Shown: positions 1 through 64,000 of the stretch, one piece after another
Numbering within the stretch: position 1 is the first letter of the stretch
Layout of the letters: every line of letters begins with the position of its first letter
Assembly (NCBI RefSeq): GCF_007846085.1
Contig: NZ_VOEJ01000006.1
Coordinates: 62,001 to 126,000, forward strand
DNA from: Mucilaginibacter pallidiroseus
Lineage (GTDB): Bacteria; Bacteroidota; Bacteroidia; Sphingobacteriales; Sphingobacteriaceae
Direction of reading: 5' to 3'
DNA: 64,000 nucleotides
The notes under the pieces: generated by a model
Database searches by the model: none
What the model was told of the DNA's origin: nothing
Seen by the model: the letters and a program-made list of their open reading frames with translations, nothing else
Program-made: the position numbers and the translations under genes

Positions 1-22
1 TAGATGTAACGAATTAGAATAG

Positions 23-946
23 ATGAAACAAAGGATTTTTACTTTTTTACTACTTACCATTACTGCATTGACGGCTTGCCGTAAAGATCGCAACGAACCG
101 TCAATTAAAGAGTACGACGATGCGCAAATACAGGCATACATGAGCACGAACAGTCTAAGTGACTTTAAACGTGATACAACTGACGGAGACACGACCGGCT
201 TGTACTATAAAATAATAAATAAAGGTTCGGGAGCGCCGCTGGAGTATTCTGATTTCATATCATTGGTTTACACCTTGCGCTCTATGGACGGCAAATACAC
301 CGCTTCAGACACTATTTTAAATCATCAGTATTTACTTTTAGGCTATGTATCGAAGTCTTTGCCTAAGGGCTTACAGCTGGGTATTAAAAATGCACTGAAG
401 TTCCGTGGCGCAAGTATGCGCTTGCTTATACCATCGCGCCTGGCTTATGGCAAAAGTGGCTTTGGTACCGGTAGCATTACTAACACAAACGGGCGCATAG
501 CGGGCAATCAGTCATTAGATATGTATGTACACGTAATTAATGACCAACAGGTTTACGATGATCTGGTAATTCGCAACTATATGAGTGCAAACGGTTTAAC
601 CGGCTACACAAAAGCTGCGGATGGCACCTATTACAAAATTATTACTGCGGGTACATCATCTGTAACGCTTAACGAGTTTTCGACAGTTACCTGTACATTC
701 ACTGCAAACCTAATGAACGGCACAGCAGTGAATGAAGTATATAAAACATCCAGTGGTGCCCTCGCGGTATCCTCAACTTTCCCTTTGGGCGTCATTAATA
801 TACTCAAAACTTCAGGCAAAGTTGGTAGCTCTTTATCTATTATAATCCCTTCTCGTCTTGGAGCGGGTACACAAGGTGTTGGAGTTGTGCCACCAAATGC
901 ACCCGTAAGGTATGATATCCAGATAACTGATATTACAAATCCTTAA
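23..946 (+). CDS. Lipoprotein with two tandem FKBP-type peptidyl-prolyl isomerase domains
   Basis: A 307-residue protein with a lipoprotein signal peptide ending in the lipobox L-T-A-C (Cys19), so it is probably anchored in the periplasm or outer membrane. Two FKBP-like units follow, at about residues 30-175 and 180-305. Each begins with an 'Y-M-S-x-N-x-L' helix and a 'YYKII' strand, and each carries 'IIPSRL' or 'LIPSRL' near its end (compare the FKBP signature 'IP...AYG'). The first unit keeps 'LAYG'; the second has 'LGAG', so it may be inactive. FKBPs catalyse prolyl isomerisation during folding of exported proteins. The gene converges on the photolyase gene with 4 bp between stops. Family assignment is secure; activity of either domain is not shown. 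Confidence 0.85.
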   Translation: MKQRIFTFLLLTITALTACRKDRNEPSIKEYDDAQIQAYMSTNSLSDFKRDTTDGDTTGLYYKIINKGSGAPLEYSDFISLVYTLRSMDGKYTASDTILNHQYLLLGYVSKSLPKGLQLGIKNALKFRGASMRLLIPSRLAYGKSGFGTGSITNTNGRIAGNQSLDMYVHVINDQQVYDDLVIRNYMSANGLTGYTKAADGTYYKIITAGTSSVTLNEFSTVTCTFTANLMNGTAVNEVYKTSSGALAVSSTFPLGVINILKTSGKVGSSLSIIIPSRLGAGTQGVGVVPPNAPVRYDIQITDITNP

Positions 947-950
947 AAAA

Positions 951-2264
951 CTATTTATTTAGTGCTTTTTTAAAAGCCTTAAGGCAGCGCTCCCGCGCGA
1001 AAGCGTGGTCGACAATGGGGTTTGGATATTTGCTGAAGTCGGCATATTCCGGAACCCATTTTTTTATGTATTCCATTTTAGGATCAAACTTTTTCTGCTG
1101 GCTTTCTGGGTTAAATATTCTAAAATAGGGAGCCGCATCTGTGCCACTGCCGGCTGCCCATTGCCAGCCGCCTACGTTACTGGCCATTTCATAATCCAAT
1201 AGTTTACGGGCAAAATAATGTTCGCCTAAGCGCCAGTCAATCAGTAAGTCTTTACTTAAAAAGCTGGCGGTTACCATGCGCACCCTGTTGTGCATAAATC
1301 CTGTGGCGTTTAGCTGGCGCATGCCGGCATCTACCAATGGGTAGCCTGTTTCGCCTTTGCACCAGGCTGCAAATTGTTTTTCATCATTCACCCATTCAAC
1401 CCTGTCATACTCCGGCCTGAAGGCATATTTAGCCGTGTGCGGAAAATGGTAAAGGATCATGCTGTAAAATTCGCGCCATATCAACTCGTTGAGCCAGGTT
1501 TTGTTACGTGCTTCGTTCGCATCATCGGCACATTTCCTGATGCTCACTGTGCCAAAGCGCAGGTGCAATCCAATGCGTGATGTACCGTGTACGGCCGGAT
1601 AATCGCGTTTTTCGGCGTAATCATCAATTACATCTGCATACTTTTTGTCCGGGATGCATTGGTCGCTTTTTACAAAGCCCATTTCCTTTAAAGTAGGCGA
1701 TGCTGCCGGGCTAAATTTAAAAAAGTTTTTGAAGTGCTTTTTGTTAGGATATGCCTTAAGGTAGAAAGGCTTGAGTTTTTGCAGCCACTTATTTTTGTAA
1801 GGAGTAAAAACGGTGTATGGTTTGCCGTCATCCTTTACCACTTCGGCCTTTTCGAAAATTACCTGGTCCTTAAAAGTCTTAAATTCAATTTTATGTTTTG
1901 CCAGATCAGCCTTAATTGCCTCATCACGTTCTTTGGCGTAAGGCTCATAGTCGTGGTTGGTGTAAACTCCGGCCACCTGGTAATCATTTAGCAATTGTTT
2001 CCAGGCATTTTCGGGCTTATTGTAAAAAACCTGCAGGCCACTGTCTAGCTTTTGCAATTGTTTGTTCAGGTCTTCTATGGTTTCATAAATAAAGGTAACG
2101 CGTGCATCATCTTTATCTTCCAGGTCGTCGAGTATCTCTTTATCAAAAATAAAAATTGGCAAAACGGGATTGCCACTTTTAAGCGCATGGTACAGGCCCG
2201 CATTGTCGTCGAGCCTTAAATCGCGCCTGAACCAAAATATACTTACAGGTGCTTTTTTATCCAT
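951..2264 (-). CDS. Cryptochrome/deoxyribodipyrimidine photolyase family protein
   Basis: A 437-residue flavoprotein. The N-terminal alpha/beta antenna-chromophore domain starts with 'FWFRRDLRLDDN' (residues 10-21). The C-terminal FAD-binding helical domain contains 'LIWREFY', 'DAGMRQLNATGFMHNRVRM' and 'WQWAAGSGTDAAPYFRIFNP', which are hallmarks of class I CPD photolyases. It would use blue light to split cyclobutane pyrimidine dimers in DNA. It is the last gene of a minus-strand run and its start overlaps the end of the TIGR01777 gene by 8 bp, so translational coupling is likely. A DASH-type paralogue lies 6 kb away at 8108-9406. Repair photolyase is more likely than a pure photoreceptor, but sequence alone cannot decide. 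Confidence 0.93.
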   Translation of the reverse strand: MDKKAPVSIFWFRRDLRLDDNAGLYHALKSGNPVLPIFIFDKEILDDLEDKDDARVTFIYETIEDLNKQLQKLDSGLQVFYNKPENAWKQLLNDYQVAGVYTNHDYEPYAKERDEAIKADLAKHKIEFKTFKDQVIFEKAEVVKDDGKPYTVFTPYKNKWLQKLKPFYLKAYPNKKHFKNFFKFSPAASPTLKEMGFVKSDQCIPDKKYADVIDDYAEKRDYPAVHGTSRIGLHLRFGTVSIRKCADDANEARNKTWLNELIWREFYSMILYHFPHTAKYAFRPEYDRVEWVNDEKQFAAWCKGETGYPLVDAGMRQLNATGFMHNRVRMVTASFLSKDLLIDWRLGEHYFARKLLDYEMASNVGGWQWAAGSGTDAAPYFRIFNPESQQKKFDPKMEYIKKWVPEYADFSKYPNPIVDHAFARERCLKAFKKALNK

Positions 2265-3162
2265 AAATTTCTTTTAATGCAGCGGCTATATCAGGGTAAG
2301 TAAATTTAAACCCGGTATCTTCAATTTTTTGCGCCGATGTGCGGGTGCTGCCCAACACAACGGTGGCCATTTCGCCAAATAAAGTTTTAATTAAAAAGGC
2401 AGGGACTTTGGGTGCCCAAAGCGGGCGTTTAAGCTGCCGGGCCACTGCTGCCGTTAATGTGGCATTGGTTACCGGGCAGGGGGCTGCCATGTTATACACC
2501 CCGCTAATGCTTTGGTTTGCTATGCCGTCGAGGTACATGTTCAAAACATCATGGTGGTGTATCCATGATACCCACTGCCTGCCGCTACCCAAAGGTGAGC
2601 CTACGGCAAGTTTTACAGGGAGAGCAAGCTTAGGCAAAGCACCGCCATCTTTGGTAAGTACCACACCGGTGCGGTATTTTACTATCCGCACGCCGAAATC
2701 TTTGCCGGAGTCAACCGCTTTTTCCCAAGCAACACAGCACTTACCCATAAAATCATGTGCTGGTGTAGCATCTTCTGCAAGTATTTCATCGCCACGATCG
2801 CTATAATAACCTATCCCGGAAGCCGAGATAACAGTTTTTACCTGGTTTGGCTTCTGCCGCATAAGGCGATATAGCAAGCCTATAGATTGCGTGCGGCTAT
2901 CTATTATTTCCTTTTTTCTTTTCACGGTCCACCTTTCATCGGCTATACCTGCACCGGCAAGATGTACAATGGTATCTACGCCGTTTAAACAGTTGGCGTC
3001 AATTTCCCCCTTTGGCACATTCCATAAAAAAGTTTTTACACCCGGCGTGTTGCCTTTACTTCGGCTTAAATGGCTTACGATATAATCTTTTTTAAGTAAA
3101 GCATTTGTAAGCTCCTTCCCTAATAAGCCAGATCCGCCGGTAATTAATACGCTTTTGCTCAC
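2257..3162 (-). CDS. TIGR01777 family NAD(P)-binding epimerase-like protein (YfcH type)
   Basis: A 301-residue extended-SDR protein. The Rossmann motif 'TGGSGLLGKEL' is at residues 8-18 and the body matches the nucleoside-diphosphate-sugar epimerase fold. The C-terminal 'LKRPLWAPKVPAFLIK' and following region is the DUF1731 tail typical of TIGR01777/YfcH proteins. The substrate is unknown for the whole family. It lies between a second SDR protein (23 bp upstream) and the photolyase (8 bp overlap). This arrangement recurs in light-responsive gene clusters of other bacteria, so a role in light or oxidative stress is inferred from neighbours only. Confidence 0.88.
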   Translation of the reverse strand: MSKSVLITGGSGLLGKELTNALLKKDYIVSHLSRSKGNTPGVKTFLWNVPKGEIDANCLNGVDTIVHLAGAGIADERWTVKRKKEIIDSRTQSIGLLYRLMRQKPNQVKTVISASGIGYYSDRGDEILAEDATPAHDFMGKCCVAWEKAVDSGKDFGVRIVKYRTGVVLTKDGGALPKLALPVKLAVGSPLGSGRQWVSWIHHHDVLNMYLDGIANQSISGVYNMAAPCPVTNATLTAAVARQLKRPLWAPKVPAFLIKTLFGEMATVVLGSTRTSAQKIEDTGFKFTYPDIAAALKEIYG

Positions 3163-3185
3163 TATATGTATCTTGTTAAATAATA

Positions 3186-4634
3186 TTATTTGTCTTTGTC
3201 GGCATAGTTTACAATTCGGCGTGCCATACCGTTAAATATAAATAGATGGAACGGCCACATTAGGTACCAGTACATGCGGCCCCACAAGCCACGTGGGCGG
3301 AAGGTTGCTATCTGGCTTAGTAGCGATTTGCCGTTGCGTTCAATTATCTTAAACTCCAGCCAGGCCTCGCCTGGGATTTTCATCTCGGCATAAAGCAATA
3401 AACGACCGGTTTTTTTATCGGCCAGTAAAACACGCCAAAAATCAACCACATCCCCTGCAGATATGCTCACGTTGCTGGTACGGCCCCGTCTTGAGCCTAC
3501 ACCACCAAAAAGTTTGTCAAGGAAACCCCGAATACTCCATATCCAATCCCAATAGTACCAGCCGCGGTTACCGCCAATGGCCATTACATTTTTAAGCACC
3601 TCAGCTTTGTCGCGTTTAAAGGGCTGTTTTACTTTATACTCCAGCGTGCCATTTTGCGGAACCTTAATCTGGTCCATAAAGGTTGAGTTGAGGTAGCCGT
3701 AGTTAAGGGCGTCTTTCCAACTGGAAACGATGGAGTTTTGTTCGATTTTTTTGAAGGCAAGCCGCAGCGCTTCGCGATATGTGAGGCACTTGCGGGGTAC
3801 AACAGCATCAATGTCGTGGTTCTTCATCACGGTTTCGTTCTTCATGCTGTCTACCAAACTTTGCGCAAGCGAATAGCTGGTTGAGGTAACAAAGTATAAC
3901 CAGTATGATGAAAGCTTTGGTGATAGAAAAGGAATGGTTATGATATAGCGTTTAAGCCTGCGTACATCTGCATAGGTAAGCATCATTTGTTTGAAGCTTA
4001 AAATATCCGGGCCGCCGATGTCAAATGTTTTACCAATGGCTTTGTCATTCAGCAAAACACCTTCAAGATAACCCAATACATCACGTATGGCAATTGGCTG
4101 GCATTTGGTGTTAACCCAGCGCGGCACGGTCATAATGGGAAGCTTTTCGGTAAGGTCGCGGATGATCTCGAACGATGAACTGCCCGATCCAATGATGATG
4201 GCTGCCCTTAACACCGTTACCGGAACGTGCCCTTCGGCCAAAACATCTTCTACGTGGCGGCGCGATTTAAGGTGGTTTGACAGGTTTTCGTCGTTGGTTA
4301 TGCCACTGAGGTAGATGATTTGCTTAGCCTTGGTTTTATTCACTGCTGTTGCAAAATTGCGTGCCGATAGTGCTTCCATTTCCGCAAAATCCGCCGCCTG
4401 CGACATGGAATGCACCAGGTAGTAGGCAGCATCAATATCCTCAGGAAATTGCTCAATCGAATCTTCCTTTAAAAGATCGGCAGTTAGTAAGGTTACCTTA
4501 TCTGCGTAATCGCTTTGTTCATGAAAACGCCGTTTATCACGTACTACGCAAACAAGGCTGTGCCCGGCATCCAGCAAAATGGGGATGAGCCTGGTACCTA
4601 TATAGCCATTAGCGCCTGCGAGTAACACTTTCAT
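3186..4634 (-). CDS. SDR family oxidoreductase with C-terminal DUF2867-like domain
   Basis: A 482-residue two-part protein. Residues 1 to about 300 form an atypical SDR Rossmann domain beginning 'MKVLLAGANGYIGTRLIP', with 'YYLVHSM' in place of the usual active-site environment. Residues from about 330 onward match the DUF2867 START-like region ('GGNRGWYYWDWIWSIRG', 'GDVVDFWRVL', 'RPRGLWGRMYWYLMWPFH'). It is the first gene of the SDR/TIGR01777/photolyase run. SDR-DUF2867 proteins are often found with photolyases and carotenoid or quinone genes; the reaction is unknown. The promoter must lie in the 296-bp gap at 4635-4930, where I see no clear -7 motif. Confidence 0.85.
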   Translation of the reverse strand: MKVLLAGANGYIGTRLIPILLDAGHSLVCVVRDKRRFHEQSDYADKVTLLTADLLKEDSIEQFPEDIDAAYYLVHSMSQAADFAEMEALSARNFATAVNKTKAKQIIYLSGITNDENLSNHLKSRRHVEDVLAEGHVPVTVLRAAIIIGSGSSSFEIIRDLTEKLPIMTVPRWVNTKCQPIAIRDVLGYLEGVLLNDKAIGKTFDIGGPDILSFKQMMLTYADVRRLKRYIITIPFLSPKLSSYWLYFVTSTSYSLAQSLVDSMKNETVMKNHDIDAVVPRKCLTYREALRLAFKKIEQNSIVSSWKDALNYGYLNSTFMDQIKVPQNGTLEYKVKQPFKRDKAEVLKNVMAIGGNRGWYYWDWIWSIRGFLDKLFGGVGSRRGRTSNVSISAGDVVDFWRVLLADKKTGRLLLYAEMKIPGEAWLEFKIIERNGKSLLSQIATFRPRGLWGRMYWYLMWPFHLFIFNGMARRIVNYADKDK

Positions 4635-4930
4635 GCTCTAGCAACAAGCTAATGCTGCAGGTGTTTTAAGTTTTAAGCCGGTACAACTTATGGTATTGTT
4701 ATTGGTGAGTTAAGTTGACCAATTGTAGCAATTTATAGCTGTTAGTATGCGCTGCGAATGGATAGGGGCTTTAAGTAGCGCAAAATAATATTTATTTAAA
4801 GTGGAGCCTGGTGGAAAGTATTTGCCTAAATGAGTAAAAGCCTACACAACAGTTAAAAGCAAAAAATTGGATTTAATTGGAAACCACATTTAAAAAGTTA
4901 CGTATATAAATTAATTATTAAAAGAATTTT

Positions 4931-5143
4931 ATGCTTACACACGATTTTGAACGCCTGCTGATCATCTTTTTTTTGATCATTTTCTTTGCATTGGTAGGCT
5001 ATGGCGCATATTGTAAGCGTAAATCAAATTCATACATAGGCACGGGCCGCGTAGCCGACATAGAGCTGTGGGAACTTAAGGCCATAGCAACCTGGGTGGT
5101 AACCTTCTGTATAATAGTAGCTTTATTGATCGAATTTTTTTAA
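4931..5143 (+). CDS. Small two-helix membrane protein
   Basis: A 70-residue protein with two predicted membrane helices (about residues 9-28, 'IIFFLIIFFALVGYGAY', and 47-68, 'AIATWVVTFCIIVALLIEFF') joined by a short basic then acidic loop. It sits alone on the plus strand between two minus-strand operons of the photolyase neighbourhood, and its stop is 13 bp from the end of the ABC1 kinase gene. I do not recognise a family. Composition and two well-formed hydrophobic helices suggest a real gene, but no function can be given. Confidence 0.6.
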   Translation: MLTHDFERLLIIFFLIIFFALVGYGAYCKRKSNSYIGTGRVADIELWELKAIATWVVTFCIIVALLIEFF

Positions 5144-5156
5144 ATCGGCCTATCGC

Positions 5157-6482
5157 TTACACCTCTTCTAATACATGCGGCTTATAAGTATCTGTTTTAA
5201 CAACAGCCTTTAACTCATGCAATATATTATATAAACCAAAATTGGTGCGGTTTACATAAATGAAGTGTTTAACGCCACGCGCCTGTTTAAATTCGGGCAT
5301 TTTGGAAATTTTATCACCAAAGGCAAACAGCTCGTCAAAGAAAGCTTTTTGGCCAAAATCAAAATGATCTGTAATATAAGGTTTGGCAAACAAGCCAATC
5401 ATCTGCTTAAACATGGTGTAGTAAAACTCCACTTGTGCGGGCGTATCACTTGGTAGGATCATTTCCAACTCGCGGAAGGCTTTTATCGTATCCTCTTTAC
5501 TGTCGAATAAATCTGTTGAGGTAAGTGCGAAGAACGGGTAGTAAAAATCATCGGGCATCACTTTAATGCAGCCAAAATCAATGGCGCCAAGGTTGCCGTC
5601 GTCGGTAATCATGAAATTGCCCGGGTGGGGGTCGGCATGTACGGCGCGCATTTCATGCTGCTGGAAATTGTAAAAGTCCCAAAGTGCCTGGCCTATCTGG
5701 TTGCGCAGTTCCTGTGAAGGATTGGTTGCCAAAAACTCGCGCAGGTGTTTGCCTTCCAGCCAGTCCATGGTAATGATACGCTTGCTGGAGAGCTCGGGAT
5801 AATAGTGCGGAAATACAACATTATTAAGTACCGCGCAGGCCTCGCTAAACTCAATAGAGCGGCGCACCTCAAGTTCATAATCAGTTTCCTCGAGCAGGCG
5901 TTCTTCAACCTCACGCATATAAATATCCAGTTCTTTTTCGCTCATGCCCAACATACGGAAGGCAAATGGCTTTATCAGTTTTAGGTCCGACGAAATAGAA
6001 TCGCCTACGCCGGGGTATTGTATTTTAACAGCCAGTTTTTTTCCGTTAAGCTCGGCCTGGTGCACCTGCCCAATAGAGGCCGCGTTGGTTGATCGGATAT
6101 TGAATTTATCGTAGATCTGATCGGGGTTTTTGCCGAAGTATTTCTTAAAGGTTTGCACAATAAGTGGCCCCGATAACGGCGGCGCATTGTATTGCGATTG
6201 CGTAAACTTGTCTACATAAGCCTGTGGCAGCAGGTTTTTATCCATGCTGAGCATTTGAGCTACTTTAAGTGCGCTACCCTTCAGTTCACTTAACGACTGG
6301 TAAATGTCTGTAGCGTTATCTTCATTAAGTTCCGAGCGGTCGAGCTCAGGATTGAATAATTTTTTAGAATAATGTTTTATATAGTTGCCACCTATTTTAA
6401 AGCCTGTTTTTACAAACTTTGCGCTGCGTTCAACTTTGCTTGTAGGTATACTATTTTGTTCGTTAGCTGTATTTTCGCTCAT
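5157..6482 (-). CDS. ABC1/AarF/UbiB-family atypical kinase
   Basis: A 441-residue protein-kinase-like protein of the UbiB/COQ8 family. Visible are the family-specific helix 'LKGSALKVAQMLSMD' (residues 67-81; KVAQ where most members have KxGQ), the Ala-rich nucleotide loop 'AASIGQVHQA' (134-143), the VAVK-like lysine 'AVKIQYPG' (151-158), the catalytic loop 'HADPHPGNF' (282-290) and the DFG-like 'IDFG' (301-304). Members support isoprenoid quinone synthesis or lipid homeostasis through ATPase activity. It follows the HAD gene with a 2-bp gap and ends the TetR/HAD/kinase run. The G-to-A change in KxGQ is unusual, since this motif restrains kinase activity in COQ8. Confidence 0.9.
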   Translation of the reverse strand: MSENTANEQNSIPTSKVERSAKFVKTGFKIGGNYIKHYSKKLFNPELDRSELNEDNATDIYQSLSELKGSALKVAQMLSMDKNLLPQAYVDKFTQSQYNAPPLSGPLIVQTFKKYFGKNPDQIYDKFNIRSTNAASIGQVHQAELNGKKLAVKIQYPGVGDSISSDLKLIKPFAFRMLGMSEKELDIYMREVEERLLEETDYELEVRRSIEFSEACAVLNNVVFPHYYPELSSKRIITMDWLEGKHLREFLATNPSQELRNQIGQALWDFYNFQQHEMRAVHADPHPGNFMITDDGNLGAIDFGCIKVMPDDFYYPFFALTSTDLFDSKEDTIKAFRELEMILPSDTPAQVEFYYTMFKQMIGLFAKPYITDHFDFGQKAFFDELFAFGDKISKMPEFKQARGVKHFIYVNRTNFGLYNILHELKAVVKTDTYKPHVLEEV

Positions 6483-6484
6483 TG

Positions 6485-7199
6485 TTATTTGTAAAATAAT
6501 TTTGCCAGTTGCGCAACGGTGATGGCTGCATAATCATCAATAACCATATCGGCCATTGCGGCAACCACACTTGCCGGATTGGCAGTTGTTATGCCTACAA
6601 CTTTCATACCTGCGTTGCGCCCAGCCTTTAATCCCGACTTAGAATCTTCAAATACAAATACAATCATCGGGCGATGCTTTAAGTAACTCGGCTGCCTTTA
6701 AAAATATCTGCGGCGAAGGTTTGGGCTGGCTAACCATATTACCCGTTACCAATTCATCAAAATATTGGCGCATCGGTATGCCATCAAAAATAAAATCAAC
6801 ATCATCTATGCTTGAGGAAGTAGCCAACGCAATTTTTAATCCGGCTTTTTTCAGATTTGCTAAAAAGCTAATCAGCCCGGGTACGGGTTTTAAGTGCGGT
6901 TTAAAGGCCAATTGATAAAGATGCTGTTTCTCTTCAACTAATGCCGTTATAAAAGCTTTATCACGGTCATTGCCAAAGTATTTTGATACCGTATTGGCTA
7001 TTGGCACGCCGCTTATTTCGGCTAAGTAAGTTTCGCGCTCCAGATGCGGTAGGTTGTGCTTTTTAAAAAGGTCAACCCAAGCCCGGTAATGAAACGGCGT
7101 GTTATCAACAAGGGTGCCGTCCATATCAAATATAACGGCTTTGCCTTTCAGGTCGACGATATTATGCGCTGCTTTGGTCCCGGAAATGTTTTCGCTCAA
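6485..7199 (-). pseudogene. HAD-family (beta-phosphoglucomutase-like) hydrolase, frameshifted
   Basis: Two overlapping frames together make one HAD phosphatase. The upstream part (7199 down to 6648, 183 codons) has the nucleophile motif 'FDMDGTLVDNTPFHYRAW', a beta-PGM-type cap and 'KPSPQIF' with the conserved Lys. It runs out of frame after 'SPDDCI'. The downstream part (6667 to 6485) resumes with 'VFEDSKSGLKAGRNAGM', the metal-binding motif IV. One extra A in the run 6656-6658 (plus strand) explains the shift; removing it restores a protein of about 237 residues, the normal family length. It may be a true recent mutation or a sequencing error. It lies between tetR (36 bp upstream) and the ABC1 kinase (2 bp downstream). 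Confidence 0.85.
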
Positions 7200-7235
7200 G
7201 TTCTTTATCGGTTGTTAGTTGGACAAGGGAATGCA

Positions 7236-7889
7236 TTAAAACTTAACCTTCTCTGCAAAGCCGCTGTTCTTAGCCAGAAACTTCCCATAGTCAAAAAGGT
7301 TGTCGATAGGGGAGCGCTGGAAAAGATCGAACGTTACATTTACACCTTTTTCTATCGCCTCATCGGTTTTTTCGAACCCGGCCGAGCCATCGTTTATCCA
7401 AAAGTTAAGCACAAAGCCAAACTGGATCCATAGCGCATCCTTATAACGCTTGCTGAAAAACTTACGGTCGCTTATCTCCGTAGTCTCAATACCTTCGTTT
7501 AAAATCTCCTGAGCAAAGTTTTCAAATACTTCACGCAGCCCTTCCAATACTTTTGGCGAACCAAGTGTGCGAGCATGGTTTTTAAGGCTGTAACCAGCAA
7601 AACTGCGGTTGCTTTTTAGTAATTCAAAAAAGCTGTAGAAGAACGACAAAGCCTTTTCCCTAGCCGAATATTGCCCCCAAACTTCCTGGATTTTTATCTC
7701 GGTAATGGTTTTGGTAGCCAAATCTTTCCAAATGCTTTGCTCAACCGCATCAAATGAACCGAAGTAGCGGTAAAACTCATCCTCGGGCATGGCGTTTTTC
7801 TTGGCAAAAATATAAACCGATTTTGGTTGCTCACCTTCAGTCAATACAAAATCTATATAGGCTATTTGGATGCTTTCTGTACTGGTCAT
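7236..7889 (-). CDS. TetR-family transcriptional regulator
   Basis: A 217-residue regulator from the ATG at 7889; an in-frame ATG lies upstream at 7958, but its 23 extra residues look like translated leader. The N-terminal HTH is divergent ('YIFAKKNAMPEDEFYRYFGSFDAVEQSIW', where 'F-Y-R-Y-F' is the usual TetR recognition helix end). The rest is an all-helical ligand-binding domain. It is first in the TetR/HAD/ABC1-kinase run and divergent from the DASH cryptochrome gene. Inverted repeats in the shared 218-bp region (7945-7958 and 7999-8017) are candidate operators. The ligand is unknown. Confidence 0.8.
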   Translation of the reverse strand: MTSTESIQIAYIDFVLTEGEQPKSVYIFAKKNAMPEDEFYRYFGSFDAVEQSIWKDLATKTITEIKIQEVWGQYSAREKALSFFYSFFELLKSNRSFAGYSLKNHARTLGSPKVLEGLREVFENFAQEILNEGIETTEISDRKFFSKRYKDALWIQFGFVLNFWINDGSAGFEKTDEAIEKGVNVTFDLFQRSPIDNLFDYGKFLAKNSGFAEKVKF

Positions 7890-7944
7890 AATAATTTGAT
7901 TTGATATAAAGTTACCGTTTAATAAACGTGCTTTTATCATGTTT

Positions 7945-7958
7945 GTGTTATAAAACAC
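7945..7958. promoter_or_regulatory. Inverted repeat, candidate TetR operator
   Basis: Perfect inverted repeat with arms GTGTT and AACAC around ATAA (14 bp in all). It lies in the divergent control region between tetR and the DASH cryptochrome. TetR proteins bind such palindromes near their own promoters, but no experimental or comparative support is available here. Confidence 0.3.
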
Positions 7959-7998
7959 TGCATTTTAGGCATAAACGGAAAAGGCGCATGTTGTATTG

Positions 7999-8017
7999 TT
8001 TTAACAAATGTTTAAAA
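7999..8017. promoter_or_regulatory. Near-perfect inverted repeat, candidate operator
   Basis: TTTTAAC and GTTTAAAA flank AAAT, giving an almost symmetrical 19-bp site in the middle of the tetR/cry-DASH divergent region. It is AT-rich, so chance is possible. Its central position would allow control of both genes. Confidence 0.3.
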
Positions 8018-8107
8018 GGTGTCAAATATGTTAGCCGGTACGGTTTAGGTCACAAATAATTGCCATTTTTGTAATTAATCTAAATAAGGGGTAGATTAGT
8101 TGTTCAT

Positions 8108-9406
8108 ATGAGTAATAAAACAATACTGGTTTGGTTTAGAAATGATTTGCGGATACATGATAATGAGATATTATCTGAGGCCGTTCGTCGTGCCGACCAT
8201 GCATTGCCCGTTTATATATTTGACCCGTTTTATTTTACTCCTGATGCTTCCGGCATGCCAAAAACCGGAAGTTTCCGTGCCCGCTTTCTTTTAGAAAGCG
8301 TTGATGATCTGAAAAAAAGTCTGCAAAATTTAGGTGGCGATCTGCTGATACGCACCGGCGACCCGGCTGAGATTTTACCTCAGCTTGCCGAGCAATATCA
8401 TGTAAGCGAAGTTTATCACCACCGGGAAGTAGCGCCCGACGAGACCAATATCTCTGAGAAGGTTGAAGCGGCATTATGGAAGATGAAGCTGAACTTAAAG
8501 CATTTCATTGGCCATACCATGTACCATAAGGAGGATCTTCCTTTTCCGATAAAAGACATACCAGATAGCTTTGTAACTTTTAAAAAGAAGGTTGAGCGTG
8601 ACAGTAACGTAAGGCCATTCTTATTAAACCCCGGGCATATTTCTACGCCCTTAATTACTGACGCCGGCGCAATTCCTACCCTTGCAGATTTGGATATCAC
8701 CGAGCCTGTTGACGATCCTCGGGCAGTAATGCAATTTAAAGGTGGGGAAACCGAAGCCCTGGAAAGGCTTAAACAATATTTGGAGTGTAATGCACAAAAC
8801 GGTGGCGGTAAAGGTGGCCGCGTAGCACCTGCGTCGGGGTTATCGCCCTGGTTGGCTTTAGGTTGCTTATCGCCAAGACAGGTTTACTGGGAGGCTGTCA
8901 ACTTTCAGCGCGAGCATCCAGCTTACAACGCCGAACCTATGATATTGGAGTTGTTGCTGCGCGACTACTTCAGATTTATGTTTAAAAAGCACGGACAAAA
9001 GTTTTTCCGGTCGGAGGGTTTTAATGCGCAGGCGCCAAACCTTGCCGAAAACCAGGATGACTTATTTGATAAATGGAAAAACGGCCAAACAGGCGTGCCT
9101 TATATAGATGCAGCCATGCACGAGCTTAACGCAACAGGCTTTATAAACAGCTTTAGCAGACAGGCAGTTGCTAATTACCTTACCAATGATTTAAAGGTTG
9201 ACTGGACACGCGGCGCCTTATATTTTGAACAAAAGCTGATAGACTATTCGCCGGCCAGCAACTGGGGCAATTGGGCCTATATTGCAGGGGTAGGTAACGA
9301 TACAAAAAGCAGCCGCTATTTTAACAGTGCCAAAGCAACCGATCAGCTCGATACCAAAGGCGAATATATTGATACCTGGCTGCCGGCTACTGTTGCAGCA
9401 TCTTAA
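8108..9406 (+). CDS. DASH-family cryptochrome
   Basis: A 432-residue flavoprotein. The N-terminal photolyase domain starts 'VWFRNDLRIHDNEIL' (residues 8-22). The C-terminal FAD domain contains 'LLLRDYFRFMFKKHG' and 'NWGNWAYIAGVGNDTKSSRY', the latter diagnostic for CRY-DASH proteins. CRY-DASH enzymes repair pyrimidine dimers mainly in single-stranded DNA and bind FAD plus an MTHF-type antenna. The gene is divergent from the TetR/HAD/ABC1-kinase operon and may share its regulator. It is about 30% shorter than CRY-DASH proteins with C-terminal extensions and is the compact bacterial form. Confidence 0.95.
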   Translation: MSNKTILVWFRNDLRIHDNEILSEAVRRADHALPVYIFDPFYFTPDASGMPKTGSFRARFLLESVDDLKKSLQNLGGDLLIRTGDPAEILPQLAEQYHVSEVYHHREVAPDETNISEKVEAALWKMKLNLKHFIGHTMYHKEDLPFPIKDIPDSFVTFKKKVERDSNVRPFLLNPGHISTPLITDAGAIPTLADLDITEPVDDPRAVMQFKGGETEALERLKQYLECNAQNGGGKGGRVAPASGLSPWLALGCLSPRQVYWEAVNFQREHPAYNAEPMILELLLRDYFRFMFKKHGQKFFRSEGFNAQAPNLAENQDDLFDKWKNGQTGVPYIDAAMHELNATGFINSFSRQAVANYLTNDLKVDWTRGALYFEQKLIDYSPASNWGNWAYIAGVGNDTKSSRYFNSAKATDQLDTKGEYIDTWLPATVAAS

Positions 9407-9619
9407 AACAATATAGCTATACCTCTTTCGTTTTCCTGTTGCAATGTAATTTGCCACGGTGATATCCTAAAAGCAAGTCACGCTGCAAATAATGCAAACA
9501 AAGCTTTGTAAACCCAAGTGAATAGCAATACATTAGCCAAAGCATTAAATGTTTGCTAAAACCATTGCACGGGCAAAAAGTTATAACATATAATTTAGGC
9601 TTTTTGCGCTAATAATGCT

Positions 9620-9627
9620 TAATTTTG
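9620..9627 (+). promoter_or_regulatory. Bacteroidota -7 promoter element (TAATTTTG) of sucA
   Basis: TAATTTTG fits the Bacteroidota -7 consensus TAnnTTTG and lies 25 bp before the ATG of sucA at 9652. It overlaps an in-frame TTG at 9625, which argues against that codon as the start. No convincing -33 TTTG is seen at the expected spacing. Confidence 0.5.
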
Positions 9628-9651
9628 TCCCGTTTTAAACACCGATTTCTC

Positions 9652-12462
9652 ATGGATCGCCTCAATTATATAAATAGCGGAAACGCAGACTACATCAGTT
9701 CTTTATACGAAGAATATCAACAAGACCCCGAATCTGTAGATTACGGCTGGCAAAAATTTTTTGAAGGCTTTGATTTTGGCAAGGGCAGCCAGGCTGCTAA
9801 CGCCGGCGCTGCGCCTTCTGCAACTCCCGAAAATTTATTGAAGGAGATAAACGTAATGAATATGATTAATGGCTACCGCACACGTGGCCATTTATTTTCA
9901 AAAACCAACCCGGTGCGCGAGCGTCGCAAGTATTTCCCTGGTAAAGAGCTTGAAACTTTTGGCTTAAGCAATGCCGATCTGGATACTGTTTTTAATGCAG
10001 GTGTTGAGGTAGGCTTAGGCCCTGCCAAACTACGTGATATTCACCAATTGCTTGAAGATACATACTGCCGCGCCATTGGTGCCGAGTACCGTTACCTGCG
10101 TAATCCTATCAAACTGAAATGGTTTGAGGATCGCATGGAAAGCAAACGCAACACCCCCGAGTTTTCTATCGACCACAAAAAAGCCATGCTTTCAAAATTG
10201 AACGAGGCTGTTGTGTTCGAAAACTTTTTAGGTACAAAGTTCCTGGGTCAGAAGCGCTTCTCATTAGAAGGCGCCGAGGCCTTAATACCAGCGCTTGATT
10301 CTGTTATCCACAAAGGATCGGAACTGGGCATACAGGAGTTTATTATAGGTATGGCACACCGTGGTCGCCTAAACGTGCTTACCAACATCATGGAGAAAAC
10401 CTATAAAGAGGTGTTCTCGGAATTTGAAGGTAAAAACTATGATTCGGAGTCTCCATTTGGCGGCGACGTTAAATACCACCTGGGTTATTCAACAGATATC
10501 GAAACCAAAGGTGGCAAAACTGTTCACCTGAGCCTTTGCCCTAACCCATCGCACCTGGAGGCGGTTGACCCGGTTGTTGAAGGTATTACCCGTTCAAAAA
10601 TTGATTTTAAATACAACGGCGACCATTCAAAAATTGCCCCTATACTAATACATGGTGATGCTTCTGTAGCTGGCCAGGGTATTGTGTACGAGGTGTTGCA
10701 GATGGAAAAGCTTGATGGTTACCGCACTGGTGGTACCATACACCTTGTTATTAATAACCAGATTGGCTTTACAACTAACTACAAGGACGCCCGTTCAAGC
10801 ACCTATTGTACAGACGTTGCAAAAACGGTGCTATCGCCGGTGTTCCACGTAAACGGCGATGACGTTGAAGCTTTAGCATACGTTATAAACCTGGCAATGG
10901 AATATCGCCAGGTGTTTAACGAGGACGTTTTTATAGATATACTTTGCTACCGCCGCTACGGCCACAACGAGGCTGATGAGCCTAAGTTTACCCAGCCGGT
11001 ATTATACAAAGCTATTGAGGCACACCCTAACCCATTGCAGATATACAGCAAAAAGCTGATAGCTGAGGGTTCTGTGGATGATGCTTATGTAAAGAGCCTT
11101 GAAAAGGATTTCCGTGCCGAGCTGCAAACCATGCTTGATGAAGCGAAGGCTGCAGATAGGTTTACTGATACCATCCCGATGTTTGAGGGCGCATGGAGCG
11201 GCCTGCATTTAGCAAATCACCGCGAACTGATTAAGCAGGTAGATACATCTGTAAGTGCCGAAACCATTGCCGAGATCGGTAACAAAATTACCGACCTGCC
11301 GGAGGGTAAAGCTTTCTTCAAAAAAATTGAGAAGTTGTTTGAGGACCGCAAGGCTATGGTTAATAACACCAAAGTGTTTGACTGGGCCATGGGCGAGCAA
11401 CTGGCATACGGTACGCTGTTACAGGAAGGTTACCCTGTACGCTTAAGCGGCGAGGATGTTAAGCGCGGTACGTTTTCGCACCGCCATGCTGTATTGACAC
11501 TGGTTGACTCTGAAAACGAGTTTACACCGCTATCAACAATAGAAACTGAAGCGCCATTATTTATTTACAACTCCCTGTTATCGGAGTATGGTGTTTTGGG
11601 TTTTGAGTACGGCTACGCCTTAGCTAACCCTAAAGCGCTTACTATTTGGGAAGCACAATTCGGCGATTTCTTTAACGGTGCGCAAATTATTGTTGACCAA
11701 TACATTGCAAGTGCCGAAACTAAATGGCAGCGTGGTAATGGCTTGGTGATGTTACTGCCGCATGGTTATGAAGGCCAGGGCCCCGAGCACTCATCGGCAC
11801 GTGTAGAGCGTTTCCTTGAGCTTTGCGCTGATGATAATATTCAAGTTGCTAACTGCACAACACCTGCAAACTTCTTCCATATATTAAGGAGGCAAATGCA
11901 CCGCGATTTCCGCAAGCCGCTTATCATCTTTACACCGAAGAGCTTATTGCGTAGCCCTAAATGCGTATCGCCAATTGAGGACTTTACCAATGGCAAATTC
12001 CATGAATTGATTGATGATGATTACGCAGATGCTAAAAAAGTAAAACGCGTGCTGTTATGTACCGGTAAAATATATTACGATTTACTGGAGAAACAACAGG
12101 TTGACAACCGTAAGGATGTTGCCATTGTACGTGTTGAGCAATTATACCCAACCCCGGTACAACAAATATTAAAAGTAAAAGCCAAGTACGAAAAGGCTTC
12201 CGAATTTATATGGGTACAGGAAGAGCCCGAAAACATGGGCGCATGGCCATACATTTGCCGCAAGTTCCATAACGAAGAATACCTGAAACTTAACGTTATT
12301 TCTCGTTTAGAAGGTAGCAGCACAGCAACCGGCTTTGCAAAACAACATGCTGCACAACAGGCACACATTGTTGCAAAAGCTTTTGAGGCGCCTGCAGGCA
12401 AAAAGGTTAAAGAGACGATTGACAAGACAACAGAAAAAATGGCGAATGCCGGTGCGGATTGA
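9652..12462 (+). CDS. sucA: 2-oxoglutarate dehydrogenase E1 component
   Basis: A 936-residue thiamine-diphosphate enzyme that decarboxylates 2-oxoglutarate in the TCA cycle and passes the succinyl group to E2. Visible are the N-terminal SucA signature 'YISSLYEEYQQDPESVDYGW', 'GMAHRGRLNVL', the ThDP/Mg region 'GDASVAGQGIVYE' (about residue 334) and 'CYRRYGHNEADEP' (about 433). The transketolase-like pyrimidine domain includes 'PHGYEGQGPEHSSARVERFL'. The ATG at 9652 is chosen because the upstream TTG lies inside the promoter element. The E2 gene follows after 123 bp. Length agrees with family norms of about 930 residues. Confidence 0.97.
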   Translation: MDRLNYINSGNADYISSLYEEYQQDPESVDYGWQKFFEGFDFGKGSQAANAGAAPSATPENLLKEINVMNMINGYRTRGHLFSKTNPVRERRKYFPGKELETFGLSNADLDTVFNAGVEVGLGPAKLRDIHQLLEDTYCRAIGAEYRYLRNPIKLKWFEDRMESKRNTPEFSIDHKKAMLSKLNEAVVFENFLGTKFLGQKRFSLEGAEALIPALDSVIHKGSELGIQEFIIGMAHRGRLNVLTNIMEKTYKEVFSEFEGKNYDSESPFGGDVKYHLGYSTDIETKGGKTVHLSLCPNPSHLEAVDPVVEGITRSKIDFKYNGDHSKIAPILIHGDASVAGQGIVYEVLQMEKLDGYRTGGTIHLVINNQIGFTTNYKDARSSTYCTDVAKTVLSPVFHVNGDDVEALAYVINLAMEYRQVFNEDVFIDILCYRRYGHNEADEPKFTQPVLYKAIEAHPNPLQIYSKKLIAEGSVDDAYVKSLEKDFRAELQTMLDEAKAADRFTDTIPMFEGAWSGLHLANHRELIKQVDTSVSAETIAEIGNKITDLPEGKAFFKKIEKLFEDRKAMVNNTKVFDWAMGEQLAYGTLLQEGYPVRLSGEDVKRGTFSHRHAVLTLVDSENEFTPLSTIETEAPLFIYNSLLSEYGVLGFEYGYALANPKALTIWEAQFGDFFNGAQIIVDQYIASAETKWQRGNGLVMLLPHGYEGQGPEHSSARVERFLELCADDNIQVANCTTPANFFHILRRQMHRDFRKPLIIFTPKSLLRSPKCVSPIEDFTNGKFHELIDDDYADAKKVKRVLLCTGKIYYDLLEKQQVDNRKDVAIVRVEQLYPTPVQQILKVKAKYEKASEFIWVQEEPENMGAWPYICRKFHNEEYLKLNVISRLEGSSTATGFAKQHAAQQAHIVAKAFEAPAGKKVKETIDKTTEKMANAGAD

Positions 12463-12465
12463 TTT

Positions 12466-12552
12466 TAAGTAGAAAGTAAAAAGTAAAAAGTCAAAAGTAT
12501 TGGAAATGAATCTTCGGCTTGGAACTTTAAACTTTTAACCTTTAATTTTCCA
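12466..12552. repeat. A-rich AAAGT-type oligonucleotide repeat between sucA and sucB
   Basis: Starts with repeated AAAGTA and AAAGTC units on the plus strand (about 12468-12497) and continues with the complementary-type units ACTTTAAACTTTTAACC (about 12525-12541). The two halves could pair. The same oligonucleotide style recurs at 13409-13446, 50233-50292 and 50876-50912. Confidence 0.55.
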
Positions 12553-12585
12553 CTCACAAAAACAAATACTACAACTACTAAAACT

Positions 12586-14184
12586 ATGAGTTTAGAAATA
12601 AAAGTTCCGCCGGTAGGCGAATCTATTACAGAAGTAACTTTATCGGCCTGGAAAAAGCAAGACGGCGACCAGGTAGAGATGGATGAAGTAATTGCCGAGT
12701 TAGAATCTGATAAGGCAACTTTTGAACTTACTGCCGAAAAAGCCGGAACTTTGAAAATATCAGCTGCCGAAGGCGATACCCTTGCTATTGGCGCTGTAGT
12801 AGCTACAATTGAAGAAGGTGGCGCAACTGCCGCAACTGCTGATAAAGCGCCTGCTGCACCTGTGGCTGTTAAAGATGAGCCTGCAAAAGCGGAGAGCCCC
12901 GCAGCACCTGCCAATGCACCGGCCCCTGCACCTGAGCAAGGCGGTTCTTCATCACTTGAAATAAAAGTACCACCTGTGGGCGAATCAATCACAGAGGTTA
13001 CTTTATCACGCTGGATTAAAAAAGACGGCGAAGCAGTTGAGATGGATGAAGCCATTGCAGAACTTGAATCTGATAAAGCTACGTTTGAACTTACTGCCGA
13101 AAAAGCAGGTACATTAAAAACTATAGCTGCCGAAGGTGATACACTTGCTATCGGCGCGGTGGTTTGCACCATTGAAGGCGGTAGCGCTGCTGCTCCTGCT
13201 AAACCTGCCGACGCACCGGCTGGTAATGTTGCTGATGCTATTAACGAGTCGCCGCAAGCTTCTCCGTCAAAAGGCACAACCTATGCATCGGGCACACCGT
13301 CGCCTGCTGCTGCCAAGATATTAGCAGAAAAAGGTGTTGATCCTGCCGGCGTTAGTGGTACGGGTGTTGATGGCCGCATTACCAAAGGTGATGCGCTAAG
13401 CGCTCAGGCTCAAAGTCAAAAGCCAAAAGTTGAAAGTCAAAAGCCTGCAACGGCACCTGCTTCACCAGCTGCACCTGCCGGTTCACGTACAGATCGTCGC
13501 GAAAAAATGTCGTCGTTACGTAAAACGGTTGCCAAACGTTTGGTAGCTGTTAAAAACGAAACTGCAATGCTTACCACGTTTAACGAGGTAGATATGTCGC
13601 CGATAATGGAGCTGCGTGGCAAATACAAAGATAAATTTAAAGAGAAACACGGTGTTGGCCTTGGCTTCATGTCGTTCTTCACAAAAGCCGTTACCGAGGC
13701 ATTGAAAGAGTGGCCTGCTGTTGGCGCACGTATTGAGGGCGAAGAGGTTGTTTACAGCAACTTTGCTGATATCTCTATCGCCGTATCTGCACCCAAAGGT
13801 TTGGTGGTTCCGGTTATTCGCAATGCGGAAAGCATGACCCTGGCCGAAATTGAAAAAGCCATTGTTGTATTAGCCGGCAAAGCCCGCGAAAACAAACTGA
13901 CGATAGACGAAATGACCGGCGGTACCTTTACCATTACAAATGGTGGTGTGTTCGGTTCAATGATGTCTACACCAATCATTAATTCACCGCAGTCTGCCAT
14001 TTTGGGTATGCACAACATTGTGGAGCGCCCGGTTGCAGTAAACGGCCAGGTGGTTATACGCCCGATGATGTATCTTGCTTTATCTTATGACCACCGTATT
14101 ATCGACGGTCGCGAATCAGTTAGCTTCCTTGTACGTGTTAAGCAGCTTTTGGAAGATCCTGCAAGATTATTGTTAGGAGTATAG
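12586..14184 (+). CDS. sucB: 2-oxoglutarate dehydrogenase E2 (dihydrolipoyl succinyltransferase) with two lipoyl domains
   Basis: A 532-residue protein. Two nearly identical lipoyl domains occupy residues 2-78 and 123-199, each with the lipoyl-lysine motif 'ESDKATFEL' (Lys43 and Lys164). A peripheral-subunit-binding domain follows at about 237-271 ('[20 protein letters not shown]') and the acyltransferase core at about 302-532, with the catalytic 'DHRIIDG' (His503). Most SucB proteins have one lipoyl domain. The linker at 276-287 reads '[12 protein letters not shown]' and is encoded by an AAAGT-type repeat like that in the intergenic region just upstream. The gene ends at a strong terminator and forms a transcription unit with sucA. 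Confidence 0.96.
13409..13446 (+). repeat. AAAGT-type repeat embedded in the sucB linker
   Basis: Four tandem units of the form CAAAGTC, AAAAGCC, AAAAGTTG and AAAGTCAAAAGCC lie in frame in the Ala/Pro-rich linker before the catalytic core of SucB, adding '[12 protein letters not shown]'. The units match the intergenic repeat at 12466-12552. Confidence 0.6.
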
Positions 14185-14232
14185 TTTAAAAGATAAGAGG
14201 TTAATTCATTATAGATTAGCCTTTATATATGG

Positions 14233-14255
14233 AAGCCCCGCATTGCGGGGCTTTT
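14233..14255 (+). terminator. Rho-independent terminator of sucAB
   Basis: Arms AGCCCCGC and GCGGGGCT with a short AT loop are followed by TTTTT, 49 bp after the sucB stop. Confidence 0.9.
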
Positions 14256-14302
14256 TGGTTTTATGCTCTTTACTTGCTGATAAACAGTCTTTTTGTTAGC
14301 TG

Positions 14303-14390
14303 TGTCATTGCGAGCGATAGCGTGGCAATCTCTTCGCTGGCAATCTAAACGCGATGAGATTGCCACATCGCTGCGCTCTTCGCAATGACA
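14303..14390. repeat. REP-like inverted repeat (TGTCATTGCGAGC type)
   Basis: TGTCATTGCGAGCGATAGC at the left end mirrors GCGCTCTTCGCAATGACA at the right, and inner copies of GGCAATCTC and GAGATTGCC also pair, giving a long hairpin of 88 bp. It lies between the sucB terminator and the DinB gene. Elements starting GTCATTGCGAG are common dispersed repeats in Sphingobacteriaceae genomes; mobility enzymes are not present here. Confidence 0.75.
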
Positions 14391-14419
14391 TTGTCTAAAC
14401 CCGAATTTCAACCAATTCA

Positions 14420-14878
14420 TCAAACCAACTTCCTCATCGCCATTATGTAACCAATATGCAAACCTTCATGAAACGGCAAAAAGGCAATTGCTTTATCAAT
14501 GCTATCGATAGTTACGCCATAGCGTGTTGTCCAGGTTGGGTAGTTGGCAAAGATCTGGTTGTCGTAATCTGTCTTTAATTGATCAAGGCTTGTGGTAAGG
14601 TAGATTTTTATGAGTGCCAATCCTTTCTCGTCCACAGAGCTATTCGGGCGACTATCTGGTTTGTAGGCCTGGAAAAAGCTGTCTTCCACCCATGTGTCAA
14701 GTCCGGCGCGTTTGTAGCATACGCCTTGTTGTGCGGCTATTAAATGACCAAGGTTCCAGATGATGTTGTTGTTAAACCCTTCGGGAATTTTGTTTAATTG
14801 TTCAAGGCTAAAGATCTCGAGCGTTTCCAATATTTTAAGGCGCGGCTGGCGCATTATATCTAAAGCTGTTTCTATCAT
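14420..14878 (-). CDS. DinB family protein
   Basis: A 152-residue four-helix-bundle protein of the DinB/YfiT superfamily. Candidate metal-binding histidines are in 'NLGHLIAAQQ' and in 'FHEGLHIGYIMAMRK' near the C-terminus, where DinB-like metal-dependent enzymes (bacillithiol or mycothiol transferases) carry their triad. Function is unknown. It stands alone, divergent from the GT39 gene, with the REP-like element just beyond its 3' end. Confidence 0.8.
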   Translation of the reverse strand: MIETALDIMRQPRLKILETLEIFSLEQLNKIPEGFNNNIIWNLGHLIAAQQGVCYKRAGLDTWVEDSFFQAYKPDSRPNSSVDEKGLALIKIYLTTSLDQLKTDYDNQIFANYPTWTTRYGVTIDSIDKAIAFLPFHEGLHIGYIMAMRKLV

Positions 14879-14945
14879 GCATCAAATATTCACAATCGGC
14901 TTTACTTATACAAGCGGGGCTACCCAACAGTAATGCACATTTATT

Positions 14946-14953
14946 TTACCTTT
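14946..14953 (+). promoter_or_regulatory. -7 promoter element TACCTTTG
   Basis: A perfect TAnnTTTG match, 19 bp before the ATG of the GT39 gene. The same TACCTTTGC string precedes the EngB and cyclophilin genes. Confidence 0.55.
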
Positions 14954-14972
14954 GCACATTCTAAAAAAGTAA

Positions 14973-16694
14973 ATGCAGGATACTACAGCAAGCCATATCA
15001 ATCAATCAAATAAACCGATATGGTATTTCATTTTATGCTGGACGATATTCAATGCCTTACAAGCCTACACACTTGAACTGCACGCCGACGAAGCCTATTA
15101 CTGGCTTTTTGCCCAGAAGCTGGATTGGGGCTACTTTTACCACCCACCTATGGTGGCGCTGTTCATTAAAATAGGTGACACACTTTTGCATAACGAGCTT
15201 GGCCTGCGCCTGCTTACCGTGTTAAGTAACAGCGCAGCTATTTGGTTGCTTTGGCTAGTTGTGAAGCCTTACCAGGTCAGCAGCAAGTGGTTTATACTGT
15301 TGGTATCGGGCATATTGGTTTTTCATGTTTATGGCTTTACCAGCACGCCCGATGCGCCGCTTTTTTTCTTCGCAGTGCTATTCTATTATTTCTACCAGCG
15401 TTATCTGCAACACGATAAATGGCAAACTGCTATTATTATAGGGATCATTACTGCTTGCCTGCTATACAGCAAATATCATGGGGTACTGCTTATTGGGTTT
15501 ACAATACTATCAAACCTAAAGCTTTTTAACCGCAAAACCTTTTACCTGGCGCTGGTTACAGGCGTTGCCCTGTATGTTCCGCATATACTTTGGCAGGCGC
15601 ATAGGGGTTTCCCAGCGGTTAATTACCAGTTGTTCGAACGTTCGGTAGGGGGTGGGTACGATCTTGAATTCAGCCTTGTGTATCTGGCTGGACAGTTGGC
15701 ATTAGGCGGCGTACTCATAAGCTGGTACTTATTTTACAAAGGCTTTACTGCTAAAATCACCGACGCATTCGCCCGTGCATTGTTGGTAAACGCCATAGGC
15801 ATCTTTGGCTTTTTCTTGCTGAATACATTAAAGGTAAATGTGCAGCCGCACTATACCTTGATTGCGTTTATACCACTGGTTTGCCTGGTGCTGATAGGCC
15901 TTGCGCGTAAAGACGCCGCGCCGGGTTGGCTTGGTAAGCTGGCCATCATCAATGTGATAGTGGTAGTTTTTATAAGATTGGCGCTGATGTCGGGCTTACC
16001 ATTTCTGCGCAAGGTTGAAGCGCTTAAGAGCTATTTTGGGTTTCATGAATGGGCAAACCTGGTTCATGCAAAGGCAGGGAATGCTTTTGTTGTGATGGAT
16101 GAAGGTTTCCAAAATCCATCAAAGTATAGCTATTACACACGCAGCCTGAAAGGCTTTGCTTACGACTCGCGAGGCTACGGCCGAACCATGTTTGACATAT
16201 GGCCTATGGAAGACAGCCTGCAGCATCAGCGCATTTATTTTTTATCGAAAATTAAGCAGCAGGGTTTAAGCACCGACAGCATTGTTTGCCGGGCGGGTAA
16301 GTGGTATGGCGGTTGGGTTGATGATACGCGTACCTATCAAAAAATAGCCATTGATGCCAATACTAAGGAAGTGAAAGCACACCCCGGGCAAATAATACAT
16401 TTTGACCTTTCCATAACCAACCCTTACCCGTACGATGTTAACTTTACCAACTCGGGTTACAAGCATGCAGTTTACCTGGAGGCTTGCTTTTTTAAGAAAC
16501 GGGACATAGTTTACATTTCCCCTGTTGAGGGTGGTTTTAATGAGATTAAACTTGAGCCAGGCAAAGTGCTAACAGAAAAACTAAGTGTTAAAGCTCCTGA
16601 GCAAAAGGGAGAGTATCATGTACTATTTTCCATCCGTACCGATCCGTTTAGCGGGGCCAAAAACAGCCCATTTGTAAAAGTTATTGTTGATTAG
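14973..16694 (+). CDS. Glycosyltransferase family 39 (ArnT/PMT-like) membrane protein
   Basis: A 573-residue integral membrane GT-C enzyme. The first loop has the catalytic-type acidic motif 'LHADEAYYW' followed by 'YHPPMVALFIKIG', and the second loop has 'STPDAPLFFF', all typical of ArnT-like polyprenyl-phosphate sugar transferases. About ten membrane helices lie between residues 15 and 345, followed by a soluble C-terminal periplasmic beta domain. It would transfer a sugar from a lipid carrier to lipid A, a polysaccharide or a protein; the acceptor is unknown. An outer-membrane-type protein gene follows after 12 bp, suggesting one operon. Confidence 0.88.
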   Translation: MQDTTASHINQSNKPIWYFILCWTIFNALQAYTLELHADEAYYWLFAQKLDWGYFYHPPMVALFIKIGDTLLHNELGLRLLTVLSNSAAIWLLWLVVKPYQVSSKWFILLVSGILVFHVYGFTSTPDAPLFFFAVLFYYFYQRYLQHDKWQTAIIIGIITACLLYSKYHGVLLIGFTILSNLKLFNRKTFYLALVTGVALYVPHILWQAHRGFPAVNYQLFERSVGGGYDLEFSLVYLAGQLALGGVLISWYLFYKGFTAKITDAFARALLVNAIGIFGFFLLNTLKVNVQPHYTLIAFIPLVCLVLIGLARKDAAPGWLGKLAIINVIVVVFIRLALMSGLPFLRKVEALKSYFGFHEWANLVHAKAGNAFVVMDEGFQNPSKYSYYTRSLKGFAYDSRGYGRTMFDIWPMEDSLQHQRIYFLSKIKQQGLSTDSIVCRAGKWYGGWVDDTRTYQKIAIDANTKEVKAHPGQIIHFDLSITNPYPYDVNFTNSGYKHAVYLEACFFKKRDIVYISPVEGGFNEIKLEPGKVLTEKLSVKAPEQKGEYHVLFSIRTDPFSGAKNSPFVKVIVD

Positions 16695-16706
16695 CAATTA
16701 TTGCAT

Positions 16707-17726
16707 ATGATTAAAAAGATATACGCATTAGTATTACTTACCATTTTAAGCCGCGCCGCAATGGCCCAAAATGTCGACTTCCATTTTAACGGTATGGGCT
16801 TTTTTGATAACCGCGAATACAAGGAATTTGTACAACGGTCGCGCACATACTCGGGCGTGCGTACCACGTTAGATGTTGGCTTCAACCTTGACAGCATGAA
16901 TCACTTTATTGTGGGAGCCAACATGCTGCACGAGTTTGGGGGTAAGCCATTCTTTCTGCATGTTGATCCGGTTATTTACTACAGCTTTACGGGCAAAAAC
17001 TGGTTGTTTAATGCCGGCTCATTTTCCCGAGAAGGATTGCTTACCGATTACCCGCGTGCAATGTTAAATGATACCCTGCGTTATTACAGGCCGAACATAC
17101 AGGGTTTACTAACGCGGTTTAAAAACGAGCACGTTACCGAAACCGTTTGGATTGACTGGGTGAGCCGCCAAACCAATACCGATAGGGAGCAGTTCCTTTT
17201 TGGTTTTTCAGGGAAATATAAACCGGTACTTAACGGGCCTTTTTATTTGTCGCACTACTTTTTCCTGCTGCATGATGCGGGCCCGGCAATAGCCATCCCT
17301 AATGATCACATCCAGGACAACGGTGCTGCACAAGTAAAAATTGGCGCCGACCTGAGCCGTAAAACATTCCTCGACTCGTTGAGCATTGAAGCCGGGGGTA
17401 TGCTTTCATTAGAGCGTACACGCGGAGTTGATGGATTTCAAAAACCTAAAGGCTTTGTTGCCAATGCTTATTTAAGCTATAAACGCTTTGCCCTGTTTGA
17501 TGAATTTTACAAAGGCGACGGGCATAACATCATCTTCGGTGATGCTTACTATCAAAAGAAAACCTATAACCGTTTGGATATTATTTATACACCTTTTATT
17601 GCCAGAGGGCTTCGCGGGCAATTTGTGTTAAGCCTGCATCAAACGCCGGGCTTTAGCAGCAATCAGCAAGCTTTCAGGTTGCTATATGATATTGGCCGCA
17701 AAAACCTGGTAAGGTTTAAGGATTAA
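16707..17726 (+). CDS. Exported beta-strand-rich protein, probable outer-membrane protein
   Basis: A 339-residue protein. The ATG at 16707 is preferred over an in-frame TTG at 16701. The signal peptide 'MIKKIYALVLLTILSRAAMA' is followed by Gln. The mature part is rich in alternating aromatic strands ('YYSFTGKNWLFNAGSF', 'FYLSHYFFLLHDAG') and ends with a charged terminus, consistent with a beta-barrel. I do not recognise a family. It is 12 bp from the GT39 gene, so a joint role at the cell envelope is possible. Confidence 0.65.
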   Translation: MIKKIYALVLLTILSRAAMAQNVDFHFNGMGFFDNREYKEFVQRSRTYSGVRTTLDVGFNLDSMNHFIVGANMLHEFGGKPFFLHVDPVIYYSFTGKNWLFNAGSFSREGLLTDYPRAMLNDTLRYYRPNIQGLLTRFKNEHVTETVWIDWVSRQTNTDREQFLFGFSGKYKPVLNGPFYLSHYFFLLHDAGPAIAIPNDHIQDNGAAQVKIGADLSRKTFLDSLSIEAGGMLSLERTRGVDGFQKPKGFVANAYLSYKRFALFDEFYKGDGHNIIFGDAYYQKKTYNRLDIIYTPFIARGLRGQFVLSLHQTPGFSSNQQAFRLLYDIGRKNLVRFKD

Positions 17727-17897
17727 TTTCATCAGCTCTGTGCTGATTTTTAGTACGTTTAACCAGCAAATAAAAGCTCATAAGGTGTCTGTTTTAGTTT
17801 CAATTTGCCGATCTTAGAAACTTAAATAATCATCTCTTCCTGTTGCTGCGCCCCCGGCAAACCGGTAGAGAGCCGGTTGTATACAACCAAACCAATT

Positions 17898-18620
17898 ATG
17901 AGCATCAAAAAAATATTACGAATAACAGCATTGGTTACACTGGTTGCACCATGCAAAATATGGGCACAACAAAATCAATTCTCGGGCTGGGGGGCCATAT
18001 TTCATACCCAAAAGTTTTCGGACAAGTGGGGCATTTCTTTCGACGCGCAGTTCCGGTCGGCTAACCACTTTGATTACCTGCGTAACATCCTGGTGCGCCC
18101 ATCTTTAAATTACTATTTCGATGGTAATAAAATGGTAGCCCTGGGCTATGCGTATGTTACCACCAATGGCCGTACAAACACCGGCGCTTCGACCTTCAGG
18201 CCGGAGAGCCGTATTTGGGAGCAGCTTATTATCAACCAAAAACTTGGTAAAGGTGCAACGCTTCAACACCGCTTTAGGCTGGAGCAACGATTTTTAGGTA
18301 ACACGGCGGATAATGCGAACGATAGCTATTTTGCCCAACGCTTCCGCTATTTTGCAAGGGCCGTTATTCCATTCAACGGGAATGCCGTTTTTAAGCAAGG
18401 CCCTTTTGTAGGTTTGCAGGATGAGATCTTTTTTAACGTGCAGAATAAGGATAAGGTAAATCAGCACTTTTTTGATCAGAACAGGGCTTACTTAGCGTTT
18501 GGGTATAGGTTAAGCCCGGCCTTTGATATCGAAAGCGGATACATGAACCAGTACACCAAACAGGCCAACAGTTATACTATTAACCATATTATCCAGTTAG
18601 CACTTTATACGAGGTTTTAA
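17898..18620 (+). CDS. DUF2490 family exported protein
   Basis: A 240-residue protein. The ATG at 17898 gives the signal peptide 'MSIKKILRITALVTLVAP' with cleavage near 'IWAQQ'; a TTG at 17877 is less likely. 'GWGAIFHTQKFSDKWGISFDAQFR' and 'FRLEQRF' with repeated beta-hairpins match DUF2490, a predicted outer-membrane beta-barrel. The role is unknown. Neighbours are another probable barrel protein upstream and a DUF58 gene 17 bp downstream. Confidence 0.8.
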   Translation: MSIKKILRITALVTLVAPCKIWAQQNQFSGWGAIFHTQKFSDKWGISFDAQFRSANHFDYLRNILVRPSLNYYFDGNKMVALGYAYVTTNGRTNTGASTFRPESRIWEQLIINQKLGKGATLQHRFRLEQRFLGNTADNANDSYFAQRFRYFARAVIPFNGNAVFKQGPFVGLQDEIFFNVQNKDKVNQHFFDQNRAYLAFGYRLSPAFDIESGYMNQYTKQANSYTINHIIQLALYTRF

Positions 18621-18637
18621 TTGCTAACTTACCATAA

Positions 18638-19558
18638 ATGGCGCAGCTAAGTAACGATCAGAATTTACGGCAACTGGCCAACCTGGAATTGTTTGCTGGG
18701 CAGGTGGTTGAAGGCTTTATAACCGGCTTGCACCAAAGCCCGTTTCACGGATTTTCGGTTGAGTTTGCCGAACACCGGCTTTACAACAATGGCGAATCTG
18801 TAAAGAATATCGACTGGAAACTTTTTGCCCGTACCGACAAGCTCTTTGTAAAACAATTTGAAGAAGAAACCAACCTGCGCTGCTACTTGGTTTTAGATAC
18901 TTCATCATCTATGAATTATCCCGGGCAGGGCATTAGTAAGCTGCAATTTTCTATCTACGCTATAGCATCGCTTATGTATCTGTTTAAAAAACAGCGTGAT
19001 GCCTTTGGGCTCTGTTTATTTGCAGATAAGGTTGATTGGATGAGCCAGGCACGCTCAACCACGGCACATATGTATTACCTGTTTGCCGAGCTCGAAAAGG
19101 CATACGCCGCTCCTAAACAAAACGCAGTTACCAGCATTGCCCCGGTATTGCATCACATTGCAGGCGAGATACACCAGCGATCAATGGTTATCTTGTTTAG
19201 TGATATGATGGAAAACAGCCTTGATGCTGAAAAAATGAACAGTCTTTTCGCGGCCATACAACATCTTAAATATCGCAAGCACGAGGTGATTATTTTTAAC
19301 GTCACCAGCAAACAGCACGAAGTCGACTTTAATTTTGACAATCGCCCGCATCATTTTGTAGATATCGAAACAGGCAAAGAGCTGCGTATCCAACCCAATC
19401 AAATCCGAGAAAGTTACATCAGTGCTCTGCAAAAATATCGCCATGAGCTTCAGCTTAAATGTGCCCAATATCGTGTAGATATCATTGATGTGGATATTGA
19501 GCAGGGCTATAACGGTGTATTAAAGGAATATCTGGTTAAGCGTAAAAATATGATGTAG
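18638..19558 (+). CDS. DUF58 domain protein with vWA-like fold
   Basis: A 306-residue soluble protein. 'SVEFAEHRLYNNGESVKNIDWKLFARTDKLFVKQFEEE' is the DUF58 core, and 'YLVLDTSSSM' supplies the MIDAS metal motif DxSxS of the vWA fold. DUF58 proteins usually work with a MoxR AAA+ ATPase as a chaperone-like pair. No MoxR gene lies next to this one, only the DUF2490 gene 17 bp upstream. Family call is secure; the partner may be elsewhere in the genome. Confidence 0.88.
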   Translation: MAQLSNDQNLRQLANLELFAGQVVEGFITGLHQSPFHGFSVEFAEHRLYNNGESVKNIDWKLFARTDKLFVKQFEEETNLRCYLVLDTSSSMNYPGQGISKLQFSIYAIASLMYLFKKQRDAFGLCLFADKVDWMSQARSTTAHMYYLFAELEKAYAAPKQNAVTSIAPVLHHIAGEIHQRSMVILFSDMMENSLDAEKMNSLFAAIQHLKYRKHEVIIFNVTSKQHEVDFNFDNRPHHFVDIETGKELRIQPNQIRESYISALQKYRHELQLKCAQYRVDIIDVDIEQGYNGVLKEYLVKRKNMM

Positions 19559-19677
19559 TCCATCATATAACGCGACTTTAGATGGAAATTGCCGCCAATT
19601 GCTGTTGAAACAGATTTTATAAAAATATCCAAATCAAATCATGCTTAATGGTGTTAAGCATTAAAGAATTTTGTGGT

Positions 19678-21147
19678 ATGAGATTATCTGTAGAACGTAA
19701 ACCCATTAGAGTAAATCCTGATCCGAAACGTGTAATAGCCAGGTTTTTTTTTAACGGAAACGATCGAGCAAAGGAAGTTTTGCAACGTGTTATGAGCCTC
19801 AGCGAAGATGCCGCTTTCGGTATTATCTCGCCGTTGTTGCAGGAGTATTCAAAACGCCACCGTAATATAACCCGCGTATTAAACAGGCATTGCAGCAAAC
19901 TTAAACCGCTGTTTGCAGAACTGGGTATCGATTTTGATAGCTTATCCGTAAATCGCAAGCTACTTATAGGTTCATATTTTACCCATGAGTATTCAATCGA
20001 GTCAGCCGCATTTTTCAACCCATCTGTTATTGAGGATCCGGATCAAACCGAATTGGAAGAAGGTCAAAGACGTGTTATCATCAGCTTCAGAGCAGTAGGT
20101 GAGGGGCATATATCCTCTATTACGTTCCGCCGTGCGCTTATAGATAAGTTTAACAACATTACAGTTCAGCCAGCCGGTAGCTACATAGATGAGGCGGAAA
20201 TTGTCAGAAATGCCGTTTACAATAAAAAGTTATTTTTTGAAAAGGCTGCCATTACGCAAATCAACATTGATATACTAAGCGAGCTTGAAAGCAAACTTGA
20301 TCATCATTTTGAATATGCTAACCTGCGTAGAATAATATTAGACTCGCAACGTTTACAGGAGAATGATATGAAAAAGCTGGAGTATGACAAGATACTTTGG
20401 CTTGCCGACTCATATTATGAGATCGTTTTCTCGCTGGACACCGACATATCCGACAGGGTTATTTTCCCAATTTCGGAGTATGAGCGTAAGGGTATAGAGG
20501 ATGCGCGCTTTGTGAAGTTTACTGATGATGATGGCGAATCTGTTTATTACGCTACCTATACAGCTTATGATGGCTCGTTGATAATGCCGAAGCTATTGCA
20601 AACAAGCGATTTTTATAACTTCAAAATAATGCCATTGTACGGTGCAGGTGCGCAGAACAAGAACCTGGCATTGTTCCCGCGTAAAATAAATGGCCGCTAT
20701 GCCATGATTTCTCGCATTGATGGCTGGACCAATTACATCATGTATTCCGACAAGATTAATATATGGGAAAAGCCGCAAAGCTTACAAAAACCGAAGTTTA
20801 GCTGGGAGTTCGTACAAATAGGTAACTGCGGTTCGCCTATCGAAACAAAGGACGGATGGTTGGTAATTACACATGGTGTAGGCCCTATGCGCCGTTACGT
20901 TTTGGGTGCAAGTTTACTTAAGCTTGATGACCCGGAAGTTGAAATTGGCCGTCTAAAAGAGCCACTACTTGTTCCAAATAGCGATGAACGCGAAGGTTAC
21001 GTGCCCAACGTACTATATTCATGTGGCTCGATAGTGCATAACAACAAACTAATTATCCCTTACGGTATCTCCGATTCATCAACCTCATTTGCCGAAGTTG
21101 ATCTGGATGAATTACTAGCTAAGTTTAAAGAAGACGGGCTGGAGTAG
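19678..21147 (+). CDS. Glycoside hydrolase family 130 (mannoside phosphorylase/mannosidase-type) protein
   Basis: A 489-residue protein from the ATG at 19678 (an in-frame ATG at 19648 adds ten residues of low plausibility). The C-terminal two-thirds is a five-bladed beta-propeller. It has the GH130 motif 'GIEDARF' (about residue 271), 'NKNLALFPRKINGRYAMISR' and 'GNCGSPIETKDGWLVITHGVG'. GH130 enzymes cleave beta-mannosides, usually by phosphorolysis with an Asp acid. A helical N-terminal extension of about 160 residues is longer than in the shortest phosphorylases. No signal peptide, so it acts in the cytoplasm. It converges on two GT4 genes; a shared glycan pathway is inferred. Confidence 0.88.
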   Translation: MRLSVERKPIRVNPDPKRVIARFFFNGNDRAKEVLQRVMSLSEDAAFGIISPLLQEYSKRHRNITRVLNRHCSKLKPLFAELGIDFDSLSVNRKLLIGSYFTHEYSIESAAFFNPSVIEDPDQTELEEGQRRVIISFRAVGEGHISSITFRRALIDKFNNITVQPAGSYIDEAEIVRNAVYNKKLFFEKAAITQINIDILSELESKLDHHFEYANLRRIILDSQRLQENDMKKLEYDKILWLADSYYEIVFSLDTDISDRVIFPISEYERKGIEDARFVKFTDDDGESVYYATYTAYDGSLIMPKLLQTSDFYNFKIMPLYGAGAQNKNLALFPRKINGRYAMISRIDGWTNYIMYSDKINIWEKPQSLQKPKFSWEFVQIGNCGSPIETKDGWLVITHGVGPMRRYVLGASLLKLDDPEVEIGRLKEPLLVPNSDEREGYVPNVLYSCGSIVHNNKLIIPYGISDSSTSFAEVDLDELLAKFKEDGLE

Positions 21148-21164
21148 TCTATTTATAATTTTGA

Positions 21165-21197
21165 AGGGGCGCTTGTGAAAACAAGTGCCCCTTTTTT
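21165..21197 (+). terminator. Terminator after the GH130 gene
   Basis: GGGGCGCTTGT pairs with ACAAGTGCCCC across GAAA (with G-T pairs) and is followed by TTTTTT, 18 bp after the GH130 stop. Confidence 0.9.
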
Positions 21198-21201
21198 GTT
21201 T

Positions 21202-21352
21202 TGTCATTCTGAGCAACGAAGAATCTTAAGTGGACATAGTTAATTTAACGTCTGTATGAGCCAATTTGAAACCTCATAGCTTCATAATGTTCGACAAACT
21301 CAACATGACTCACCTACTTCCTGCGTAAGCCTGAGCTTGTTGAAGAGTAACT
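21202..21352. repeat. Mosaic of REP-like fragments (GTCATTCTGAGC / GTTCGACAAACTCAACATGAC types)
   Basis: TGTCATTCTGAGC at 21202-21214, the string TTCGACAAACTCAACATGAC at 21290-21309 and CCTGAGCTTGTTGAAG at 21330-21345 resemble dispersed noncoding repeats of Sphingobacteriaceae. They fill the space between the convergent GH130 and GT4 genes. No reading frame is convincing here. Confidence 0.55.
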
Positions 21353-21378
21353 AAATTAGCGGTTAAAGAAGGCAAAGA

Positions 21379-22383
21379 TTACCCCACTATCTGCTGATAT
21401 AACTTAAAATAATCTTTGGCCATTTTTTCTTTAGAAAATTGCGATGATGCCCATTCGTGGCAATTTTTTCTATTAATTGATCCGAGTTGACCAATCGCGT
21501 CAACGGCTTCATCAACGGTATCTACTAAAAATCCGGTCTGCTGGTGTTTGATCAACTCAGGCATCGAGCCTTTGTTAAAAGCGATAACAGGGGTGCCGCA
21601 AAGCATGGCTTCTGCCACGCTCATCCCAAACGGTTCGGCAAAGTTGATGGGGTGGAGTAAGGCAAGCGCATTGCCTAAAAGTTCATTACGTTTTTCGGGG
21701 CCGGCGTGGCCAATGTATTGTATCTGGTCGTTAAGATAAGGTTCTACCTTTTCCTTCCAGTAGTTTTCATCCTGTATAATGCCTGCCATCAATAAGCGTT
21801 TGTTACTCTTTAAAGCAATCTGTATGGCCTCTGCAGCGCCTTTATCGTGGTGGATGCGCCCAAAGTATACAAGGTAATCCTGCGGCTTATCCGTAAACTT
21901 AAAATCTTTTGTGTCAAGCCCGTTATAAACGGTAGCTAGATAGTTCAGGTCAGGGCTACGGTCGGCATTGCTGATGGATACATAGTGCCCCTTGGAATTA
22001 TATTTTTTGTAAACCGGAATTATACGTGGCGATGAAAAGCCATGGATAGTGGTAACAACAGGCGTATCAATTAAGCCACTATAGGTAAGCGGCAAAAAAT
22101 CAAAGTTATTATGAATGATATCAAAATCGGCGGCCTGTTCCATCAGGTTGCTGATGTGTAAGCATTCTAAGACTTTGGCATCCTGGCTGCGATCTTCCTC
22201 GTATCCTTGCTCACAAACCGATTGTAAGCTACCGGCGGTTATGGAATCGCCGGTGGCAAATAATGTTACATCAACGCCAAGTTTAATCAAGCCTTCGGCA
22301 ATATTTGACGCAACCTGCTCCCATGGCCCGTAATGCCTGGGCGGTGTGCGCCAGGCTACGGGTGCTAATATGGCTGCCTTCAT
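21379..22383 (-). CDS. Glycosyltransferase family 4 protein
   Basis: A 334-residue GT-B enzyme. The N-terminal half contains 'TIHGFSS'. The C-terminal nucleotide-sugar half contains 'YFGRIHHDKGAAEAIQIA' and the retaining GT4 E-x7-E region 'FAEPFGMSVAEAMLCGTPV'. It transfers a sugar from a nucleotide donor with retention. Its start follows directly on the stop of the 758-residue GT4 gene, so the two are surely co-transcribed. It is cytoplasmic with no membrane helix. The product may be the substrate of the convergent GH130 protein, but this is inferred from position only. Confidence 0.9.
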   Translation of the reverse strand: MKAAILAPVAWRTPPRHYGPWEQVASNIAEGLIKLGVDVTLFATGDSITAGSLQSVCEQGYEEDRSQDAKVLECLHISNLMEQAADFDIIHNNFDFLPLTYSGLIDTPVVTTIHGFSSPRIIPVYKKYNSKGHYVSISNADRSPDLNYLATVYNGLDTKDFKFTDKPQDYLVYFGRIHHDKGAAEAIQIALKSNKRLLMAGIIQDENYWKEKVEPYLNDQIQYIGHAGPEKRNELLGNALALLHPINFAEPFGMSVAEAMLCGTPVIAFNKGSMPELIKHQQTGFLVDTVDEAVDAIGQLGSINRKNCHEWASSQFSKEKMAKDYFKLYQQIVG

Positions 22384-24660
22384 TTAGCAGACCTTAACTT
22401 TTTGATCTACTTTGTTATATTCGTACTCCAGCTCAAAAGCCTTTAATACAGTTAAGTGCGATATCAGGTAAGCTAATGTACTTTCGGCGCCCTGATTACG
22501 GTTTATACCGGTTGGCAACAATCCATCACAGCAGCCTTTAGTTTCGTGGTCATAAAGCGGCGCACGTAGGGTGTTTTCGCCCAGGAACCATTTATAGCTC
22601 AGGAACATTTTTTCGATATACTGCGGCTTGCGGAATATCTGGTATGCCTGGAAGTGCATCAGCACCATAGCCATAGTTTCAATAGCTTGCTGATCGAAAG
22701 TTGGGAAAGTACCACCACGGTAATACCAGCCATCGTTACCCACAGGGCTTAAGTAGCCGTTTGATAGCGTTAATTTATCAAGGAAGGCCATAGTTTTAAG
22801 CGCAATTTCTTTTGCCTTTTCGTTGCCGGTAATTTCGCACGAGTGAAGTAAAGCAAGCGGAAGGATAGCGTTATCATAAGTCATACCTTCTTCAAACCAC
22901 TCCCAGTCATCAGATCGGGTAGCTTCGTAGGCATCGATCAGCGGTTGTGTTAAGCGAACCAGTTCCGCAACCATGCCTTCATCCGTAGGGAAAACCTGCA
23001 GGTAAAGTGCTATACCTATAATGGTATTTGCCTGGCCGCGAATATGTTTTAAAGATTTAAAATGCGGGTACGATTTATGGAACAACTCCATTGCAAACTC
23101 ACGGTAGGAGTTGTGTGCAGCGCAGCTTATCAGGTGGCCAAGGGCCCATATGGTACGGCCGAACGAATCTTCGGATCCTACTTCATCCAAATAACTGCGG
23201 TTGAAGCTTAAAAAGTTCCGGAAGTTACCATCATCCGTTTGCATGTAGTGAATATAGCTAAGGTAAATAGGTAACAGCCTTAAAGCATCTTCGCTTTTGT
23301 TGCGCTGGTAGGCCATTAAAGCCATGATTAACGCGCGCGAATTATCGTCAAGGCAGTAGCCTTCTTTAAGGTTAGGAATGCCGTATTTGGCATGTTGAAC
23401 AATGCCGGTATCATCAGTTAAACGCAATACATGCGCCAGGCTGAATTTTGGTAATATCTCCGGATCAACTATGCTGTTCTTTAATATCTTGTCGCTAAAG
23501 TCATGGCGCGCTGATGCTTCCTGTGCTATTTTAATGAAAGATGCGCCGGTAGCCGGCCAGCGTAAGTGCAAACCGTATTCGTAAGCATTTTCTTTCAGTT
23601 CACTTAAAACGTCGTCATTATCCAGCAGTTCATTAACTGTTTCGGCCAATGCTTCAGCATTCTTGAAATCAAATAAGCGTCCGCGGCCGTCAGCAAGCAA
23701 TTCGGTAGCGTGCCAGTATGGGGTAGATACAACGGCCGCACCTGCGCCAACCGCATATGATAATGTTCCGCTGGTTATTTGAGCTTCATTCAGGTACGGT
23801 GTAACGTATAATTCGCAGGCGGTTAAGTAATCTATCAACTCATCCTCGGCCACAAATTTATTAATGAACGATAAGTGCTGCGACACCTTTAATTGTGCAG
23901 CAAGGCTTTTCAAATAGTCCCTGTACTCTTCTCCGGAGTTTTTTATAACACCCGGGTGCGTGTTGCCCAATACAACGTACATCACATCAGGGTGTTTTTC
24001 AACAATTTTTGGAAGGGCATTAACTACCGTTTCCAAACCTTTGTTTCGGCTGAGCAAGCCAAATGTTAACATAACACGACGGTTTTTAAACTGGCTTAAG
24101 TTTTTAACCGGGTTATTAGCAGGTGCCTCTAAATCCGGCACGCCATGCTCTATGATCTGTATTTTCTCTACAGGTATATCGTATATAGTTGTCAAAAACT
24201 CAACCGCACGTTTGCTCATTACCACTATTTTGGCAGACTGCTCGGCAATTTCGCGGATGATGATGCGCTGTACAAAGCTTGGATCCTTTAAGATCGTATG
24301 TAAAATTGTGATTAGCGGTTTTTCAAGCCTGTTTATCAATGGTAATATGTAAATACCGCTTTCGCCACCATAAATGCCAAATTCATGTTCCATTATTACT
24401 GCATCAACCGAGCTTGTATTAATGAAATTTGCTGCACGGATATAATCCTTCTGATGATTTTGACGTATAACGTATTTTACATGCGAAGGATATTCGTACT
24501 CTTGAAGATTTTCTGAATCGTTAAGTGCAACAACATAGCCACCATCAAGCGGAGATTTACGCTCCGGGAAGTTGGCATTAATGGCATTCATTAAATTGTG
24601 GTTAAAGGTAGCTATTCCACATTCGCGAGGTGGATAGGTTGATATATAGGCGATTTTCAT
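22384..24660 (-). CDS. Two-domain protein: GT4 glycosyltransferase fused to a C-terminal alpha-helical toroid-like domain
   Basis: A 758-residue protein. Residues 1-385 form a GT-B glycosyltransferase: 'ISTYPPRECGIATFNHNLM' at the start, then 'LTFGLLSRNKGLETVVNALP' and 'EAQITSGTLSYAVGAGAAVV'. Residues 400-745 form a separate helical repeat region with 'DDNSRALIMALMAYQ', 'DDWEWFEEGMTYDNAILPLAL', 'GNDGWYYRGG' and 'FDQQAIETMAM'. These helical pairs with Trp/Asp/Glu clusters resemble (alpha/alpha) barrel glycosidases, phosphorylases or epimerases. The fusion suggests coupled synthesis and processing of a glycan. The C-terminal activity is unknown. The gene is first in a two-gene run with another GT4. 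Confidence 0.85.
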   Translation of the reverse strand: MKIAYISTYPPRECGIATFNHNLMNAINANFPERKSPLDGGYVVALNDSENLQEYEYPSHVKYVIRQNHQKDYIRAANFINTSSVDAVIMEHEFGIYGGESGIYILPLINRLEKPLITILHTILKDPSFVQRIIIREIAEQSAKIVVMSKRAVEFLTTIYDIPVEKIQIIEHGVPDLEAPANNPVKNLSQFKNRRVMLTFGLLSRNKGLETVVNALPKIVEKHPDVMYVVLGNTHPGVIKNSGEEYRDYLKSLAAQLKVSQHLSFINKFVAEDELIDYLTACELYVTPYLNEAQITSGTLSYAVGAGAAVVSTPYWHATELLADGRGRLFDFKNAEALAETVNELLDNDDVLSELKENAYEYGLHLRWPATGASFIKIAQEASARHDFSDKILKNSIVDPEILPKFSLAHVLRLTDDTGIVQHAKYGIPNLKEGYCLDDNSRALIMALMAYQRNKSEDALRLLPIYLSYIHYMQTDDGNFRNFLSFNRSYLDEVGSEDSFGRTIWALGHLISCAAHNSYREFAMELFHKSYPHFKSLKHIRGQANTIIGIALYLQVFPTDEGMVAELVRLTQPLIDAYEATRSDDWEWFEEGMTYDNAILPLALLHSCEITGNEKAKEIALKTMAFLDKLTLSNGYLSPVGNDGWYYRGGTFPTFDQQAIETMAMVLMHFQAYQIFRKPQYIEKMFLSYKWFLGENTLRAPLYDHETKGCCDGLLPTGINRNQGAESTLAYLISHLTVLKAFELEYEYNKVDQKVKVC

Positions 24661-24913
24661 ATTATGTTGATAGATAGTCGTGCTTGTTATGACGCCAACC
24701 AGCTTTTAACCAGTTACCGCCCGCTTGCCTGACTTAAATTGTATCCACTAATTGACCCAAAAAAAGGTGTTTTTAGGGCATCAGGACACATTTACGTCGG
24801 ACGCGTACACATGTGCATAAACTGTACCAATAATATTACAGCCTTTATTTATAGTAAATATTCGACGATGTAATTAAACTAATAAGAAAAGTTTATGTTT
24901 TTAAGCCAAGCGC

Positions 24914-26110
24914 TTAACGCGTATTTGTATGTAAATCAATAGCATCCAAGATAACTTTGCAGGCCTTTTCAATCTCGCTTGATGTGATGATGAGTGGAGG
25001 GGCAATACGCATAGAATTACTGCAATGTAAAAACCAATCGGTAATTATCCCATTTTCTATACATGTGTCGATTATTTTTTTGAGCAGTTCGAAGCTTTCA
25101 AACTCAACCGCGAGCATAAGGCCCTTACCACGCACCTCTTTTATAGCCGGATGAACCAGTAATTGGCGAAACAGCGATTCTTTAGCAGGCACTTGATCAA
25201 TAAGTTCTTCTTGCAATAAAACTTCCAGCGCAGCCAGCCCTGCTGCGCAGCAAACCGGGTGTCCGCCAAAGGTTGTGATGTGCCCAAGGATAGGGTTCTC
25301 TTTAAAGGCACCCATAACATCGGTATTGGCTATAAAGGCGCCAACGGGCATACCGCCGCCCAATGCCTTGGCAAGCAATAAAATATCAGGCACAATACCA
25401 TAGTGCTCAAATGCAAATAACTTACCTGTGCGGCCAAAGGCAGCTTGTATCTCATCAAATATCAACAGGGTGCCAGTCTCATTACAGCGCTGGCGCAATG
25501 CATGCATGTAGGCTACATCCGGTATACGAATGCCGGCTTCGCCTTGTACGGTTTCTAAGATAACACAGGCGGTTTGTTTGGTTATGTTTTCGAGTTGAGG
25601 CGTATTGTTAAGATCTATGAAACTTACGCCCGGTAGCAGGGGCCGGTAAGCCTGTTTAAATTCTTCGTTACCCATTATGCTTAGGGCACCATGGGTACTG
25701 CCATGATAGGAGTTGGTAAACGCAATTACCTCATGCCTGCCTGTGTATCGTTTAGCCAATTTTAAGGCGCCCTCAACTGCCTCTGCGCCTGAGTTGGTAA
25801 AGTAAACAGAGTTTAAAGATGTGGGCAGTATACTCACCAATTTTTCGGCAAAGCGCACTTGCGGAGTTTGTACATATTCGCCGTACACCATCAGGTGCAT
25901 GTACTTGTCTACCTGATCTTTCACTGCCCGGATTACCGTAAGGTTGCTATGGCCAAGGTTGCTTACGCCAATGCCCGATATAAGATCTATATGAGCCTTG
26001 CCGGCAGTGTCATAAATATAAACACCCTCTGCACGTTCAAATTCCAACAAAAGCGGAAAATGCGTTGTCTGGGCATTATTGTTCAGAAAAAGCTGGCGAA
26101 GAGTTAGCAT
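24914..26110 (-). CDS. Class III PLP-dependent aminotransferase (acetylornithine/ornithine-type)
   Basis: A 398-residue enzyme from the ATG at 26110; 22 additional in-frame codons upstream lack family similarity. Visible features are 'YFTNSGAEAVEGALKLAKRY' (phosphate binding), 'FTNSYHGSTHGALSIMG', the Asp of 'LIFDEIQAAFGRTG' that pairs with the pyridine nitrogen, the Schiff-base Lys in 'LLLAKALGGGMPVGAF', and 'TTFGGHPVCCAAGLAAL'. It belongs to the acetylornithine/4-aminobutyrate group; the substrate cannot be fixed from sequence. No arginine or lysine pathway genes are nearby, so a catabolic or polyamine-related substrate is possible. Confidence 0.9.
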   Translation of the reverse strand: MLTLRQLFLNNNAQTTHFPLLLEFERAEGVYIYDTAGKAHIDLISGIGVSNLGHSNLTVIRAVKDQVDKYMHLMVYGEYVQTPQVRFAEKLVSILPTSLNSVYFTNSGAEAVEGALKLAKRYTGRHEVIAFTNSYHGSTHGALSIMGNEEFKQAYRPLLPGVSFIDLNNTPQLENITKQTACVILETVQGEAGIRIPDVAYMHALRQRCNETGTLLIFDEIQAAFGRTGKLFAFEHYGIVPDILLLAKALGGGMPVGAFIANTDVMGAFKENPILGHITTFGGHPVCCAAGLAALEVLLQEELIDQVPAKESLFRQLLVHPAIKEVRGKGLMLAVEFESFELLKKIIDTCIENGIITDWFLHCSNSMRIAPPLIITSSEIEKACKVILDAIDLHTNTR

Positions 26111-26226
26111 AACGATATAATTACATAAAAGCAGACGGGATAAGCCTGCGCTGCAAAAATCGTAAATTTTAGGCACAATTAAATTTGCCGGAATCTCTAT
26201 ACGGAAATAAATCAGGGAGAAGGGAC

Positions 26227-26712
26227 TTAGTTACCCGCGCGGATGCTGCGTTCGCTTAGTTGCTTAAACAACTCATCGGTAAACTGGCGCTCGCTTTTGT
26301 AAAGTTCGCTTACCTTTTCGGCAGGAAGAATTTTTAAAAACTCATCGCGGTAATGTTTACGAATGTTAACCATCTGGTTATCGTATTCAATTTCCTTGTC
26401 AATTTGCTCGGTACCATTAGCCTGGGCACTTGAGTTATTAAGGCGCTTTAAAATACGTACAGCGGTAAGTTCCTGCTGATACTTGCGGTAAACGGGCCAA
26501 AAACGGGCCGATTCCGAATCGGTAAGATTTAATTGCTGGCCGATAAATCTTTCATGTGCAGCCTCCAGTTTAGGGTTGCGGGATGCACTCCTGAACCTCG
26601 CAGCCGGAGCATTACGCGGGCGCAGGTTATTTGCCTGCGCGTTAGCATCCTCGTTGCCCCAGGTTAGTACAACTACAAACAAAAAAATATATCTGAATAA
26701 GCTATTCATCAA
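26227..26712 (-). CDS. Exported Spy/CpxP-like small helical protein of the ECF sigma module
   Basis: A 161-residue protein with a signal peptide ('MMNSLFRYIFLFVVVLTWG', cleaved near 'ANAQ'). The mature part is helical and charged with 'RFIGQQLNLTDSESARFWPVYRKYQQEL', close to the LTxxQ-type helices of Spy/CpxP and to proteins annotated as sensors of ECF sigma factors. It is the third gene of a run with the sigma factor and the repeat-bearing membrane protein (10-bp gap). It probably senses envelope stress or acts as a periplasmic chaperone; this is inferred. Confidence 0.75.
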   Translation of the reverse strand: MMNSLFRYIFLFVVVLTWGNEDANAQANNLRPRNAPAARFRSASRNPKLEAAHERFIGQQLNLTDSESARFWPVYRKYQQELTAVRILKRLNNSSAQANGTEQIDKEIEYDNQMVNIRKHYRDEFLKILPAEKVSELYKSERQFTDELFKQLSERSIRAGN

Positions 26713-26722
26713 AAAGTATCAA

Positions 26723-27724
26723 TTAAAAATCAACATAGTCCTGGATGTCGGCATCAAGGGCCTGTGTATTTATTTGTTTTGCATCAACCATCTCGCGTGC
26801 GTCGCCGGCGTCAACATGTAGTTCCAAATAATCTTTTATCTCATCAACCGGCACATCAGACAGTTGGGTATGCAGCATTGTTTTATTGTGCTGAACGACA
26901 ACCGGTGCAGTTACAGGTTTAAAAAACACCGCGAAGCCTACAATCAGTGCAAGGCAGGCAGCAGTAGCATACTTAAAAGCATCTAACGCGAACAATTTGC
27001 GGGTAGTAAGCTTACGTACAACAGCTTGCTGCGCTACAGTTTTGTTTAGTATTGCTGCATTAAGCTTGTCAAAGTAACCGGCAGGTACATCAAAGGCATT
27101 CACCTTTTCCTGATCGTTCAATAATTCGTCAACCGCAATTTTAGCGGTGATCTGCTCACTAAGGTTTTCGAAGTATCCTTGCGGAACACCGAAAGATGCT
27201 TCTTCAGAAGGAGCCGCCTCCTCAATATTTATACGGCTTTGTATGTTTGCAGATAAGTTTTCAAAGTAACCATCCGGCACATTAAATGCATCTTCACCTG
27301 AAATTTGTTCCCCGATGTTTATACGGCTTTGAATATTATCTGACAGGCTCTCGAAGTAACCGTTCGGCACACCAAAATTTTCTTCGGTTGCCGGTGCCTG
27401 CTCTTCAATGTTTATGCGGCTTTGTATCTTGTCTGTAAGTTCGGCAAAGTAACCTTTAGGTACGGTAAATACATCAGCGTTTGCAAATTCAATATTAACC
27501 CGGCTTTGAATGTTGGCGGTAAGGCCTTCAAAATAATCGTCGGCAACGGTAAACCCTGCCCCGGGTGTTGCATCTTTTAACTCACTTAACTTTATTGTAT
27601 AAATAATACGCTGCCCGGCATCTTCAAAATAACCAGACGGCACTGTAAACGGGTTCTCCTTCGTAAACCGTTTAAGTGACATTTCTTCGTCTGCCCACTC
27701 GTTGTTGTCCATTTCGCTTTTCAT
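26723..27724 (-). CDS. Membrane protein with seven F-x-V-P-x-G-Y-F-E repeats, probable anti-sigma partner
   Basis: A 333-residue protein. Seven copies of the 9-residue motif start at residues 26, 58, 86, 117, 147, 178 and 211, spaced 28-33 apart. Copies 2-5 are followed by 'IQSRxNI' and acidic linkers. One membrane helix follows at about 251-268 ('YATAACLALIVGFAVFF'), then a periplasmic tail. Bacteroidota proteins encoded after ECF sigma factors often carry one such motif; seven copies are exceptional. The N-terminal cytoplasmic repeats probably bind sigma factor or another partner. It lies 56 bp after the sigma gene and 10 bp before the Spy-like gene. Confidence 0.8.
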   Translation of the reverse strand: MKSEMDNNEWADEEMSLKRFTKENPFTVPSGYFEDAGQRIIYTIKLSELKDATPGAGFTVADDYFEGLTANIQSRVNIEFANADVFTVPKGYFAELTDKIQSRINIEEQAPATEENFGVPNGYFESLSDNIQSRINIGEQISGEDAFNVPDGYFENLSANIQSRINIEEAAPSEEASFGVPQGYFENLSEQITAKIAVDELLNDQEKVNAFDVPAGYFDKLNAAILNKTVAQQAVVRKLTTRKLFALDAFKYATAACLALIVGFAVFFKPVTAPVVVQHNKTMLHTQLSDVPVDEIKDYLELHVDAGDAREMVDAKQINTQALDADIQDYVDF

Positions 27725-27780
27725 ATTTCCCTTATTAGATATACCGCGGCTGCAAAGGTTTAATGCTAAGTGTAAAAAAA

Positions 27781-28335
27781 TTAATCTTTCGACAGAATAA
27801 ATGCCTCAATCTTTTTAACCGCTAAATGATAAGACGTTTTTAGCGCGCCGACACTGGTGCCCAGTACGTCGCTTATCTCGTCGTACTTCATGTCGTCAAA
27901 ATACTTCATGTTAAATACAAGACGTTGTTTATCGGGTAAAGTTAAAATGGCTTGTTGTAATTTTCTTTGTATCTGGTCGCCGGTAAAGTTATCCGAGCTG
28001 GCAAGGGTATCGGCAAGTTCATAATCAACCTCATCAAGCGGTACGTTGTTCTTTTGCTTTTTCTTGTTCAAAAACGTGATACACTCGTTAGTGGCAATGC
28101 GGTACATCCAGGTGTACAGCTGTGCATCATTCCGAAAGCCGGGCAGGTTTTTCCATATTTTTACAAATACGTCCTGCACAATATCATCGGCATCGTCATG
28201 GTCAATAACCATTCGGCGCACGTGCCAGTAAATTTTTTGCTGGTATTTTTTAAGCAACAGGTTAAATGCCTCGTTACGGGTTTTCTCTTCCCGGAACTTG
28301 CTTAAAATCTCTTCATCTTCTACCTGAACGGACAT
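27781..28335 (-). CDS. ECF-type RNA polymerase sigma factor
   Basis: A 184-residue sigma-70 family protein. Region 2 is 'DDADDIVQDVFVKIWKNLPGF' with 'YTWMYRIATNECITFL', and region 4 is 'LPDKQRLVFNMKYFDDMKYDEISDVLGTSVGALKTSYHLAVKKIE'-like HTH (quoted in part: 'YDEISDVLGTSVGALK'). It directs RNA polymerase to envelope or stress genes. It heads a three-gene unit with the repeat-bearing membrane protein and the Spy-like protein. This is a common Bacteroidota regulatory layout. Confidence 0.93.
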   Translation of the reverse strand: MSVQVEDEEILSKFREEKTRNEAFNLLLKKYQQKIYWHVRRMVIDHDDADDIVQDVFVKIWKNLPGFRNDAQLYTWMYRIATNECITFLNKKKQKNNVPLDEVDYELADTLASSDNFTGDQIQRKLQQAILTLPDKQRLVFNMKYFDDMKYDEISDVLGTSVGALKTSYHLAVKKIEAFILSKD

Positions 28336-28392
28336 TTATTAAAATTTATACTCTAAAATAAATATAAAGCCTTTTTTGTTTGCTTGTGCTTG

Positions 28393-28854
28393 CTACGCCA
28401 ACAGATCAAGCACCTGCTGTGACGAATTTTTGGTGTCAACCTTTTCAATCACTTTATCAATTATGCCATCGCCGTTTATGATAAAAGTGGTGCGGGCGGT
28501 ACCCATATACTTTTTGCCGTACATGTTTTTTTCTACCCAAACGCCATAGGCCTCAACAATGCTGTGCTCGGTGTCGGCTATTAATGTAAATGGTAACTGG
28601 TACTTGCTCTCAAACTTCTTGTGCGATTTTTCATCATCAACGCTTACACCGATCACTTCAAATCCCTGGCTCAAAAGCGACTGATAGTTATCCCTAAAAT
28701 CGCATGATTCGGCCGTACAACCCGGTGTGTCATCCTTCGGATAAAAATAAAGGATCACTTTTTTCCCTTTATAGTCTGATAACGAAACGGGCTGGCCGTT
28801 TTGGTCGTTAGCGGTAAAATCTGGTGCTTTGTCGCCCTGGCTTAATTTTGGCAT
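28393..28854 (-). CDS. bcp: Thioredoxin-dependent thiol peroxidase (Bcp-type peroxiredoxin)
   Basis: A 153-residue peroxiredoxin. 'YFYPKDDTPGCTAESCDFRD' carries the peroxidatic Cys (in 'PGCTAE') and the second Cys five residues on, as in atypical two-Cys Bcp/PrxQ proteins; 'RTTFIIN' is the conserved downstream Arg region. It reduces hydrogen peroxide and organic hydroperoxides with thioredoxin. It follows the M23 peptidase with a 5-bp gap, so it belongs to the FAH/M23/bcp run. Confidence 0.95.
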   Translation of the reverse strand: MPKLSQGDKAPDFTANDQNGQPVSLSDYKGKKVILYFYPKDDTPGCTAESCDFRDNYQSLLSQGFEVIGVSVDDEKSHKKFESKYQLPFTLIADTEHSIVEAYGVWVEKNMYGKKYMGTARTTFIINGDGIIDKVIEKVDTKNSSQQVLDLLA

Positions 28855-28859
28855 GTTTT

Positions 28860-30635
28860 CTATCGGTTAAATTCGGCTGTAAATGTGGTAGCATTGCTTT
28901 TAACATCGGTAACTACCAACTCAAATGTATGCTTTCCGGGTGCAATATCGTTATTAAAGGTGTAACTTAAAATCCTGCTTTTATAGGCCCATTCCATCAG
29001 TACCCATTTACCATCAATTTTGCCTACGTAGCTTTTAATGCCCGATAGGTTATCGCTCATCCTGAAATTTACTGAGCGCACCTTAGCCATGTTGCTGCCG
29101 TTACGAATATTTAATGGCGTTATAACCGGCGGTACGGTATCAAGTTTAATATAATAATCGCCAAAGGCACGTGCAGATGCCTTAACATACCCACCATCAT
29201 ATTTGCCGCCAATACTGCCGGTAGCCGCGTTTACAATAACGGCTTTATCTGCAAGTTTCCCCAGGTCAACATCTGGTTTTATCCAAAGGTCATAGCCTTC
29301 ATGCAGGGGAGTTAGCTTGTTGTGGATGCGATGCGTTAACGATAGGGCACCCACTTTAGCCGGCATGGTACTGTACATAAAATCGAGGTTATCATACAAA
29401 TTGCCGGGCATTACGGTAACCTTTACCTTGTCGTTTGCAAACTCATTTTTTTGATTGAACTTAAACCACTTGCCCAAGGGCTTGTCGGGCACGGGGCTGC
29501 CTGCATCAGTGTTTGATTTTACTTTAAGTGCTAAGGTAGATGTATTGCCCGCAATATCTTTAACAACATATTCAACATCATGCTCGGCGTTATCATTAAA
29601 TGGAATTATGCCGCCGTTTATTGATTGAGGGTACAATGTGATACGACTGCCAGGCATAATAAAGCATTTTTGCATCCAGCGGTGTGATGTTAAATACGCC
29701 GGATAATCAATATATGCATTAATGGCCCTTGTTTGATCAAAGCCAAACCGCTCCACAGCAAAAGTGTATACAGTTACACCATCAAGCTTAAGCTCGGCCG
29801 AGTAAATGCCGTTGCGGTTGATAGATGCGCTGTTTTGATCAGTCACGCCAATGGCGAAGCCAATGTTACCGCTTAAGTTAAGCGTTTGAGGCTGTGCCAA
29901 ACGATAATTGCCGTTTGAGCCAGTGACCGCCATAAATTCCTTTGGCGTTTTTTCACTAAACGGGTTGCCATTTAAATGATATATGCCGATGGAAGTAATA
30001 GCCGGTGGGATTTGATCTGGTATAGTAAGGCCGAACAGCTGCGGGTTAATCGTTTCCTGAGAGGTGGTATCGCGCAACTCGAAGTGAACATGCGGCCCTG
30101 CCGAAGCACCTTCGTTACCCGAGGTTGCCACAATCTCGCTCTTGCTTACGTTAAACATTCCTTTGGGGATGGCTATGTCGGCCTCAAAAGTTTGATTTTT
30201 ATACTGGTATTCTTTGATGTACTTAGTCACCGCAGGTGTAAAAGCCGATATATGCCCGTAAACCGACGTATAGCCATTGGGGTGAGTTATGTATACCGCC
30301 TTGCCAAAACCGCCAAATTGTATACGTACACGTGATATGTAACCATCATACACCGCATGTACCGGGTAGCCGGTGCGCTGGTTGGTTTTAAAATCGAGAC
30401 CGGAATGGAAGTGATTCGGCCTCAACTCGCCAAACGAACCTGCGGTACTTGGCGACAGATCAAGCGGATAGCGGAAGTCGGTAGTAGGATACTCTCTACT
30501 TTGAATAAGCTTTTGTGCGAAAGCTATATTGTTTATTGAGCTGATTAATAGTGTGGCTGCAGCAGCTATTAAAAAGGCGCGCTTGTTATTTTTCTTAATA
30601 TTCGTTCGATCGGTCAAAAACAGGTTATTTAACAT
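28860..30635 (-). CDS. M23-family metallopeptidase
   Basis: A 591-residue exported protein. A basic N-terminus is followed by the hydrophobic signal 'FLIAAAATLLISS' and 'IAFAQ'. The LytM-type zinc peptidase domain is at about 70-190, with ligands in 'HFHSGLDFK' (His77, Asp81) and 'PHVHFELRD' (His182, His184). The remaining 400 residues are beta-rich, Ig-like ('SGIKSYVGKIDGKWVLMEW'). It probably cuts peptidoglycan peptides in cell separation or remodelling. It overlaps the upstream FAH gene by 11 bp. Confidence 0.92.
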   Translation of the reverse strand: MLNNLFLTDRTNIKKNNKRAFLIAAAATLLISSINNIAFAQKLIQSREYPTTDFRYPLDLSPSTAGSFGELRPNHFHSGLDFKTNQRTGYPVHAVYDGYISRVRIQFGGFGKAVYITHPNGYTSVYGHISAFTPAVTKYIKEYQYKNQTFEADIAIPKGMFNVSKSEIVATSGNEGASAGPHVHFELRDTTSQETINPQLFGLTIPDQIPPAITSIGIYHLNGNPFSEKTPKEFMAVTGSNGNYRLAQPQTLNLSGNIGFAIGVTDQNSASINRNGIYSAELKLDGVTVYTFAVERFGFDQTRAINAYIDYPAYLTSHRWMQKCFIMPGSRITLYPQSINGGIIPFNDNAEHDVEYVVKDIAGNTSTLALKVKSNTDAGSPVPDKPLGKWFKFNQKNEFANDKVKVTVMPGNLYDNLDFMYSTMPAKVGALSLTHRIHNKLTPLHEGYDLWIKPDVDLGKLADKAVIVNAATGSIGGKYDGGYVKASARAFGDYYIKLDTVPPVITPLNIRNGSNMAKVRSVNFRMSDNLSGIKSYVGKIDGKWVLMEWAYKSRILSYTFNNDIAPGKHTFELVVTDVKSNATTFTAEFNR

Positions 30636-31236
30636 AAAAATCTAAAAGCTTTTCCCCTTCTAAATACCCTTCCAGCCTGTCGCCTATGTTTACTTTGCCA
30701 ACGCCAACAGGTGTACCGGTATAAATAAGGTCGCCTTTTTTTAAGGTTATGTATCGCGATACAAAGGCGATAATACGCTCAAACGAAAATAGCAGGTCTT
30801 TTGTGTTACCCTTTTGGCGATTTTCTCCGTTTATATCAAGTTTAAAGTTGATGTTGTAGATATCGTCAAATTTATTCTTCGGTAAAAAGTTGCTTACAGG
30901 TGCCGATCCGTCAAACGCTTTTGCCAATTCCCAGGGCAGGCCCTTTTCTTTATGTTTGCTCTGGATATCGCGGGCAGTAAAATCCACCCCTAGTGCAATT
31001 TCCTCGTAATAATTGGCAGCAAATTTTTCGCTGATGTGCTTTCCTTCTTTTACAATCTTCAAAACCACTTCAATTTCGTGATGTACATCCTGCGAAAAAT
31101 CGGGGTGGTAAAAAGGTTTATTATCTTTCAGAAGCGCGGTGTCGGGCTTCATGAATATCACGGGCACCGTTGGCACCGGGTTGTTAAGTTCTTTGGCGTG
31201 TTCGGCGTAATTACGGCCAATGGCAATTATTTTCAT
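30625..31236 (-). CDS. Fumarylacetoacetate hydrolase family protein
   Basis: A 203-residue compact FAH-fold enzyme. 'GRNYAEHAKEL' starts the domain. The metal ligands are in 'HHEIEVVLKI' (two Glu) and 'GVDFTARD' (Asp), and 'TGTPVGVG' forms the conserved substrate loop. Bacterial short FAH proteins include acylpyruvases and oxaloacetate decarboxylases; FAHD1-like activity is plausible. It is the first gene of a minus-strand run and overlaps the M23 peptidase by 11 bp. Confidence 0.92.
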   Translation of the reverse strand: MKIIAIGRNYAEHAKELNNPVPTVPVIFMKPDTALLKDNKPFYHPDFSQDVHHEIEVVLKIVKEGKHISEKFAANYYEEIALGVDFTARDIQSKHKEKGLPWELAKAFDGSAPVSNFLPKNKFDDIYNINFKLDINGENRQKGNTKDLLFSFERIIAFVSRYITLKKGDLIYTGTPVGVGKVNIGDRLEGYLEGEKLLDFYVK

Positions 31237-31333
31237 AGTTGCCGAAAATAGAAATTCTAATTGCTAAAAGCTAATTGTGGATTGATAAAAGGAGGAGAGA
31301 AAGCAGATGTGTTACCAATAGCAAAAACCGCTA

Positions 31334-31843
31334 CTATAATACCGAAATGCGTTTGTTTACAGATTCGGTACCTACAATAATGCGTACAAAATAAAAACCG
31401 CGGCTTAGCTTGTTGCTGATGTTATAACTAACGTTTTGGTCACCGTTTTCAACCCTTTGCGAAAATATTGTTGCAACGTCGTTACCCAGCACATCCATGA
31501 TTTTGATGTTCACGTATGCATTGCGCGATACGGTGTATTTAACATTTATCAGATCCGTTAGGTTGATAGGGTTGGGGTATACCTGTACGTTGGTAAGCAA
31601 CTTATCATCGGGCCGGGGTACATTTATTTTGGTAGTTGATATAACGGCCGGTTTAAGCGGCGGTAACGTTAAATGAAGGCTGTTACGAAAAGCAGCCGGT
31701 TTTGATGGCCTGCTGCGCACGTTGCGCAGTATGGATGTATCAGTTTTTTGGGCAACTACACCTCTCGCAAACGCAAAGTTCACCGCTATTGCAAATGCAA
31801 ATACAGTGAGCCATGAATTTAGATAAGTATATTTTTTACCCAT
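31334..31843 (-). CDS. Minimal T9SS type A sorting-domain protein
   Basis: A 169-residue protein from the ATG at 31843 (a TTG at 31861 is in frame but lies beyond a palindrome). A signal peptide (about residues 1-32, 'LTVFAFAIAVNFAFARGVVA') is followed by only some 45 low-complexity residues. Then comes a complete type A C-terminal domain beginning 'VQVYPNPINLTDLINVKY' and ending 'GTESVNKRISVL'. T9SS C-terminal domains direct secretion and surface attachment. There is no recognisable cargo domain between the signal and the C-terminal domain. It stands alone. Confidence 0.85.
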   Translation of the reverse strand: MGKKYTYLNSWLTVFAFAIAVNFAFARGVVAQKTDTSILRNVRSRPSKPAAFRNSLHLTLPPLKPAVISTTKINVPRPDDKLLTNVQVYPNPINLTDLINVKYTVSRNAYVNIKIMDVLGNDVATIFSQRVENGDQNVSYNISNKLSRGFYFVRIIVGTESVNKRISVL

Positions 31844-31857
31844 ATATCTTAAGATAT
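31844..31857. promoter_or_regulatory. 14-bp palindrome ATATCTTAAGATAT before the T9SS gene
   Basis: A perfect palindrome directly upstream of the ATG at 31843. It shares the 12-mer TATCTTAAGATA with the site at 41807-41820. It may be a Crp-type operator or a chance AT-rich palindrome. Confidence 0.3.
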
Positions 31858-32009
31858 GCAAAAGTATAAATAAAGTAATGATACGCTTGTTATACTTGCC
31901 AAATAATAAATAGTTTTAACAATTTTTAACAAAATAACCATTATTTAGTTATTCTTAACAATCAGACTTATACGGATATCATTAGTTTAAGTTGTAATGG
32001 TTTTTTTAA

Positions 32010-32017
32010 TAGTTTTG
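32010..32017 (+). promoter_or_regulatory. -7 promoter element TAGTTTTG of kup
   Basis: Matches TAnnTTTG, 19 bp before the GTG start of kup. A TTG lies 15 bp further upstream, closer than the usual -33 spacing. Confidence 0.45.
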
Positions 32018-32036
32018 CATCCATTTAAAAAATATC

Positions 32037-33995
32037 GTGTCAAATCATAAAGATCTACAAAAACTATCGGCCGCTGGGCTGCTTATTAGTTTAGGAATCA
32101 TTTACGGAGATATTGGTACATCCCCGCTTTATGTATTTAAAGCAATCATCGGTACCGAACATTCAAGCCTTTCCCAACAAATATCACAAACACTGGTACT
32201 TGGTGGCGTGTCACTTATTTTTTGGACACTTACCCTGCAAACCACCCTTAAATATGTTGTGATTACTTTGCGGGCAGACAACAAAGGCGAGGGTGGTATA
32301 TTCTCGCTTTTTTCGTTAGTGAGGCGCAAGGCCAAATGGCTGATAATACCGGCCGTGGTTGGTGGCTGTGCGTTACTGGCCGATGGTATTATCACTCCGC
32401 CAATTACCATATCATCTGCTATTGAGGGTTTAACGGTATACTATCCCAATTTGCCAACGGTGCAAATTGTTATAGCCATTATTGCAGGCTTATTCATCAT
32501 ACAGCAATTCGGTACATCGTTAGTTGGTAAAGCATTTGGGCCTATCATGTTCCTGTGGTTTACCATGATGGGCGTGTTGGGTATTGGTTACATTATTCAA
32601 ATGCCATGGATATTGAAGGCGATAAACCCGTATTATGCATACCAACTGCTTACCTCAAACTACAACGCCTTCATAATACTTGGCGCGGTTTTCCTGTGTA
32701 CAACAGGTGCCGAGGCGCTGTATTCGGACCTTGGCCACTGCGGGCGCGACAATATCCGCATCAGCTGGATATATGTTAAAGTCTGCCTGATATTAAACTA
32801 CATGGGCCAGGCCGTTTGGCTTTTGCAGCGCGAAGGGAAGGTTGTTGACCTTGCAATGAACAACCCTTTCTACAAGATCATGCCGGAATGGTTCCTGATA
32901 TTCGGAATTGGCATTGCTACTGTTGCCGCTATTATTGCCAGCCAGGCGCTGATATCGGGTTCGTTCACCCTGATTGCCGAGGCTGTCCGGTTAAACTTGT
33001 GGCCAAAAGTAAAAATCAACTACCCGTCTGAACAGAAGGGCCAACTGTATGTACCAAGTGTGAACTGGTTGCTTTGCGCCGGTTGTATAGGGGTGGTATT
33101 GCTGTTTCAACATTCGGCAAGGATGGAGGCTGCATACGGCTTAAGTATAACCGTGGCCATGTTAATGACAACCATATTGGTATCCAAATTTTTGCAGCGA
33201 AAAAAAGCGCCCACTTATATTATTGCATCGTTCCTGGTTGTTTACCTGCTTATCGAGGGTACGTTTTTACTGGGTAACCTTGTTAAGTTTGTGCATGGCG
33301 GATGGTTTACACTCACCATTGGTTTGGTGCTGTTCCTGGTTATGTGGACATGGCACACCGCCCGCAAAATTAAAAACCGCTATGTGAAATTTATTGAGGT
33401 TGATGATTACTTCAACATCATTAAAGAAATGAGCGAGGACGAATCGGTACCAAAATACGCATCGCAGTTGGTATACTTAACCAGTGCAAATTTTAATTCA
33501 GAGATTGAATCCAAAATCATTTACTCTATATTACAAAAGCAGCCTAAACGTGCCGATGTTTACTGGCTGGTACACGTAGATGTGGTGGATGAACCTTACA
33601 AACGCGAGTACGAGGTAGACTTTTTGGTGCCGGGTAAATTGATCCGTATCGACTTTAAATTGGGCTTTAGGGTTGAGCAGCAAATAAACCTGCTGTTCCG
33701 TAAGGTGGTTGAAGAGTTGGTTAAGAACGGCGAGGTTGATATCACCAGCCGTTACAAATCATTAAACAAGCACAAAATTGTGGGCGATTTTAGGTTTGTG
33801 GTGATTGAGAAAGTACTGTCGCGTTCGCATAACCTGTCTTTCTACGAAAAGTTTATTATGTTTATTTATACGCAGCTTAAAAAAGTAAGCTTATCAGAGG
33901 AGCGCAACTTTGGCCTCGATCTTAGTTTCGTTACCGTTGAAAAGGTTCCGCTGATGCTCACCTCGCCAGATTCGGTTGAGCTGCACCGAGTATAA
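32037..33995 (+). CDS. kup: Kup-family potassium uptake transporter
   Basis: A 652-residue membrane transporter with a GTG start. 'LGIIYGDIGTSPLYVFKAI' (residues 18-36) is the Kup/HAK signature, followed by 'ADNKGEGGIFSLFSLVRR' and 'GCALLADGIITPPITISSAIEG'. About 12 membrane helices lie in residues 10-445, then a cytosolic C-terminal domain. It imports potassium, probably with protons. It is a single gene ended by a strong bidirectional terminator shared with the convergent porin gene. Confidence 0.95.
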   Translation: MSNHKDLQKLSAAGLLISLGIIYGDIGTSPLYVFKAIIGTEHSSLSQQISQTLVLGGVSLIFWTLTLQTTLKYVVITLRADNKGEGGIFSLFSLVRRKAKWLIIPAVVGGCALLADGIITPPITISSAIEGLTVYYPNLPTVQIVIAIIAGLFIIQQFGTSLVGKAFGPIMFLWFTMMGVLGIGYIIQMPWILKAINPYYAYQLLTSNYNAFIILGAVFLCTTGAEALYSDLGHCGRDNIRISWIYVKVCLILNYMGQAVWLLQREGKVVDLAMNNPFYKIMPEWFLIFGIGIATVAAIIASQALISGSFTLIAEAVRLNLWPKVKINYPSEQKGQLYVPSVNWLLCAGCIGVVLLFQHSARMEAAYGLSITVAMLMTTILVSKFLQRKKAPTYIIASFLVVYLLIEGTFLLGNLVKFVHGGWFTLTIGLVLFLVMWTWHTARKIKNRYVKFIEVDDYFNIIKEMSEDESVPKYASQLVYLTSANFNSEIESKIIYSILQKQPKRADVYWLVHVDVVDEPYKREYEVDFLVPGKLIRIDFKLGFRVEQQINLLFRKVVEELVKNGEVDITSRYKSLNKHKIVGDFRFVVIEKVLSRSHNLSFYEKFIMFIYTQLKKVSLSEERNFGLDLSFVTVEKVPLMLTSPDSVELHRV

Positions 33996-34007
33996 AACAA
34001 GGTTAAA

Positions 34008-34041
34008 TAAAAACGCCCGGCTTAGTCGCCGGGCGTTTTTT
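34008..34041. terminator. Bidirectional terminator between kup and the porin gene
   Basis: ACGCCCGGC and GCCGGGCGT flank TTAGTC. A T-run follows on the plus strand, and the A-run on the left gives a T-run for the minus strand. Confidence 0.9.
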
Positions 34042-34072
34042 GTATCTGTTAAGCTATCTTAAATGTCTGGCA

Positions 34073-36166
34073 CTAATTGTAAAATGTCCAGGCAACGCCA
34101 AACTTAAGCATCTTCTCCATTTGCGGGTAGCGGTTAACGGTGTAAAAGCCTTTGCTAAACAAACCCTGGTTCACGTAATCGTATTGGATAAAAATGTTGG
34201 TACGCTCTAGTGTGGTCTTGAAGAAAACACTGCCGATAGGGTATGACGTAAAAGTAACATCAGGCCCGTTGTAAAACTGGCCAATTCCAAGCGCATATGA
34301 TGGCGCTTTGTATTCCGAATTGTAACGTGCCGTTACACCAAACTGAGATTTAAGCACATTAAAAAACGTTGCATCAAAGTATAAGCTGCTGTAGGTGTAA
34401 ATTTCCGGGGTGCGGAGTATGTTACGGTTATCTGTTTTTTGGTAAACCAGGTAATTGTCGAAGTGCAGCCTGCGCCATTTTAGGTTTTTACCTGCACTTA
34501 TCTTAAGCATGTTAATGGCGCCGCCAAATTGCATTGGTGTTGCGTCGATACCGCCGTTTGGAGAGGCAAAGTACAAGTAGTCATTAATCAGGAAATACTC
34601 TGCCTTCACATCAAATTGCAACATATCGTTTATATAGTTAAACGACAGGTTGGTTACCTTTTGATTGTTAAAATCATTATTGAATATATAATGGTTGGAT
34701 ATCCAATTGGTGTATATCATGCCCGGCGAACTGCTTTGCAGGTAGGCTCCCAACACTATGCGGCCTGCCTTGCGGCCGCCTGCCAGGCTTAGCTTTGCAT
34801 CGTACAATAAATCGCCAAAATTTCGGCCCTGTACAATCTGCCTGATATCGCCGTCGAGGTATATCCTGTCGCTAAAACGGTATCCCAACTTGGCTTTAAG
34901 CGTAATGTTCTGAAAGCTCTCGTTTTGTACCCGGCTTGGCAGTATCTGCTTACGGCCAACGCTGTTTAGTACAGAATCGCTCACAAACTGGCTCATCTTG
35001 TAATAATCCTGCGTTAAACCTACGTCGAGCTTTAATTCATTTTTTACGAAGCCTACTGAGCGCCCTCTCAGGTAAAAGCTGTACGAGAAATCATTTTGTA
35101 AATGCAGTACGTTAAGCGAATCACGAGAGCGTGCTGCGGTAAAATAATAGTCGGGAAATACATTGTACGTATCCACACCATTTTGCAGGTAATTGTACTT
35201 ACGCTGATTATAATAAAAGGTGTAAGCAACGCGCTGTGTAGGCAGCACACTGGTAGTGCCGTTTTTAGCACTATCAATACGGCCTATGTAGTAAAACTGC
35301 TTTACATACAAGCCATTGTTTTTCTGGCTCTGAAAGCTGCTGCCAAGGCGAACCGGCTCCCGCGATTTATCAAAGCTGCCGGTATTATAAATATCGTTAT
35401 TTTGCAGCGAGCCCGTTTCAGGTGCCTTAAGATTATTGAATAATAAATTGGCCAGCAAGTTATACCGTTTGTTAACCGAATGGTACCAGCTAAATAAACC
35501 AAAGTTTATATCGCTCACGTTTTGGCTAAGTACATTGTTATTACTGTAATAGCCGCGCGAACCGTTAAAGTTCATCATGAGGCCAATGTTCCAGTTAGGC
35601 TTCACGTTTTGGGTATGCACAACTTTAAACAGCTGCTCTTTCGTGCTGCCCAGCGTATTATATAACGATAGCAGGGTATAAGGCGCGCGGGCATTGTAAT
35701 AGTTAATATCCTGCGGCTGCAGCAGGTACGCATCCAGCGAGTGCAGGCCCTCATCAAACCCAATAGTTTTACGCGGATTAAAAAGCAGGTCGCGTTGCGA
35801 AACGCCAAGATAGCCCAGGCTTATTTTGGGGTTTCGTGGCTGGCTTAAAACGCTCCAATTCTCGAAGTTTACCAGGCCCGTATCCAGCGGGAACAACTGG
35901 ATGCTGTCGCTCAGCAAACGCTCGGTTGTAACCTTTATGAATTTGGAATTGATAACAATAGAGTCGCGGTGCGATTCTTCACGCGCACGTACCGAATCCA
36001 GGTTTTGTGATTGCTCCCTGCTTTGCACTCTGCCTGTATCACGGCTGTAAACAGGCTCCATACGGCCGGTAGTTGGGTTGGTAGGATAGCGGTTTATTTG
36101 CGCCGATGCAAATTGTGCCGACGCGCAAATCAATATCACCAATAAGTATTTGAGCCTTTGGGCCAT
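34073..36166 (-). CDS. Putative porin (Porin_10-like outer-membrane beta-barrel)
   Basis: A 697-residue outer-membrane protein. The signal peptide 'LKYLLVILICASAQFASA' is followed by a charged, Ser/Arg-rich spacer (about 25-75) and a large barrel of repeated amphipathic strands ('FYYNQRKYNYLQNG', 'FTSYPIGSVFFKTTLERTN') ending in 'WTFYN' with a terminal aromatic segment. It matches the Bacteroidota putative porin family. It is last in the lpxK/PNP/porin run, and its ATG overlaps the PNP stop as TAATG. It would admit small solutes, possibly nucleosides given its neighbour. Confidence 0.85.
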   Translation of the reverse strand: MAQRLKYLLVILICASAQFASAQINRYPTNPTTGRMEPVYSRDTGRVQSREQSQNLDSVRAREESHRDSIVINSKFIKVTTERLLSDSIQLFPLDTGLVNFENWSVLSQPRNPKISLGYLGVSQRDLLFNPRKTIGFDEGLHSLDAYLLQPQDINYYNARAPYTLLSLYNTLGSTKEQLFKVVHTQNVKPNWNIGLMMNFNGSRGYYSNNNVLSQNVSDINFGLFSWYHSVNKRYNLLANLLFNNLKAPETGSLQNNDIYNTGSFDKSREPVRLGSSFQSQKNNGLYVKQFYYIGRIDSAKNGTTSVLPTQRVAYTFYYNQRKYNYLQNGVDTYNVFPDYYFTAARSRDSLNVLHLQNDFSYSFYLRGRSVGFVKNELKLDVGLTQDYYKMSQFVSDSVLNSVGRKQILPSRVQNESFQNITLKAKLGYRFSDRIYLDGDIRQIVQGRNFGDLLYDAKLSLAGGRKAGRIVLGAYLQSSSPGMIYTNWISNHYIFNNDFNNQKVTNLSFNYINDMLQFDVKAEYFLINDYLYFASPNGGIDATPMQFGGAINMLKISAGKNLKWRRLHFDNYLVYQKTDNRNILRTPEIYTYSSLYFDATFFNVLKSQFGVTARYNSEYKAPSYALGIGQFYNGPDVTFTSYPIGSVFFKTTLERTNIFIQYDYVNQGLFSKGFYTVNRYPQMEKMLKFGVAWTFYN

Positions 36167-36981
36167 TAAAGCGTTGCTATAAGTTCTTTTAATATCAAAG
36201 TTAGTTTCGGTTCGGCCTGGCTTGCTACTGCAATTATTTCCTCAACAGATACCGGCTTTAAATCCTCCGGAAAACCTTCATCTGTCAAAACTGATATTGC
36301 AAATACAGGCAGACCCATATGGTTGGCCACAATAACCTCGGGCACGGTACTCATACCCACGGCGTCGCCGCCTATAATGCGCAGGTATTTGTATTCGGCA
36401 CGTGTTTCAAGATTAGGACCTGTAACCGCAACATAAACTCCTTTGTGGCAGGTAATATTGTTTGCGGCGGCTATTTGCAGTGCTTTTTCGATAAGGTGTT
36501 TTTTATAAGGCTCGCTCATGTCCGGGAAACGGGGGCCAAGCTCGGTATTGTTGCGGCCAACAAGCGGGTTAAGCGGCTGCAGGTTTATATGATCGTCAAT
36601 AACCATTAGTTCGCCTTTTTTAAAGGCGGGGTTAAGTGAGCCACTTGCGTTTGATACGAAAAGCGTTTTGATGCCAAGCATTTTTAATACCCTTACCGGG
36701 AAGGTAATTTGCTGCATGCTATAGCCTTCGTAATAATGCAGGCGACCCTGCATAGCCACCACCTTTTTACCGGCCAGTGTACCAAATATCAACTTGCCCG
36801 AATGAAACTCAAGGGTCGACATCGGGAAGTCGGGAATATTGGAGTACATCAATTGCTTTTCAACCTCAATCTCGTTCACTAAGCCACCAAGGCCAGTCCC
36901 TAAAATTATACCGGCTTCGGGCACAAAGTCGCCTATGCGGCTTTTTATATAATTAGTTGTTGTTTGGATATTGTCTAACAT
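36166..36981 (-). CDS. Purine-nucleoside phosphorylase (trimeric PNP type)
   Basis: A 271-residue enzyme. Motifs are 'ILGTGLGGLV' (about residues 26-35), 'GRLHYYEGYSMQQITFPVR', 'FVSNASGSLN' and 'GPNLETRAEYKYLRIIGGDA' followed by 'VGMSTVPE', the classic trimeric PNP signature. It splits (deoxy)guanosine or inosine with phosphate for purine salvage. It overlaps the end of lpxK by 29 bp and its stop overlaps the porin start by one base, so all three are translationally coupled. Confidence 0.95.
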   Translation of the reverse strand: MLDNIQTTTNYIKSRIGDFVPEAGIILGTGLGGLVNEIEVEKQLMYSNIPDFPMSTLEFHSGKLIFGTLAGKKVVAMQGRLHYYEGYSMQQITFPVRVLKMLGIKTLFVSNASGSLNPAFKKGELMVIDDHINLQPLNPLVGRNNTELGPRFPDMSEPYKKHLIEKALQIAAANNITCHKGVYVAVTGPNLETRAEYKYLRIIGGDAVGMSTVPEVIVANHMGLPVFAISVLTDEGFPEDLKPVSVEEIIAVASQAEPKLTLILKELIATL

Positions 36982-38008
36982 AGTCTGTTATAATTTTATC
37001 AAAGTTTTGCTGCCCGTTGTTTAAAAACTCGATGCCAATGGGCTGTACAAAAAATGGCAGTTGTGCCACAGCATTTTGTAACGACTGTTCTCTTAAACGC
37101 TGCGCATCTTTTTCTGTTGTGATGATGAGCTTGTTTGGTGACGTGCAGGCAGCAAAGTCGGCAGCAAGTTTACTGATATTTTTTAAGGTAAATTGATGAT
37201 GATCGGGATAATTATGGTGTACAATTTTGGGCGTTTGCGTTTGCAGGTAGGTTGTAAGTGGTGCAGGGTTGGCAATGCCCGTAAGTAGAAACACAGTAGT
37301 ATCTGCATCAATGCTAATATCAACATCGTTACCGTTTAATGGCCTCAAAGGTTGATACTTTATCGAGCTGAAAAACAATGGCTGCCAGTTCATGGGCGAT
37401 AAGCGATTATAGCACCTGGTAAATTCTGCCTCGCCAATGTTTGGGGGGCATTTTGTTACCACCATCATATCGGCTCGCCAACGGCCGCTAAACGGTTCGC
37501 GCAGGTTGCCTGCAGGCAACATAAATTGAGGCTGTTGCAAGCTTTTATAATCAAACAGCAAAATGCTGAAGCCCGGTTTTACCGCCCGGTGCTGAAATGC
37601 ATCGTCAAGAATAATCAAGTTATGTTGTGCCTTTAAATTATCTATCCCGGCAGCCCTGTCTTCGCAAACGGCTACGGTTACATCCGGATACTTGCTTTTA
37701 AACTGTGCAGGCTCGTCACCAACCTGGGTTGCCACTGCATTGGCCGGGGCGGTTATAAAGCCCTTTGTTTGCCTGCCATAGCCCCGGCTTAGGGTAGCGA
37801 GTTTATAGTCTCTTTTAAACAAAGCAATCAAATACTCTGTCATTGGCGATTTACCTGCGCCGCCAACCTCAAGGTTGCCAACGCTGATAACAGGCAAATC
37901 AAATTCCCGGCTTTTAAAAATGCCGGCATCATAAAGCCAGTTGCGGATTATTACAACAAAGCCATAGAGCAATGAAAGAGGCAATAGAAGCCAGCGCAGG
38001 AATTGCAT
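36953..38008 (-). CDS. lpxK: Tetraacyldisaccharide 4'-kinase
   Basis: A 351-residue inner-membrane kinase. An N-terminal membrane helix ('MQFLRWLLLPLSLLYGFVVI') precedes the Walker A 'GNLEVGGAGKSPMTEYL' (about residues 43-59) and the conserved 'LSRGYGRQTKG' and 'ILDDAFQHRAV'. It phosphorylates the 4' position of the lipid A precursor DS-1-P using ATP. It heads the lpxK/PNP/porin run. Divergent from a serine hydrolase gene 45 bp away. Confidence 0.95.
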   Translation of the reverse strand: MQFLRWLLLPLSLLYGFVVIIRNWLYDAGIFKSREFDLPVISVGNLEVGGAGKSPMTEYLIALFKRDYKLATLSRGYGRQTKGFITAPANAVATQVGDEPAQFKSKYPDVTVAVCEDRAAGIDNLKAQHNLIILDDAFQHRAVKPGFSILLFDYKSLQQPQFMLPAGNLREPFSGRWRADMMVVTKCPPNIGEAEFTRCYNRLSPMNWQPLFFSSIKYQPLRPLNGNDVDISIDADTTVFLLTGIANPAPLTTYLQTQTPKIVHHNYPDHHQFTLKNISKLAADFAACTSPNKLIITTEKDAQRLREQSLQNAVAQLPFFVQPIGIEFLNNGQQNFDKIITDYVRQYPNNN

Positions 38009-38053
38009 AGGCAGTAAAGATAGGAAAGTGGAATTTATGTTACCTTAGTTAAC

Positions 38054-38965
38054 ATGAAACAAATAAGCTTCATTATTATAATAATGCTATTGGCGAATAT
38101 GCACAGCTTCGCCCAAACAGATGCTAAACTAACAACTCAACTACAAAAAGCAGTAAGCGGTTTTAACGGGCAGGTTGGCGTTTACGTGCAAAATTTAAAA
38201 ACGGGTAAGGTTGCCGCTATTAATGCGGATACGTTGTTCCCGACGGCCAGTATGATAAAGGTAAGCATCCTAGCTGGTGTGATGGACAAGATCGAGAAAG
38301 GCGAATTGCAATACAACCAAAAACTAAAATATCGCGATTCGCTGCTTTACGCAGGCGAAGATATTTTAGGATCATTTAAAGATGGCGATAGCATTTACCT
38401 AAGCAAGGTAGCCATGCTGATGATCACCATGAGCGATAATACCGCAAGCCTTTGGCTGCAAAAACTTGCAGACGGCAAGAACATTAACAATTGGCTCGAG
38501 CAAAACGGGTTCAAATATATGCGTATCAACTCGAGAGTTGAGGGGCGGGAGGCTATGCGCCCAATTTACGGGTGGGGTGTTACTACGCCCCGCGAAATGT
38601 GTAAACTATTCACCATGATACATGATGGTACGGCAGTAAGCCCCGCCGCAAGTGAGCGCATGTATCGAACCATGAGCCATATATACTGGGATCAAAACGC
38701 ACTTGCCCAAATACCGCCTTACATACAAACAATATCCAAGCAGGGTGCTGTAGATGCATCACGGTCGGAAACCGTGCTGGTTAACGCCCCGCATGGCGAT
38801 TACGTATTTTCTGTTATCACAAAAAACAATAAAGACCAACGCTGGACGGCCGACAACGAAGCTTCCACCCTGATCAGGAAAATATCGGCCCTGCTTTGGC
38901 ACTATTATGAGCCGCAAAGCAAATGGAAGCCTGCAGGCGGCGTAGCAAAATATATGCTTAATTAA
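38054..38965 (+). CDS. Class A beta-lactamase-like serine hydrolase
   Basis: A 303-residue periplasmic protein. The signal peptide ends near 'SFAQT'. The nucleophile motif is S66-x-x-K69 ('TASMIKVS'), and 'SDN' is at 127-129. 'VEGREAMRPIYGWGVTTPREM' holds the omega-loop Glu candidate (163 or 166) and the conserved TTP. The KTG triad is replaced by KQG at 229-231. The fold is class A beta-lactamase-like; the altered third motif leaves true lactamase activity uncertain. A D-peptidase or penicillin-binding role is also possible. Confidence 0.85.
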   Translation: MKQISFIIIIMLLANMHSFAQTDAKLTTQLQKAVSGFNGQVGVYVQNLKTGKVAAINADTLFPTASMIKVSILAGVMDKIEKGELQYNQKLKYRDSLLYAGEDILGSFKDGDSIYLSKVAMLMITMSDNTASLWLQKLADGKNINNWLEQNGFKYMRINSRVEGREAMRPIYGWGVTTPREMCKLFTMIHDGTAVSPAASERMYRTMSHIYWDQNALAQIPPYIQTISKQGAVDASRSETVLVNAPHGDYVFSVITKNNKDQRWTADNEASTLIRKISALLWHYYEPQSKWKPAGGVAKYMLN

Positions 38966-38966
38966 A

Positions 38967-39455
38967 TTACTTAAGCTCGTTAAGCAGGCCGCGTATATCA
39001 AGCTGGCGGGTGTACATTGTTAAGTTACCGTCAGCATCTAAAGGCCATTGCTCGCGCGGGCGGTCCCAATATAACTCAACACCATTTTGATCAGGATCAT
39101 TTAGGTATATCGCTTCGGATACGCCATGATCTGCCGCGCCGGTTATATCATATTTTTTATCAATAAGGCGTTGCAGTATGGCGGCAAGGTCTTTACGCTC
39201 GGGATACAGTATTGCAGTATGGTACAAGCCGGGCGCACGTTCGGGTGCCGGTGCCGAGCCTTTGCTGTGCCATGTATTCAGCCCGATGTGGTGATGATAG
39301 CCTCCGGCCGATATAAATGCAGCCTGATCGCCATACATGGTAATCAATTCAAAACCCAGCAAGTCGCAATAAAATGCCATCGCCCGTGGCAAGTCGCTCA
39401 CTTTTAAATGCACATGGCCTATGCGGGTCTGGGCAGGTATTTGGTAATTGCTCAT
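38967..39455 (-). CDS. VOC family (glyoxalase/extradiol dioxygenase-like) protein
   Basis: A 162-residue protein with 'IGHVHLKVSDLPRAMAFYCD' at residues 12-31, 'YHHHIGLNTWHSKGSAPAPE' and 'GVELYWDRPREQWP'. The His of the first motif, the HHH region and the Glu of 'GVELYWDR' are the expected metal ligands of the CatE/2,3-dihydroxybiphenyl dioxygenase-like group. Substrate is unknown. It ends one base after the stop of the convergent serine hydrolase. Confidence 0.88.
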   Translation of the reverse strand: MSNYQIPAQTRIGHVHLKVSDLPRAMAFYCDLLGFELITMYGDQAAFISAGGYHHHIGLNTWHSKGSAPAPERAPGLYHTAILYPERKDLAAILQRLIDKKYDITGAADHGVSEAIYLNDPDQNGVELYWDRPREQWPLDADGNLTMYTRQLDIRGLLNELK

Positions 39456-39559
39456 TTTATATGTGTTTAAACATCAAATTTAGCGGACTTGATTACACTT
39501 TTCGTTAAAGCATTGTAAATATGTAAATCACAAGCAAATATGGTTAAATTTCAAATCCT

Positions 39560-39567
39560 TACCTTTG
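39560..39567 (+). promoter_or_regulatory. -7 promoter element TACCTTTG of engB
   Basis: A perfect TAnnTTTG match ending only 4 bp before the engB ATG at 39572. If used, the transcript would be nearly leaderless. Confidence 0.5.
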
Positions 39568-39571
39568 CGGC

Positions 39572-40201
39572 ATGATCATTAAATCTGCCGACTTTATTTG
39601 CAGCAATACGCAAGTATCCAAATTGCCGCTGCCATTAAAACCCGAATACGCTTTCATCGGCAGGTCAAACGTGGGTAAGTCGTCACTTATAAATATGCTT
39701 ACGCAGAAGAAGGGCCTTGCAAAAACATCGCAAACACCGGGTAAAACGCAACTCATTAATCATTTCCTGGTTAACGAAGACTGGTACATTGTGGATCTGC
39801 CGGGCTATGGTTATGCCCGTATATCAAAAAGTAAAAAAGAAGACTGGGACAAATTTATCCGTAACTACCTTGATAAACGTGAGAGCCTGCAATGTGTAAT
39901 GGTGCTGATAGATAGCCGCCTTGAACCGCAAAAGATAGACCTTGCCTTCTGCAACTGGCTTGGCGAGAAAGGTCTACCGTTCATACTGATTTTTACCAAG
40001 GCCGATAAGCAGGGCAGCCTGAAAACAGATCAGAATGTGGCCAAGTTCCGCAAGGCATTAATGACTACCTTTGAGGAGGCGCCTCAACACTTTGTAACAT
40101 CATCAGAAACGCAGGCAGGCCGCGATGAAGTTTTAGCATTTATAGCTAATATCAATCAAAGCTTTGAAGCGCCTAAGTACAACGAGGAGTATTATAAGTA
40201 G
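39572..40201 (+). CDS. engB: Ribosome biogenesis GTP-binding protein YihA/YsxC
   Basis: A 209-residue GTPase for assembly of the 50S ribosomal subunit. All G motifs are visible: G1 'GRSNVGKSSLIN' (about residues 30-41), G2 Thr in 'TPGKTQLINHF', G3 'DLPGYGYA', G4 'TKAD' and G5 'TSSE'. Length is normal. It is monocistronic or precedes the UbiA gene, which has its own -7 element. The promoter element lies just before the ATG. Confidence 0.96.
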   Translation: MIIKSADFICSNTQVSKLPLPLKPEYAFIGRSNVGKSSLINMLTQKKGLAKTSQTPGKTQLINHFLVNEDWYIVDLPGYGYARISKSKKEDWDKFIRNYLDKRESLQCVMVLIDSRLEPQKIDLAFCNWLGEKGLPFILIFTKADKQGSLKTDQNVAKFRKALMTTFEEAPQHFVTSSETQAGRDEVLAFIANINQSFEAPKYNEEYYK

Positions 40202-40256
40202 TCTCATCGCTTTGTCGACAGTATTTTGTACGTTTCCCTTTTCTGCAACTAAGGCG

Positions 40257-40264
40257 TATCTTTG
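40257..40264 (+). promoter_or_regulatory. -7 promoter element TATCTTTG of the UbiA gene
   Basis: A perfect TAnnTTTG match, 48 bp before the ATG at 40313. It covers a TTG at 40262 that would otherwise be a possible start. Confidence 0.55.
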
Positions 40265-40312
40265 CGATGCAATTTAGCATTGCATAAGCCTTTAATATTG
40301 CAGCTCAAGTCA

Positions 40313-41167
40313 ATGAAAAAATATTTATCGCTCGTTACTTTCTCGCATACCATATTTGCCATGCCGTTCGCCTTTATTGGCTTCTTTTTGGCAGTTACTA
40401 CAACCAGCCACACTTTTGAGTGGCAAAAGCTGGCAATGATGCTGCTTTGTATGGTGTTTGCCCGCAATTCGGCCATGGCGTTTAACCGCTATCTCGACAG
40501 AGATATTGATGCAAAAAACCCGCGTACCAAACAACGAGATATCCCTGCCGGTCGCATATCACCGGCGGCTGCACTTACCTTTACTTTAACAAACTGCGCA
40601 CTGTTTATTATTACCACATGGTTTATAAACCCATTGTGCTTTTATCTTTCGCCCGTAGCCTTGTTGGTGGTATTGGGTTACAGCGCCACCAAACGTTTTA
40701 CGGCATTGTGCCATATCGTTTTGGGTTTAGGTTTGTCGTTGGCCCCAATAGGTGCTTACCTTGCAGTTACAGGTGCTTTTGCGTTGACACCTGTGTTTTT
40801 CTCATTATCAGTTTTGTGCTGGGTTAGCGGGTTTGATATCATTTACGCCCTGCAGGACGAAGATTTCGATCGTGGCGAAAATCTGCACTCCATTCCCGCC
40901 TGGTTGGGTAAGGTAAATGCTCTGAGTTTGTCAACTGTGTTACATATCTTTTCGGCCATATTTATCTTTATGCCTGTGTTATATACCAATGTGGGCATAT
41001 TATACTATGTAGGTATAGCATTTTTCTGCTCGATGCTTATCTACCAGCACCTGCTGGTTAAGCCAAATGATTTGAGCCGTGTAAACATTGCCTTCATGAC
41101 CACCAACGGTATAGCCAGTGTAGTATTTGCCGCGTTCTTTTTGTTAGACAGGGTATGGATGAAGTAA
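40313..41167 (+). CDS. UbiA-family polyprenyltransferase (MqnP/UbiA-like)
   Basis: A 284-residue membrane enzyme from the ATG at 40313. The first aspartate-rich motif is 'NRYLDRDIDAKNPRT' and the second is 'YALQDEDFDRGENLHSIPAW', with 8 or 9 membrane helices. It joins a prenyl chain to an aromatic acceptor in quinone synthesis. The sequence groups with proteins called 4-hydroxybenzoate polyprenyltransferase or MqnP; the acceptor is uncertain. Its 3' end overlaps the Crp/Fnr gene by 13 bp. Confidence 0.88.
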   Translation: MKKYLSLVTFSHTIFAMPFAFIGFFLAVTTTSHTFEWQKLAMMLLCMVFARNSAMAFNRYLDRDIDAKNPRTKQRDIPAGRISPAAALTFTLTNCALFIITTWFINPLCFYLSPVALLVVLGYSATKRFTALCHIVLGLGLSLAPIGAYLAVTGAFALTPVFFSLSVLCWVSGFDIIYALQDEDFDRGENLHSIPAWLGKVNALSLSTVLHIFSAIFIFMPVLYTNVGILYYVGIAFFCSMLIYQHLLVKPNDLSRVNIAFMTTNGIASVVFAAFFLLDRVWMK

Positions 41168-41766
41168 CTGATGCTCAGCTAAAGCAGTTTCGCGCTCGCC
41201 TTGCAGCATTCGTTGAATTTAACGAAGCCGAGTGGATTGTGATGACACAATACATATCTGTAAAGCAGCTTAAGAAAAAGGCCCACTTTGTTGAGCCTGG
41301 AGAGGTTTGTAAGTATCTGGGTTTTGTAGCAACGGGTTCTGTAAGGTATTTTCATATCATCGACGGTAAGGACATTACCAACTACTTTAGTTTCGAGAAT
41401 GATTTTGTAAGTTCTTACAAAAGCTTCCTCACAGGCGAGACATGTATAAGTTATATCGAGGCGCTTGAGCCATCTACCATATTGGTGGTAAGCAAAAAGA
41501 ATTGGGAAGAAATGCTGAACAACCCTATGCTGGCGTATAAAATTGAGCGCCTAGGCCGCTTGATAGCCGAGTATTACCTCATTTGCTACGAAGACAGGTT
41601 GACGGGCTTTATCACGCAGACACCCGAAGAGCGCTATTTGCAATTGCTTGAAAATGGTAAAGATATCATCAGGCGAATGCCGCAACACTACATTGCCAAC
41701 TTTTTGGGCATAACGCCGGTTTCGCTTTCGCGGATGCGCAAAAGGATCATGGTAAACTCCAGGTGA
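41155..41766 (+). CDS. Crp/Fnr-family transcriptional regulator
   Basis: A 203-residue regulator. A cyclic-nucleotide-binding-like beta-barrel (about residues 25-120, 'HFVEPGEVCKYLGFVATGSV') is followed by a winged helix with 'RMPQHYIANFLGITPVSLSRMRKRI'. It has no Cys cluster of the Fnr kind. It overlaps the UbiA gene by 13 bp and is followed by a perfect 14-bp palindrome (41807-41820) before an SDR gene, its likely target. Effector unknown. Confidence 0.9.
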   Translation: MDEVTDAQLKQFRARLAAFVEFNEAEWIVMTQYISVKQLKKKAHFVEPGEVCKYLGFVATGSVRYFHIIDGKDITNYFSFENDFVSSYKSFLTGETCISYIEALEPSTILVVSKKNWEEMLNNPMLAYKIERLGRLIAEYYLICYEDRLTGFITQTPEERYLQLLENGKDIIRRMPQHYIANFLGITPVSLSRMRKRIMVNSR

Positions 41767-41806
41767 TACACCTTTACTTAATAGCATCCAAACATCATTT
41801 AAAAAC

Positions 41807-41820
41807 TTATCTTAAGATAA
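41807..41820. promoter_or_regulatory. Palindrome TTATCTTAAGATAA, candidate Crp/Fnr-type site
   Basis: A perfect 14-bp palindrome 41 bp after the Crp/Fnr gene and 53 bp before the SDR gene. Its centre lies about 43 bp upstream of the transcription start predicted from the -7 element at 41844-41851, the class II activator position. Confidence 0.5.
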
Positions 41821-41843
41821 CGTTTTGGTTTACAACGGGCCAG

Positions 41844-41851
41844 TAAATTTG
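41844..41851 (+). promoter_or_regulatory. -7 promoter element TAAATTTG of the SDR gene
   Basis: Matches TAnnTTTG, 22 bp before the ATG at 41874. A TTTG at 41824-41827 may serve as a -33 element with a 16-bp spacer. Confidence 0.5.
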
Positions 41852-41873
41852 CTTCATACCAAAAGATACAGAC

Positions 41874-42803
41874 ATGCATACCATATTAGGAGCAGGCGGG
41901 CCGGTAGCCAATGCGCTTACCCGCGAGTTAATCAACAACAACAAAACTATTCGCCTGATTAGCCGCAGGCAGGTTGCCATAAAGGCAGACAACCTTACCT
42001 GGCAAAAGGCTGATTTACTTAACCTGGGCCAACTAAGTGCCGCCACCAAAGGCTCGGAAGTGATATATATGTGCGCGGGCCTTGTTTACGATGTCAAGAT
42101 TTGGCAGGAGCAATGGCCAATCATTATGAAAAATATTATTGCAGTAGCAAAGGAGCACAAGGCCCGGTTGATATTTTTCGACAATGTGTATATGTACGGC
42201 CTTGTTAACAGCCCGATGACGGAGAATACACCAAACAACCCTAACAGCGAAAAAGGTAAAGTGCGTGCTGCAATTGCCGAGACGCTGATGGCAGAGATAA
42301 AAGCCGGAAACATACAGGCGACAATTGCTCGCGCTCCCGATTTTTACGGAACCGACAGCACTAATGCTTTCCTGGATTTAATGGTGCTTAGCAAATATGC
42401 AAAAGGCGAAAAGGCCCAATGGATGGGCGACCCAAACAAGCTGCACAATTTTATTTACATACCCGATGCCGGGCGTGCAATGTACCTGCTGGGTCAATTC
42501 CCGGAGAGCGATAACCAGATTTGGCACCTGCCTACCGCACCTGTAATGACAGGCAAGCAATTTATAGAAATGGCTGCACGTATCTATGGGGTTAAGCCAA
42601 AATATATGCGGGTAAATAAGTTTATGCTTTGGCTATTAGGTTTATTTAATAAGCTTATTGCAGGCACTGTTGAGATGTATTATCAAACCGACCACGATTA
42701 TATTTTTGATTCGTCGAAATTTGAGAAGGCCTTCAACTTCAAGCCAACGAGTTATGAGGATGGGATAAGGGAAATGTCGGAAACGATATATAAGCCGGAG
42801 TGA
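41874..42803 (+). CDS. NAD(P)-dependent epimerase/SDR family protein
   Basis: A 309-residue extended-SDR protein with the Rossmann motif 'ILGAGGPVANALTRELI' at residues 4-20. 'FFDNVYMYGLVNSPMTE' lies at the usual Tyr active site, and the C-terminal substrate region contains 'IARAPDFYGTDST'. Substrate unknown. It sits downstream of the Crp/Fnr regulator with a palindromic site and promoter between them. Such regulator-SDR pairs are common, so direct control is likely. Confidence 0.85.
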   Translation: MHTILGAGGPVANALTRELINNNKTIRLISRRQVAIKADNLTWQKADLLNLGQLSAATKGSEVIYMCAGLVYDVKIWQEQWPIIMKNIIAVAKEHKARLIFFDNVYMYGLVNSPMTENTPNNPNSEKGKVRAAIAETLMAEIKAGNIQATIARAPDFYGTDSTNAFLDLMVLSKYAKGEKAQWMGDPNKLHNFIYIPDAGRAMYLLGQFPESDNQIWHLPTAPVMTGKQFIEMAARIYGVKPKYMRVNKFMLWLLGLFNKLIAGTVEMYYQTDHDYIFDSSKFEKAFNFKPTSYEDGIREMSETIYKPE

Positions 42804-42865
42804 ATTAAGTCGCTAATTGTTACCCTCTTTGCTATGCAACGAGGGATGTTTTTGTGTCTTTTATT

Positions 42866-42890
42866 ACCTTTCTTCGCAAAGAAGAAAGGT
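42866..42890. repeat. Hairpin with arms ACCTTTCTTC and GAAGAAAGGT
   Basis: A perfect 10-bp stem with a 5-base loop in the gap after the SDR gene. There is no T-run on either side, so a role as a terminator is doubtful. It may be a remnant of a dispersed repeat. Confidence 0.45.
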
Positions 42891-42982
42891 TGAGTAGCGT
42901 AAATATCAGAGTAATTAAATATAAGGCAATTAGTTAACTTTAAGCCGACAAATCTTTACACATAAATGTTTTTGAAATAGGA

Positions 42983-43438
42983 ATGGAAGTCTATTTTATA
43001 GTTCTGCTATTAGCTGTGCCTTTCTATTTGATTTTTAGATATTTTCTAAAAGATAAAATTAAAAGCAAAAACGTCCGCATAATTTGCACAATAGTAGCCA
43101 CCATTATAGCCGCTCCAATATTTTATATATTGGTGGCAGTAGCACTTATAATGAATTATGAGAGCTACCCGAATAGAAATTTTGATAAAGAAGCTTGGTT
43201 GAATAATAAAAATCATCGGTATGAGTACTCCGAAGATATCATACAGGACAAACTACTTATCGGTAAAACCAAAAAAGAGGTTCAAGCTTTCTTAGGGAAA
43301 GAAGGAAACTTAGAAGCGGATGATACTTGGTACTATGATTTAGGATATAAACCGGGATTGGGGAATATAGATCCAGATGTATTGATGGTCGAGTTTGTAA
43401 ATGGAGTGGCTGTTAAAGTTTCGCAATACAACACTTAA
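42983..43438 (+). CDS. Membrane-anchored hypothetical protein with BamE/SmpA-like C-terminus
   Basis: A 151-residue protein, more AT-rich than its neighbours. Two membrane helices near residues 3-20 and 33-56 are followed by a soluble part with 'LIGKTKKEVQAFLGKEG' and 'TWYYDLGYKPGLGNIDPDVL'. This is like the 'G-x-T-x-x-E-V...LG' signature of the BamE/OmlA fold. I do not recognise a specific family. It stands alone before the pepF gene. Confidence 0.65.
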   Translation: MEVYFIVLLLAVPFYLIFRYFLKDKIKSKNVRIICTIVATIIAAPIFYILVAVALIMNYESYPNRNFDKEAWLNNKNHRYEYSEDIIQDKLLIGKTKKEVQAFLGKEGNLEADDTWYYDLGYKPGLGNIDPDVLMVEFVNGVAVKVSQYNT

Positions 43439-43530
43439 ATAAGATTTAGACATTTCCGTTATTATTCCAGCCTAAAACTTTAGTGGCTTATCTGCATATT
43501 TGCATATAAGCATATCTGCACATCAATTAT

Positions 43531-45231
43531 ATGATTCATAAAAAAACACGTACCTATATCCCGGCCGATCTTGAAATTAAATGGGAAAACCTGGAACCGA
43601 TATACGCCGAACTACTACAGCGCCCTATTAACTCTGCCGCCGAGCTTGAGCAATGGCTAAAAGATGGCAGCGAATTACAGGCTGCCCTTGAAGAAGATTT
43701 TGCGTGGCGCTATATACGCATGACCTGCGATACCGCTAACGAGGAATTGCTGCAAAGCTTCCAATACTTTGCTACCGAGATAGAGCCGAAAACCGCACCG
43801 GTTAATAATGAGCTGAACAAGAAGTTAGTAGATAGCCCTTACATCAATGAGCTTGATGAGGAAAAATTCTTTATTATGCTACGCGGCGTAAAAAAAGCCC
43901 TGGAACTTTTTCGAGAAGAAAACATTCCACTCCAAACCGAGATACAGGTGGAGCAGCAAAAATACCAGTCGATAACCGGCTCCATGTCTGTGCATATTAA
44001 CGATAAAGAGTACACCCTTGAGCAGGCTTCGGTATTTTTAAAAGATGCCGACCGTAGCGTACGCCAGCAGGTTTGGGAAAAGATTACCGAACGCCGCCTG
44101 CAAGATAAAACTTTGCTCGATTCACTTTTTGATAAATTGCGCGTGCTGCGCCATGAGGTAGCCGTAAATGCAGGTTTCGAAAACTTTCGCGATTATATGT
44201 TCCAGGCCCTGGGGCGTTTCGATTATACCCCGCAAGATTGCTATGCTTTTCATGCAGCAATTGAAACCGAGGTGGTGCCTATTCTACGCGGATTTGCCGA
44301 AAAACGGCGCGAAGATCTTGGCCTTGAAACCTTAAAACCATGGGATCTGGATGTTGATCCTGCAGGTCGCGCAGCATTAAAGCCGTTTAACAACGGTAAC
44401 GAATTGATCGAAAAATCTATCCAATGCTTCAGCAACATTAACCGTTACCTGGGCGAGCGTTTGGAGATCATGAAAGATAATAACCTGTTTGATGTAGAAA
44501 GCCGCAAAGGCAAAGCACCGGGCGGTTACAACTATCCGCTGGCCGAAACAGGTGCACCATTCATTTTTATGAATTCGGCCAATACCTTTCGCGATTTAAC
44601 AACCATGGTGCATGAGGGTGGGCACGCGGTGCATACTTTTTTAACTGCCGACCTGGAGCTGAATGATTTTAAACATTGCCCAAGTGAGGTTGCCGAATTG
44701 GCATCCATGTCGATGGAGTTAATTTCTATGGATAACTGGGATGTTTATTTTGATAATGAGGAGGACCTTAAACGCGCCAAGCGTGATCAGCTTTATGACG
44801 TGCTTAAAACGTTACCCTGGGTAGCAGTGGTTGATCAGTTTCAACATTGGCTATATACCAATCCCGATCATACACCAGCCGAACGTACAGATGCATGGCT
44901 AAAAATATACGAGCCATTTGGTGCTGGCTTTGCCGACTGGAGCGAACATCGCGAGGCTGAACAGAACCTTTGGCAGAAACAACTGCATATTTTTGAGGTG
45001 CCGTTTTACTACATTGAATACGGTATGGCGCAATTGGGAGCCATTGCAGTTTGGAAAAACTACAAGGAAAACCCGGAGGAAGGGCTACAGCAATACCTGG
45101 ATGCCCTTAAATTAGGCTATACCAAAACCATAACCGAGATTTACGAAACTGCCGGTATCAAATTTGATTTCAGCGCAGCTTACGTAAAAGAGCTGGCCGA
45201 GTTTGTGAAAGCCGAATTAGATAAGATTTAA
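43531..45231 (+). CDS. M3-family oligoendopeptidase (PepF-like)
   Basis: A 566-residue cytoplasmic zinc peptidase. The zinc motif HExxH is in 'MVHEGGHAVHTFL' (about residue 360), with the third Glu ligand expected in 'EVAELASMSMELISMD' about 25 residues later. The N-terminal helical part matches PepF/M3B oligoendopeptidases, which degrade short peptides. It has its own terminator at 45241-45270. Confidence 0.93.
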   Translation: MIHKKTRTYIPADLEIKWENLEPIYAELLQRPINSAAELEQWLKDGSELQAALEEDFAWRYIRMTCDTANEELLQSFQYFATEIEPKTAPVNNELNKKLVDSPYINELDEEKFFIMLRGVKKALELFREENIPLQTEIQVEQQKYQSITGSMSVHINDKEYTLEQASVFLKDADRSVRQQVWEKITERRLQDKTLLDSLFDKLRVLRHEVAVNAGFENFRDYMFQALGRFDYTPQDCYAFHAAIETEVVPILRGFAEKRREDLGLETLKPWDLDVDPAGRAALKPFNNGNELIEKSIQCFSNINRYLGERLEIMKDNNLFDVESRKGKAPGGYNYPLAETGAPFIFMNSANTFRDLTTMVHEGGHAVHTFLTADLELNDFKHCPSEVAELASMSMELISMDNWDVYFDNEEDLKRAKRDQLYDVLKTLPWVAVVDQFQHWLYTNPDHTPAERTDAWLKIYEPFGAGFADWSEHREAEQNLWQKQLHIFEVPFYYIEYGMAQLGAIAVWKNYKENPEEGLQQYLDALKLGYTKTITEIYETAGIKFDFSAAYVKELAEFVKAELDKI

Positions 45232-45240
45232 TTACAATCA

Positions 45241-45270
45241 AGCCCTTCCCAGAAACCGGAAGGGCTTTTT
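45241..45270 (+). terminator. Terminator after the pepF-like gene
   Basis: AGCCCTTCC and GGAAGGGCT flank CAGAAACC and are followed by TTTTT. The next ATG is only 4 bp further on (45274). Confidence 0.88.
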
Positions 45271-45273
45271 AAT

Positions 45274-45777
45274 ATGAATCAAGTCATTAATTTTTTCTGG
45301 ACAATACTATGCGGCTTGCCGGTGGTTATCTTTTGGATTTTTTTTGGCGACGTACAGCTACTTATTGCTTTTCTTATAATCAGCCTGCTAAGCCTTTTTA
45401 TTCCTGCACGATTTATGCAACTGAGCAAAAAGCCGGTTTGGTACAATAAATTCGGCGTTAAAGTAACCCGCCGTTATGTGCAGCATGGCGATTGGGTAAA
45501 CAGCAGATCAAAGGTTAAAAATCCCGCTTACCGTGTAATAGCAAACCGCTCATCCGTAGGCAAATACCGTAAAATGATCAGGCTGTATGAGCGATATCAT
45601 TTCTTCTGCTTTGTACTTTTTACGCTCACATTTATCTACGCGATTGTGGGTTCACATTACACACTTGCGCCCTTTATTTTTATAGCCAATATTATATACA
45701 ATGTGATGCCGCTAATGCTTCAGCAATACAACACGGCCCGGCTTATGAAGCTAAAAAACAGTTTGGCAATTGCCTAA
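45274..45777 (+). CDS. Membrane protein, possibly CrtO-like acyltransferase family
   Basis: A 167-residue protein with about four membrane helices. It has 'KPVWYNKFGVKVTRRYV' after the first pair and 'NVMPLMLQQYNTARLMKL' near the C-terminus. The last motif resembles the C-terminal signature of glycosyl-4,4'-diaponeurosporenoate acyltransferase (CrtO) proteins. This is a weak assignment and no carotenoid genes are nearby. The ATG follows directly on the pepF terminator, so read-through or an internal promoter must supply its mRNA. Confidence 0.5.
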   Translation: MNQVINFFWTILCGLPVVIFWIFFGDVQLLIAFLIISLLSLFIPARFMQLSKKPVWYNKFGVKVTRRYVQHGDWVNSRSKVKNPAYRVIANRSSVGKYRKMIRLYERYHFFCFVLFTLTFIYAIVGSHYTLAPFIFIANIIYNVMPLMLQQYNTARLMKLKNSLAIA

Positions 45778-45835
45778 TAAACAAGTATTTAACCAATTTT
45801 TAAAACTTATAAGTGAATTTTGAGTTTTAAAATTC

Positions 45836-46492
45836 ATGAAAAAGACACTTTTAATATTAAGTGCGGTGCTGTTTTCAATATCCGGCTTCGCACAAATCAA
45901 ACCACTAACAACTGTAAAAGTTGATAGCCTGGTAAGTGTAAACCTGCCCGAAAAATATACACGTAAAGATACTTTAGGCCAAACCATATTATCAGGTAAT
46001 AGCGACTATGGTTATATGGTTGTTATACGCGCACCTAACGCCAATACCGATCCTTTGAAAAAAGAGAAGGATTTAAATAAAGTGCTTAAAGATTATATCG
46101 CAGGTATAAAAGGCCAAAGCTCGGGCGCGGCACTTAACGTGCGCGATACCACCCTGGGCCAGTTAAAGGCAAAAACATTTACACTTGAGGTAGACGAAGG
46201 CCAGGGTAAACAATACCGTAACTTCATCCTGCTTTATACGCAAGATGTTACCTACACCTTCGAGTATTATTTTGAAGCAGCCCGTGAAACGCTTATTAAG
46301 GATGAGTATAAAGCTTTCACAAGCTCAATCAAAATTTCCGACCAATTACACCGTACAGACCAGTACCTGAGCAACGCAAAAGGAATGTCGTCTGGTGCTA
46401 AAATAGGTATTTACGGCGGCGGTGCCTTGCTGCTTATCATCATTATTGCTGTTATAGTAAGCAAACGCAAAAAGCAGCAGGAAGCAGCTTAA
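45836..46492 (+). CDS. Exported hypothetical protein with C-terminal membrane anchor
   Basis: A 218-residue protein. The signal peptide 'MKKTLLILSAVLFSISGFA' is followed by Gln. A soluble alpha/beta domain occupies about residues 20-175, with 'FTLEVDEGQGKQYRNFILLY'. A membrane helix ('IGIYGGGALLLIIIIAVIV') and a 'KRKKQQEAA' tail complete it, so most of it is periplasmic. I do not recognise a family. It converges on the PAP2 gene, with a hairpin at 46506-46530. Confidence 0.6.
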   Translation: MKKTLLILSAVLFSISGFAQIKPLTTVKVDSLVSVNLPEKYTRKDTLGQTILSGNSDYGYMVVIRAPNANTDPLKKEKDLNKVLKDYIAGIKGQSSGAALNVRDTTLGQLKAKTFTLEVDEGQGKQYRNFILLYTQDVTYTFEYYFEAARETLIKDEYKAFTSSIKISDQLHRTDQYLSNAKGMSSGAKIGIYGGGALLLIIIIAVIVSKRKKQQEAA

Positions 46493-46493
46493 A

Positions 46494-47153
46494 CTATTTT
46501 TTGAGCAGCCCCCTGCACCAAAGGGGGCTGTTTATAAATGCCTTTCTATCTATAAAAGCTATCCACAAGACAGTTGTGATAGCACCCACTACTGATCCTG
46601 CCATTACATCCTCAAAAAAATGCTGGCTTAGGTACATGCGTGAATAACCTATCAGCACCGCAACAGCAAAGAGCACTAAACCCCACATTTTTTCCTGAAT
46701 AAGATAAGTGAGCGCTATTCCTGCTGAAAAGGCGGTAACCGTATGGCCCGACGGGAAGCTATGCACTTTCAGAATGTACAGATCTTTCACAAGATGTATT
46801 TTGGATAACTGATCCTGGAAATAGAGGCCGGGCCGGGGCATATCAAAAGCATACTTTAATACCTGGGCAACTAATGAACTTACTCCATAGCTGCTGGCTA
46901 ATAAAAAACCCGATCGATAGCTTTTCAAGATGGCAAGGGCTGCAGCAATTAACAATACCGTGATGCCGTCGCCGGCATAAGTTATGTATGGCATAACAAT
47001 GTCGGCAAGGTCGCTATAATGGCTGTTTACAGTAAAATATATGGTTTCGCGGCTGTAAAGGAACTTTATAACAAGGCACCCGCAAAGCACAATAATGTAA
47101 GGTAACAAAAAGTATCTGGTCCTGTAAAAAACATCGCGGGCTCCATTATTCAT
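46494..47153 (-). CDS. PAP2-superfamily phosphatase
   Basis: A 219-residue membrane enzyme from the ATG at 47153; a TTG at 47162 is less likely. The three PAP2 motifs are visible: 'KYAFDMPRPG' (K-x6-RP), 'PSGHTVTAFSAG' (PSGH) and 'SRMYLSQHFFEDVMAGSVVG' (S-R-x5-H-x3-D). About five or six helices surround them. It dephosphorylates a lipid phosphate, perhaps undecaprenyl diphosphate, phosphatidylglycerol phosphate or a lipid A group. Confidence 0.9.
   Translation of the reverse strand: MNNGARDVFYRTRYFLLPYIIVLCGCLVIKFLYSRETIYFTVNSHYSDLADIVMPYITYAGDGITVLLIAAALAILKSYRSGFLLASSYGVSSLVAQVLKYAFDMPRPGLYFQDQLSKIHLVKDLYILKVHSFPSGHTVTAFSAGIALTYLIQEKMWGLVLFAVAVLIGYSRMYLSQHFFEDVMAGSVVGAITTVLWIAFIDRKAFINSPLWCRGLLKK
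46506..46530. terminator. Hairpin at the convergent gene ends (CAGCCCCCT/AGGGGGCTG)
   Basis: A strong 9-bp stem with a short loop, followed on the plus strand by TTTAT. It lies inside the last codons of the PAP2 gene and may terminate the plus-strand gene ending at 46492. Confidence 0.6.
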
Positions 47154-47238
47154 GCGGCACAAAGTAAAGCATATCCTGTTTCAATGCAAAAAAATAGCTA
47201 TGTTTGGTATGTTTTTGCATTAACTGACCAAATAATAA

Positions 47239-48948
47239 ATGTCGAAAAGTATTTTCCGCAAAAAATCGATAGATAAAATATTGGCCGATGTTGCCAGTGG
47301 ATTTAGTGATAGCGAGCACTCGGGCGGCATCAGCCTGGCAAAGGCCCTCAATGTAACAGATTTAACTTTAATGGGTATTGCCGCAGTGGTTGGTGCGGGC
47401 ATCTTTTCAACAATTGGCGAGGCCTCATTCAACGGCGGGCCGGGCGTTACCATCTTATTTGTTTTAACGGCCATAACCTGCGGATTTTCGGCCCTTTGCT
47501 ATGCTGAGTTTGCATCGCGTATACCAGTGGCTGGCAGCGCCTACACCTATGCTTACGCGTCATTCGGCGAATTAATTGCCTGGATAATAGGCTGGGATTT
47601 GCTAATGGAATATGCTATTGGCAACATAGCGGTAGCCATTTCCTGGAGCGAATATTTTGTCAATTTGCTGGAAGGTTTTAAAATACACATGCCATCGTAC
47701 CTAACGATGGACTATTTTTCGGCATTTACCGCCCACGAAAAACTTGCGGAACTTACCGCAAGCGGCAACACGGCAGAGATAACAGACCGAATGAAGTTGG
47801 CTGCCAATGCATGGGCAACTGCGCCAGGCAGCGGCGATATCAGGTTTATCGCCAATATACCGGCGCTGCTTATAGTTATTATTATTACTTACCTAGTTTA
47901 TGTAGGCATCCGCGAAACCAAAAAGGCAACCAATGCCATGGTTTACCTTAAAATATTTATCGTTTTAGCGGTTATTGCTATCGGGTTTTTTTATGTTACA
48001 CCAGCCAACTGGCACCCGTTTTTGCCTAATGGCTTTGGCGGAGTAATGAAAGGTGTATCTGGTGTGTTTTTTGCCTACATAGGTTTCGATGCTATATCTA
48101 CCACGGCAGAGGAATGCCAGAACCCACAACGCGATCTCCCGCGCGGTATGATTTATTCTCTTATTGTTTGTACCATATTGTACATACTTATAGCTTTAGT
48201 GTTAACAGGTATGGTAAACTATAAGGAATTACAAGTGGGCGACCCGCTTGCCTTTGTGTTTGCCAAAGTGGGGCTGAATAAAATAAGCGGAATAATTTCC
48301 ATAAGCGCAGTAATTGCTACTGCCAGCGTGTTGCTGATATTCCAGTTGGGCCAACCACGTATTTGGATGAGCATGAGCCGCGACGGTTTGCTGCCGAAGG
48401 CATTTTCACGTATACACCCAAAATATCACACGCCATCATTTGCTACCATAGTAACGGGTATTGTGGTTGCCGTACCTGCTTTATTTCTTAACTTAACCGA
48501 GGTTACCAACCTTACCAGTATAGGTACATTGTTTGCGTTTGTGCTGGTTTGTGGTGGCGTACTGCTATTACCTCGCGAGGCTACCGTTAAGGGTAAATTT
48601 CAGCTGCCTTATGTCAACTCTCAGTTTATAGTACCGGTTCTGTTTATCATCGGTGTCATATTTTTTAAAGATAAAATTGGCAACCTGATATCGGGCGAGA
48701 ACGTGCATGAGCGTTTTCCATATTTCCTTTTCATCTTGTTATCGCTCACGCTAACGGTATTATCGTTTGTTAAGAAGCTGTCGCTTATCCCTGTTTTAGG
48801 GCTATTGAGCTGCTTTTACCTTATGGCCGAGTTAGAGTACCAAAGCTGGATCCGTTTCCTTGCCTGGCTCGTTATAGGCTTGGTGATCTACTTCTTTTAC
48901 GGTTACAAACATTCCGTAATGGGCAAAGAGAAAGCCATCAGAGAGTAA
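47239..48948 (+). CDS. APC-superfamily amino acid permease
   Basis: A 569-residue transporter with about 12-14 membrane helices. 'AKALNVTDLTLMGIAAVVGAGIFSTIG' (quoted in part: 'GIAAVVGAGIFSTIG') is the helix 1 signature of cationic and related amino acid transporters. 'GFDAISTTAEECQNPQRDLP' is the conserved loop of the YfnA/CAT subgroup. A long insert between helices at residues 150-200 is unusual but soluble-looking. Substrate not certain. Confidence 0.92.
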   Translation: MSKSIFRKKSIDKILADVASGFSDSEHSGGISLAKALNVTDLTLMGIAAVVGAGIFSTIGEASFNGGPGVTILFVLTAITCGFSALCYAEFASRIPVAGSAYTYAYASFGELIAWIIGWDLLMEYAIGNIAVAISWSEYFVNLLEGFKIHMPSYLTMDYFSAFTAHEKLAELTASGNTAEITDRMKLAANAWATAPGSGDIRFIANIPALLIVIIITYLVYVGIRETKKATNAMVYLKIFIVLAVIAIGFFYVTPANWHPFLPNGFGGVMKGVSGVFFAYIGFDAISTTAEECQNPQRDLPRGMIYSLIVCTILYILIALVLTGMVNYKELQVGDPLAFVFAKVGLNKISGIISISAVIATASVLLIFQLGQPRIWMSMSRDGLLPKAFSRIHPKYHTPSFATIVTGIVVAVPALFLNLTEVTNLTSIGTLFAFVLVCGGVLLLPREATVKGKFQLPYVNSQFIVPVLFIIGVIFFKDKIGNLISGENVHERFPYFLFILLSLTLTVLSFVKKLSLIPVLGLLSCFYLMAELEYQSWIRFLAWLVIGLVIYFFYGYKHSVMGKEKAIRE

Positions 48949-49014
48949 TCAGCTATATAAGATCTAAGCCGGTTTTTTTGTTTTTTGACGATGCAGAACT
49001 TGGCTTCGATTAAA

Positions 49015-50337
49015 TCAGGTTTTTTGTTTCTTCTTTTTTGCCGCGGGGAAAAGGACGTTGTTTAGGATGAGCCTATATCCGGCCGAGTTCGGGTGTAGTT
49101 TAAGATCAGTTGGCGGGTCGCCCACCTGGTGCTGGTAATCTTCTGGGTCGTGGCCGCCGTAGAAAGTCCACTGGCCCTTGCCATATTCACCGTGTATATA
49201 CCGGGCCTCGTTAGCCGTTTTCATTTCACCCATTATGGTAACGCCGGGCTTAAGTCTGTTCTTGTTATAAGCGGTGGTTAGGCCCATAAAACCCTTTATC
49301 ACTTTATCATGGTTCTGTGTAAGCATACTTGGCACCACATCCCACTTGGCCGAAAAATCGAACAGTGTAAAAAAGTCGCGTGTACGCTCAACCTGGCGGG
49401 TAGGCGTAACGTCGATATTGCTGAACTGATGCGAGCTGGGGTTCATATCCAGCGTAAAGTTCTGGAAGGCAAAAGTCTGTGTGAAATCAAGTTTTGATTG
49501 TGCTGACGGGTCAACCGGATCGCCGTCGTACATACTGGCGCAGATATCGGTGTTTGCCGCAGACAATGCAATATCAAATGTATCCGTGCCCGAGCACATG
49601 GCAAACAGGAAGCCGCCGCCGGCGCAAAAATCACGGATGTGCTGTGCTACAGCAAGTTTCATTTGCGACACCTTTTTAAAGCCAAGCTTAGCGGCAGTTG
49701 CCTTTTGTGCCTTCAGGTCGTCATTATACCATTGGGCAAACTGATAAACCGCATAAAACTTGCTGAATTGACCGGTAAAATCCTCGTGATGCAGGTGCAG
49801 CCAATCATATTTGGGCAGGTCGCCGCGTATTACTTCCCCATCGTAAATTACATCATAAGGGATTTCGGCATATTTTAAAACCATGGTAACGGCGTCGTCC
49901 CAGGGTAGCTTATTTTTGGGCGAATACACCGCCATTTTAGGCGCTTTTTCCAGCTTTACCAAATCCATGTTAACGGATGGATCGGTAACCTCGCTGATGA
50001 TCTGATTTACTTTGCCATCGGCAATTACCTCGTAACTTACACCGCGTATTTTACATTCGTCCTCGAGGCTTTTGCTGTAACCCATCATAAAACTGCCGCC
50101 CCGGTAATTGAGCAGCCAGCTGATGCTCTCGCCGTTTTTTAAGGTCCAGAAAGCGATACCATACGATTTTAAGTGGTCCTTCTGCTCCTCATCCATAGGA
50201 ATAAGGATAGAAGCGGCCCTGGTTAAGATGGGGAGAAAGCTTAAAGCTAAAAGCAGAAAAGTAAAAGCTGAAAGCTTAAAGCTAAAAGCAGAAGGCTTTG
50301 GGGTTTGCGGAAAATTTTGACTCGGTAAAATATTCAT
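49015..50337 (-). CDS. Exported class-I glutamine-amidotransferase-fold protein (often annotated asparagine synthetase B)
   Basis: A 440-residue protein with a long signal peptide at residues 1-42 whose middle part (16-35) is encoded by an AAAGC/AAAGT oligonucleotide repeat. The mature part has 'DHLKSYGIAFWTLKNGESIS', 'FCAGGGFLFAMCSGTDTFDI' (a GATase1-like nucleophile-elbow region) and 'HGEYGKGQWTFYGGHDPEDY', with a Lys-rich tail. Database entries for relatives are commonly called asparagine synthetase B, but it lacks the N-terminal Cys and the PP-loop of AsnB, so that name is probably wrong. A secreted ThuA- or GATase-like role is more likely. Confidence 0.75.
   Translation of the reverse strand: MNILPSQNFPQTPKPSAFSFKLSAFTFLLLALSFLPILTRAASILIPMDEEQKDHLKSYGIAFWTLKNGESISWLLNYRGGSFMMGYSKSLEDECKIRGVSYEVIADGKVNQIISEVTDPSVNMDLVKLEKAPKMAVYSPKNKLPWDDAVTMVLKYAEIPYDVIYDGEVIRGDLPKYDWLHLHHEDFTGQFSKFYAVYQFAQWYNDDLKAQKATAAKLGFKKVSQMKLAVAQHIRDFCAGGGFLFAMCSGTDTFDIALSAANTDICASMYDGDPVDPSAQSKLDFTQTFAFQNFTLDMNPSSHQFSNIDVTPTRQVERTRDFFTLFDFSAKWDVVPSMLTQNHDKVIKGFMGLTTAYNKNRLKPGVTIMGEMKTANEARYIHGEYGKGQWTFYGGHDPEDYQHQVGDPPTDLKLHPNSAGYRLILNNVLFPAAKKKKQKT
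50233..50292. repeat. AAAGC/AAAGT oligonucleotide repeat inside a signal-peptide coding region
   Basis: Units AAAGCTTAAAGC, AAAAGCAGAAAAGT, AAAAGCTGAAAGC and similar recur over 60 bp on the plus strand. They encode residues 16-35 of the exported GATase-like protein on the minus strand ('SAFSFKLSAFTFLLLALSFL'). Confidence 0.7.
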
Positions 50338-50399
50338 CTGCTGTTACCAAATGTAACGATTAATTGGAAATGGTATTATGGAGGGGGTATATTAGGGGT

Positions 50400-50696
50400 G
50401 TGAATCGAAAAACAATCATTATAAATGCTCTTATAGTATTAACGTATTTCCTGCTTTTATTGGTTTGGCTTTTTAATGTATCCGGCGAGGATATAGGCTT
50501 AATAGGAGCTTCGATTATATTGGGGTTTATAAATTGGGTTGTCGTTTTGGTAAAGTCTTATCGGGAACGGGACATATCGTCATTAGTTGGCTTTTGTTTA
50601 GGAGTGTTGATTTGTACTATAATATTTAAAGGGGTTGACTTCTACAAAGGGCGAACTAATAAAGCTGATGTAACGATAGGAGAATCCAAAGGGTAA
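50400..50696 (+). CDS. Small hypothetical membrane protein
   Basis: A 98-residue protein from a GTG at 50400 (an ATG at 50364 would add twelve residues, some basic). Three membrane helices are predicted ('IIINALIVLTYFLLLLVWLF', 'IGLIGASIILGFINWVVVLV' and 'SSLVGFCLGVLICTIIF'). The gene is AT-rich relative to its neighbours. I do not recognise a family; it lies between a minus-strand gene and a repeat-containing gap. Confidence 0.5.
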   Translation: MNRKTIIINALIVLTYFLLLLVWLFNVSGEDIGLIGASIILGFINWVVVLVKSYRERDISSLVGFCLGVLICTIIFKGVDFYKGRTNKADVTIGESKG

Positions 50697-50773
50697 TGTA
50701 TACAAAATGCTTAAAACATAAGCGATGAAAATAAATTTGCAACGAGTGCGCTCATTGCTACGCGTTTGCGTTA

Positions 50774-50842
50774 GGGATAGCAGCGGATACCGGCCGCGTG
50801 AATAAGGCCTGCAGGCGTATGAGCGGATAGCCCGGCCGCAGG
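50774..50842. repeat. Structured intergenic repeat with AGCGGATA-CCGGCCGC units
   Basis: Two imperfect direct copies, AGCGGATACCGGCCGC at 50782-50797 and AGCGGATAGCCCGGCCGC at 50822-50839, lie in a GC-rich island in an otherwise AT-rich 252-bp gap. They resemble known dispersed noncoding repeats near Bacteroidota genes. Confidence 0.5.
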
Positions 50843-50875
50843 AAACGCCCAACTGTTATATAATTTGCACTACCG

Positions 50876-50912
50876 CTAAGCTTTAAGCTTTTAACTTTCG
50901 GCTTTTAACTCA
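50876..50912. repeat. AAGCTTTTAACTTT-type oligonucleotide repeat before the cyclophilin gene
   Basis: CTAAGCTTTAAGCTTTTAAC followed by TTTCGGCTTTTAACT, the same unit style as at 12466-12552 and 50233-50292, ends 17 bp before the -7 element of the cyclophilin gene. Confidence 0.55.
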
Positions 50913-50928
50913 ATTTATTACCTTTGCC

Positions 50929-50936
50929 ACCTGTTT
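50929..50936 (+). promoter_or_regulatory. -7 promoter element TACCTTTG of the cyclophilin gene
   Basis: A perfect TAnnTTTG match, 12 bp before the ATG at 50949. Confidence 0.55.
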
Positions 50937-50948
50937 AAATTTATAACA

Positions 50949-51386
50949 ATGAGCAAAGCAATAATCAAAACCGAAAAAGGCGACATGACCGTAGAGTTTT
51001 ACGATCAGGATGCGCCAAATACAGTAGCTAACTTTTTAGGCTTGGCTAAGTCAGGTTTTTACGATAACGTAACCTTCCACCGTGTTATTCCTAACTTTGT
51101 GGTACAAGGCGGCGACCCGACCGGTACCGGTGCTGGTGGTTCAGGCAAACGTATCGACTGCGAGTTAACAGGCGGTAACCAATACCACGATCGTGGCGTG
51201 CTTTCAATGGCACACGCAGGCCGTAACACCGGCAGCTCACAATTTTTCATCTGCCATAGCCGCGACAATACCGCTCACCTTGACAGAAACCACACTTGCT
51301 TTGGTAAAGTGGTTGAAAACGTTGACGTTGTTGACGATATACGCGCAGGCGATAAAATTTTAGGAATAGAAGTAATTGAAGGATAG
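50949..51386 (+). CDS. Cyclophilin-type peptidyl-prolyl cis-trans isomerase
   Basis: A 145-residue cytoplasmic cyclophilin. 'TFHRVIPNFVVQGGDPTGTG' (about residues 39-58) carries the catalytic Arg and Phe residues; 'MAHAGRNTGSSQFFICHS' carries the Gln and Phe of the active site, and 'LDRNHTCFGKV' follows. It speeds prolyl isomerisation during protein folding. The DUF5606 gene follows after 65 bp. Confidence 0.95.
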   Translation: MSKAIIKTEKGDMTVEFYDQDAPNTVANFLGLAKSGFYDNVTFHRVIPNFVVQGGDPTGTGAGGSGKRIDCELTGGNQYHDRGVLSMAHAGRNTGSSQFFICHSRDNTAHLDRNHTCFGKVVENVDVVDDIRAGDKILGIEVIEG

Positions 51387-51451
51387 TAATTGGTTGATTG
51401 AGAGAGCAGTGAGTAGTTGCTGTCTAGTTAACTGAATCAATAAATATAATA

Positions 51452-51970
51452 ATGAATTTACAGGGAATTGTTGCCGTATCGGGCAAGGCGGGCTTGTGGA
51501 AAGCTTTGGCTCAAAATAAAACAGGTTATGTTTTAGAAAGCCTTGACGAGCAAAAAACCAAACTGATTGCCAACTTATCGACAGCTAAACTTGCCGCTTT
51601 AAGCGAGATAACCATTTTTGGTTTTGACCAGGATATTAAACTGATTGACATTTTCGAGAAAATGAAATCGGTTGCTGCTATTCCAACCGTTAAAGACGAT
51701 GGTAAAAAGCTTCGCGAGTTTTTTTACGAAGTAGCACCAGATCACGAAGAGGAAAAGGTGTATGCATCTGATATTAAAAAAATCATCACCTGGTATAACA
51801 TCATCAAGGATCAGCCTTTGTTTAACGAGGCTGACCCAACTGCTGCTCCTGTAGCCGAAGCTGCACCCGCTGCTGCAGATGAACCTGTAAAGGAAGAAGC
51901 CGCTGCTGCCGAACCGGCAGCCGAAGCGCCGAAGCCAAAAGCAAAAAAGACACCTGCTAAAAAAGCATAA
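51452..51970 (+). CDS. DUF5606 domain protein
   Basis: A 172-residue protein. Residues 1-130 match DUF5606 ('MNLQGIVAVSGKAGLWKALA' start, 'FGFDQDIKLIDIFEKM' and 'EEEKVYASDIKKIITWYNII'). The final 40 residues are an Ala/Pro/Lys-rich tail ending 'AKKTPAKKA', a low-complexity nucleic-acid-binding style end. Function unknown; the family is typical of Bacteroidota. It ends at the terminator 51991-52021. Confidence 0.88.
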   Translation: MNLQGIVAVSGKAGLWKALAQNKTGYVLESLDEQKTKLIANLSTAKLAALSEITIFGFDQDIKLIDIFEKMKSVAAIPTVKDDGKKLREFFYEVAPDHEEEKVYASDIKKIITWYNIIKDQPLFNEADPTAAPVAEAAPAAADEPVKEEAAAAEPAAEAPKPKAKKTPAKKA

Positions 51971-51990
51971 GTTATTTTTATTTCATAAAC

Positions 51991-52025
51991 AAAGCCCCGA
52001 TAGTTTTGCTATCGGGGCTTTGTTG
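51991..52025. terminator. Terminator after the DUF5606 gene
   Basis: AAAGCCCCGATAG and CTATCGGGGCTTT flank TTTTG, followed by TGTTG. A 13-bp stem makes a strong signal although the T-run is short. Confidence 0.85.
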
Positions 52026-52058
52026 TTTAAAATCATTTGGAAGCTTATACTTATAAAA

Positions 52059-52137
52059 GGTCATCCTGAACTTGTTTCAGGATCCCACCAGATGGCTTCG
52101 ATAAGCGAGAGAGATGCCGAATAAATTCGGCATGACC
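52059..52137. repeat. REP-like element with nested hairpins (GGTCATCCTGAAC type)
   Basis: Outer arms GGTCAT and ATGACC enclose two inner hairpins: TCCTGAA/TTCAGGA and ATGCCGAA/TTCGGCAT. It resembles the 'GTCATCCTGAACTTGTTTCA' dispersed repeat widely seen in bacteria. Confidence 0.7.
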
Positions 52138-52183
52138 GGGTTTAAATTAATAGTGTTAATTCTTTAATTCAATAAAATCAAGT

Positions 52184-52597
52184 TCACACAGCATCTATGG
52201 CATCGTAAACAATAACCTTTTCCCAAAGATGGCTGCAGTCTTTTATAAATTGTTGGTGAATGGGATGGCTTTGGTAGGTGGCCTGGCCTTCAAGGTTCTC
52301 GAAAAACATCAGCTCAGATACAGCCCAGCTATTGTCTACCACGTCGCGCTTTTCGGTACTGGCTACTACGCCTATGCGGAGTTCTTTAATCGTATCTATC
52401 TTTTTAAGTGTTTTTAATCCCTCAATGATCCTGTCGCGGTCGGCAACCGAACCGGGATTTTTAAGCCAGAAGAATACGTGATGTACTATCGGGTATTTGC
52501 TTTTTTCCATAGGTAGGTTGGTTGCTGATGCAGCCACGGTACCTGCTGCTACAGTAGCTGCTGTTGCTATAAATTTACGACGGTTGGTTGTGCTCAT
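52184..52597 (-). CDS. Dabb-family protein with Tat-like signal
   Basis: A 137-residue protein. The twin-arginine type N-terminus 'TTNRRKFIATAATVAAGTVA' directs export of a folded protein. The remaining 100 residues are a stress-responsive alpha/beta barrel (Dabb) domain with 'VHHVFFWLKNPG' at the start and 'YQSHPIHQQFIKDCSHLWEK' near the end. Function unknown; some Dabb proteins are dimeric enzymes acting on small ring compounds. Confidence 0.85.
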   Translation of the reverse strand: MSTTNRRKFIATAATVAAGTVAASATNLPMEKSKYPIVHHVFFWLKNPGSVADRDRIIEGLKTLKKIDTIKELRIGVVASTEKRDVVDNSWAVSELMFFENLEGQATYQSHPIHQQFIKDCSHLWEKVIVYDAIDAV

Positions 52598-52634
52598 AAA
52601 TATCAGTTTAACGGCTTCAAGATAATGAAATCAT

Positions 52635-53549
52635 CTAACAATCGGGCTGCTCACATTTCTCATTCGAAAACTCGGGTTCAAAGGTGCTGTGGCTTATAGA
52701 TAAATGCTCCAGCCTGTGGCGCAGATCGTGCTTGATATCGTTAAAGCTATTCATGTATTCGGGGTTAACCACCAAATGGGCAGTCAAAGCATTTTCTGTA
52801 GTGCTCAGGGCCCAAACATGCATGTGGTGAACATCTACCACGCCCTTGGCTTTTAGCAATTCGGATTTAATTTCTTTCAGGTCAATATCTTTCGGTACCC
52901 CATCCATCTCCAGGCGTAGGCTATCAACCAATAAGTTCCATGTGCCGGTAAGTATTACTATACCGATGATAATACTCACGGCGCTATCTATCCAGGCGAG
53001 GCCGGTAAAATAAATAATTACACCTGATATCACTACGCCTAACGATACAATAGCATCCACCGCCATATGCAAATAGGCTCCCTTAACATTTAGGTCGGTG
53101 TCCTTGTCTTTCATAAACAGCCAGGCTGTAAATGCATTTATCAGTATGCCAATAAAAGCTACCCAGGCAACGGTGCCCCCGGCAATAGGCTCGGGGTGGA
53201 TAAAGCGCATAACGGCCTCGTAAATAATGAAGCCCACGGCTACCACCAATATCACAGCGTTAAAAAAGGATACGATGATAGTTGAGCGCTTATACCCGTA
53301 AGTGTAGTTACGGTTAGATTTTGCTTTGGCCAGCTTAAAGGCTAACAGTGCCAGCGCTAATGAGGCTACGTCGCTCAGGTTGTGCCCGGCATCGGTCAGC
53401 AATGATAATGAACCGCTTATAAAACCTGCTATAGCCTCCATGATGACGAATGCCGAGTTGAGTACAATGCCAACTATAAAGGCCGTATTAAGATGATCTA
53501 TTTTAGGTGCGTGATCGTGATGGTGGCCCGCGTGATCGTGACTATGCAT
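52635..53549 (-). CDS. Cation diffusion facilitator family metal transporter
   Basis: A 304-residue transporter. The N-terminus is His-rich ('HSHDHAGHHHDHAPKIDHL'). Six helices follow, with the metal-binding 'LLTDAGHNLSDV' and 'HMAVDAIVSLGVV' pairs, and the cytoplasmic ferredoxin-like domain has 'VHHMHVWAL'. The C-terminus carries a 'CEQPDC' motif. It exports zinc or similar divalent ions against protons. Stands alone, divergent from no close gene. Confidence 0.94.
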   Translation of the reverse strand: MHSHDHAGHHHDHAPKIDHLNTAFIVGIVLNSAFVIMEAIAGFISGSLSLLTDAGHNLSDVASLALALLAFKLAKAKSNRNYTYGYKRSTIIVSFFNAVILVVAVGFIIYEAVMRFIHPEPIAGGTVAWVAFIGILINAFTAWLFMKDKDTDLNVKGAYLHMAVDAIVSLGVVISGVIIYFTGLAWIDSAVSIIIGIVILTGTWNLLVDSLRLEMDGVPKDIDLKEIKSELLKAKGVVDVHHMHVWALSTTENALTAHLVVNPEYMNSFNDIKHDLRHRLEHLSISHSTFEPEFSNEKCEQPDC

Positions 53550-53706
53550 ATGCTGGTGTACAAACTTGATTATATGTAAATGTGCAAATAAATGCGTTAT
53601 AATGATAACTGGGAAAGCAGCTTAAGGTTTGTTCTTCCTTAATCATGTAAATCCAATATCATTCAGAAACTTTGACAATCTCAAAAATCCGCTTAATCGC
53701 GGTCAT

Positions 53707-54180
53707 TTATTGATGGTGATAAGGCTCACCCTTGATGATACTATAGGCACGGTAAAGCTGCTCTACAAAAAACAGGCGTACCATTTGGTGTGAAAATGTC
53801 ATTCGGCTAAGGGAGATCTTGTCGTTTGCACGCGCGTAAACCGATTGGTCGAACCCGTAAGGGCCACCCACCACGAAGATTAAATTGGCTGATGATGTTA
53901 CCGAGCGTTTGTTGATGTAGTTGGCAAACTGTACGGAGGTAAATTCCAGGCCATTTTCATCAAGCAATATGAGGTGATCCTGACTGGTAACCTTTTTTAG
54001 AATCAGTTCTGCCTCTTTGCTTTTCTGCTGTTCTTCGGTTAGGGCCTTGGTGTTTTTAAGCTCGGGGATGTCAACAAGTTCAAGCCTGGTATAATGTTTA
54101 AGGCGCTTTACATATTTTTCGATACCTTCTTTTAAATAAGCATCTTCTGTTTTGCCAACCGTAATAAAAGTAATCTTCAT
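53707..54180 (-). CDS. rlmH: 23S rRNA (pseudouridine1915-N3)-methyltransferase
   Basis: A 157-residue SPOUT methyltransferase. 'LLDENGLEFTSVQFANYI', 'VGGPYGFD' and 'LSRMTFSHQMVRLFFVEQLY' followed by 'RAYSIIKGEPYHHQ' are the full RlmH signature. It methylates pseudouridine 1915 in helix 69 of 23S rRNA on assembled ribosomes. Length is exact for the family. Confidence 0.97.
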   Translation of the reverse strand: MKITFITVGKTEDAYLKEGIEKYVKRLKHYTRLELVDIPELKNTKALTEEQQKSKEAELILKKVTSQDHLILLDENGLEFTSVQFANYINKRSVTSSANLIFVVGGPYGFDQSVYARANDKISLSRMTFSHQMVRLFFVEQLYRAYSIIKGEPYHHQ

Positions 54181-54266
54181 GTACCTGCCTTAAAATATGC
54201 GCCGAAATTTGCGGTTATTATTGTAACATTGAGGCTGCAAATTTACCTATAAAGCCGCAAAACCTT

Positions 54267-56072
54267 ATGGATAGCTCAATAATAAATAACTACACCCAAG
54301 CTGCAAACGCGGCCGCGCTGCAGGCCGATAAATACCGTAAGCAAGCCAATACTTATTCGCTTTTGCGCCTGGGCATTTTTGCGCTGATGGTGTTTGCCGT
54401 TTACCTTACCGTTACCAATGATGATTTTACCATAATGGCGGTAGCTTTTATTGTATTACTGGCGGGCTTCGCTTGGTTGGTATCAAAACAGGCAGCATTT
54501 GAACGCCAGCGCGACTACTACCTCAACCTGCAACGCATCAACGAAAACGAGATTACCAGCCTGCAAACAAGCGATAACATTTACAGCAATGGCCAGCAGT
54601 TTGCCAACGATAAGCACTTATACACTTCCGATTTGGATATTTTTGGTAATGCTTCGCTCTATCAACTCATCAACAGGGCGGCGACTACCGCCGGCAATTT
54701 TAAACTGGCTGCCTGGCTTGATGCACCGGCAAGTAAGGATGTGGTTTTACAAAGGCAGGACGCTGTAAAGGAAATTGCAGCTAAAAACGAGTGGAAAAAA
54801 GAACTGCAAACGCTTTTACTTTTCGCTAAAAACGATGACCCGAACCGACTGATAAACCTGTTTAAGTTTTTGAAGATGCCGCTTAATTTTCCCGGTGAGC
54901 GGGCGTTAGGCACTTATGCAAAGGTTGCGCCTTATTTGTTGGTATTGGCTATAGTGGGAGCGTTGTTTTTGCCGCTGGTAAAGTCCGTGGCTATACTTAT
55001 TGCACTTGTCAATCTTGGTATTGTTGCAAGCAAAGGTACCCATATTAAAAAGGCCGACATGGTTGCCGACAAAATAGGCACTATGCTGGGCAATTATGCA
55101 GGAGTTTTCAATAAGATTGAAAGTGAGCCCTGGCAGTCTGCTTATAACAATGCACTTGCCCAAAAACTGAAAGATGATGATACCTCGGCCAAAATTAAGG
55201 AGCTATCGGGCTTAATTAGTAAGCTAAATTATCATCTAAATATAATTGTTGGTGTAGTGCTTAACGCCACCATGCTTTGGGATATCAGGCAAATCATCGC
55301 TATTGAGAACTGGAAACGCAACAACCAGCAGAATATTGAACACGCGTTTGACGTGATTGCCGACTTTGAAGCCATCATTAGCATCGCAACAACAAATATC
55401 AACTATCCTGAATGGGTAACACCGGTAATAGCCGATACAGAAGGGTACACGCTAAAGGCAAAGAATATTGCTCATCCGCTTATCCGCACGGGTAACCGGG
55501 TTGATAACGACTACGACTTGAATAACACGTTTGGCATCGATATTATAACGGGTTCCAACATGGCGGGTAAAAGCACCTTCTTACGTACCATAGGCATCAA
55601 TTCGGTGCTGGCGCTTGCCGGGGCAAATGTTTGTGCATCGGTTATGGAAGTATCCGTGATTACTATCGTGTCATACATGCGCATCAAAGATTCGCTCAAC
55701 GAAAGCACGTCAACCTTTAAGGCCGAGCTTGACAGGTTGCAGATGTTGCTTGCGGCGGTTGATAATGAACACCGTGTGTTCTTTTTGATTGATGAAATGC
55801 TGCGCGGCACCAACTCGGTCGATAAATATCTTGGCTCAAAAGCAGTGATTGAGCAGCTGATAGCTAAAAAAGGCGTGGGTATGGTGGCCACTCACGATTT
55901 ACAAATTGCCCGCCTGGAAGACAAGTACCCGGGATATGTACGCAATTACTATTTTGACATCCGGGTAGAAAACGACGAAATGCTTTTTGATTATAAACTT
56001 AAGCACGGCGAGTGCAAAACCTTTAACGCATCATTACTGCTTAAGCGGATTGGGATTGAGGTAGGGGAATAG
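54267..56072 (+). CDS. Membrane-anchored MutS-like ATPase
   Basis: A 601-residue protein. Two N-terminal membrane helices at about residues 31-70 ('LGIFALMVFAVYLTV', 'VAFIVLLAGFAWLVS') and another pair near 221-255 sit in the region where MutS has its lever domain. The C-terminal MutS domain V ATPase starts with the Walker A 'GSNMAGKSTFLRTIG' (about 428-442), then 'SMRIKDSLNESTSTF'-like signature ('RIKDSLNESTSTFKAEL') and Walker B 'FFLIDEMLRGTN'. It lacks the mismatch-recognition domain, so classical mismatch repair is unlikely. Confidence 0.85.
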   Translation: MDSSIINNYTQAANAAALQADKYRKQANTYSLLRLGIFALMVFAVYLTVTNDDFTIMAVAFIVLLAGFAWLVSKQAAFERQRDYYLNLQRINENEITSLQTSDNIYSNGQQFANDKHLYTSDLDIFGNASLYQLINRAATTAGNFKLAAWLDAPASKDVVLQRQDAVKEIAAKNEWKKELQTLLLFAKNDDPNRLINLFKFLKMPLNFPGERALGTYAKVAPYLLVLAIVGALFLPLVKSVAILIALVNLGIVASKGTHIKKADMVADKIGTMLGNYAGVFNKIESEPWQSAYNNALAQKLKDDDTSAKIKELSGLISKLNYHLNIIVGVVLNATMLWDIRQIIAIENWKRNNQQNIEHAFDVIADFEAIISIATTNINYPEWVTPVIADTEGYTLKAKNIAHPLIRTGNRVDNDYDLNNTFGIDIITGSNMAGKSTFLRTIGINSVLALAGANVCASVMEVSVITIVSYMRIKDSLNESTSTFKAELDRLQMLLAAVDNEHRVFFLIDEMLRGTNSVDKYLGSKAVIEQLIAKKGVGMVATHDLQIARLEDKYPGYVRNYYFDIRVENDEMLFDYKLKHGECKTFNASLLLKRIGIEVGE

Positions 56073-56190
56073 ATTTCAGATATGCAGATCCCAGATTTGC
56101 AAATTTAAAGTGTGCTGGTCTTAGATATGAAGCTATGTTTTCTATAAGGTATGTAGATACGAAAGCATGACTTTTTATAGAAGCCATTAA

Positions 56191-56230
56191 AAAACGAAGC
56201 ACCGGCAGATTAACTCTGCCGGTGCTTTTT
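56191..56230. terminator. Bidirectional terminator between the MutS-like and OMP receptor genes
   Basis: AGCACCGGCAGA and TCTGCCGGTGCT flank TTAAC. T-runs follow on both strands. Confidence 0.9.
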
Positions 56231-56251
56231 ATATTATAGTACTATGTATTA

Positions 56252-58789
56252 TTAGCGTTGTTGTGCACCGCCGCCGCCTACGCCGCTTTGGTCGCCGCCT
56301 TGTACCTGATCGTCATTGTTAACGCCTTTTTTCTTCTGCATTGGGTTGCTGAAGCTGATTTTACCAAAGCTGTAGCTAAACGTGATACCGAACGACTGGA
56401 ACGGAATACGTGAGTTAAAGCTTTGCGTAAAGCCAGGGCTTGAGATATCCTGTTTAAATGATTTGTTAACCGCAAATGGCTGTACGGCATTGAAGCCAAT
56501 TGATGCTTTCTTATCAGCAAATTGCTTTTTAAGACCGAAAGCGTAAATACCAAACGCAGGGCTTGTTCCTTGTATAGTGCGGCGCTGTGAGTTGTTGAAC
56601 GCAAAAGCCTCAAAGATGAAGTTTTTAGGCAAATTCAATGTTGCGCTACCAAACATGGTGCTCATTACCCTGGTTTTTAATGCATCCTGGTTAATAAACC
56701 CTGCGTATGCAGCATAAACAGTAGGGTTATACGTAAACACGTTGATGTTTGCACGGATAGTCAACGGCTTTATTGGGTTTATTGATCCGAAGAAGCTTGC
56801 ACCCATTGAGTTGTTTTCTGCAACGTTGTTTTGTACCGTACGGTTAATTACAACACCGTTATCATTAACAGGGCTGGCAATACCTTCGATAAGGTTACCT
56901 GTGTGTTTGTAATAAACCGAGAAGTTAACTACCGATGATTTAATAAATGCATTATAATTCAACTCAACGGTTTGTGAAATTTCCGGCGCAAGGTTAGGGT
57001 TACCTACGCTTTGGCTTTGCTGGTTAGCACGGTTAATAAAAGGGTTTAATACCTGCAAGCTAGGGCGCTGTATACGTTTAGCGTATGACAACTTAAGTGT
57101 ATTTGAACCTATTACCTTTTGTAAAGTTAAGCTTGGTACAAAAGTATTATAGCTTGCTGTAAAAGGCTGCAAAGTTTGTGAATTGCTTCCGTTTGCATAA
57201 GGTGCCTGCGGGTCGCCCTCAATCTGTGTATTCTCTAAACGCGCACCTGCCAATACCGAGTAATTTTTAGGCAGTGTGATGGTAAACACACCATAGCCTG
57301 CATATACGTTCTGGGTATAATCGTACAGGTTCGAGTTTTCTGTGTCTAGTACCGGGTTGTTACCGTCAGAGTTTACAGTGTATATATCATAAGAGCTATT
57401 GATACGGCGCTGGATAGTTTTACCACCTGCTTCTAATTTAAATACTTTGTTAATTGGCAAAGTATAATCGGCCTGTGCAGTGTACTCGTTGTTTTTACCA
57501 TTGTTGTTTGCCTTTTGGCTGTTGTACAAAGCCGTAAACAAGTTGGTATAATCTGTTTTGATATCGCTGTGGCTCCACTGGCCTGATACCACGATTTCGT
57601 GACCCTGTTTTTTAAACTTGTGGGTGTAATCGATATTCCAGTCAAAACCGCTGAACTTGTTTTTGTTTGAGCTGCGGCCAGTATAATTTAAGTTGTTAGC
57701 ACTGTTAAGCAAATCTTCAAACCTGTATGTACCGCCGCCGTTGGTGTTAAATCCACCATCGTTTACGGCAATTGTACTGTTAATGCTATTAAAACCATTA
57801 AACTCGTAACCAGCCGTTACCGATCCGCGGATACCGTGACGTTTTACCTCGCTGCTAAGGCTGTTTGTGTTACGTTGGTTAACGCCGTTTGCATTAAGTG
57901 TCTGGTTGAAATCGGTATATGATGTTTGAGGCCAGCCTGCATTACCACCAATATTGGTTGAAAAATTAAAACGGTTTTTGTTATAGTTGAAGTTGATGTT
58001 ACCGTTATTTTGACGGGTACCTACACCACCGCTCACGCTACCGCTAATACCCGATGCATTTTTGGTTTTGGTAATGATATTGATGATACCGCCAGAGCCC
58101 TCTGCATCATATTTAGCAGATGGAGAAGTCAACACCTCGATGCTTTTGATCTGATCTGCAGGGATGGTTTTTAATACATCGCTTAAGCTGGCAGATGTAG
58201 CACCTGAAGGCCTGCCGTTAATCAAAACACGGACATTCTGGTCGCCGCGTAATGCCACGTTACCGTTCATGTCTACCGATACCAATGGCACTTTTTGCAA
58301 TACATCTGTTGCATTACCGCCAGCTGCTGTCAGGTCTTTTTCAGCATTGTAAACAATTTTATCTATTCTGTTTTCTACAAGTGCCTGCTGGCCAACTATC
58401 TGCACCTCCTTTAAAGCGCGTGCTGTTGGCGCAACAATAATGTTGCCCAAGCCTGCATCCGGTTTGGAAGCTGTTGTAGTAACCGGATCAATGTTTTTAG
58501 TTTGATAGCCGAGGAATGAAACAGCAACTTTGTAAGAACCTGCGCGGATGTTATCAAACTTAAAGTTTCCTTTTTCGTCGGTAAGTACACCGTTTATAGG
58601 TGTTTTGCCGCCGCTTTTAAATAAGCTAACGGTTGCATAGTCCACAGGTTTTTTGGTAAGCGAATCTATCACCGTACCCGATATCCTGCCTACCACGCTT
58701 GAGCCCGCGCCGCCGCCGCCAACAGGAAACTGAGCCCTGGCTGTTAATGCTGCGCAAAACATTATGGTTAATAGTAGTATTCGTTTCAT
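56252..58789 (-). CDS. TonB-dependent receptor-like outer membrane beta-barrel protein
   Basis: An 845-residue outer-membrane protein. It has a signal peptide, then a CarboxypepD-regulatory-like domain (about 33-115, 'GRISGTVIDSLTKKPVDYAT'). A plug domain (about 130-245) contains 'VLINGRPSGATSASLSDVLK' and 'EGSGGIINIITK'. The rest is an OMP_b-brl_3 barrel ending in a Gly/Gln-rich tail ('GGDQSGVGGGGAQQR'). No SusD partner is adjacent, so it is not a typical Sus pair. The truncated gene at the window end is a paralogue. Confidence 0.9.
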   Translation of the reverse strand: MKRILLLTIMFCAALTARAQFPVGGGGAGSSVVGRISGTVIDSLTKKPVDYATVSLFKSGGKTPINGVLTDEKGNFKFDNIRAGSYKVAVSFLGYQTKNIDPVTTTASKPDAGLGNIIVAPTARALKEVQIVGQQALVENRIDKIVYNAEKDLTAAGGNATDVLQKVPLVSVDMNGNVALRGDQNVRVLINGRPSGATSASLSDVLKTIPADQIKSIEVLTSPSAKYDAEGSGGIINIITKTKNASGISGSVSGGVGTRQNNGNINFNYNKNRFNFSTNIGGNAGWPQTSYTDFNQTLNANGVNQRNTNSLSSEVKRHGIRGSVTAGYEFNGFNSINSTIAVNDGGFNTNGGGTYRFEDLLNSANNLNYTGRSSNKNKFSGFDWNIDYTHKFKKQGHEIVVSGQWSHSDIKTDYTNLFTALYNSQKANNNGKNNEYTAQADYTLPINKVFKLEAGGKTIQRRINSSYDIYTVNSDGNNPVLDTENSNLYDYTQNVYAGYGVFTITLPKNYSVLAGARLENTQIEGDPQAPYANGSNSQTLQPFTASYNTFVPSLTLQKVIGSNTLKLSYAKRIQRPSLQVLNPFINRANQQSQSVGNPNLAPEISQTVELNYNAFIKSSVVNFSVYYKHTGNLIEGIASPVNDNGVVINRTVQNNVAENNSMGASFFGSINPIKPLTIRANINVFTYNPTVYAAYAGFINQDALKTRVMSTMFGSATLNLPKNFIFEAFAFNNSQRRTIQGTSPAFGIYAFGLKKQFADKKASIGFNAVQPFAVNKSFKQDISSPGFTQSFNSRIPFQSFGITFSYSFGKISFSNPMQKKKGVNNDDQVQGGDQSGVGGGGAQQR

Positions 58790-58870
58790 ATAATTTGGTT
58801 GAATTTTGGAATTGGAGGCGAAAATGCTGAAAATGTTACAGGCAATTTTCGGTTAATTGTAATTATCTGA

Positions 58871-59854
58871 TTACTGTAATGTATATGTTACACTATGTGC
58901 CACATTTACACCATTATAAGAAGCTTTTTTTGAGAGCCTCATACATGGCCGCTCTATTAGCAAATAAAAAATATAGGCGAAAACAATACTAACAATTATA
59001 CCGCTTGTAAACGCAATGCCCTTACCTACAATTGTTTTAGGTAGATTTTGACCAAGGAGGACAACCAGCCTGCTACCTATGGCGTCATGAGTTAAGTATA
59101 AGGAGAATGAAATCCGGGCAAAGAAACTCACGGCCCTGTTTTGCTTTAAAGGGAGTACCAGGATCAGTAATGTTAGAACGCCTGCGGCGATTGGTAGCCA
59201 GTTGCCGGTAGCACACTGATAAACGAAAATTGGCAGTATTAACAGTGTGGTTAGCAACCCGGTAGTTTTTTGGGAATACCATCTGTAATAAAGCATGCCT
59301 AAAGCAAAAAATGAGAATACGCCGGAAATAGTACTTCCGGGTACGTCTATGGAGCAGGAGAGCAGCCATACTCCCATCACAAACCAAGTTCCCCACCTTC
59401 CATTAAACACCGGGAAAGCTAAGGCAATGAACAAGTAAAACTGAAATTCGATACCCAATGTCCAATAAACCGGGCTTAAATATGGTTTGCCGGTAAAGTT
59501 ATTGATATAGGCAAAATGACCGGCCACGTTAAGCCAATCCGGACTCGTGTAATCGTTAATAAATAATCTATTGAGTAATAAAATCAGAATAATGGATGCC
59601 ACGTACGGCGGCTCAATGCGGATTAGCCTTTTAATGATAAAAGTGCCGGCGTTGCGCCAGGTGTACCCATGGGGAATTGCCCAGCAAATAATAAAGCCTG
59701 ATAGTACAAAAAACATTTGTACACCAAGCCACCCGTACTTTAATACAGGTAATGCCTTTCCACCCAAATGAAACAATGCTACAGCGAGAGACGCTATTGC
59801 ACGCACGTAATCTACCTGTGGCAAGTGCTGTTTTAACGCAGGGGTGGTTGGCAT
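58871..59854 (-). CDS. Acyltransferase family 3 (OafA/NodX-type) membrane protein
   Basis: A 327-residue protein from the ATG at 59854; upstream in-frame codons run into the leuS terminator. About ten membrane helices. 'DYVRAIASLAVALFHLGG' and 'YGWLGVQMFFVLSGFIICWA' carry the conserved His and Gly-rich region, and 'RIEPPYVASIILILLL' the Arg motif. It O-acylates a cell-surface sugar such as lipopolysaccharide or peptidoglycan; acceptor not known. Confidence 0.88.
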   Translation of the reverse strand: MPTTPALKQHLPQVDYVRAIASLAVALFHLGGKALPVLKYGWLGVQMFFVLSGFIICWAIPHGYTWRNAGTFIIKRLIRIEPPYVASIILILLLNRLFINDYTSPDWLNVAGHFAYINNFTGKPYLSPVYWTLGIEFQFYLFIALAFPVFNGRWGTWFVMGVWLLSCSIDVPGSTISGVFSFFALGMLYYRWYSQKTTGLLTTLLILPIFVYQCATGNWLPIAAGVLTLLILVLPLKQNRAVSFFARISFSLYLTHDAIGSRLVVLLGQNLPKTIVGKGIAFTSGIIVSIVFAYIFYLLIERPCMRLSKKASYNGVNVAHSVTYTLQ

Positions 59855-59879
59855 GGCATTGTAAAGGTACGGTAAATAT

Positions 59880-59911
59880 AAAAAAGGCCGCCAGGCTAAA
59901 GCTTGGCGGCC
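59880..59911 (-). terminator. Terminator after leuS
   Basis: Arms GGCCGCCA and TGGCGGCC form a strong stem. On the minus strand the stem is followed by TTTTT, just after the leuS stop. The 3' A-run/T-run orientation fits the minus strand. Confidence 0.88.
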
Positions 59912-59935
59912 GGTAGAGTACAAAAGTTTTATTAA

Positions 59936-62767
59936 TTAAACCACAATATTTACAATGCGGCCTTTCACTACAATCAGTTTCTTAGGCGTTTTGCCGTCCA
60001 GGTATTTTTGAACATCTGCGCTGGCTAATACCGCTTCTTCTACTTCTTTTTGTTCAAGCGTAAGCGGTAAGCTAATGGTTGTTTTCATTTTTCCGTTGAT
60101 AGATACGGGGTAGTTGAATGAATCTTCGACCAAGTAAGCCGGGTTGAATTTAGGATATGAAGCGTAAGACAATGTGCCTGCCTCGTTGCCAAGCAATACC
60201 CAAAGTTCCTCGCAGATGTGCGGTGCATAAGGCTCTAATATGATCACCAAATCCTGCAGGATAGCGCGTTTGTTACATTTAAGATCGGTAAGTTCATTAA
60301 CCGCTATCATGAAGCTTGATACAGATGTGTTGAATGAAAAACGCTCAATATCCTGCTCAACCTTCTGGATTATTTTGTGCAATGCTTTCAACTCAGCTTT
60401 TGATGGCTCGGCATCACTTACCGTAAAATTAAAATCAGCGTCATGGAACAATTTCCAAAATTTACGCAGGAATTTGAACACACCCTCGATACCGTTGGTG
60501 TTCCACGGTTTGCTTTGCTCAAGCGGCCCAAGGAACATTTCGTACATGCGCAGCGTGTCTGCGCCATAGCGTTGCGCGAGGTCATCTGGGTTAACTACGT
60601 TATAGTAACGTTTAGACATTTTTTCAATCTCTACACCGCAGATATATTTCCCGTTTTCAAGTATAAATTCGGCATCTTTGAAGTCAGGGCGCCATTCCTT
60701 AAACTTATTTAAATTCAATACCTCATTCTCCACAATGTTTACATCTACGTGAATTGGCGAAGTTTCATAGTCCTTTATCAAACCATGTGACACAAAGGTG
60801 TTGGTGCCTTTTCCTTCTGCATCAATTAAACGGTAAACAAAGTTACTTCGGCCCTGGATCATACCCTGATTGATAAGCTTTTTAAAAGGCTCTTCTTCAA
60901 CCACTTTGCCAATGTCTTTCAAAAACTTGTTCCAAAAGCGGCTGTACAACAAGTGACCGGTGGCATGTTCGCTGCCGCCAATGTAAAGGTCAACGTCTTT
61001 CCAATATTCGATGGCATCCTTAGATGCAAACTCCTGATCGTTATGTGCATCCATATAGCGATACCAGTACCAGCTTGAGCCGGCCCAACCAGGCATGGTG
61101 CTTAGTTCGTATTCACCTTTTGGGTGCTTCCAGTCCGAAGCGCGACCCAATGGTGGTTCTCCAGTTTCAGTTGGTAAATATTTATCAATGTCAGGCAGCA
61201 AAAGAGGTAAGTCTGACTCTTCTATTAAGCGCGGTATATTAGCTTTAAAGTAAACCGGTACGGGCTCACCCCAATAACGCTGACGGCCGAAAATGGCATC
61301 GCGCATCCTGAAATTTACCTTTGCTTTCCCCAAGCCAAGTTCTTCCAATTTAGCAACTACGGCAGCGGTAGCTTCCTTGTATTCCAGGCCATTGATAAAA
61401 TTCGAGTTAATGTATTTACCTTCCTTGGTCGGATCAGCCTCGGTATCTATCTTTTGGATATCAATGATCGGGATGATCGGTAAGTTAAAGTGCTTGGCAA
61501 ACAGGTAGTCGCGCTGGTCGCCGCTTGGCACCGCCATTACAGCGCCTGTGCCGTAACCTGCCAAAACATAATCCGCAATCCAGATCTGTACCATCTCGCC
61601 ATTTAGCGGGTTGGTAACATAGCTACCCGTAAAAGCGCCTGATACGGTTTTGGTATCGGCCATACGGTCAAGCTCACTTTTCTTTTTGGTTTGGGTTATG
61701 TATGCTTCAATAGCGTCTTTTTGCTCGGGCGTGGTCAATTGCGAAACAAGCTCATGCTCGGGTGCTATTACCAAGAAGCTTACACCAAAAATGGTATCAA
61801 CTCGGGTGGTGAATACTTCAATATAAGGAGCCGGAGTTTCGGTGCCGGTTGCTAGAGTGCCCTCACTTACACCCGCACCAGCTGCCCCATAGATAGGAAA
61901 CTTTACACTTGCACCAACGCTCTTGCCAATCCAGTTGCGCTGCATTTCTTTAAGCGGTTCGGGCCAGTCAATAGTATCGAGCCCGGTAAGCAGTCGCTGG
62001 GCATAGGCAGTTATGCGCATGCTCCACTGCATCATTTTCTTTTGTTCAACAGGGTAACCGCCGCGCTCGCTAAAGCCGTCTTTCACCTCGTCATTAGCCA
62101 ACACGGTACCCAGGGCGGCGCACCAGTTTACAGTGCTTTCGCGCAGGTAGGTAAGGCGATATTTTAACAATTCTTCCTGCTGCTGCTGGTTGGTCATGGC
62201 CTTCCACTCGTCGGCAGTAAAACTTAATATTTCATCATCGCAAGCGGCATTGATACCGGCAGAGCCGTTGCTCTCAAAGTGCGCTACCAATTTGTCAATA
62301 CCTTCGGCTTTATCGGCATCTTTATTATACCAGCTGTTAAACAGCTGCATAAATATCCACTGTGTCCACTTGTAATAATCGGGCGAGCTGGTGCGCACTT
62401 CGCGGCTCCAGTCGAATGAGAAACCAATTTGGTCCAGCTGGCGGCGGTAGGTGGCAATATTGGCTTCGGTGGTAACAGAAGGATGCTGACCGGTTTGTAT
62501 AGCATACTGCTCGGCCGGCAGGCCAAAGCTATCATAACCCATAGGGTGCAACACGTTAAAACCTTTAAGGCGCTTGTAGCGTGCAAAAATATCTGAGGCA
62601 ATGTAACCCAGCGGGTGCCCAACATGCAGGCCCGCACCAGATGGGTAGGGGAACATATCCAGCACATAGTACTTTGGTTTATCGCTTGTGTTTTCGGCTT
62701 TAAACGTATGGTTGTCGGCCCAAAACTGTTGCCATTTTTTCTCGATATCCTTAAATTGATAATCCAT
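59936..62767 (-). CDS. leuS: Leucyl-tRNA synthetase
   Basis: A 943-residue class I aminoacyl-tRNA synthetase from the ATG at 62767; 18 upstream in-frame codons are not conserved in style. The HIGH motif is 'HVGH' at residues 48-51 in '[16 protein letters not shown]', the editing domain includes '[20 protein letters not shown]', and the KMSKS motif is '[15 protein letters not shown]' near residue 715. It charges tRNA-Leu. Length is normal for the bacterial type. Confidence 0.97.
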
Positions 62768-62955
62768 TATTGTATTTACACATTGGTAAGATTGCGAAAA
62801 TAGTAAAAACTGCTTACACATAAATCATTAAGCAGCAGTTTCAGCACACAAAGTCCATATATCCTGTAGGCTTACATTAAAGTTTGCGGCGCATTTTTAA
62901 TGGTGTACTTTCGTGGCACATGGCGGTTTACGTACGCAAACCGGGCCGTTTAAAC

Positions 62956-63339
62956 ATGGGCAAAGCGTTTAAGGATAAAGATATGCAGGCTGTTATTGGC
63001 TGGGTGCTCCGTTTAGGGGTACTTATATCTATGCTTGTGGTATTCATTGGCGGGATTATTTATCTGTATCGCCATGGCCATACAACTGCCAGTTACCATC
63101 AGTTTAAAGGTGTGCCCGATTTTGTTACCGGCATACCCAACATTTTTAGCGCAATTGTAAACGGGCGCGGCCGGGCCATTATACAGGCGGGCATTATTTT
63201 ACTTATCATAACGCCAATTGTGCGGGTAGCCTTTTCAATTGTTGGCTTCATCATCGAGCGTGATTGGCTTTACACCGGTATCTCCGTTATCGTATTGCTT
63301 ATCATTCTTTTTAGTGCCATCAGCGGCCACGCAGGATAA
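62956..63339 (+). CDS. DUF1634 family membrane protein
   Basis: A 127-residue protein from the ATG at 62956; in-frame ATGs further upstream exist but give a hydrophilic extension not typical of the family. Three membrane helices are visible ('IGWVLRLGVLISMLVVFIGG', 'AIIQAGIILLIITPIVRVAF' and 'YTGISVIVLLIILFSAIS'), and 'RIGVLISxxV...TPxxRV' matches DUF1634. Family members often lie beside DUF81/TauE-type permeases; here the KTSC gene follows instead. Confidence 0.82.
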   Translation: MGKAFKDKDMQAVIGWVLRLGVLISMLVVFIGGIIYLYRHGHTTASYHQFKGVPDFVTGIPNIFSAIVNGRGRAIIQAGIILLIITPIVRVAFSIVGFIIERDWLYTGISVIVLLIILFSAISGHAG

Positions 63340-63378
63340 ATTTCTAAAACTATTTTGATTTAATGGCGCTGTATAGGT

Positions 63379-63594
63379 ATGTATCGTGTTCCTGTACATT
63401 CATCGGCTTTGCAAAGCGTGGGCTATGATGCCGATGCAGAAGTTTTGGAACTCGAATTCCATGATAACGGCGGCGTTTGGCAGTACCTTAACATCAAGCC
63501 ATCGGTGTTCAAAAAATTTGCACGATCACAATCATTAGGCAATTACTTTGTAACTAAAATAAAAGGTAAATATCCCGAGAAAAAGGTAGGGTAG
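63379..63594 (+). CDS. KTSC domain protein
   Basis: A 71-residue protein that is essentially one KTSC domain: 'SSALQSVGYDADAEVLELEF', 'WQYLNIKPSVFKKFARS' and 'LGNYFVTKIKGKYPEKKV'. KTSC domains are small folds often found near or fused to RNA-modifying enzymes; function unknown. It follows the DUF1634 gene after 39 bp and converges on the truncated OMP gene with 3 bp between. Confidence 0.88.
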   Translation: MYRVPVHSSALQSVGYDADAEVLELEFHDNGGVWQYLNIKPSVFKKFARSQSLGNYFVTKIKGKYPEKKVG

Positions 63595-63597
63595 TGG

Positions 63598-64000
63598 CTA
63601 TTGATTAAGGCGCTTTTGCTCGGCCTCGTTACCTACATTGCGGCGCGCTGCTGCCTTAACTGATTTTTTACCGAAGCGGTACGTAAAGTCGAGCTTAAAG
63701 TAACGGGTTTCGGTTTTATCGTATATCGAGAGCCTTAGGTTGTTAAAGTTCACATTTCCCCTGTCTCGCCTAACGTTAAATATGTCATTTGCATTGAGTG
63801 TTAGCTTGCCGAGCTTATTAAACAACTGCTTGCTTATGCCGGCATTTATGTAGTAAACAGGTTTAAAGCGGGTAATACCATAAATAGCGCTGCTTTCATA
63901 GTGGCCGGCAATTTCGGCAGCAATGGTTTTACTGATGGTAAAATTTTGACTGGTATTAAGCACCAGATAGCCCGATCCTTTACTAAAGTTGCCATAGCGT
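63598..64000 (-). CDS. Outer membrane beta-barrel protein, C-terminal part (cut by window edge)
   Basis: The frame is open from the stop at 63598 to the window end, so the gene continues beyond 64000; 133 or more residues are visible. 'NFTISKTIAAEIAGHY', 'AGISKQLFNKLGKLTLNAND' and 'FNVRRDRGNVNF' are typical of the end of OMP_b-brl_3 barrels such as the protein at 56252-58789. The last residues are charged ('RRNVGNEAEQKRLNQ'), as in that paralogue. It is probably a TonB-dependent-receptor-like protein. Confidence 0.8.
   Translation of the reverse strand, partial: RYGNFSKGSGYLVLNTSQNFTISKTIAAEIAGHYESSAIYGITRFKPVYYINAGISKQLFNKLGKLTLNANDIFNVRRDRGNVNFNNLRLSIYDKTETRYFKLDFTYRFGKKSVKAAARRNVGNEAEQKRLNQ

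Follow-up and report, generated by a model that had tools for sequence, protein, structure and literature searches.

Seven units resembling helix 4 of class I anti-sigma domains in a putative membrane anti-sigma factor of Mucilaginibacter pallidiroseus

The window analyzed is a stretch of 64,000 nucleotides from the soil bacterium Mucilaginibacter pallidiroseus (RefSeq assembly GCF_007846085.1, contig NZ_VOEJ01000006.1, positions 62,001 to 126,000 of the forward strand). It contains an operon of three genes, which encode an ECF sigma factor, a membrane protein of anti-sigma type and a helical protein that resembles Spy and CnrX (Table 1). A peroxiredoxin gene (bcp-like, positions 28393-28854, reverse strand) is located just upstream of the sigma gene, and a homologue is found near 32 of the 33 named Mucilaginibacter loci among the matches listed.

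Table 1. Features of the operon, in positions of the window
Feature	Positions	Strand	Basis
ECF sigma factor gene, 184 aa, first in operon, presumed partner	27781-28335	-	Pfam Sigma70_r2 3.7e-17, Sigma70_r4_2 1.8e-15
Putative membrane-bound anti-sigma factor of 333 aa, with seven helix-4-like units, a single transmembrane helix and a tail at the C-terminus	26723-27724	-	ORF, unit search, model
Unit 1 core (aa 26-47); class-specific first unit, positional ortholog genus-wide	27584-27649	-	Motif positions, genus comparison
Unit 2 core (aa 58-79); alanine in place of motif proline	27488-27553	-	Motif positions
Unit 3 core (aa 86-107)	27404-27469	-	Motif positions
Unit 4 core (aa 117-138)	27311-27376	-	Motif positions
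Unit 5 core (aa 147-168); of the seven, closest to single-unit profile	27221-27286	-	Profile scores
Unit 6 core (aa 178-199); of the seven, closest to class I helix-4 profile	27128-27193	-	Profile scores
Unit 7 core (aa 211-232); class-specific last unit, adjoins membrane	27029-27094	-	Genus comparison, motif positions
Transmembrane helix, about aa 250-268 (model helix 248-267)	26921-26977	-	Model, sequence
C-terminal tail, about aa 269-333; His279 and His285 invariant (35 genus sequences)	26726-26920	-	Genus alignment
Spy/CnrX-like helical protein, third in operon, probably periplasmic	26227-26712	-	Model, Foldseek

The anti-sigma gene shows seven copies of a unit of about 25-31 residues, with the consensus FxVPxGYFxxLxxxIxsRI, ahead of the single transmembrane helix. 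A sequence-only reading of the gene had claimed seven F-x-V-P-x-G-Y-F-E repeats with 28-33 residue spacing. Number and spacing were confirmed for the relaxed motif F-x-V-x-x-x-Y-F, whose seven copies start at residues 26, 58, 86, 117, 147, 178 and 211 (steps of 32, 28, 31, 30, 31 and 33 residues), but the exact string is present in only four of the seven copies, and F-x-V-P-x-G-Y-F in six. The string IQSRxNI, reported to follow four copies, was indeed found at residues 72, 100, 131 and 161. In 20,000 shuffles of the protein there was a mean of 0.004 relaxed motifs and never more than one, therefore the seven copies are not a product of chance. The seven best matches of the unit profile in the 4.25 Mb genome (E 9.5e-13 to 3.9e-6) are all within this gene, and no further copy with E < 0.01 was found by this search elsewhere in the genome. 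The next-best match, at G000:C14:147039-147098 (E 0.012), lies in a short frame containing an internal stop.

The AlphaFold model of the seven-unit protein, which is of low confidence (mean pLDDT 61, pTM 0.20), shows a string of separate helices of 13-23 residues, one per unit, and no three-helix bundle; for the array, such a model may be compatible with folding on binding. No Pfam match to zf-HC2 or another zinc finger was found in the protein, and a PDB search with a 35-row family profile gave a best E of 0.7. The Pfam family Synapsin_N (PF10581) scores 33.5 bits against a cutoff of 27, yet its best stretch covers ten residues (148-157; positions 16-25 of the 29 in the profile), and the match was taken as a chance resemblance. 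It falls inside unit 5 (27254-27283) and is a likely source of false annotation, relatives included. The C-terminal tail would be located on the periplasmic side. In 35 genus sequences the membrane-helix residues Y252, A253, A255, A256 and C257 are invariant, together with H279 and H285 (positions 26870-26971), and to judge from this pattern these residues could possibly form a cleavage or metal site.

Relatives were collected with the anti-sigma protein and not with the operon, which gave 120 loci (L001-L120, L001 being the gene of the window itself); some species are present twice, from two collections, and the named part consists of the best 80 of 144 relatives. In all 120 loci the anti-sigma gene is flanked by the ECF sigma gene immediately upstream and the Spy-like gene immediately downstream, order and strand being conserved, with inter-frame gaps of -112 to 94 bases on the sigma side and -77 to 36 bases on the Spy side. 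The three genes are thus arranged as an operon throughout. In a draw of 247 genomes from the phylum, the unit profile matched 28, and the operon is present in 26 of them. The matches in the other two genomes (L152 and L153), which lie outside the class of Mucilaginibacter, are proteins named from their sequence as ScpB-type, with one unit-like stretch each; no ECF gene was found in the stretch fetched around them, and they were set aside as unrelated. The Spy-like profile matched 101 of the 247 genomes, from which 70 loci were read for their middle gene: 67 show a co-directional ECF gene and a middle gene, and three (L207, L210 and L226) show no co-directional ECF gene. A close sigma paralog as a second target of the anti-sigma protein was considered and rejected, since the nearest other ECF sigma of the genome is 33% identical; the sigmas of the far operons share 36-44% identity with that of the window, little above this value.

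The Spy-like protein has no Pfam family above the cutoff. Its model is helical (pLDDT 86.6), and Foldseek listed CnrX and ZraP with E > 0.1, not significant; NccX is also among the structural matches, whose scores lie in a range regarded as ambiguous for helical folds. Superposition of the model on CnrX gave a Z of 7.7 and an rmsd of 5.5 over 100 residues, which is below the safe level for helical bundles, and the structural lists are topped by a designed protein in the first case and by two Bacteroides outer-membrane or sugar-binding proteins in the second.

The class I anti-sigma domain (ASDI) has an N-terminal three-helix bundle that binds sigma4, often with an Hx3Cx2C zinc motif. Helix 4, which follows after a linker, docks on sigma2.1/2.2 (PMC7406223). 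Across the 67 loci, the middle gene encodes a single-unit protein in many families, and in more distant ones an anti-sigma protein of class I type. Seven of the class I-type proteins were tested against Pfam, with zf-HC2 above the cutoff in five (L214, L211, L205, L222 and L221); L213 and L203 gave no match to it. The class I-type alignment (A4) consists of 16 of the 20 far middle genes, after exclusion by eye of L218, L223, L225 and L227, which showed no clear bundle signature; the class assignment of the 16 is by Pfam test for seven and by eye for the remainder. The single-unit set (A5) contains 22 of 24 candidates; L212 and L219 were assigned to the unit type by eye but omitted.

Against PDB, the 16-row A4 profile matched 3hug, which we take to be RslA (4.7e-5), ChrR (0.006), RsiW (0.013) and also DdvA, mostly through coverage of the bundle, and the match to ChrR extends through the unit columns. 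The segment from the bundle to the membrane is exemplified by that of L214, VPEGYFGTILPRLRQRI. Comparison of A4 with the 22 single-unit proteins by hhalign over the unit and the membrane region gave 97.9% (E 4e-13; one comparison, post hoc), and without the membrane helix 96.7-97.5% over 25 columns (E 4e-10 and 6e-12; single-comparison values, run after the likeness had been noticed). The best match of the unit profile lies 10-32 residues ahead of the membrane helix in 14 of the 16 A4 proteins, and in 13 at most 1.5% of shuffles were as good; in L221 and L224 this profile search did not find the unit in the expected place. The unit profile alone, searched against PDB, gave a best E of 0.57 and no anti-sigma structure. 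A tree of 34 hand-picked operon sigmas, rooted on three own-genome paralogs and RpoE and containing long branches, shows the unit-type rows as one clade (18 of 19, support 100/99; L139 stands apart), outside which a grade is formed by the rows of class I type; the split between the operon sigmas and the three own-genome paralogs with RpoE has a support of 93/90.

The unit and the class I-type helix-4 segment are homologous. The likeliest reading of these comparisons is that the unit is helix 4, the part of a class I anti-sigma domain that docks on sigma2, and in the simplest history the bundle was lost, helix 4 survived and its multiplication followed. The assignment of the seven-unit protein to the anti-sigma type, as first proposed by the sequence-only reading, is upheld by its constant place behind the ECF gene (120/120), its single membrane span and this homology.

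We give a probability of about 60% to the reading that the protein, anchored in the membrane, counteracts the ECF sigma of its operon as an anti-sigma factor in which the bundle has been lost and helix 4 multiplied to seven class I-type copies that dock on sigma2; binding of sigma by the units is deduced from synteny and homology. The lineage would have lost the three-helix bundle that holds sigma4, and the leftover helix 4, multiplied, would be strung by linkers into separate helices at the membrane, on the cytoplasmic side. Each unit would then offer a docking site of modest strength for sigma 2.1/2.2, covering the beta-prime clamp site, and the array would keep sigma at the membrane through repeated rebinding and could hold more than one sigma molecule. 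The tail, together with the Spy/CnrX-like protein as its partner, would presumably sense envelope stress, leading to cleavage of the anchor and release of sigma. That the release occurs by regulated proteolysis is a guess modelled on class I factors; the site-2 protease family has one match in the genome, and likewise in all 14 control genomes.

The number of units was compared in a genus set of 72 loci, reduced to 60 after dropping proteins at least 97% identical. Ten genes contain four units, nine contain five, 28 contain six, 12 contain seven and one contains eight. Repeat number, which the sequence-only reading had singled out for comparison among species, is thus not constant: it ranges from 4 to 8 within the genus, and a quick tree of sigma and Spy for the 60 members, with 17 of its 65 inner branches weakly supported, requires at least 22 changes. 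The 11-row clade that contains the seven-unit gene shows counts of 5, 5, 5, 5, 5, 6, 6, 6, 7, 7 and 8. Lineages beyond the genus contain one, two, three or more units, and the single-unit proteins, of about 106-160 residues, are found in other Bacteroidota families. Among the matches listed, the named loci show three units in Pedobacter (12/12), four to seven in Sphingobacterium (18 loci) and four to seven in Mucilaginibacter (33 loci), so the claim that the motif is usually single in Bacteroidota holds for many families but not for the family of M. pallidiroseus itself.

The two end units are distinct. The nearest foreign relative is found in the same position for the first unit in 60 of 60 genes, for the last in 60 of 60 and for the penultimate in 48 of 60, while interior units turn over, and the first and last units of the genus set carry residue preferences of their own. 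This distinctness, together with the two helices of CnrY that bind sigma4 and sigma2 (PMC7406223, in part), is what speaks for a wrap of class II type, in which a single sigma is held by two different units, one on sigma2 and another (e.g., the divergent first unit) on sigma4, the other copies providing avidity or being redundant. Against such a wrap, there are loci, for example L135 and L139, in which the same sigma and Spy-like genes accompany a protein that has one unit and hardly anything further ahead of the membrane. Furthermore, the copies nearest to the single-unit form are the interior and penultimate ones and not the last: scores against the single-unit profile are 31.9 for interior and 32.8 for penultimate units, 24.2 for the first and 26.4 for the last (interior versus last, P 4e-11). 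We therefore consider a two-unit wrap unlikely, if worth keeping in mind.

The unit was also set against the contacts in four ECF/ASDI crystal structures, where sigma2.1/2.2, the beta-prime clamp site, is touched by helix 4 together with its linker (PMC7406223). Residues 48-63 of E. coli RseA align without gaps on unit positions 4-19, P48 falling on P4, so that the shared contacts of RseA at 48, 51, 52, 55, 56, 58, 59, 60 and 63 (from Table 2 of PMC7406223, in part) correspond to unit positions 4, 7, 8, 11, 12, 14, 15, 16 and 19 and include P4, Y7, F8, L11, I15 and I19. Conservation is higher at the contact positions (P 0.02, 0.05 and 0.02 in three unit sets), with shifts of 4 or 7 scoring equally or slightly better, as expected for any amphipathic helix, and the comparison thus does not pin down the register. 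The best match of the unit profile in RseA has the same register and is weak (0.6 bits; 30 of 2000 shuffles equal it).

For coevolution, 227 loci were used, including seven duplicates of the locus of the window (L121-L127); a sigma-unit pair was obtained from 213 (seven gave no unit, four no Spy and three no sigma), of which 176 are distinct and about 70 effective. The 18 shared contact pairs have a mean mutual information at the 64.8th percentile versus a null of 49.9 +/- 8.0, matched by 5 of 176 slides along sigma, and the five contacts with published coupling have a mean percentile of 78.5, matched by six slides; a unit slid by four residues scores as high (66.7 vs 65.3). The top 50 covarying pairs are not enriched in sigma2, with 14% in 2.1, 14% in 2.2, 26% in the linker and 22% in sigma4. 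The coevolution signal is weak and mixed and at most suggestive of docking on sigma2. This spread of the strongest covariation, and the fourteen other ECF genes of the genome that match the sigma of the window at E 1e-8 or better, would suit units that bind a partner other than the adjacent sigma, such as core RNA polymerase, another ECF sigma, a protease adaptor or a chaperone. Another partner is improbable in view of the operon, which is constant in the 120 loci, and of the class I-type proteins that occupy the middle place of the operon in distant families and have a helix-4 segment to which the unit is homologous.

The copies in the gene of the window are old. DNA identity of the 66-nt cores is 62-74% within copies 2-5 and 39-57% for all remaining pairs. 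Within copies 2-5 there are 0.64 to more than 1 synonymous differences per site, near or at saturation, and Tandem Repeats Finder detected no array at score 30 in the gene; recent tandem duplication was rejected here on these grounds. The DNA of the middle copies had been called very similar and taken to indicate recent tandem growth, and neither statement agrees with these values. In three relatives, interior units are near-identical through recent duplication or conversion: the best pair of cores reaches 98.5% in L003 (units 3/5), 98.5% in L014 (units 5/6) and 94% in L032 (units 2/4).

When within-gene pairs of the copies between first and last were pooled, dN was 0.058 at the seven motif positions, 0.367 in the rest of the core and 0.45 in the linker, and synonymous values were 1.7-2.6, near saturation. 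The copies are under motif constraint: their motif residues are held despite near-saturated synonymous sites, which indicates that they are kept as working elements. A neutral interior that grows and shrinks by recombination as a spacer, only one or two units being of importance, would suit the copy-number changes on the quick tree and the near-identical interior copies of the three relatives, and is very improbable given the motif residues kept between first and last (dN 0.058, dS about 2.6) and the closeness of interior copies to the single-unit form.

Two ways of working had been suggested for the repeats, multiple docking sites and a length-dependent threshold. We favor multiple docking, since an element known to dock on sigma2 seems to be the ancestor of the unit, whose copies are under motif constraint. 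The range of 4 to 8 copies and their repeated change provide the variation that a length-dependent threshold requires. More tentatively, and with odds somewhat under even, the protein may be a polyvalent anti-sigma factor, with up to eight equal sigma2-docking helices holding several sigmas at once and with copy number acting as an evolutionary dial for the threshold, in terms of sigma release or synthesis, of the stress regulon.

Some known systems resemble the proposed one in part. Like ASDI proteins (RseA, RsiW, ChrR and RskA), many of which are membrane-anchored and have an ECF sigma gene nearby, the protein is encoded next to such a gene in all 120 loci and its unit aligns with the helix-4 segment; unlike them, it shows neither a zinc-finger match nor any sign of the bundle, and helix 4 is present seven times instead of once. 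The Cnr system of Cupriavidus metallidurans also consists of three genes. The gene set of CnrYXH, ECF sigma, membrane anti-sigma and a putative CnrX-like protein, is shared, and CnrY, of class II, is likewise a short membrane anti-sigma without a bundle that acts with an ECF sigma and a partner of CnrX fold. However, CnrY has two different helices, for sigma4 and sigma2 (PMC7406223), whereas the seven-unit protein repeats one kind of helix. A precedent for the operon is cirY-cirZ-spy of Phocaeicola vulgatus, where cirY and spy rise when the anti-sigma gene is deleted (PMC13114119); this system has an ECF sigma, an anti-sigma and a co-transcribed spy in the same order, the likeness being one of gene order, and the section of PMC13114119 that describes it mentions no repeats. 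The eukaryotic ASCIZ-LC8 system shows multivalent partner binding like that of the proposed array, in unrelated proteins and as an analogy of working only.

Anti-sigma factors, helix 4 and ECF-Spy operons are already known, and what appears to be new is an anti-sigma protein built only of repeated helix 4. The ECF re-classification (doi 10.1093/nar/gkaa1229) apart, no description of a repeated anti-sigma helix was found in title or abstract opening among the literature matches listed. A survey found a nearby class I anti-sigma gene for only 6% of ECF sigma genes in Bacteroidetes versus 32% in all phyla, named broken synteny or other anti-sigma classes as possible reasons for this low share, and set aside domains shorter than 50 residues (PMC7406223, in part). 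The unit is below this limit and is therefore a candidate for part of the Bacteroidetes anti-sigma gap. Its existence further suggests that an anti-sigma factor may need no more than helix 4.

The natural series of 1 to 8 copies offers material for studying the influence of docking-site number on a switch. A Chitinophagales MAG (L095) and two Bacteroidetes MAGs (L119 and L104) show 6-8 units in longer proteins of 434-477 aa, perhaps an independent expansion.
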